From: a virus
Reading direction: 5' to 3' (one strand)
Length of the DNA stretch: 31,782 nucleotides
IMG/VR virus record: IMGVR_UViG_3300010354_000345
Coordinates: 1-31,782 of that record
The notes under the pieces were generated by a model. It worked only from the letters and a program-made list of their open reading frames with translations, was not told the origin of the DNA and made no database searches. The position numbers were made by a program, and so were the translations under genes. Of this stretch, positions 1 through 31,782 are shown piece after piece. The stretch's first letter is position 1. Each line of letters opens with the position of its first letter.

Positions 1-15
1 ATAAAAAAGAAAAAA

Positions 16-555
16 ATGTCGTTGTTTATGGAAAGAAAAAAGGACGAAAAAATAGCAAAAGCACACAGTAGAGTTCACGAAACTCTAACGGAATTGCGAC
101 TGTTGGTTCGTGCTTCAAGAGCGATGGTTTTTCAGTTCCACAATGGTGGAAAATTTGCAGACGGTAGTTCTATAAAGAGGTTCTCTGTGACTCACGAATC
201 GTGTAGTTCTGGAATTCAAGGCATGTTGTTGGAGTCACAGGATGTTTTGCTGACTCGTTATAAAGAGATGATAGATATTCTAGACTCAAAACAAAATAAA
301 ATAATCAAGGTTTCAGATCTGCCAGAGTGCTCATTTCGTTACGGACTTGAAATAAATAATGTGTTGTTCTTCTCTCTGAGTCCTTTAAAATTTGAAGACG
401 GACTGACTCCTATGGGTTTTGTGTGCTGTCACTGGTGTAATATTGAAGATTTAGACTGTTTACAGGCAGATGGTGTTAGTGATACCTCTATAAGTGAAGT
501 TATATCGGGATCTTCAAAAATAATAAATTCTCACTTAACACTAGGTAAACGATAA
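16..555 (+). CDS. GAF-like conserved phage protein of unknown function
   Basis: Role unknown. A charged helix at residues 5-30 (ERKKDEKIAKAH, then an LTELRLLV stretch) leads into a compact alpha/beta domain with the run FQFHNGGKFADGSS (about residues 39-52) and a THES motif near residue 60. From memory, this pattern marks a family of GAF-like proteins scattered through aquatic phage genomes, some with an N-terminal membrane helix. The frame has no stop between base 1 and this ATG, so the true start may lie upstream and the product may be N-terminally truncated here. The ATG at 16 lacks a clear Shine-Dalgarno, although the leader is purine-rich. Its stop overlaps the gp25 start by one base, so it belongs to the structural operon. 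GAF domains usually bind small ligands, but no ligand or enzymatic role can be claimed. Fairly sure the gene is real; function is open. Confidence 0.75.
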   Translation: MSLFMERKKDEKIAKAHSRVHETLTELRLLVRASRAMVFQFHNGGKFADGSSIKRFSVTHESCSSGIQGMLLESQDVLLTRYKEMIDILDSKQNKIIKVSDLPECSFRYGLEINNVLFFSLSPLKFEDGLTPMGFVCCHWCNIEDLDCLQADGVSDTSISEVISGSSKIINSHLTLGKR

Positions 556-965
556 TGCCAGCAAAAATTCCATCAGACAAACAAAACCCAGTATATTCGG
601 ATATTGAACCTTTGATGACTAGAAACCCAAAAAGTGGCGATGTTATGATGATTAAGGACGAGAAAGCAATAAAAATTTCTCTCCAAAATTTGCTGTCTAC
701 TGCTTTTGGTGAGAGGTTGTTTCAACCGCAGATAGGGGGTTCCCTTCGTCCTTTGCTATTTGAACCAATAGACTCTATCACCACACTTGAAATTAAAGAC
801 AGAATTTTAGAAACCATAAGAAAACACGAACCAAGAGTGAACAATATAATAGTAGATGTTTTTGCTAACCCCGACTCTAACGAATATCAAGTATCGGTAG
901 AATACACGATTCAAACACTAGGAACAGCAGATAAAATTTCTACGATACTTGAGAGGATACGCTAA
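555..965 (+). CDS. 25: Baseplate wedge subunit gp25 (gp25/TssE lysozyme-like family)
   Basis: Small sheath-initiator and wedge protein of contractile tails, related to TssE of type VI secretion. The product is 136 residues, against 132 in T4. The central run FGERLFQPQIGGSLRPLLFE (from about residue 51) and the EPR motif at E92-P93-R94 are both visible. EPR is the family signature that contacts the gp6/gp7 core bundle. The N-terminal half carries the DI..L.TRNPKSGDV pattern of these proteins. The start overlaps the preceding stop by one base (TAATG), with AGG about 10 bases upstream. The next gene, gp6, begins immediately after its stop, the same gp25-gp6 pairing seen in T4-like marine phages. 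High confidence. Confidence 0.95.
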   Translation: MPAKIPSDKQNPVYSDIEPLMTRNPKSGDVMMIKDEKAIKISLQNLLSTAFGERLFQPQIGGSLRPLLFEPIDSITTLEIKDRILETIRKHEPRVNNIIVDVFANPDSNEYQVSVEYTIQTLGTADKISTILERIR

Positions 966-2789
966 ATGGCACAGAATATCAACAATTTAAATGTTGCTTC
1001 GCTTGATTTCTCTGAAACCAAAGCGTCTCTCAAGTCTTTTTTAGAGTCTCAAAACACTCTAAAGGACTATAACTTTGATGGTTCAGTTCTAAGTACCATT
1101 CTTGATGTATTGGCTTATAACACACACTATCAGGGATTTTATGCAAACATGGTGTCTAATGAGATGTTTTTGGACACTGCTCTGCTGCGTCCATCTATAG
1201 CGTCTCATGCTAAACAATTAGGATATGTTCCTCAATCCCACAGGGCTTCAAAGTCAACTCTTACAGTTCCGATCACTGGTGGCAGTGTGACAAGCAACAC
1301 CTATCTTGCTAGAGGAACTGAGTTTTTAGGAAAAGATGGTAATGGAGACTCTTACAAATTTATTTTGTTAGACAATGTTTATGCAAATACAACTACAAAT
1401 AGGTTTGAAGATATAAACATTTACGAAGGAAGTCTCCGAAGAATCACATACATCTACGATAGAAACAGAAAAGATGGAAATCTTCTTCTCATACCAAACG
1501 ACAAGATTGATACTACAACCATAAGAGTAAGAGTTCAAGCGTCTGTAACTGATACGAGTGGTGCAACAGATGTTTGGAGCGAAGCATCAACATACATTAA
1601 CCTAACATCTACATCAAAGGTTTTTTTCCTTCAAGAAAAAGAAAGAGGGATGTATGAGTTGTATTTTGGTGATGGTTTCTTGGGCGTGCAGCCGTCAACA
1701 GGAAATGTTGTATCTATAGAATATCTTGAAACTTCTGGTTCAGTAGCCAATGGAATTAGTTCTTTTACTTCCACGGTTCAGTATCTTGGAACGCCAACAT
1801 CTGTTTCTACTTCTTCTGGTGGAGGAGAACCAGAAAGTTCAAGTAAAATAAAGTTTATTGCACCAAAATACTACAAATCTCAAAGCAGAGCAGTAACACA
1901 AGAAGACTATAAGACAGTCATCTTAAAAGAGTATACGGAGGCTGGATCTGTTTATGTTTATGGTGGTGAAGATGTTGATCCTCCACAATATGGAAAGGTG
2001 TTTATAGCAATAAAACCAAAATCTGGTTCCGCTGTATCAACATCAGACAAAGCCAGTTTGACAGCAAAACTAAAATCCACATATTCTGTTGTTGGAATTA
2101 TTCCTGAAATAGTAGATACTGAATATACCGATCTCATAATAGACACCAAAATTACATACGATCCTTCTAGTTTGAGTATTTCTAGTGGAACATTAAAAGC
2201 AATTGCTGTTGCTTATTCGTTCTCTTACTCAAACAGTCAATTAAATTCTTTTGGCTCAAATTTTTACTACTCTCAATTTACCGAAGGACTAAACAACCTG
2301 CATAATTCTATTTTGAGCAATCAAACCAAGATAAGAATGAGAAAAACTGTAAATGTGAAAAGTATATTGTCTTCAAGAGGTTTATCAGTAGATTTTAGAA
2401 ATGCTCTATATCACCCTCACGACGGACATGGAGTGTCTGTGATATCATCTAATCCATTCCCGCACAAAAACTATGACGGAGAAACGATATATTCTTGCTC
2501 TCTAAAAGATGATGGATATGGGATACTGAATGTGATAAAAACGGATGATAATGGTAACGAAACTCTAGTGTATCCTAATGTTGGGAGTGTTGATTATGAT
2601 TTGGGAAAAATAACAATGAATCCAACATTTTATCCTGTTGTTTCTGCTGATGTGGTATATGCAATTATAATTACTGCGGAGCCTAGAAATCAAGACTTGT
2701 TTGTTTCCGAAAACAAAATATTAAGAGTGAGCAGAGGATATGCAGATTCAGTCAATGTTGCCTTGGAGCCTAGAATGGGAACTGTGTAA
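966..2789 (+). CDS. 6: Baseplate wedge protein gp6 (baseplate J-like)
   Basis: Forms the ring connecting the baseplate wedges. The product is 607 residues, against about 660 in T4. The N-terminal domain (about residues 12-95) has the gp6 pattern: a DF.E.KASLKSFL helix, DGSVLSTILDVLAYN, then NEMFLDTALLRPSIASHAKQ. A baseplate-J-like module follows at about residues 299-400, with YKSQSRAVTQEDYKTVI and a GGEDVDPPQYGKVFIAI run. The C-terminus ends with the short sandwich typical of aquatic T4-like gp6 proteins (ENKILRVSRG). The ATG directly follows the gp25 stop and has a GAGAGGA Shine-Dalgarno about 10 bases upstream. Its own stop overlaps the next ATG by one base. With gp25 and gp7 it would form the conserved inner wedge. 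High confidence. Confidence 0.93.
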   Translation: MAQNINNLNVASLDFSETKASLKSFLESQNTLKDYNFDGSVLSTILDVLAYNTHYQGFYANMVSNEMFLDTALLRPSIASHAKQLGYVPQSHRASKSTLTVPITGGSVTSNTYLARGTEFLGKDGNGDSYKFILLDNVYANTTTNRFEDINIYEGSLRRITYIYDRNRKDGNLLLIPNDKIDTTTIRVRVQASVTDTSGATDVWSEASTYINLTSTSKVFFLQEKERGMYELYFGDGFLGVQPSTGNVVSIEYLETSGSVANGISSFTSTVQYLGTPTSVSTSSGGGEPESSSKIKFIAPKYYKSQSRAVTQEDYKTVILKEYTEAGSVYVYGGEDVDPPQYGKVFIAIKPKSGSAVSTSDKASLTAKLKSTYSVVGIIPEIVDTEYTDLIIDTKITYDPSSLSISSGTLKAIAVAYSFSYSNSQLNSFGSNFYYSQFTEGLNNLHNSILSNQTKIRMRKTVNVKSILSSRGLSVDFRNALYHPHDGHGVSVISSNPFPHKNYDGETIYSCSLKDDGYGILNVIKTDDNGNETLVYPNVGSVDYDLGKITMNPTFYPVVSADVVYAIIITAEPRNQDLFVSENKILRVSRGYADSVNVALEPRMGTV

Positions 2790-5700
2790 TGGCAAGTATT
2801 AAGACTATCATACTCAATAGCAGTACTGAAGAACTTGAGAGCATTTTGTCTCCTTTTATTGAGGAGCAGTTTCCAACATTTATAAGAAAAGATTATAGAA
2901 AACTTATACTGTTTATCAAATCTTACTATGAGTGGCTTGACAAAAAGGGAAATTATGGAAACACCATTCAGAAATTGAGTACTATTTTTGATGTTGACAG
3001 TAATTTAGATGAGTTTTATTCTCATTTCAAAGCGACATATCTTGATGGATTTCCAGAAACATTTGCTGAATCTGTTGACGGTAATAAACCAAACAAAAAG
3101 ACTTTGTTGAAACACATCCGAGATTTTTATGGAAACAAGGGCACAGAGAGTTCATATCAGTTCTTGTTTAAGGTTTTATATGACAGTGAATTGGATTTTT
3201 ACTACCCCAAAAATGATATTTTAAAATTATCAAGTGGAAAATGGTACGAGCCATTAAGCGTCAAGTGCACATCTAGTAATGGTTCCGCTTTGTATACTGC
3301 TGTTGGTGGGAGAATACTGCAATATAGCGGTGATATTATTACTGGGGTAGCAGACATAGTAGATGTTATTCAATATAATGAAGGTGGAGTTTATGTCACA
3401 GAATTTTATATTGAAAATTTGGTAGGTGATTTTTTACCAAACACAAATGTAACGATAGAAAAAGACGAAACTACATGGAATGAAATAACCTATAGCGTTC
3501 TTGGAAATTATTTTATTGAGGCTCCAGGTGCAGATTATAGTGTTGGAGATCAAGTACTTGTTAGAGATAATAACGGAAGAGGATTTTTAGCAAACATTCA
3601 GCAGGTTGGTCTTGGCGGAACTTTAAAGAAAATATCAATTAAAAGTTCTGGTATAAATTATGTGAACAAAGTTTATGTTTCTTTCGTATCTGCCAATGGA
3701 TTGAATGAAACTGCAATTGTATATTTTGATCCAACAGCAATTACGCGATATCCTGGATACTACTTGGACAATGGTGGAAAACTATCATCAAACAAAAAAA
3801 TACAAGACGGGCACTACTATCAAGATTTTTCTTATGAATTGAAATCTGCTGTTTCTCTTGAAACATATTTTAATATACTAAAACAACTCGTTCACCCTTC
3901 TGGAATGAGAATGTTTGGTTCAATTCTTCTAAAGAGTGCAATTGATTCTGGATCAACTCTTAGTTCACAGGCAGTTTATTCGGTTGTTCCTCTGATCGGA
4001 GAATACACTCCTTACACATTTGTTACTGGTTTAAATTTGCGTGCAAACGGATACGGAACATCCTATGGATGGGAACTTGATCCGTCTTCTCAAGGATTGT
4101 GTGGAGAGTCAGCAGGATCTACTTTAGGAGGAACATTCGGTGGTCAGGGATTTTGGTTGGGAGCAACCGGAGATTTATACCCTTTAGGTTACAATCCTTA
4201 CATTGGTAGTACTCTTCAGGTAGGGATAAATGGTAAAACAGCACCTATTGGAACTGTGTTTATTGGTACATCATATGGATACACATATTGCATAGTAGAG
4301 GAGAATGGGTTTACCTGCCACAATCCTCTTGGTTCTCCTCTTGGATCAACCACATCTTGGTATAGTGGAAATGAAAACACAATGACACCTGAAAATATTT
4401 CAGGAATGGTATTGTGGCTAAAACCTGAAAATATTGGAGTTTGTGGTTCTTTGGTTGTTGGTGCAAGTCTAGACAGATGGATTGATGCTTCTCCCATGAA
4501 AAATGATGCGACTCCTGCAACATGGGATAAATTTAATACAGCAACCACATCTTTGTATACTCCTGCCGCTGTTAGTGGGTGGGCGGTTTCTGCAAGCACT
4601 CACCAACCAATCACAAAGATGGAATTCAAACCACAGGGGTTTGAAAAGAGCACACACGGACAACTGTTCATGGCTGGGCTTTCTCGTGTACCAGGAGCAA
4701 CAAGTACAAATTATAACAATTTAGATTTTGGTATTTACATAATAAGATCGTATGGAGATCCGAATGGCAGCACTTATGCTACAGAAAATAGAAGGAGTTA
4801 CTTGTATGAGATGGCAAATGTTAGACCCGATCCATATGGTGCTCAACCTAGTTCTTCCACTCTAGGTTTAACCTACGAATACGATGACGATGACTTATTT
4901 TCTGTTGAATACAACAAAACTACAGGAAGATATGTTTATAGTGTTAACGGCACAACACTACACAGCGGAATCACCAACTCTGGACTAACCTATTATGGAT
5001 TATTTGCTCCTTATAGTGCTGCTAAAACGAGCATTTCAGTTGAGGGCTTGTATTCTGGTTCCACAAAAATAACTGGACCTTCTTGGGCTGTGTATACCAC
5101 TGGTTCTAATCCATCACCTCCAGGAACCACAACTGCCAACACTGGTATAACATGGACTAATCTGATAGGAAGACCGATACACAAAACCTCTCCAAAAATA
5201 ATCGTTGATGCTATTGGCGGGACAGGTGCGTACTTTAGTGGTGGGTTGATGTTTGGGCCTAAATCGTATCTGTACTACGGATCAGTTCGGAATTATATGC
5301 CGTATTCTGATGATTTTGCTATTGGTGATGCAGCGGGTAATGCTTCTTATACCAGTGGGATAGCAATTGGTGTGCATGGCACATCTATGTCTGTTCCAAG
5401 ACCACCAGACTATGGTTTGGAAGGTAAAGGCATTTATCCAAAAATAAACCGTGTTTCAATTTATGCTCCCAATCTTGTTACCGATCCGTATGCTGCATCT
5501 GCATTGCCTCAACCATTTCAATGGGCTGGTTACGAAGGAACAGCAACACGAGTCACGAGCGGATTAACTGCTGCTCTAAATTCTGTGTCTTCCTCTTGGG
5601 TACGAATAACTAAAAACTCGTCTAGTAACGGAAGAGTTATAGTTTCTACCATATCAGGACTTCAACCGAATCAATGGTATCGTATTTCCATGTTTGTGTG

Positions 5701-7513
5701 GTCTGGAGACACCAATCTAACCAGTATAGGATGGCAAGCAGACGCAGCAAATCCAACAGTAGGAGAATCAACACAATACACATCTGCTGATCGTGGAACA
5801 GTTAAAAAAATTGAAGCAATTTTCTGTGCTACTGCTAGCGGTGGTACACCCGTAATGGTTTGCCGTATAGCAAATGCAAATCCAATAGGCACAGAGGTAT
5901 ATGTCACTGGGCTGAGTATCATAAACCAAACCCGTCAATTTGCGAAGAATTGGGTAGAGAGTGCAGGGATAGGAAACCTGACCGGAAATACATACACTTC
6001 TTCTCTTTATGCAAAAGTTGGAACCACTGGAATGAACAGGTTTGCTATGTCCTTTTCTACTGCTTTTGGATCTGTTAGTGGTGAGTTTAACATAACTGAA
6101 GGAAATGCTTCGTGTTCTGCTCCTTCTGGTTGTACTGCTGGTATTCAAGATGTTGGTTTGGGTTGGCATAGGTGTTGGATTTCTGGCAGAAACAGCAAGG
6201 CTTTTGCAAATGCTCCAATCCCCATATATGTTGTATTAAAATATCCTGATGGAGTTGGTTATAGTCAATTGGGAACTGGTATAACAAATGGCGACTTTAT
6301 GAATTTTACTGGATGGCAGGTGGAACGAGCATATGACAAAGGCTCCTCTGATTCTTCACTTGAAAACTCTTACGGATATGCTATGCCTATGCCTTATGTT
6401 GGAACTACTGGTTCGCTTTTTGGAGCACCACTCGCAGCGGCTCCTACTATTGATAAACTAAAAAGATGCACTTTTGTTCCTGGAGGAACTGGAGAGAAAC
6501 TTATTCTTTCTACTGCTCTACATTTTAATCGTGGAATAACTTTTACGGACGAAATGGATTGGTTTATGGTGTTCAAGAACGCTACCGAGTCTACCACCAA
6601 TTCTTATATGTTGTTTAGCAATAATGGGTACAGGTATACACATAACAACGATGACTGGGTTTTTGCCACTCGTCCGTGGAATACCCAAGACAGAACCGTT
6701 CCTCCTTATCCTCTTGGAACTACTGTCTCCAACTCTTCTTACTGGCATTATCCTCTGGATAATGGAAAGGCTACCGCTGACACACAGAGAATGTACTACA
6801 ACTACACTGGCATATTCTTTAGACCGTATAGAAGCGATCATGGACTCGGTTCTCCTGCTCCCACTACATATGATCCTCATTATGGTGGAATATCGGCTAT
6901 TCCACATATTGCAGAATTGGGTAGAGACGCAACGAACAGATTGTATTTGTATCTGAATGGTGATTTGGCTAATCAATACTCTCGTTCAACAGGAATAGGT
7001 GTTGTAGATTATAGCGGTACACGAGTTGCTGATCCGATAATATACCAAGGAGGAACTTTTGATGTTTCACGAATAGGTTCCTACAACCGTCGTCCTTTTG
7101 TTTCTGGTGGCCCAGATGGAAGCAGCAGGTTCGTTTCTTTAGGTTTAAACAACACCCCATATTCGTGGATTGGAACCGTATTTGAAATATTAGTATTTGA
7201 TAGAAAATTGTCAGAAACAGAGAGGCAAACTGTTTACGGATATCTGTCTAGAAAGTACAAACTAGAGCCATATCTACCTGATTCTTACATCCTGTCTCAT
7301 CCAAGCACATACCAATACGGAACCACTTATTGGAATATTGCTAATCATCCAAACACCAGAAGTTTTACTGGAATTCCGCCAGGAACAAACATGGGAGGTA
7401 TTACCATTTCTGCGTTCTTGGAGATGCCTACAACCGTATACAAGTCAGCGGGAACTCGCCTAGCCAGCGGAGCCGTTCTTGCAGGCGATACATATGATAC
7501 AATAGGAGCCTAA
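2789..7513 (+). CDS. 7: Baseplate wedge gp7-type protein with giant lectin-like C-terminal extension
   Basis: Residues 1 to about 395 resemble the wedge core in the C-terminal part of T4 gp7: FIKSYYEWLDKKGN, then FYGNKGTESSYQFLFKVLY (113-131) and LVHPSGMRMFG (367-377). T4 gp7, as I recall it, has FYSTKGIEASYKFLFKVLY in the corresponding place. The T4-type N-terminal domains are absent. About 1170 residues of adhesin-like sequence follow instead. A concanavalin/LamG-like start (GMVLWLKPENIG at 539, W564) is interrupted by about 620 residues. That insert holds a SPRY-like sandwich (600-770), a CBM-like segment from N895 to about 1040, and a phage YAK-type sandwich (1040-1190; LYAKVG, GWQVE). 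The LamG-like fold then appears to resume at about 1226-1492, with LNGD at 1389 and EILVFDRKLSETERQ at 1466. The gene sits between gp6 and gp8, as in T4, and overlaps the gp6 stop by one base. The gp7 call is confident; the domain edges are inferred. Confidence 0.85.
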   Translation: MASIKTIILNSSTEELESILSPFIEEQFPTFIRKDYRKLILFIKSYYEWLDKKGNYGNTIQKLSTIFDVDSNLDEFYSHFKATYLDGFPETFAESVDGNKPNKKTLLKHIRDFYGNKGTESSYQFLFKVLYDSELDFYYPKNDILKLSSGKWYEPLSVKCTSSNGSALYTAVGGRILQYSGDIITGVADIVDVIQYNEGGVYVTEFYIENLVGDFLPNTNVTIEKDETTWNEITYSVLGNYFIEAPGADYSVGDQVLVRDNNGRGFLANIQQVGLGGTLKKISIKSSGINYVNKVYVSFVSANGLNETAIVYFDPTAITRYPGYYLDNGGKLSSNKKIQDGHYYQDFSYELKSAVSLETYFNILKQLVHPSGMRMFGSILLKSAIDSGSTLSSQAVYSVVPLIGEYTPYTFVTGLNLRANGYGTSYGWELDPSSQGLCGESAGSTLGGTFGGQGFWLGATGDLYPLGYNPYIGSTLQVGINGKTAPIGTVFIGTSYGYTYCIVEENGFTCHNPLGSPLGSTTSWYSGNENTMTPENISGMVLWLKPENIGVCGSLVVGASLDRWIDASPMKNDATPATWDKFNTATTSLYTPAAVSGWAVSASTHQPITKMEFKPQGFEKSTHGQLFMAGLSRVPGATSTNYNNLDFGIYIIRSYGDPNGSTYATENRRSYLYEMANVRPDPYGAQPSSSTLGLTYEYDDDDLFSVEYNKTTGRYVYSVNGTTLHSGITNSGLTYYGLFAPYSAAKTSISVEGLYSGSTKITGPSWAVYTTGSNPSPPGTTTANTGITWTNLIGRPIHKTSPKIIVDAIGGTGAYFSGGLMFGPKSYLYYGSVRNYMPYSDDFAIGDAAGNASYTSGIAIGVHGTSMSVPRPPDYGLEGKGIYPKINRVSIYAPNLVTDPYAASALPQPFQWAGYEGTATRVTSGLTAALNSVSSSWVRITKNSSSNGRVIVSTISGLQPNQWYRISMFVWSGDTNLTSIGWQADAANPTVGESTQYTSADRGTVKKIEAIFCATASGGTPVMVCRIANANPIGTEVYVTGLSIINQTRQFAKNWVESAGIGNLTGNTYTSSLYAKVGTTGMNRFAMSFSTAFGSVSGEFNITEGNASCSAPSGCTAGIQDVGLGWHRCWISGRNSKAFANAPIPIYVVLKYPDGVGYSQLGTGITNGDFMNFTGWQVERAYDKGSSDSSLENSYGYAMPMPYVGTTGSLFGAPLAAAPTIDKLKRCTFVPGGTGEKLILSTALHFNRGITFTDEMDWFMVFKNATESTTNSYMLFSNNGYRYTHNNDDWVFATRPWNTQDRTVPPYPLGTTVSNSSYWHYPLDNGKATADTQRMYYNYTGIFFRPYRSDHGLGSPAPTTYDPHYGGISAIPHIAELGRDATNRLYLYLNGDLANQYSRSTGIGVVDYSGTRVADPIIYQGGTFDVSRIGSYNRRPFVSGGPDGSSRFVSLGLNNTPYSWIGTVFEILVFDRKLSETERQTVYGYLSRKYKLEPYLPDSYILSHPSTYQYGTTYWNIANHPNTRSFTGIPPGTNMGGITISAFLEMPTTVYKSAGTRLASGAVLAGDTYDTIGA

Positions 7514-7516
7514 CAC

Positions 7517-9862
7517 ATGCCTGCTTACATAAAAGCGTCTCTAAAACGATCTTTTGCTGAAGGTTTTCTCAATGAATTGGAGAACAACACCAATCAATAT
7601 TTTTTGTTTATTGGCAAGGCTACTCCTTGGACAAATGAAAATGTTCCTTCTAGTTTTACCGATACTGTTTCTGGTGAATACGAGGCAAGCAGAAATATAG
7701 TAGGGTATAAGAAAATAAATCCAGCAAATGTTTTATTTGCTATTCCCCGTTATACTTGGACATATGGAACTGTTTACGACACATACGATGACGCAGTAGA
7801 TATTTTTAATGACGACAACCCAAAAATATTTTATGTCATCACAGACGAAAATAAAATATACAAGTGTTTAGATAAGCCAAGTGCTACTACCAAATCAACA
7901 GAAAAACCAACATCGGTTTTGTCGTATCCGTTCAAAACCTATGATGGGTATGTTTGGAAGTACCTTGCAACTGTAAAAGAATCAAACACCCCATATTCTT
8001 TTAGTGATTATATCCCAATTGATTTTGCTGATGTAAATGATACAGAATCTACAAATCAATATGCAGCACAGGCACAATCTGTTGAAGGTTCTATAACCAA
8101 ACTTGAATTTGTGACTAATAGTGGTGCTAGTGCAGCAGTTTATCAATACGCTGAAATTCCTTCTTCACTACAAACAACTCCTAGAGTTGGAGATTATAAA
8201 GAATTTGGAAATCGTAAGTTTGTGTTTTTGACATCTGGTGATAATTCAAAACTTAGATTTCCCAGCAACATGAACAATTATCTTGGTTATTCTTTGAGAA
8301 TAAGCAAGTCGTTGCGAAACGCAAGCGAAGAAAATAATTATGGTGTAATTGTTGCCGCTGGCTCTACTGGAGCAGCGAATGAATTGCGTTTCTTTGAACT
8401 AAGAGATGCTGGAATGAACTTTACGGTTACACCAAGTCTTGGTTCTGCTGATGTATTTTTCCACATAGTTCCAACTGTAAAAATAATGGGAAATGGTTCT
8501 GGTGCTTATGCTTTTCCAATTTTAGATTCACAGAGAAAGATAACGGGTGTTGAACTAGTTGATGGTGGTTCAAACTACAGCCAAGCAACTGCAACTATAA
8601 CCACAGCAAAAGATGCTGCCAATAAAGTGCATCCAACATTTAGAACAATTTTATCACCGAAGGGTGGACACGGCAGCAATGTTTTGAAAGAATTGAATGT
8701 GCAAGATATTATTGTTATAGTTCCTGTTGGTGACGATGATGTTGATACAATATTACCAAAAGGATCGTATCGTCAATTTGGGATTGTAAAAAATCCAGAA
8801 ATCAATAATGGATTGAATACTATAGCAGGAAAAGACGATCTATTCTACAGAGATATTGTTTTGCTATACACTGGAGGAAATACTGCTTTACTTGAAAAAG
8901 AACAGGCTAAAAATTTATTATTTACTGGAATGCACATGAACATTATAGTAGGAGCAGAAACATCAGTTGGTTCAAGCGTTAGTGAACTAAAAAGCATATC
9001 AACTATTAACGGTGAAACCAGATTTACAGTAAAAATTACGAATGTTGGTGGACGCTATCTCACATATAATGACAGAAAACGAGATTTTGAAATTACTTTT
9101 TCTACAGAAGCAGCAGCGTCTTCTTATATTGTTGGAGAAACAATCTATCAAGTTATACCGTCTGGAACAATCGGAAACGGATTTACAATTAGAGCAGAGG
9201 GTGTGGTATTGTCAAAGAGTGGTGTAAAAATTCGCGTCAGAACAACAAAAAATGGATTTGTTGTTTCTCAACAGGTTGTTGGTATAAAATCTCGCTCATA
9301 TAATACGCCTTCAAAAATTTCTCCTGTCTACGGAGAACCCGTTTGTATCTACGATACTAATACAAACAGCCTATATTCGGAAAATGGAGACAGAGAGGTG
9401 TTCCGAGTTATTGATTTGGGAACTCCTTATTTTGAACTTAATGAGACTCCATCTTTTAGCGGACTCACAGTTCTCCACATAAGCACAAGCAGTAACGCTA
9501 GTGTTGGTTTTGTTGACACCACAACGGCAGCAGTAACACAAACATCCTTTACAAGCGGATCGTTGGTTCAGCAAGGAATAAGTGGAGACGCTCTGTCTCC
9601 ATACGCTAGTGGAACGGTTTACGATTGGGAATATGTAAATCCATCATATGGAAGACTATACCTAACCGATGTGTTTGGTCAGTTTAGAAATGTTGAAGAT
9701 CATGGGTTAACTGGAGCCACTATGGGTGCATTTATTGTCAGCAAAGTAGATCCACCAGAGATAGATCCAAAGTCTGGAGAAATCTTATACATAAACAATA
9801 TAAGACCTGTTTCTAGGGTTGTCGGGCAAGAAGAAGAGTTCCGCATTAGGCTAGGTTTCTAA
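7517..9862 (+). CDS. 8: Baseplate wedge protein gp8, enlarged
   Basis: Wedge subunit that in T4 sits at the outer part of the baseplate next to gp7 and gp10. The product is 781 residues against 334 in T4. Both ends match T4 gp8: LFIGKATPWTNENVP and an AIPRYTW..GTVYDTYDD run, then Y.CLDKP and KTYDGYVWKYL near the N-terminus. SGEILYINNIRPV from S753 and a charged EEEFRIRLGF end close the protein. A YRQFGIVKNPEIN run at Y418 corresponds to a conserved internal T4 segment, so extra material lies both before and after it. One part of the insert is a beta-rich ITGVELVDGGSNYSQA repeat (about 340-360) of a type common in aquatic phage baseplates. The TAGGAG Shine-Dalgarno is well placed, and the start is 3 bases after the gp7 stop. 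High confidence in identity. Confidence 0.92.
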   Translation: MPAYIKASLKRSFAEGFLNELENNTNQYFLFIGKATPWTNENVPSSFTDTVSGEYEASRNIVGYKKINPANVLFAIPRYTWTYGTVYDTYDDAVDIFNDDNPKIFYVITDENKIYKCLDKPSATTKSTEKPTSVLSYPFKTYDGYVWKYLATVKESNTPYSFSDYIPIDFADVNDTESTNQYAAQAQSVEGSITKLEFVTNSGASAAVYQYAEIPSSLQTTPRVGDYKEFGNRKFVFLTSGDNSKLRFPSNMNNYLGYSLRISKSLRNASEENNYGVIVAAGSTGAANELRFFELRDAGMNFTVTPSLGSADVFFHIVPTVKIMGNGSGAYAFPILDSQRKITGVELVDGGSNYSQATATITTAKDAANKVHPTFRTILSPKGGHGSNVLKELNVQDIIVIVPVGDDDVDTILPKGSYRQFGIVKNPEINNGLNTIAGKDDLFYRDIVLLYTGGNTALLEKEQAKNLLFTGMHMNIIVGAETSVGSSVSELKSISTINGETRFTVKITNVGGRYLTYNDRKRDFEITFSTEAAASSYIVGETIYQVIPSGTIGNGFTIRAEGVVLSKSGVKIRVRTTKNGFVVSQQVVGIKSRSYNTPSKISPVYGEPVCIYDTNTNSLYSENGDREVFRVIDLGTPYFELNETPSFSGLTVLHISTSSNASVGFVDTTTAAVTQTSFTSGSLVQQGISGDALSPYASGTVYDWEYVNPSYGRLYLTDVFGQFRNVEDHGLTGATMGAFIVSKVDPPEIDPKSGEILYINNIRPVSRVVGQEEEFRIRLGF

Positions 9863-9872
9863 AAGGAAAACA

Positions 9873-12800
9873 ATGGCTTACGACCAAAGTATTTTCAACA
9901 TCAACCCATACTACGACGATTACGATTCTCAAAAGGGATTTTTGAGGGTATTGTTCAAGCCTGGATATTCTATTCAGGCTCGTGAACTAACAACTGTCCA
10001 AAGCATACTTCAAGATCAAGTATCAAAAATAGGAGATCATCTTTTCAAAGACGGATCTCGTATAGTTGGCGGTGCAATAACCGTTAGAAACGCATATTTC
10101 ATAATGTTGAAGGTTGGAGAAGGAACCGCTTTTCAGGGAATCACGGACTACTCTTTCGTTCTTGGCGCAACATTAAAAAATTCAGACGGTTCAATCCGAG
10201 CAGTGGTGTCCCATTATCTCAAACCAGATAGCACAGACGGAAATCTTGTTCTGGTTGTTGACTTCATTTCTGGTTCGTCTTTTGAACTAAACACCAATTA
10301 TACTCTGGAACTTTCAGATCAAACATCAACCACATATACCGTAAAAACAGAAATTGATAGTCGTGGGCGAGGATCGTGTAAACTAATTTCTATAACCGAT
10401 GGCATATTTTACATAAACGGATTCTTTATTAGAAACTTTGCCGAGGTTTTCTCCCCCTACAGAATAGATAATGGGTTTAGAGATTTTTCTTTTACCCAAA
10501 CATATAAATTTGATCTATTGTCTCGTAAAATAGGGTTTTCTGTTTTGCGAGATATAGTCACAGAAGATGAAGATGGAAGTCTTCGTGATCCATCAATCGG
10601 AACTTATAACTATAACGCTCCTGGTGCTGATCGCTTCAAAATACAGGTTTCGTTGTCACAGACAGACACGATTCAACAAAACCCTGATGATTTTATTGAA
10701 CTTCTGCGATTTGAAGAAGGAAAAATCACAAAGAAGTCCGAGAGAGTTACATATGGAGAAATTGAAAGAACTCTTGCAAGAAGGACATATGATGAATCTG
10801 GTTCTTACATAGTAAAACCATTTGATGTTGATGTCAATTTTGTAAACAACGATCCAGTAGAACCCAATCTAGAAGTAAATCTTTCTTCTGGTAAAGCATA
10901 TGTGTTTGGACACGAAGTTGAAACTAACTATCCAAGAAGCATAGAAATTGCAAAAGCAAGAACAACAGAGAGCGCAAATAACATATCATTTTCTCAAACA
11001 GTAGGAAACTATGTAACCGTAAAGTTTGATCCTGCTTGGGGAATCAGTATAGGCACTTATCTTCCATTGTTTGCAAATGGAACTGCTAAAGTATATTTTA
11101 GAGATTCCACTGGAAATGCTATAGCAGAGGCTAATGTTCACGGTCTTCTCCCTGTTTCCTCTGCATTTACTCAAGGTTCTGTTGGTGGGTTTACCGGAAC
11201 ACGATATAATATGTACTTGTACGGTGTTTCTGGATATGGAAACAAAACTATTGCTGGTGCTTCTACCGCAGTACTCACTCCTCATGTTTCTACACCAACA
11301 TCTGTAATACCAAAAGGAACATGGGGTCAGGCATATCCATCAGTTGGAACAACATTTAGTGATGTTCAAAGAACTGTGGATCAGTCATTGGTATATGAAA
11401 TCAAGCCAGGATATGCTATAGAAAGATTTACGAACTTGTCTTTTTATGGAAGGGTTATTAGTGACATTCTTCCTGCTGATGCTGTGAATTACAATGCTGC
11501 AACCAAAGAAACCACTTACAAAGTAAACTTGTCTTCTTTTGCCGGAACCATACCAAGCACACCTGCTTCTGGCGAGTTTAGGTTTAAAAACTATGGAACA
11601 AACAGCACATCATTTGCAGATGTTCAGCAGATTCAAATCATCAAAAATGATGGTCAGGTATTTTCTCCAGCATTCAAAACAAATTCTTATTCCATAACTA
11701 GCAACAGCACATCAGAATTTATTGTTAGATCCAACGATCCACCGGCTGGTTTTACTGGTGGAAGCCTTCGTGTTGCTTGTCCATATCAGTATTTTGTAAC
11801 AAATTTTGACGATACTACAATCAGAAGAAAAGTCAGCAATACCGCATCTAAAACATTTACTCTATCATCTGAACTAAAAACTGATCCAGATGGAAGAAAG
11901 TATGTTCAATTCCCATATTGGGATGTATATTCTGTTACTTCTGTTCTTCGTTCTGATGGAGTTGATATAACAGCAGACATGGAATTGGATGACGGTCAGA
12001 GAGAAACACATTACGATTACAGTAGACTATACATCAAGCCATCAAAGGCTCCAAACTACGGATCTTCTGTTTCTTTTACTGTTAATTACAAATATTTCTC
12101 TCATGTTGGATATGCGTTTGCTCCTTTTGTGGGTTCGCATTCGTATCCGACATATTCTGAAATTCCTCTATACACCAATCGCAGAACAGGAAAGACTGTA
12201 TCTTTGGCTAATTGTATTGACTTCAGACATTCTGGTTCTGAAAACCATGTGTCTACTGCCAAGCCATATGGTTCTTCTGAAGGATTTGGTAGCGCAGAAT
12301 TTACTGTTGCTTCATATACTCATTATCTGCCAAGAATAGACAAAGTAAAACTGTCTTTAGATCCCATAGACAACTCTGCCAAATTTGAAATTGAATCAGG
12401 AGAACCAGATCTAGCACCTATAGCACCTCCTGACTCTGATGAAAAAATTACTCTAGCGACTCTTACTATTCCGTCGTACACACACAATCCAAAAGATGTA
12501 ACAGTTACTCCGTTTGAAAATAAACGGTTTACGATGGCAGACATTGGAAAGATTGAAAAACGAATTGACGATGTTGAAACCTTTGCAAAACTGTCTCTGA
12601 ATGAAATTGATGTTGAGGCTAAACCTCTTGCTGCAATACTAGGTGTTTCTACAGAACCTTTAAAGACATCAATATTCACAGACGATTTCTTCGGACATGG
12701 TGGATCAGATGTTGTATCAGCAGAACACATTTGTTCAGTTGATTACGAAAACGGAGATCTCCGACCTTTCTTTACGCATCTTCCTGTTACTATATCTACT

Positions 12801-14864
12801 CTGGCTTCTCCAACAATAAGTGGTCTTACCGTTTCTTCTCAAAATATTTGGACACTTGATTACAGTACATCTAATTACATAAACAATCAATCATACACAA
12901 AAACTGTAAAACCAAACTCTAGCAATACGATTAACTGGCTTGGTTTTATTGAATTGGGAACACCAATAGTTTCTGATTTTGATAGAGGCTATCGTCCGTT
13001 TGTAAGAACAAATAGTGTTTTTGAAAATGACAATTGGATTGCTTCTGGAGCAGGTGCACAAGAAGGATTTGGAACTCAATGGAATGACTGGGAGAGTATA
13101 TGGACTGGAATTCAAGATAAAGAAGAAGAAATAGATTTCATTCAAAATCAAATGTTGGCTTTGCCTAGAACATTTTCGTCTTCTAATGTTCCTGGAGTAA
13201 ATAATGGAAATAACAGAGTTGGAGTTGATCGTTCTCAGCCATCGGACGATCAGCGTTTGAAGAGTTATTTGAGAAGCAAACAATTAAGAAATCACACCAA
13301 GGTTCGGGTAGATTCTCGTGTTGTAGATAGAACGGTAGTTCCGTACATTCCTCCAACTAGCATACCCTTTACTGCTTATGGATTGAAACCAAACAGCACA
13401 GGAATAAATGTTTATTTTGATGGAGAACAAGTTCTAACAGGATTGAGTACAAATTCTAACGGTACTTGCTCTGGCGTAATAGGAATTCAGGGTGGAAAAT
13501 TCTTGGCTGGAGAGAAAACTATAAGAGTATCTGATGCTGAAAGTGCACAGAACTCCAATCAAGGTGCAGACGCAATTTTCTATTGTGGTTCTCTTTTTGC
13601 TCAGAGAGATTCTGGTTCTTATTCTACCCGACCTCCAATTTTGAGACGACAGGTGGTTACTAGTGAAGGTATAATTAAAGATCCATTTAATAGAGATGTT
13701 TCTTATGATTCTGTTGAAGATACAGTAGAAAATAATCAATGGACTGATCCTCTGTCTCAAACATTTTTTGTTGATAAAAAAACAACTCCAGAAGGAATTT
13801 TTCTGAAGAATATAACTCTGTACTTTTCTTCAAAGGATACTAGTCTTCCTGTTACAGTTCAGTTACGACCAACCATAAATGGTTATCCATCTCCTTCTGT
13901 TTCTATTCCGTTTAGTACTGTAACTAAACTGCCTTCGTCTGTTGTTGTTTCCAAAACAAATGGAATTCCAAACGGTACAGTATTCACATTCAGTTCTCCG
14001 ATTTATCTTGAGCCAGGAGAATACGCTATAGTGGTTATGACAAATAGTTCCAAATATGAATTGTATTCTGCTGATACTGGTTTGTTGAATTCTTCTGGAG
14101 GTGTATCCGGAACATCTTCTTTGGTCGGAACTTTGTTCTATCCTCAAAATGTTGGTCAAGCGGTTCCAAACAATATTTCAGATATTGCTTTTACTATTGA
14201 CAGATGTTTGTTTACAACCACTTCTGGAATTTTAACTTATGCTATTCCTGCATGGAGTGGTGCTCAAGTTGCAAAAATCTATAACCCAGAGATAATACCA
14301 AATCAGTGTTCCATAAACAGAACACTAGACGGTAAAGTAATGTACAATAACCAAAACATGTGGCCCACCAGCGTTTTCAGTAACAGTACTTCTGTTCAAT
14401 ACAGATTTGCTCGTGGAATCAACAATGCAGTCTCACCTGTCTTAGATATGGGTGCGATTTTTGGTCTTGCTGCAAAAATGACTATAACAGATACACCCAC
14501 AGTTAATTCTCCAACAAGCAGTTATGTTTCCAAAGCAGTAGTGCTACCAGAAGAAAATGTTTCTAATGGTGTGGTTGTTTTGGCTGACTCTTGTATCCCT
14601 ATTGGGTCTTCTATTCAAGTATATTTTAGATACAGTAGCAGCGGAGAATCTGATTTGTTTGATCGTCCTTGGACTCCTATGGTTATGAAAAACGCGTTTA
14701 ACAGCGTGTCTGATATTGACTTTAGAGAGGGGCGTTGGGTGTATACATCTTCAAATATTTCTATTCGTGCCTATCAAATAAAAATAGTCATGCTCGCTCC
14801 TTCGTCTTCTCCGTATAACAAAACTCCAGCAGTAAAGAACCTAAGAGCGGTTACTATACGATGA
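9873..14864 (+). CDS. DUF4815-type baseplate/tail-fibre attachment protein in the gp10 position
   Basis: Very large (1663 residues) virion protein. The N-terminus (FNINPYYDDY, FLRVLFKPGYSIQARELT, then SILQDQVSKIGDHLFKDGS) is the signature I associate with DUF4815, a family found after gp8 in aquatic T4-like phages. A short predicted coiled coil lies at about residues 883-915 (TMADIGKIEKRIDDVE). A conserved PFTAYGLKPNS/YFDGEQV sandwich follows, and a C-terminal module at about 1290-1460 begins DPLSQTFFVD and contains YLEPGEYAIVV. By position it replaces T4 gp9/gp10, so a role in joining fibres to the wedge is inferred rather than proven. An AAAGGAAA Shine-Dalgarno precedes the ATG. The stop overlaps the next start as ATGA, implying translational coupling. 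Family membership is confident; exact equivalence to gp10 is not. Confidence 0.85.
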   Translation: MAYDQSIFNINPYYDDYDSQKGFLRVLFKPGYSIQARELTTVQSILQDQVSKIGDHLFKDGSRIVGGAITVRNAYFIMLKVGEGTAFQGITDYSFVLGATLKNSDGSIRAVVSHYLKPDSTDGNLVLVVDFISGSSFELNTNYTLELSDQTSTTYTVKTEIDSRGRGSCKLISITDGIFYINGFFIRNFAEVFSPYRIDNGFRDFSFTQTYKFDLLSRKIGFSVLRDIVTEDEDGSLRDPSIGTYNYNAPGADRFKIQVSLSQTDTIQQNPDDFIELLRFEEGKITKKSERVTYGEIERTLARRTYDESGSYIVKPFDVDVNFVNNDPVEPNLEVNLSSGKAYVFGHEVETNYPRSIEIAKARTTESANNISFSQTVGNYVTVKFDPAWGISIGTYLPLFANGTAKVYFRDSTGNAIAEANVHGLLPVSSAFTQGSVGGFTGTRYNMYLYGVSGYGNKTIAGASTAVLTPHVSTPTSVIPKGTWGQAYPSVGTTFSDVQRTVDQSLVYEIKPGYAIERFTNLSFYGRVISDILPADAVNYNAATKETTYKVNLSSFAGTIPSTPASGEFRFKNYGTNSTSFADVQQIQIIKNDGQVFSPAFKTNSYSITSNSTSEFIVRSNDPPAGFTGGSLRVACPYQYFVTNFDDTTIRRKVSNTASKTFTLSSELKTDPDGRKYVQFPYWDVYSVTSVLRSDGVDITADMELDDGQRETHYDYSRLYIKPSKAPNYGSSVSFTVNYKYFSHVGYAFAPFVGSHSYPTYSEIPLYTNRRTGKTVSLANCIDFRHSGSENHVSTAKPYGSSEGFGSAEFTVASYTHYLPRIDKVKLSLDPIDNSAKFEIESGEPDLAPIAPPDSDEKITLATLTIPSYTHNPKDVTVTPFENKRFTMADIGKIEKRIDDVETFAKLSLNEIDVEAKPLAAILGVSTEPLKTSIFTDDFFGHGGSDVVSAEHICSVDYENGDLRPFFTHLPVTISTLASPTISGLTVSSQNIWTLDYSTSNYINNQSYTKTVKPNSSNTINWLGFIELGTPIVSDFDRGYRPFVRTNSVFENDNWIASGAGAQEGFGTQWNDWESIWTGIQDKEEEIDFIQNQMLALPRTFSSSNVPGVNNGNNRVGVDRSQPSDDQRLKSYLRSKQLRNHTKVRVDSRVVDRTVVPYIPPTSIPFTAYGLKPNSTGINVYFDGEQVLTGLSTNSNGTCSGVIGIQGGKFLAGEKTIRVSDAESAQNSNQGADAIFYCGSLFAQRDSGSYSTRPPILRRQVVTSEGIIKDPFNRDVSYDSVEDTVENNQWTDPLSQTFFVDKKTTPEGIFLKNITLYFSSKDTSLPVTVQLRPTINGYPSPSVSIPFSTVTKLPSSVVVSKTNGIPNGTVFTFSSPIYLEPGEYAIVVMTNSSKYELYSADTGLLNSSGGVSGTSSLVGTLFYPQNVGQAVPNNISDIAFTIDRCLFTTTSGILTYAIPAWSGAQVAKIYNPEIIPNQCSINRTLDGKVMYNNQNMWPTSVFSNSTSVQYRFARGINNAVSPVLDMGAIFGLAAKMTITDTPTVNSPTSSYVSKAVVLPEENVSNGVVVLADSCIPIGSSIQVYFRYSSSGESDLFDRPWTPMVMKNAFNSVSDIDFREGRWVYTSSNISIRAYQIKIVMLAPSSSPYNKTPAVKNLRAVTIR

Positions 14865-15046
14865 GCAGTAGATATGTACGAGATCCTTTTAGCAGGGCGA
14901 TTTTTTTAAAAGATTCTTCGGCTATTCGTAAAAGAGAAGAAGAATCCCGACTAGAAGCACGGTTACAAGATGTAGAAAACCAGATACATAAGTTGCGTGA
15001 AATGTTGGAGTCGCTTTTAAAAAACAAAGATAACCAGAGACAATAA
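14861..15046 (+). CDS. Small coiled-coil structural protein (61 residues)
   Basis: Short protein whose start overlaps the previous stop (ATGA) and whose stop is 2 bases before the next ATG, which strongly supports it as a real gene. The N-terminus (SSRYVRDPFSRAIFLKD) looks like a docking peptide. The rest is a helix with hydrophobic residues at L31, L35, V38, I42, L45, L49 and L52, an exact 4-3 heptad rhythm. This predicts a parallel coiled coil, probably a dimer or trimer. From memory, similarly short proteins with an N-terminal YV.DP..RA.. stretch occur beside DUF4815 genes in other aquatic T4-like phages. A trimeric adaptor between the DUF4815 protein and the fibre encoded next is plausible, like the role of gp11 or fibritin in T4, but this is inference. 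Confidence 0.8.
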   Translation: MSSRYVRDPFSRAIFLKDSSAIRKREEESRLEARLQDVENQIHKLREMLESLLKNKDNQRQ

Positions 15047-15048
15047 AA

Positions 15049-18000
15049 ATGCCAGGAAGCACAGGACCAGACCTGAATACCTTTCAGATTCCAGAAGTAC
15101 AACTTGGAGATACTTTTAATTTGTGGAGAGACACCACAAATACAGGCATTTATAAACTAAACAAACTAAAAGTATATGATGTAGCAAACTCTGAATCTAA
15201 CACTATAAATCTTGCTTCTGGTGGAACATTTTCTGTAAGTTTGGCTGATAATGTAAACAAAGGCGTTACTTTTAATTATGGTGTTGCGTTTGAGGCTGGT
15301 GTAACATTTGATGAAACTGTGGTGTTCCAAAAAGGAGTCACTTTTAACGGTGATGTTACTTTTAATGCCCAAACCTTTACAGTAAACGCATCAGTAGTCA
15401 CTATTGACGATTACAACATTATTTTGGGTGATACTGCAAGTGCTAGTGATTCCAATATAAGTGCAGCAGGTGGTGGCGGCATTCTTATCAAGCGTGGTTC
15501 TGGACAAACTGCTTCATGGGTATGGAATCCAGTCAATTTTGTTGGAAGAACAGGTGAGTGGGAAACCGATTCTCATATTGCAATAAACGGAAACACATAC
15601 GGTATTATTCCACACAACAACGACTTGCTTCCTGTTTACGGATTGCGTTTAGGTGTTGAGGGTGGATCAACAACAGACCACGGACTAGAATTCAAATTAA
15701 CAAATGTCGGGGCTAATGGTTCAACAAGTGCACGAGCAATACAGTTTGTGCGAACATCTCCCGCAGGAAACACTGCTTTCATGGAGATTCTTGCTGGCCC
15801 AACTTATGGTGCTTGGCCACAGACAAACATCTACGCTGGTGTAAATAAGAAAATAATCACACAATCGTCTCACGGGCTTGGATTTGGAAATCCGGTCTAC
15901 ATGGATGGATCGTTGTATAAGAAGGCTATTGCAGACAGTGCTATTCGTGCAGAAGTTGTTGGTGTTGTTTCACGAGTAATAGACGCAAATAATTTTGAAT
16001 TGATTTTCTTGGGAGAAATATTTGGCGATTTTAGTACAATAACAGAAGGTGGAAGTGCTCTGACTACCGGTAGTGTTTACTACCTTAGTCCGTTTAGTCA
16101 AGGGCGAATCACACCATCCAGTCCTATTGCACCCGGACAGGTTCACAAAGCAGTTCTGATTGCAACATCATCAACTTCTGCTGTTATTCTTCCGTTCACT
16201 GGAGGTGTGTTAAGTTCCACTACAAACATCACCACATCAACTTCTCTAGGTGTAAAGATAAGCCAACTCAATCAATTCAAGGTTGGTGATTTTGTCCGTT
16301 GGAAGCCCGGTAGCACAACTCTTACATACGGTGCTACTTCTGGAACATATAGTGAAGGCATTTATGTAAAAGCACAGGCAAACAGCGACTCCGAAGCAGA
16401 AGTTGCTGGTATGATTGTTTCCACTGAAGATCTTGCAGGAACAGGAACTCCATCCGGAATCAATGGTGCGTTTACAGTTCTCATGGACGGATTCTTCCAA
16501 GGGTTGTCTTTGCCGTCACAGTTCGGGCAAATTCAGAGTGGTACAGTTTATTTCTTGAATACCAATTGTGTCGGAGCCAGCAATTCACTAGAAAGTAATA
16601 CACCTGCATTTACTTCCAGTTATCCTGTTGGTAGTGGTATTCGCAAGCCTCTGTTCATGGCTACCACAAGCAATGAAGCGTATTTTTCAGGATACTTGTT
16701 CTCGTATCGTGGAGATAAGTTTGATCTCAGCGGAATTTCTTCTGATTATCCATTAGAGTCACTGCTTATCAAGAATTTGGGTTCTTGTGGTGGCATTGAA
16801 GACCTGTCATTCGGTATTCGTGACGGAAATGGAACAGCAGGCGGAACTAAAGTTATGCGGTTCCCAAAAGACCGAATTGGAAGTGTTGAAATTGGATATT
16901 TTGGAGTAGCCACTCCACTTAAAGGTGCGACTCTTGATGTTCGTGGCCCAATTCGTGCTGGATCTGCTGAATCAACAACCGGTACTGATATTATTGTAAG
17001 CAGATACAACGAGTCGCCCGCAAACAATTCTAGTTATCCTGAAACACTTAATGTGTTTGGATCAGCAAATAGTACTGGAAACAGTGTAATTACTCATGGT
17101 TTGCGACCAAAGGCTGGTGGGGTTGGGTATCTTAGTTCAACTGCTGCCGTAACTACAAAAAGAACAGCATTTGAAGTGGGAACAACTTTAGGTGATCCTG
17201 GGATTATAGTAAAAGTCACAGCAAGCAGTGGAGCAGCAGTTGGAACTGAATTGCCCACAACTGAAATTTTTTCTGTGACAGACGAAAGAATGTTGTATAA
17301 CCAAGCCAGTCTGAACACAACATCTGTTGGTTTTGGAACAGGAAATCCTAACGGAAATCTTAACCTATACGCAAACAACCCTGTTCTTAATATAGAAAAC
17401 ACAAATGCGTCTGCAAATAGTGGTGCTGTGCTTCGTTTTGGTCACGATCAGGGAAGTGATAGACGACCTGCTGGAGAAATACGAACTCTGCTTCAAAACG
17501 GTAGTGCTGCCGGAAGAGCCGCTGATATGCAGTTCTGTGTTGCTGCTGCCGGTGCAACCGTTGAAATGCTTCGTTTGGCAAGCAGCGGATCGGTTGGAAT
17601 TGGACGAGCACCAACTACGAGTACTGTTGGATTGGATATTCACCACTCTGTTATCCGTTTTGGCGCACCAGTTGTTGGTGCTAATAACATAAGTCTGTTG
17701 TTGGGTGGAGATACAACTCAAAGATATCTGACTCTTTTAGATGATAGTGGAGTAAACGCAAACGGTATAAAGGTTGGTGGGTTGTTGGTTAGTGACTCTT
17801 ATGCGTATGCTAACCCTGCTAGAAACAATGCTGTGATAAAAGGAAATCTTTGTGTAGGAACAGCAACAAATACTCACGCTCTTAATGTTAATGGAAATCT
17901 GTTGTTTAGTGGTATTCGTGATAGTGTTATTGGAGTATATGATCCAGAAAACACCCAAGCAGTTTGGACAATGGGTAATGCTTATCGCCTCACAGGCACT

Positions 18001-18789
18001 ACTACAGGCGACTACGGTAATTTCTATGGACTTGCGTGGTCATATAATCCTGATTATACCGTAGCAGGAAATAATCCACAATCCAAACCTGGACTGTCGC
18101 ACCAATTACTGTTAATGATGGGAGGAACAACCCGTACAGCCATCGGACAAGGTATATGGACTGCTGGAAATATTACGGCTCAAGGAAACCTTACAGTAGG
18201 AAGTTCTCCGTTTGCTTGGGACGGTGTTTGGCCACAATGTGTGATGACCCATGTTGCTAGGTCGTATACATATCAGCCAAATTATCAATTACCGTATTCT
18301 ACTTTTACTGCGGAAAACTCAACTGGTAAACTGACAATTCTTGACACCTCTATAACGCCGAGACGAGCCAGTAGCAAAATTTTGTATACTGCAAACATTC
18401 AATGTGAAATGACGGAAAACTGTGTTTTCAGATTGTATAGAAAAGTGGGAACAACTGTTACAGAATTGGGCCCAGTTGATACCACACAACCCAGCGTTGC
18501 TCAACTAAAAACATACGGTGGAAATCTCACACAGTACTATGGTATGAAGGTACTCAATTATGAGCCTGACTATAATAGCACCATGACAACTGTAATGATA
18601 AATTATTTGGATTCTCCCAATACAACATCCGCAGTTACATATTTTGTTGTTGCTTTTAGTGCAAATAATACAACTGTTTTGCACTTAAATAAAACAGCAG
18701 CAGATGCCAATAATCTAGGTAATAATGCGGCTCATTGGGCTTACGAAAGAACAACATCTCAAGTAATTCTGCAAGAATACTTCGCATAA
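15049..18789 (+). CDS. Long tail fibre-like structural protein
   Basis: Fibre of 1246 residues, predicted to be an elongated trimer. About residues 70-165 hold short beta repeats (GVTF.. series) and the TIDDYNIILGDT motif typical of fibres of aquatic T4-like phages. Two adaptor modules lie at about 269-386 and 402-555, described separately. A series of GxxGIGxxPxxxLxV-like repeats follows, such as SVGIGRAPTTSTVGLDIH. The C-terminal domain (about 1060-1246) carries DTSITPRRASSKIL and YLDSPNTTSAVTYFVV. From memory, that pattern is a common C-terminal tip domain of phage fibres and so a candidate receptor-binding tip. No endosialidase-type self-cleaving chaperone domain is visible. The ATG is 2 bases after the coiled-coil gene stop and has only a weak GAGA Shine-Dalgarno, consistent with translational coupling. 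Role confident; receptor unknown. Confidence 0.85.
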   Translation: MPGSTGPDLNTFQIPEVQLGDTFNLWRDTTNTGIYKLNKLKVYDVANSESNTINLASGGTFSVSLADNVNKGVTFNYGVAFEAGVTFDETVVFQKGVTFNGDVTFNAQTFTVNASVVTIDDYNIILGDTASASDSNISAAGGGGILIKRGSGQTASWVWNPVNFVGRTGEWETDSHIAINGNTYGIIPHNNDLLPVYGLRLGVEGGSTTDHGLEFKLTNVGANGSTSARAIQFVRTSPAGNTAFMEILAGPTYGAWPQTNIYAGVNKKIITQSSHGLGFGNPVYMDGSLYKKAIADSAIRAEVVGVVSRVIDANNFELIFLGEIFGDFSTITEGGSALTTGSVYYLSPFSQGRITPSSPIAPGQVHKAVLIATSSTSAVILPFTGGVLSSTTNITTSTSLGVKISQLNQFKVGDFVRWKPGSTTLTYGATSGTYSEGIYVKAQANSDSEAEVAGMIVSTEDLAGTGTPSGINGAFTVLMDGFFQGLSLPSQFGQIQSGTVYFLNTNCVGASNSLESNTPAFTSSYPVGSGIRKPLFMATTSNEAYFSGYLFSYRGDKFDLSGISSDYPLESLLIKNLGSCGGIEDLSFGIRDGNGTAGGTKVMRFPKDRIGSVEIGYFGVATPLKGATLDVRGPIRAGSAESTTGTDIIVSRYNESPANNSSYPETLNVFGSANSTGNSVITHGLRPKAGGVGYLSSTAAVTTKRTAFEVGTTLGDPGIIVKVTASSGAAVGTELPTTEIFSVTDERMLYNQASLNTTSVGFGTGNPNGNLNLYANNPVLNIENTNASANSGAVLRFGHDQGSDRRPAGEIRTLLQNGSAAGRAADMQFCVAAAGATVEMLRLASSGSVGIGRAPTTSTVGLDIHHSVIRFGAPVVGANNISLLLGGDTTQRYLTLLDDSGVNANGIKVGGLLVSDSYAYANPARNNAVIKGNLCVGTATNTHALNVNGNLLFSGIRDSVIGVYDPENTQAVWTMGNAYRLTGTTTGDYGNFYGLAWSYNPDYTVAGNNPQSKPGLSHQLLLMMGGTTRTAIGQGIWTAGNITAQGNLTVGSSPFAWDGVWPQCVMTHVARSYTYQPNYQLPYSTFTAENSTGKLTILDTSITPRRASSKILYTANIQCEMTENCVFRLYRKVGTTVTELGPVDTTQPSVAQLKTYGGNLTQYYGMKVLNYEPDYNSTMTTVMINYLDSPNTTSAVTYFVVAFSANNTTVLHLNKTAADANNLGNNAAHWAYERTTSQVILQEYFA
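15853..16206 (+). repeat. Fibre adaptor module, copy 1
   Basis: Codes for residues 269-386 of the long fibre. The pattern is SSHGLGFGNPVY, then YKKAIADSAIRAEVVGVVS, then GEIFGDF, TGSVYYLSP, HKAVLIATSS and a final FTGG. It matches copies 2 and 3 at the same relative positions. This is protein-level repetition; I do not see strong DNA-level identity. Confidence 0.7.
16252..16713 (+). repeat. Fibre adaptor module, copy 2
   Basis: Codes for residues 402-555 of the long fibre. The pattern is LNQFKVGDFVRW, YVKAQANSDSEAEVAGMIVS, FTVLMDGFFQG, SGTVYFLN, RKPLFMATTSNEAYF and FSYRG. It is longer than copy 1 because of inserted loops after FVRW and after the MIVS strand. Confidence 0.7.
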
Positions 18790-18804
18790 TAATAGGAAAC
18801 ACAA

Positions 18805-21561
18805 ATGGGATCATCACTATTTCTTTCTGGTGGAGTTCAGCAAACGGATCAGTTGATCCAAACGGTGTCTCGTGCCCACTCGTTCTCTATCGGGGATGCG
18901 GTTCGTTTTGATGTTTCCAGTGGAACCTATCAAAAGGCACAAGCAAATGCTCCACTAAACGCTGAAGTAGTTGGAATTGTTTGCAATATAGCACCTGGTG
19001 AATTCAGCATGATTACTTCTGGAAAGATAGATCTCACATCAGTCTCTTCCATGCAAGGTGTCACATCTTCTGTGTTGTTCTTGAGTGCAGTTACTCCTGG
19101 AAAATTAGAAGCCAATCCACCAAGTACTATTGGCTCAATAATTAAACCTATACTCATAAGAAACGAAACTTCTCAAGAGTATATTGTAAATAATTTCTTG
19201 GGTACACAAATTGGTGGTTCTTCCACCGTTGCAATAGATGAAATTCATCCTGTTGGAACCATTATGCCGTATGCGGCTACCGATCTGCCAGATACATGGC
19301 TAAGGTGCAATGGTGCAACTTATGCACTTAGCGCGTATCCTGAACTGTACGCGGCTACTCGTTTTGCTAGTGGTGATCGTGCCCCTATTTACGGGCATGT
19401 GGTTGAAATTGTTATTCCTGCTTCTTCTTACTCGGATGATGATTGGAAAAATGCAGTAGCAGGTGATATTGTCTACATCAATAACCGAACAACAACTGCA
19501 TCCGCATCAAATCCGTCTTCTGCTTCTGCAAATCACGAATTGGTTGGTAAGATTTTGCTTACCACATATAATGGAACATCATCGCCAACAACTACAAGAC
19601 TATCACAGTTTTCAAATTCTCACGGATGGGTTGTTCAAATTTTAGGAAAATACAACTCCTCAAGCAAAACATTTGAACAACAAAATAATACAGTTAAAGA
19701 ATATATTGGATCATATTATTCTAAAGCAAAGGTCTATGCTGGACCTAACTTTGGTGGAACACAGCGTTCAGCAACCTCCACCGGAGCAAATCTGTACTCA
19801 ACATCAATTATTGCGTTCAATGTTCCAGATCTTCGTGGTCGTTTCCCACTAGGCGTGAATTCATCTGCTCTGGCAGAAGGAGAGAGCGAATCAGATTCGG
19901 CATATACTTCGGCTATTACAGGATACACTTTGGGATCATTTGGTGGCGAAGAGAAACACACACTCACAGTTGAAGAGATGCCTTCTCACACCCACACATA
20001 CAAAGATTACGGTGGGACAGTAACAACAACTACTGCTGATCTTGTATCAAACGCATCAGGACAATATACCGATACTCCAACATCATCAATAGGTGGTAAT
20101 GCCTCTCACAACAACATGCCACCGTATCTCACGGTGCAGTACATCATTAAAGCCAAGCCGTATACACGGGCTGCAATTATTGATGGCGTTGATCTGCCGT
20201 ACAACAAATTGTTGATTCGTGATCTTCGTACCAGAAATATAGGCGGTACAAACTCTGATCTGCTGTTCCACACCAATGTTGTAGGTGATGACGGAACAGG
20301 AACTCTGCGAATGCGACTTACCTCTGGCGGTAGTCTTGGTATTGGTACTTCTTCCGTTCCAGATTCTGTTCTTGAAGTTCGTAATCCAGTCTATTCTGTA
20401 CAAATCAGCGGTATCACTGGAAATAACAGCAATTTGGGAATTGTTCAAGAAACAGATTTTACCACAGGACTCACATATGCAAGTAGTGCAACGCAGCACA
20501 CCTCTGGATTGTTCTGGAAGGATTCTTACGATGTAAGATACACAAAACCACTTGCTGGAATTTTCTGTAGTTCAAACTGGTCTAGCGGTTCAGGTATTCA
20601 TTTTGGAACATCAGAGACATATGCTTCAGGAATAGATAAAATTCCTCTTTCCATAATAAACGGAAATATTGGAATAGGTAATCAGACACCGAGTAATAAA
20701 CTGCATATTCGGTTTGCTCAAAATAACAGTGCAACCGTATTTGCTGCTGCTTCGTCCTCAACTGTTGATGGAATTCTTATTGAGAATATAGACCAAACTC
20801 CAGCGTCAGGAAATAAGTGTCGTTTAACGATGGCTACTCGTAGTTCTGGTGCTGGTGGAAACGCATACAGTTCTTATATTTCTCTTACTGCTGTTCACGG
20901 TATTGCAGACCAGACTAATCTGTATATCGGAAGCGAATATTACGGTTCTGGTATAGCAGGGCAATCTACTAATCCCATAATGTACATCGGTGGAAGTTCT
21001 GGCAGAGTAGGAATAGGAACCGATTCTCCAACCGTTGCTCTTGGTGTGTCAGGCGGAATCAATGCAACATCAACCATAACAGCCACATCAGACATAACCA
21101 CCAGTGGAAAATTTGTTGGAAACGGAACCATTCCAATCGGTGGAATCATTATGTGGAGCGGAACATCCATCCCAACAGGATGGGCACTCTGCAATGGACA
21201 GACGGTAAACAGTATCGTTACTCCCAATTTGAGTGGTAGATTTATAGTTGGAGAAGGAACGGGTTATAATAGAAACACTACAGGAGGATCGGATGTAACT
21301 ACTCTAACTGTTGCAAATCTGCCACCACACAGACACAGATTCAGTATGGCTGCACCCTCTGACAAGAATGGACTGGCCTATCTTGGTCAAAATGTTAATA
21401 TTGTGTATCACGGAGCACCAAACGAATTGGAGCAACAAGGAGGGCCAGAAGGCGTTAGAACTGGTCATTGGAGTGCTGACACCGCTCTTGCTGGTTCTGG
21501 AACTGCTTTCAGTCGTCTTCCACCGTATTATGTCTTGGCATATATTATGCGAGTCGCATAA
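18805..21561 (+). CDS. Tail fibre with two tail-collar domains (gp12-like)
   Basis: Fibre of 918 residues. Adaptor module copy 3 occupies about residues 20-135. The first tail-collar domain starts at HPVGTIMPYAA (149), has W.RCNGATYAL, LRGRFPLGV and GGEEKHTLTVEEMP, and carries an H395-x-H397 pair. It closes with NNMPPYLTVQYIIKA near 436-450. A fibrous stretch with three GIGT/P repeats follows. The second collar domain begins IPIGGIIMWSGTSIPTGWAL, with LSGRFIVGEG and an H842-x-H844 pair, and ends LPPYYVLAYIMRVA at the C-terminus. In T4 gp12, His-x-His residues of the three chains bind a metal ion at the receptor-binding tip, so two metal sites are possible here. Its position before the neck genes matches T4 gene 12. 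It has a TAGGAAA Shine-Dalgarno. Domain calls are confident; short-tail-fibre identity is likely but not certain. Confidence 0.88.
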   Translation: MGSSLFLSGGVQQTDQLIQTVSRAHSFSIGDAVRFDVSSGTYQKAQANAPLNAEVVGIVCNIAPGEFSMITSGKIDLTSVSSMQGVTSSVLFLSAVTPGKLEANPPSTIGSIIKPILIRNETSQEYIVNNFLGTQIGGSSTVAIDEIHPVGTIMPYAATDLPDTWLRCNGATYALSAYPELYAATRFASGDRAPIYGHVVEIVIPASSYSDDDWKNAVAGDIVYINNRTTTASASNPSSASANHELVGKILLTTYNGTSSPTTTRLSQFSNSHGWVVQILGKYNSSSKTFEQQNNTVKEYIGSYYSKAKVYAGPNFGGTQRSATSTGANLYSTSIIAFNVPDLRGRFPLGVNSSALAEGESESDSAYTSAITGYTLGSFGGEEKHTLTVEEMPSHTHTYKDYGGTVTTTTADLVSNASGQYTDTPTSSIGGNASHNNMPPYLTVQYIIKAKPYTRAAIIDGVDLPYNKLLIRDLRTRNIGGTNSDLLFHTNVVGDDGTGTLRMRLTSGGSLGIGTSSVPDSVLEVRNPVYSVQISGITGNNSNLGIVQETDFTTGLTYASSATQHTSGLFWKDSYDVRYTKPLAGIFCSSNWSSGSGIHFGTSETYASGIDKIPLSIINGNIGIGNQTPSNKLHIRFAQNNSATVFAAASSSTVDGILIENIDQTPASGNKCRLTMATRSSGAGGNAYSSYISLTAVHGIADQTNLYIGSEYYGSGIAGQSTNPIMYIGGSSGRVGIGTDSPTVALGVSGGINATSTITATSDITTSGKFVGNGTIPIGGIIMWSGTSIPTGWALCNGQTVNSIVTPNLSGRFIVGEGTGYNRNTTGGSDVTTLTVANLPPHRHRFSMAAPSDKNGLAYLGQNVNIVYHGAPNELEQQGGPEGVRTGHWSADTALAGSGTAFSRLPPYYVLAYIMRVA
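18856..19215 (+). repeat. Fibre adaptor module, copy 3
   Basis: Codes for about residues 18-137 of the double-collar fibre. The pattern is AHSFSIGDAVRF, YQKAQANAPLNAEVVGIV, FSMITSGKIDL, VLFLSAVTPGKL and IKPILIRNETSQEYIV. It is the same module as the two copies in the upstream fibre, here at the very N-terminus, which suggests the two fibres attach or stack by a shared element. Confidence 0.7.
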
Positions 21562-21579
21562 CAAGGAATACATATCAAT

Positions 21580-24500
21580 ATGACAAACTTTTCTGCACTA
21601 CCTAATCCGTTCTACCCCCAGTTCAAGTTCCTGAACTCGGACACCACCATTTACATTGGTGCTACAGGAAACGATTTGAACAGCGGATTGACTCCACTTG
21701 CTCCTGTTGCGACTCTGAAAAAAGCATGGGATATCATCAGTACATACACCATTGTTGGAAACGCAAAGGTGTATATTCAGTTTCAAAAAGGTGTGTATAA
21801 TGTAACATCTCCCAACACATTTTTCCCTGAAAATCTGTACCACCCACAAGGTGAAAACATCACCATTCAAGGCGATCCTTCAGCCTTCAAGCAACAATAT
21901 CTCACAACAGTAAAAGATTACACTTTTGATATGTCCAAGTGGGGACATTGGGGACACACAGGAACCGTAAATTTGTGGGGACGAACTGCTGCACCAAATG
22001 CTGCGGCAAGCGGATCTGGATCAAGAAATCACGGGTACACCGCAGAAGATCTTGGAACATATGTTGCAATATCTAATGCTGCGTTTGGTGCAGAATATCA
22101 TTATTATGATTATCAAAATTCATTATACACTTATAATTATTCTACTGTTGGTCTGATTCCACGATACAGAAGCGGTTCAACTGATGTTGCTAATCACATG
22201 CAAGCATTTAATTCGTATCCAGACATGTGGTACGGACACGGAACTAGTGCAGACGATGGTTTTGGTATTGTTGGTCTTGCTAGAATAGTAGAAGCAACCG
22301 CAGACAGCGTAAATCTTGGTTTAGCATTCAAAAACATAAACAGAGATACTCGCTCTTCTGCTGTATCTTTACCCGATGATTCTGCTGGAAAAGTAGGAAA
22401 TTCTACACAAACATACTCTCTACACGGTGTCGCATCCGGTTACCCACAATCACAATTACACTTTCCAAACGGATATTATGGTGCAACTGGTAACATTACT
22501 CCAATAGGTTACAACAATAATAATTATGTTATGGCTGGTTGGCCTGCTGCTTATCCTTCTGCGGCAACCGCTGGAGTTTCTAATGTAATCACAACAGATC
22601 CGTATTTGGTCAGCAACTATCCTGTTGTTTTGAAGATAACTGGAAATCATAACACTAGACCTGCAATTTCTTTGAAAAATTGTAGACTTGGTGGGCTGAT
22701 TAACCTGTGTTTTGTTAACGGATCTTGGGAAGGTACTAGTGCTGGTTCCATGTCTTTGAGTAGAGGATTGAACGATTACATTGGGCCAATGGGGTATTGG
22801 CATAATGCTACCCCTCCAGTTATTGCTATGGAAAATTCCGAGTTGGATATTAGACATATCGGAATAAATGCAATGACTGGTTACGGTTCGTGTATTGATA
22901 TTAGAAACTCAAAATTGGGGGTTTGGTCAAAATATCCAGAACAATCCATTTCTTTAGCCAGTGCAAACTCTTACGACCTTGTAAACAATGCTGGTCACGC
23001 ATCTATGGTTTACGCAAGAACTGGATCTTTGGAAAATGCACCAGTGCTCATGGTTAACGCTCTTGGAGCAGGAATATATTCGTATAACTCAGATATAACT
23101 TTGAGTGCTTCTCCAGGTGGTGGTGCTGGATGGAGTAATGCTGGATGGAGAGATCGGTTCAGATATACCGACAGTACTGTGTGGATTCAATCTATGAATA
23201 ATGCAATAACTTTAACCCACACAAGCAAACTGCATCTCTTATCGGGAATCTTTATCAGGTCAGATTTGTGGCCGAGTATCCGTATACAAATGATGATTCC
23301 TGCTGCTCTTGGATTGTTGGATGCTTCTGGCTCTGGAGGCACATACGGAACAGGTATATGGAATCCAAACGGAACCAATATGCCAAGAAGTATTATTATG
23401 ACTGCTAAAACTCCAACATCGGTTGGAAATGGTTTAACTCTTGCACGAATGCAATATCCATATTTTGCAAACTCCACCAACTATTGGAACCACAGTAATC
23501 AGAAAATGGGACTTACTGGGCCAGATGCGTGGAGATATTTTATTAACGGAGTTGATGTTACCAGCACAGTACAGAATCCAACTCAAACTGTTAGGTATGT
23601 GTATCTGAACGGAACACGAGTTGGAGATCCTTCACTTGCACTTCATGTGAACGATTACTACTCACTTATGAATGGAGCAAGCGGTTGCACTCTTTGCTTT
23701 TACTCTTTTGCAGATGACGCTGAAACTCAACAGAATGTTCAGTCTTTCCAGGTGTCTAAAAATAATGCACGATTCGTGACTGGAAGTGGAGTCACACTAG
23801 ACATTCGTTCGGCTGGAGCAAATACAGCAGGAGTATCTGCTGATTATTATGGAATATTGTATTACTATATGGGCAGTCAAGCATCGGGAAATGTCAGAGC
23901 GGATTCTACATACTGTATTAACGATGAGCAGAGACAGTCTTTAATAGTTTTGACAGAATCTTCTAGTCTGCACTACGGAAGAAACATGTTGTTGAGTGGT
24001 GGGCAACACGGATTGTTTGTTGGCAGAGAATCAACCGTCGCTCCAAATAGTAATATAGTCGGTTCTGGACTGGCGTATGGAAGTGCTTACGGATCGTACT
24101 ATCCACTCACGGTTATTTTGGCAGAACAACAAGGCTCATCAGTTATCTGTTCACAAGAAGACTCAAGTGTTACTGTTGGTGCGTTGTTCACAAAAAATCC
24201 ACCAATACTTCCACATTGGACCAGCACTTGTACTGGTGTTGGTGCTGTTTCTTACGCTGTTCTAAAGGCTAGATCCGGAGGAAAAATCAATATTATTGAT
24301 ACTTGTGTGCTGGTTACTCCTACACGAACTATTGTTCCTGCCTTACAAACTCCTAATGGCTATAAGCCAGGTTTCGGAACAGATAATAACGCCAGCACCA
24401 CTACTCCAACAACCAGTGTTAAACTTTATGAAAATGTTACTGCTGTTCACTGTGAAGACGGTGGTGTTGTGAATGGTGCAGTCAAAAAAGCGGGTGCTTT

Positions 24501-25032
24501 CACCCTTCCTCAAAAAGAAATTATATCAGACGGAAGCGTTTACGCCACACCAGAGCAAAACGATGCAAATGTAACAGTAATCACCACTAATAGTGGTGGA
24601 GTTGTTAGCGGTTTTGATACGGTTCCATCTTCTGCTATTACAAATAACACCACATTGAAATCTTCTTGGAATGTTTGGTCTACAACTGGTTCTGGTACAA
24701 ACAGAAGAATACAAACTCAAGAAACAGATAAAAACAAAAGATTTACCAACCAGTCACTATCAGATCCCATGTTTAGATTTTGGTTACAGAATATGGGATG
24801 GTCTGGTGGAGGAAACTTCTGGAACATTCCGATAATGACAACGGCATCGGAATCATACGGAACATCTGCGACTATTGCTGTTGACGCAGGAACGACAGCA
24901 GCAAGAACCGCTACCAGTTACGGAAAATTAGTTCTTGAGCCTATACTGTCTGCAAATACTGTGCTTGCTCAAAAACTAGTAAATAACACATCTAATACAG
25001 GATGGTTCTCTACATACCCTTGGGTACGCTAA
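21580..25032 (+). CDS. Predicted beta-helix tail spike / adhesin
   Basis: Structural protein of 1150 residues. The N-terminus carries TIYIGATGNDLNSGLTPLAP (residues 24-43), then ATLKKAWDII and VYIQFQKGVYNVTSP. This is the classic opening of phage right-handed parallel beta-helix (pectin-lyase fold) spikes. Many short beta strands with SL.N..L and DIRNSKLG-type turns run through roughly residues 350-820, as expected for helix rungs. I cannot point to catalytic residues, so a depolymerase activity against host polysaccharide is only a possibility; binding alone is equally likely. The C-terminal part (about 1030-1150) is W- and S/T-rich and may be a trimerisation cap. The start is 18 bases after the double-collar fibre stop with an AAGGAA Shine-Dalgarno. 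No signal peptide or membrane segment is seen. Adhesion role fairly sure. Confidence 0.75.
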   Translation: MTNFSALPNPFYPQFKFLNSDTTIYIGATGNDLNSGLTPLAPVATLKKAWDIISTYTIVGNAKVYIQFQKGVYNVTSPNTFFPENLYHPQGENITIQGDPSAFKQQYLTTVKDYTFDMSKWGHWGHTGTVNLWGRTAAPNAAASGSGSRNHGYTAEDLGTYVAISNAAFGAEYHYYDYQNSLYTYNYSTVGLIPRYRSGSTDVANHMQAFNSYPDMWYGHGTSADDGFGIVGLARIVEATADSVNLGLAFKNINRDTRSSAVSLPDDSAGKVGNSTQTYSLHGVASGYPQSQLHFPNGYYGATGNITPIGYNNNNYVMAGWPAAYPSAATAGVSNVITTDPYLVSNYPVVLKITGNHNTRPAISLKNCRLGGLINLCFVNGSWEGTSAGSMSLSRGLNDYIGPMGYWHNATPPVIAMENSELDIRHIGINAMTGYGSCIDIRNSKLGVWSKYPEQSISLASANSYDLVNNAGHASMVYARTGSLENAPVLMVNALGAGIYSYNSDITLSASPGGGAGWSNAGWRDRFRYTDSTVWIQSMNNAITLTHTSKLHLLSGIFIRSDLWPSIRIQMMIPAALGLLDASGSGGTYGTGIWNPNGTNMPRSIIMTAKTPTSVGNGLTLARMQYPYFANSTNYWNHSNQKMGLTGPDAWRYFINGVDVTSTVQNPTQTVRYVYLNGTRVGDPSLALHVNDYYSLMNGASGCTLCFYSFADDAETQQNVQSFQVSKNNARFVTGSGVTLDIRSAGANTAGVSADYYGILYYYMGSQASGNVRADSTYCINDEQRQSLIVLTESSSLHYGRNMLLSGGQHGLFVGRESTVAPNSNIVGSGLAYGSAYGSYYPLTVILAEQQGSSVICSQEDSSVTVGALFTKNPPILPHWTSTCTGVGAVSYAVLKARSGGKINIIDTCVLVTPTRTIVPALQTPNGYKPGFGTDNNASTTTPTTSVKLYENVTAVHCEDGGVVNGAVKKAGAFTLPQKEIISDGSVYATPEQNDANVTVITTNSGGVVSGFDTVPSSAITNNTTLKSSWNVWSTTGSGTNRRIQTQETDKNKRFTNQSLSDPMFRFWLQNMGWSGGGNFWNIPIMTTASESYGTSATIAVDAGTTAARTATSYGKLVLEPILSANTVLAQKLVNNTSNTGWFSTYPWVR

Positions 25033-25045
25033 ACTGGAAATAAAA

Positions 25046-26929
25046 ATGGCAAAAAGTCTAGTAAAAGTAAACAAAACTGATGGTAAAGTAGTTTCTGTTA
25101 CAAAAAATTACAACAGTAGTAATTTTTACGCTGTTGATTCTGATGTTTACGATTATTATTTTTTAGACGATCAAGAAGAGACTCAGATACTAAAAACACC
25201 AGATACAATACAGACGAATACTAATTTTATAATTATTGATGGTTTGTCAATCGGAGGTGCTGAAGGAATTCAGCCAACAGAAGTCACAGGGGACACCATC
25301 ACTCAATCTCAAAATTCATATTCTATTCCTTTTATAACCGAACAAACTATAAACGGAAACGCATATGGAACCATGAAAAGTGGAGATTATGTTTTTCAAA
25401 CACCATACACACCAACAGTTGTAAACTCGTACAATCCGGGTGGTGTTCCTGATGTTGGATACAATCCTGTTATCACTTCAATAGGTGTTTCTGGTAGTTC
25501 TTTTGTTGGTGTTGGGTGTATGCAATTCAAAGGCTCTTATTTAGATTTGGACGCAAACACCGCAGCACTAACTCTTCCAGGTTGGACAACTGCTTCTTAT
25601 CACTTGATATCTGGTTTTGTGTATTTGGAAAATATTCCATCCGCAAATTACGATCCGCTGCTTTTGTCAAAGATTGCCAGTATTTCTGGTTCTACTTGGG
25701 ATTCTTATAAAATAGAATTTAGAGGAAGCAGATCAAGTGGTCAGTTTTGGTTTGATTTTGCAACCACATCAGATCTAACAACTTCGGGGTGTTACAACAG
25801 TATTGCCATATCTCCGTCTGGTGGAATTACTACAAGTACTTTGAATCAGTGGCATCATTTTGCTGTTGCTTACGAAAACAGAGGCAGTTCAGCAGCAGTA
25901 AGCACATATTGGAACGGAAATAGAACTTCCAAACAATCTTTCACAGGCAGTCTCAGAAATTCTCCACAGTATTCTTTTGCTGTTGGTGGTGGGCCAAATG
26001 GAGAGAAACCATTCAAAGGATATATTGACGATTTGACTATTAACGGTGGAACTGTTTCTAATGCTCTTCGTGGATTCACTCACGGAACATCTGCGGCTGT
26101 TCCGTCATCACATCAAGAGTCTGGATTCTACACTACTTATTATTTGAGTGGTGATGGCCCTGTTGGAACTTCTCTGTTTCCTTGCGATGTTCCAGAAAAG
26201 ATAGTTTCAACAGTTGTTCACCAAGCAGACAATGGTGTTTTGTATCTGAGTAATATTTCTGGAACAACTCTCAACGCTTTAAACCGACCATCCATAAACG
26301 GAGTTTGCGGTGGTCATGCAGTAAAGGGTGCTAGTGCTGGTTATATCTTTAGTTACGGAACCAACTCGTGTGTTGAACCACTAACAGTCACTCACCAAAA
26401 AACACTACAACAACTAAAGAACTCTCGTTCAAATTTGCTAGAAACAACTCTTCGCTATATGCTTGGGGTGACTACCATGAGAGGAACCACTGCTAGTAAC
26501 GGAGACTTCACAAGGCTCTATGCCGGAACCACATATCCACAATCTTTTACATATCTCCCAACAGAAACAAATATTTCATATTTGAGAACTCTTTACGACG
26601 GTATTGCTGTGGCTGGTAGCACGGCTCCAGTCATAATATTGGATAATGATAGTGGAGTTCCGTATTCGTTTGTTACTGCTGCTTTCCAAAACCTGTACAA
26701 AGATGTTGTTTCTTATTTTTCTGGTGCAGTTAGTGAGGTAGAAGTAATAAAAAATGATATAAATTCTAAATCAACCATAGCGGCAGTAACAACAGCAAAA
26801 ACCATGACATCTGCATACTCTTCAAAGGTTGCTTCTTTTGGTTTTGGGTTTGCCCCACTAGCACCAGAACAGAAAGCAAAAAGAAGACCATTAGTTGATT
26901 CTAATGAGTTCTATCCAGTACTTGATTGA
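25046..26929 (+). CDS. Tail structural protein with LamG/concanavalin-like domain
   Basis: Protein of 627 residues. The N-terminal 150 residues (SLVKVNKTDGKVVSVTKNY onward) look like a small attachment domain. A LamG-like jellyroll spans about 155-345: MQFKGSYLDLD at M159, WHHFAVAY at W269, YWNGN, FAVGGGPNG, and GYIDDLTING at G325. Such domains commonly bind glycans or proteins. The C-terminal region (about 430-600) is mostly helical, with LLETTLRYMLGVTTMRG and an LRTLYDGIAVAG stretch, and I do not recognise it. It could be a trimeric stalk or a docking part. The gene sits 13 bases after the beta-helix protein with a TGGAAA Shine-Dalgarno. By position it occupies the place of the T4 fibritin gene wac, but shows no fibritin-like coiled coil. 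Fold call confident; role in adhesion inferred. Confidence 0.75.
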   Translation: MAKSLVKVNKTDGKVVSVTKNYNSSNFYAVDSDVYDYYFLDDQEETQILKTPDTIQTNTNFIIIDGLSIGGAEGIQPTEVTGDTITQSQNSYSIPFITEQTINGNAYGTMKSGDYVFQTPYTPTVVNSYNPGGVPDVGYNPVITSIGVSGSSFVGVGCMQFKGSYLDLDANTAALTLPGWTTASYHLISGFVYLENIPSANYDPLLLSKIASISGSTWDSYKIEFRGSRSSGQFWFDFATTSDLTTSGCYNSIAISPSGGITTSTLNQWHHFAVAYENRGSSAAVSTYWNGNRTSKQSFTGSLRNSPQYSFAVGGGPNGEKPFKGYIDDLTINGGTVSNALRGFTHGTSAAVPSSHQESGFYTTYYLSGDGPVGTSLFPCDVPEKIVSTVVHQADNGVLYLSNISGTTLNALNRPSINGVCGGHAVKGASAGYIFSYGTNSCVEPLTVTHQKTLQQLKNSRSNLLETTLRYMLGVTTMRGTTASNGDFTRLYAGTTYPQSFTYLPTETNISYLRTLYDGIAVAGSTAPVIILDNDSGVPYSFVTAAFQNLYKDVVSYFSGAVSEVEVIKNDINSKSTIAAVTTAKTMTSAYSSKVASFGFGFAPLAPEQKAKRRPLVDSNEFYPVLD

Positions 26930-26942
26930 GCCATAAAAATTC

Positions 26943-27215
26943 ATGCAATATTCTCTTATTCATTATGGAACCAGTGATATTGTACTCAACGGAAGAAAGT
27001 ACAAGTTTGAAGATTTTTTAAAAGTCTGCTCTGATTATACCATTTTTGAAGAGTTTACTACACGAGTATATGAAAAAGGAAAGCAGCACTACATAAGCGA
27101 TGGGGTTAATACTTTACACCTGTCAAAACACGATAGTTGCTGTGACGAGTGGTGTGAAAGAGAGTCTCAACTTGCTCATCTACTTTTGAGACTCAAGAAA
27201 GAAAAGGGAGAATAG
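26943..27215 (+). CDS. Hypothetical 90-residue protein
   Basis: Not recognised. It lies between the adhesion cluster and gp13, in line with neighbouring genes. It starts YSLIHYGTSDIVLNGRKYKF, then shows helical runs (FEDFLKVCSDYTIFEEFTTRVY), and ends in a highly charged helix (LAHLLLRLKKEKGE). H63, C66, C67 and C71 could form a small metal knuckle, but the spacing is not a standard motif. There is no clear Shine-Dalgarno before the ATG (ATAAAAATTC), so the start is uncertain; the next in-frame options are not better supported. It might be a small regulator or accessory protein. Moderate confidence that it is expressed. Confidence 0.6.
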   Translation: MQYSLIHYGTSDIVLNGRKYKFEDFLKVCSDYTIFEEFTTRVYEKGKQHYISDGVNTLHLSKHDSCCDEWCERESQLAHLLLRLKKEKGE

Positions 27216-27255
27216 CGACACTGCACATCTCCTAAATACTTGAAAAGGAGACTGT
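27216..27255 (+). promoter_or_regulatory. Intergenic leader before gp13: late-promoter-like box, hairpin and strong Shine-Dalgarno
   Basis: This is the longest gap in the window (40 bases). CTAAATA at 27232-27238 keeps the last six bases of the T4 late promoter TATAAATA. AAAGGAG at 27244-27250 is a strong ribosome binding site for gp13. TCTCCT (27228-27233) can pair with AGGAGA (27246-27251) around a 12-base loop, which would cover the ribosome site in read-through RNA. GGAGA at 27207-27211, in the previous gene, could compete for the same TCTCC. The same six-mer occurs elsewhere in this AT-rich DNA, so the promoter call is tentative. Confidence 0.45.
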
Positions 27256-28011
27256 ATGGCTGTTCCACAAACCCGTCAACAACTAAAAGAATACTGCCTT
27301 CGGGCACTTGGTCATCCAATGATTGAGGTTAATGTGGAAGATTCTCAAATTGAGGATCGTATTGACGAAGCCCTACAGTATTTTGCCAAGTATCACCATG
27401 ATGGTGGTATGAAAATGTATTACAAGTATCAACTGACAAACGACGATGTGACACGAAAGTGGATTGATACTAATCCTGTTGATCCGTCTATAATGACTAT
27501 CAACAGAATTTTTCACATGGGCTTCAATATTTCCACCCACAACATATTTAATATTCGGTATCAGTTGGCTCTAAATGATTTTTATGGTTTGCGAACAGGA
27601 CAAACCAATCTCAACTACTATGTGTCTACCATGCAATATATTGAGATGCTGGAGCAGTTGCTTGACCCAGAAAAACAAGTTAGGTTCAACAAAGTAAACA
27701 ACAGATTGTATATTGATGCTACTGGTGGAGATTTGATTGCTGGAAATTATTTGATGATTGAAGCATATTCAGCCAACAATCCAGAAACAGCAACCGAGAT
27801 TTATAACGATAATTTTCTGAAGAAGTATACTATTGCTTTAATCAAGCGTCAATGGGGAATCAATCTGTCAAAGTATGAAGGTATGCCTCTCCCTGGAAAT
27901 GTCACATTCAACGGCTCTAAAATCTACGAAGACGCACAAGCAGAAATAGAAAAACTAGAAGAGAGTGTGCAACTCAAGTATCAGTTGCCACCCGATTTCA
28001 TCACAGGCTAA
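27256..28011 (+). CDS. 13: Neck protein gp13 (head completion)
   Basis: Neck protein that in T4 joins the filled head to the tail together with gp14. The product is 251 residues against 309 in T4. The N-terminus shows the family pattern TRQQLKEYCLRALGHPMIEV, then VEDSQIEDRIDEALQYFAKYH, followed by YYKYQLTNDDV and RIFHMG. The C-terminal half has YLMIEAYSANNPETATEIY and a KKYTIALIKRQWG helix with GNVTFNGSKIYEDA, the typical ending of aquatic T4-like gp13 proteins. It has a strong AAAGGAG Shine-Dalgarno and follows the one intergenic leader in the window, suggesting that neck and packaging genes form a separately expressed unit. High confidence. Confidence 0.93.
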   Translation: MAVPQTRQQLKEYCLRALGHPMIEVNVEDSQIEDRIDEALQYFAKYHHDGGMKMYYKYQLTNDDVTRKWIDTNPVDPSIMTINRIFHMGFNISTHNIFNIRYQLALNDFYGLRTGQTNLNYYVSTMQYIEMLEQLLDPEKQVRFNKVNNRLYIDATGGDLIAGNYLMIEAYSANNPETATEIYNDNFLKKYTIALIKRQWGINLSKYEGMPLPGNVTFNGSKIYEDAQAEIEKLEESVQLKYQLPPDFITG

Positions 28012-28014
28012 AGC

Positions 28015-28908
28015 ATGGCAGTAAACCCGTATTTTCGCAGGAACAATGTAGGCGAGCAGAACCTACTAGAATCCCTCACGACCGAGGCTATCAAGATTCA
28101 CGGTCACGAGATGGTATACATTCCACGAGAAACAGTAACAGAAGACAAGATTTTGGGAGAAGAGGTTTCCAAATTTAAAGACGCAAACCGTATTGAAATG
28201 TATTTAGAAAATGCAGAAGGGTTTGACGGAGAAAGCGACATGACTCGGTTTGGTTTGGATATTCGTGAAAACTGTACCTTTGTAGTATCAAAGCGTCGTT
28301 TCCTAGAAGTAATGTCTCACAATACTTCAATTCGTGATCTTGGTCGCCCACGCGAAGGCGATTTGATTTATTTTGATTATCCTTACAACTTATTTGAAAT
28401 TAAGTATGTGGAACACGACAATCCTTTCTATCCTCTAGGTCAGAGATATTCTTTTAAATTGTACTGTGAAGCATTCAAGTACACACAAGAAGAAATTGAT
28501 ACAGGTGAGACTGAAATGGATTCTGCGGTTCAAGCGGTTGCAACATACAAGAAACGCTTCACTCTAGGAGCAGGAAGCGGAACCTTTGTTGTTGGAGAAG
28601 AAGTTTATGCTGGTTCTTCAGCAACTCCACATGCGGTTGGACGAGTTGATGCGTACACAGTTACATCGGATGCCACTCCTATTAAATATCTTACTGTTAA
28701 TATAACAAGTAAAAACGGTTTTGATATTGGTGACACCGTTATAGGAAGAACTAGTGGTGCTTCTTATGCAATAACAACCATTTCTAATACAGATACGCTC
28801 ACAACAAATGCAAACATCCAAGACAATGAGGCAATTGACTTGGAAGCCAATCGTGATAACATTTTTGATTTTACCGAGAAAGATCCGTTCTCTGAAGGAT
28901 TGTACTGA
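28015..28908 (+). CDS. 14: Neck protein gp14 (head completion)
   Basis: Partner of gp13 in the T4-type neck. The product is 297 residues against 256 in T4. The N-terminus (NPYFRRNNVGEQNLLESLTT, then EAIKIHGHEMVYIPR) and the central run GDLIYFDYPYNLFEIKYVEH are diagnostic of gp14. An inserted beta-rich segment at about residues 183-265 (GAGSGTFVVGEEVYAGSS, repeated in style by NGFDIGDTVIGRTSGASYAI) accounts for the extra length. The protein ends DFTEKDPFSEGLY. The start is 3 bases after the gp13 stop with only a weak Shine-Dalgarno in the gp13 tail, suggesting coupling. The stop overlaps the gp15 start (TGATG). High confidence. Confidence 0.93.
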   Translation: MAVNPYFRRNNVGEQNLLESLTTEAIKIHGHEMVYIPRETVTEDKILGEEVSKFKDANRIEMYLENAEGFDGESDMTRFGLDIRENCTFVVSKRRFLEVMSHNTSIRDLGRPREGDLIYFDYPYNLFEIKYVEHDNPFYPLGQRYSFKLYCEAFKYTQEEIDTGETEMDSAVQAVATYKKRFTLGAGSGTFVVGEEVYAGSSATPHAVGRVDAYTVTSDATPIKYLTVNITSKNGFDIGDTVIGRTSGASYAITTISNTDTLTTNANIQDNEAIDLEANRDNIFDFTEKDPFSEGLY

Positions 28909-29762
28909 TGTTTACACAGTTTTATAATCAATCTATCCGAAGAATGGTTATTGCTTTTGGTGCATTGTTTAATCAGGTAAGAATAGCAAGAACAGAAAAC
29001 AATAACACAAAATATATTGAGGTTCCTTTAGCATACGCTCCAAAAGAAAAATATAAGGTGCGTCTTGCAGGAGATCCGTATCTACAAAATCCGATGCAGA
29101 TTACCTTGCCACGCATGGCGTTTGAAATAACAGGTTTTGCATACGATCCTGCTCGTAAGCGAAACAGCAATCAGCGGAATATTGTTCGTGATACTAGACA
29201 AACAGGAGTCAAGTTTTCTTTTGCTGAAGTTCCATACAATATTGATTTCGGTTTGTATGTTTATGTTAGAAACATGGACGATGGACTTCAGATAATAGAA
29301 CAAATTCTACCATACTTTTCTCCAGAGTTTGTTACCACTATAAACTTTGATAGCGTCAACACCAAAATAGATGTCCCAATCTATTTGAATTCTGTTTCTT
29401 CCGAAGAAGACTATGAGGGAGATTTTCAGAGTAGAAGAAGCATCATATTTACTTTAAATTTCACGATGAAGTCTTATATCTTCGGTAATGTTCGTAGTTA
29501 CAACGAGATCAGAAAAACCGATGCTAAAATTTACGATTTTAATTACTTCCCAAGTTTCACAGCAGGAAACACCCTAGCAGGAGTGACTGGAATAAATTCA
29601 AGAGTGTTTGTAGGGATAAGCGGACCAAGTGGAGCAAGTTCTGCTAAGTACAACTACACGCCTTTTGCCAAAATTTACGAGTATCAAAATGGTTCAACAC
29701 TTGCTAATGGTGTAACTGTTGATTGGTTGGGAACAACAGGGCTAACAGGCACTACAGGATAA
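28908..29762 (+). CDS. 15: Tail completion / sheath stabiliser gp15
   Basis: Caps the top of the tail tube and sheath and connects to the neck in T4-like phages. The product is 284 residues against 272 in T4. Family landmarks are FYNQSIRRMVIAFGALFNQV at the N-terminus, VPLAYAPKEKYKVRL, LPRMAFEITGFAYDPARK, and VPYNIDFGLYVYVRNMDDGLQ followed by QILPYFSPEF. A phage-variable tail of about 70 residues rich in G, S and T closes the protein (for example TGLTGTTG). The ATG overlaps the gp14 stop, so expression is probably coupled. High confidence. Confidence 0.93.
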   Translation: MFTQFYNQSIRRMVIAFGALFNQVRIARTENNNTKYIEVPLAYAPKEKYKVRLAGDPYLQNPMQITLPRMAFEITGFAYDPARKRNSNQRNIVRDTRQTGVKFSFAEVPYNIDFGLYVYVRNMDDGLQIIEQILPYFSPEFVTTINFDSVNTKIDVPIYLNSVSSEEDYEGDFQSRRSIIFTLNFTMKSYIFGNVRSYNEIRKTDAKIYDFNYFPSFTAGNTLAGVTGINSRVFVGISGPSGASSAKYNYTPFAKIYEYQNGSTLANGVTVDWLGTTGLTGTTG

Positions 29763-29773
29763 AGGAATAATTT

Positions 29774-31782
<2,009 letters not shown>

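Follow-up and report, generated by a model that had tools for sequence, protein, structure and literature searches.

In bacteriophage T4, the histidines H445 and H447 of gp12 form a set of six residues that hold a zinc ion on the threefold axis of the fibre, as described in PMC3004832. Other fibres and spikes use the same His-x-His (HxH) arrangement to bind iron, and the authors of PMC6116203 suggest, without direct evidence, that it has a role in folding; the short fibre of SU10 is described in PMC9509320 as having two His pairs that may bind iron. T4 gp12 has a single tail-collar domain, which Pfam places at residues 344-400, in agreement with the preliminary description of the DNA studied here.

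In the current study, we analysed a fibre gene in a metagenomic virus fragment of 31,782 bases (the whole stretch, hereafter the window). Its product has two collars, one internal (collar 1) and one at the C-terminus (collar 2), and each carries an HxH pair. We consider it probable that a T4-like virus uses this protein as a trimeric adsorption fibre of modular build, in which collar 1 serves as a hub, followed by a variable shaft and an exchangeable collar tip.

Genomic setting and domain layout of the fibre

The genes of the window follow the order of the T4-like baseplate and neck cassette, i.e., gp25, gp6, gp7, gp8, fibres, neck, gp15, gp16 and gp17. It encodes gp25, gp6, a gp7-like wedge protein, gp8 and a DUF4815 protein, together with three large fibre/tail proteins flanking the fibre gene, a LamG protein, two neck proteins, and gp15, gp16 and gp17. 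The fibre gene has the baseplate genes (gp25, gp6, gp7-like, gp8) on one side and the neck genes on the other; in T4, the interval between gp8 and the neck genes is occupied by gp9-gp12 and wac. Among named phages, the terminase is closest to those of Methylophilales phage Melnitz and of cyanophages, with matches of approximately 59-61%. The DUF4815 protein, with a length of 1663 aa (positions 9873-14864; phrog_358, E 1e-238), sits between gp8 and the fibres. Besides, gp16 and gp17 (29774-31782) have a GC3 of 0.47-0.65, compared with 0.24-0.39 for most other genes of the window. Since the gp17 homologues in related contigs are likewise rich in GC3 (0.51-0.62), this looks like a property of the genes and not a join between contigs. 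Positions 26952-31782 align with contig L023 at 84%.

Two tail-collar domains in one fibre had been proposed from the sequence, and this was confirmed with Pfam. The Collar profile (PF07484) matches the protein twice (whole-protein E 6.1e-17), with separate matches at 1.3e-10 (36.7 bits) and 1.2e-8 (30.4 bits), both above the curated cut-off of 24 bits, so that the protein belongs to this family by either match. The Gp10_C profile also matches. The two HxH pairs reported earlier, HTH at residues 395-397 and HRH at 842-844, are the only ones in the 918-aa protein, and in an alignment of 91 collar rows H395/H397 and H842/H844 share both columns with the metal pair H445/H447 of T4 gp12. With 18 His in the protein, about 0.35 HxH would be expected by chance, and the homology of the domains is a stronger argument than this count. 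The placement of collar 1 inside the chain and of collar 2 at its end also holds, with closing motifs NNMPPYLTVQYIIKA at residues 436-450 and RLPPYYVLAYIMRVA at residues 904-918, i.e., the C-terminus. Residues 451-775 separate the collars and contain three repeats of the GxxGIG type, starting at 509, 620 and 733; with its 325 residues, this stretch fits the earlier wording of about 330 residues of fibrous repeats. An insert of approximately 145 residues (residues 191-335) interrupts collar 1 and, judged by this layout, makes it more than a bare gp12-type collar. The coordinates of all features are given in Table 1.

Table 1. Features of the fibre gene, in positions of the window
Feature	Positions	Strand	Remarks
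Whole fibre gene	18805..21561	+	918 aa plus stop; ATG start
N-terminal domain	18805..19218	+	residues 1-138; kept in every complete homologue; candidate virion anchor
Collar 1, first core segment	19219..19374	+	residues 139-190; Pfam Collar 151-191
Insert domain in collar 1	19375..19815	+	residues ~191-337; beta-rich model, moderate confidence
Collar 1, second core segment	19816..19950	+	residues 338-382, NVPDLRGRF...GG
Collar 1 head cassette	19951..20112	+	residues 383-436; present in 11/27 homologues
First HxH, H395-T-H397	19987..19995	+	
Collar 1 closing strand	20113..20154	+	residues 437-450
Junction right after collar 1, YIIKAKPYTRAA	20140..20175	+	pattern YIIKAxPYTRAA, 27/27 homologues
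Shaft	20176..21129	+	three G-x-x-G-I-G repeats, residues 509-525, 620-635, 733-748
Collar 2, terminal collar and head	21130..21558	+	residues 776-918
Second HxH, H842-R-H844	21328..21336	+	equivalent pair invariant in 36/36 aligned terminal collars
Collar 2 closing strand RLPPYYVLAYIMRVA	21514..21558	+	C-terminus

The AlphaFold monomer models reached a mean pLDDT of 60.3 for collar 2 and of 58.5 for residues 1-500, with values below 50 in the head of collar 1. Poor monomer models are to be expected, since the equivalent domain of gp12 is intertwined. The N-terminal part was modelled better (pLDDT 70-91 over most of residues 11-130). Among the matches listed, the model of the N-terminal domain (~12-137) resembles phage capsid decoration proteins with weak to middling scores (Z 5.1-7.6), and on this model we propose the domain as a candidate virion-anchoring domain. 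The model of the insert domain matches many ATPase and EF-Tu barrels among the matches listed (Z 4.7-5.3); kinship with these proteins was set aside, and we read the likeness as a common barrel arrangement. A Foldseek search of both monomer models against the PDB gave nothing at an E-value of 0.001 or better. A chain of the collar family was absent among the best 50 matches listed for the collar 1 model, which carries little weight because the head is badly modelled. All matches listed for the collar 2 model with Z of at least 2 are collar-type or fibre proteins, with scores that are too weak on their own (Z 2.0-2.9). Sequence comparison of the terminal collar gave the solved chains 9qgo, 6ov6 and 9nxk at E-values from 3.3e-19 to 7e-14, and solved fibre chains match terminal collars along their length (9qgo, E 3.3e-19; 6ov6, 7.5e-17). 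A literature search by PDB code yielded only chance matches for 9cuy, a further solved fibre, and none for 9nxk.

Inner collar, head and tip across the fibre family

A whole-protein search of viral contigs found no relative of the fibre. Homologues were reached through a search with a neck gene, followed by alignment of the N-terminal domain and collar 1, which gave 40 distinct homologues, all on metagenomic contigs. Twenty-seven of them, including that of the window, are complete at both ends, and the counts below use these 27. All 27 have the N-terminal domain of approximately 140 aa, collar 1 as recognized by Pfam, an insert of 91-151 aa within this collar, and the pattern YIIKAxPYTRAA directly after it. 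The profile phrog_523 matches the N-terminal domain and the start of the collar (55-184) in the window protein, and it matches 21 of the 27 homologues. In all 27, the chain goes on past collar 1, by 248 to 1280 residues, and grouping of the final 160 residues gave 14 tip clusters. The terminal collar makes up one of these clusters with three members (the window, L060 and L061), Pfam confirming two collars in both L060 and L061, while Peptidase_S74 tips are found in five homologues. The presence of collar 1 and its junction in every homologue, against 14 clusters of tips, suggests that the tip is exchangeable, and on these alignments collar 1 is a conserved internal hub of the fibre family.

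The head of collar 1, measured from the core GG to the closing strand, has a bimodal length. In 11 homologues it measures 54-126 aa and always contains HxH; in the other 16 it measures 26-32 aa and never does, and there are no lengths in between. Across the family, the metal-type head behaves as a cassette that is either present or absent. Heads with several HxH occur in L038 (five) and L062 (two); these heads (L038:8001-10622 and L062:5265-7556) recall the needle of T4 gp37, but lie inside the fibre. On a tree of the N-terminal domain, the distribution of the head calls for three or more changes and that of the collar tip for two. The nearest relatives of the window on this tree, L042, L028 and L039, all lack the head, so that the window protein may have gained its collar 1 head recently. 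HxH in both collars is found in the window alone among the 27 homologues. Two metal-stabilised heads are possible for the window protein on the basis of its sequence, and they do not appear as a family-wide feature, as the collar 1 head is missing from 16 of the 27.

We also surveyed 200 distinct collar ORFs from 227 records with a profile of collar 2; the records were fetched by their likeness to these collars, and the counts are thus not an unbiased rate. More than one collar start was flagged in six ORFs, and five were kept, i.e., those of the window, L060, L061, L079 and L099, the second collar of L099 being a partial match. The remaining ORF, from L004, was dropped, as its single collar is merely split by an insert. 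The collar-2 profile is strongly matched by 71 complete ORFs of 141 to 1848 aa, with the match at the C-terminus in 67, which supports that the collar 2 module caps many fibres. HxH lies within the collar match in all 71, a figure biased by a profile built from rows with HxH. Both His are invariant in the 36 terminal collars that were aligned, and phrog_1800 matches the terminal collar of the window protein. Near relatives of this collar were also observed in contigs of Verrucomicrobia and Bacteroidota genomes (L188-L226), nearly always at the extreme C-terminus of ORFs of 140-1308 aa. A literature search, which covered few subscription papers, found no published description of a fibre with two collars.

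Assembly of the fibre and origin of its second collar

Considering these results, we propose a scheme for the fibre in which the N-terminal domain (1-138) probably joins it to the virion. Collar 1 forms a hub with a core of three segments, bearing the insert at one loop and the optional HxH head cassette at another. Past this hub, the chain runs into the variable shaft and then into the exchangeable tip. In the virus of the window, this tip is another collar with an HxH pair of its own; collars of this kind terminate many phage fibres, and this one probably makes contact with the host. For each of the two collars, the HxH of three chains probably hold a single metal ion on the threefold axis, locking an intertwined head as in gp12. 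The family shows that a collar, which usually forms the end of a fibre, can also be a conserved hub in its middle, with a metal-type head that comes and goes as a unit and a tip that is exchanged. If both heads bind the host, one trimer would have two points of recognition.

It is possible, and we keep it as a tentative reading, that collar 1 is a structural joint only, its HxH head binding neither receptor nor metal and the tip being responsible for all recognition. This is a sub-case of the modular scheme and not its opposite. The complete lack of the head in 16 of the 27 homologues agrees with it, as do the internal collar of Pectobacterium phage CB7 gp31 and the collar-like domain of T4 gp10, both without HxH, but if the head had no role, e.g., in metal-assisted folding, the occurrence of HxH in 11 of the 11 heads would be hard to account for. 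The natural series of fibres with (11/27) and without (16/27) the head permits a direct test of whether the buried metal would aid folding, act as a stiffener or belong to a receptor-binding head.

A more elaborate form of the modular scheme, which we regard as unlikely, takes collar 1 and its head as a branching hub, with two separate recognition heads acting at once, one at collar 1 (side-stepped or axial) and one at the tip. The closing strand of gp12 and of gp37 returns to the collar once the head is complete; where an internal collar bears a head, the three chains would therefore have to pass this axial, metal-locked head. If the branching arrangement were true, the loss of the head in 16 homologues and its exchange for heads of up to 126 aa with five HxH (L038) would represent a tuning of how many contact points, and of which kind, lie along one trimer.

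The preliminary description went further and suggested a fusion of two gp12-type fibres. Its premise of two collars with HxH aligned to that of gp12 stands, and the window is the sole homologue of 27 in which both collars carry HxH in the gp12 columns. An end-to-end fusion giving two metal-stabilised receptor-binding heads per trimer nevertheless seems quite unlikely to us, because collar 1 is internal in 27/27 complete homologues, whereas a collar tip is present in 3/27 and the other 24 have no second collar. Such a fusion also predicts proteins with the N-terminal domain and collar 1 that stop at collar 1, and 0/27 do so, although the related profile phrog_523 may end at this collar (collar start at 522 of 673).

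The two collars could also have arisen by duplication, and the preliminary description had proposed their phylogeny as a means to distinguish a recent duplication from separate origins. In the collar tree, the 27 collar 1 rows form one group (SH-aLRT 98), collar 2 of the window pairs with collar 2 of L061 (SH-aLRT 85), and the two collars of the window do not pair. The same tree recovers the two collars of L079 as sisters with a support of 100, which serves as a positive control and indicates that internal duplication happens elsewhere. Over 120 positions, collars 1 and 2 of the window are 30.8% identical, while identities between collar 2 and the tips of other fibres reach 51.2%. Moreover, collar 2 of L060 and L061 resembles collar 2 of the window and not their own collar 1 (25.5% for L061). 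On the other hand, AU tests rejected neither a tree with the collars of the window as sisters (p 0.089; free tree 37 log units better) nor one with collar 2 as sister to the collar 1 group (p 0.297; free tree 16 log units better). A recent duplication was therefore rejected on identity and tree, though with a non-significant AU p-value, while an ancient one is not rejected by the second of these tests. Overall, we consider it quite unlikely that collar 2 is an internal duplicate of collar 1. Acquisition by module exchange is favoured from the tree and the identities, and not proven, as both AU tests are non-significant.

Finally, an assembly artefact joining two metagenome contigs is extremely improbable and was put aside: although the record is a metagenomic fragment and its fibre departs from its relatives beyond collar 1, L060 and L061 (3300043466_001410 and 3300035670_001486), from other metagenomes, share the order N-terminal domain, collar 1, shaft and collar 2, and there is no marked step in composition within the ORF (GC3 0.25-0.35 across its parts).

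Comparison with known fibres

Both collars of the window protein resemble T4 gp12, in which an HxH head and then a closing strand come after the collar, with HxH columns equal to those of both window pairs. Collar 2, with its HxH at 842-844 and its closing strand at 904-918, is a terminal collar of the gp12 type. In contrast to the window protein, gp12 has its only collar at the C-terminus, and the N-terminal parts of the two are unrelated by Pfam. The gp12 middle domain (PF09089) and the receptor-binding domain (PF14928), both found in T4 gp12, are absent from the window protein at E-values up to 1, and we thus did not file it as a gp12 orthologue. The gp9/10-like N-terminal domain (PF07880) and gp10 domain 3 (PF22670), both found in T4 gp10, are also absent at E-values up to 1, and Gp10_C is the only gp10 profile that matches. 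The C-terminal collar-like domain of T4 gp10 has no HxH.

T4 gp37 resembles the family in that its Pfam Collar (816-863) precedes seven HxH (883-998) and the closing strand FNYIVRLA, and the collar 1 heads of L038 and L062 come close to this pattern. Unlike collar 1 of the window, the collar of gp37 belongs to the terminal tip, and nothing follows its closing strand. An internal collar is found in CB7 gp31 (554 aa), at ~150-305, followed by approximately 250 residues of Ig-like appearance, but gp31 has no HxH whatever and no second collar. The solved short tail fibre 9cuy corresponds to this protein, based on a 40-residue match at 100% and an equal length. The minor tail proteins gp21 and gp22 of Arthrobacter phage CastorTray have an HxH collar in their first ~210 residues, followed by ~230-245 more, and thus represent a case from a named isolate of an internal collar with a metal-type head; they differ from the window protein in being short and in having a C-terminal part that is not a collar.

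Among the PHROG profiles of tail collar fibres, phrog_523 covers the N-terminal domain and the start of the collar, and phrog_1800 the terminal collar; none of the PHROG profiles spans the whole two-collar protein. A further parallel in layout is an ORF of L079 (4122-7433, 1104 aa), a contig of an unrelated virus, with two Pfam collars and HxH in both, but with a collagen-like shaft and repeats, and with collars that are sisters at 100, i.e., a true duplication. The two-collar arrangement is uncommon, yet assembled from well-known parts.
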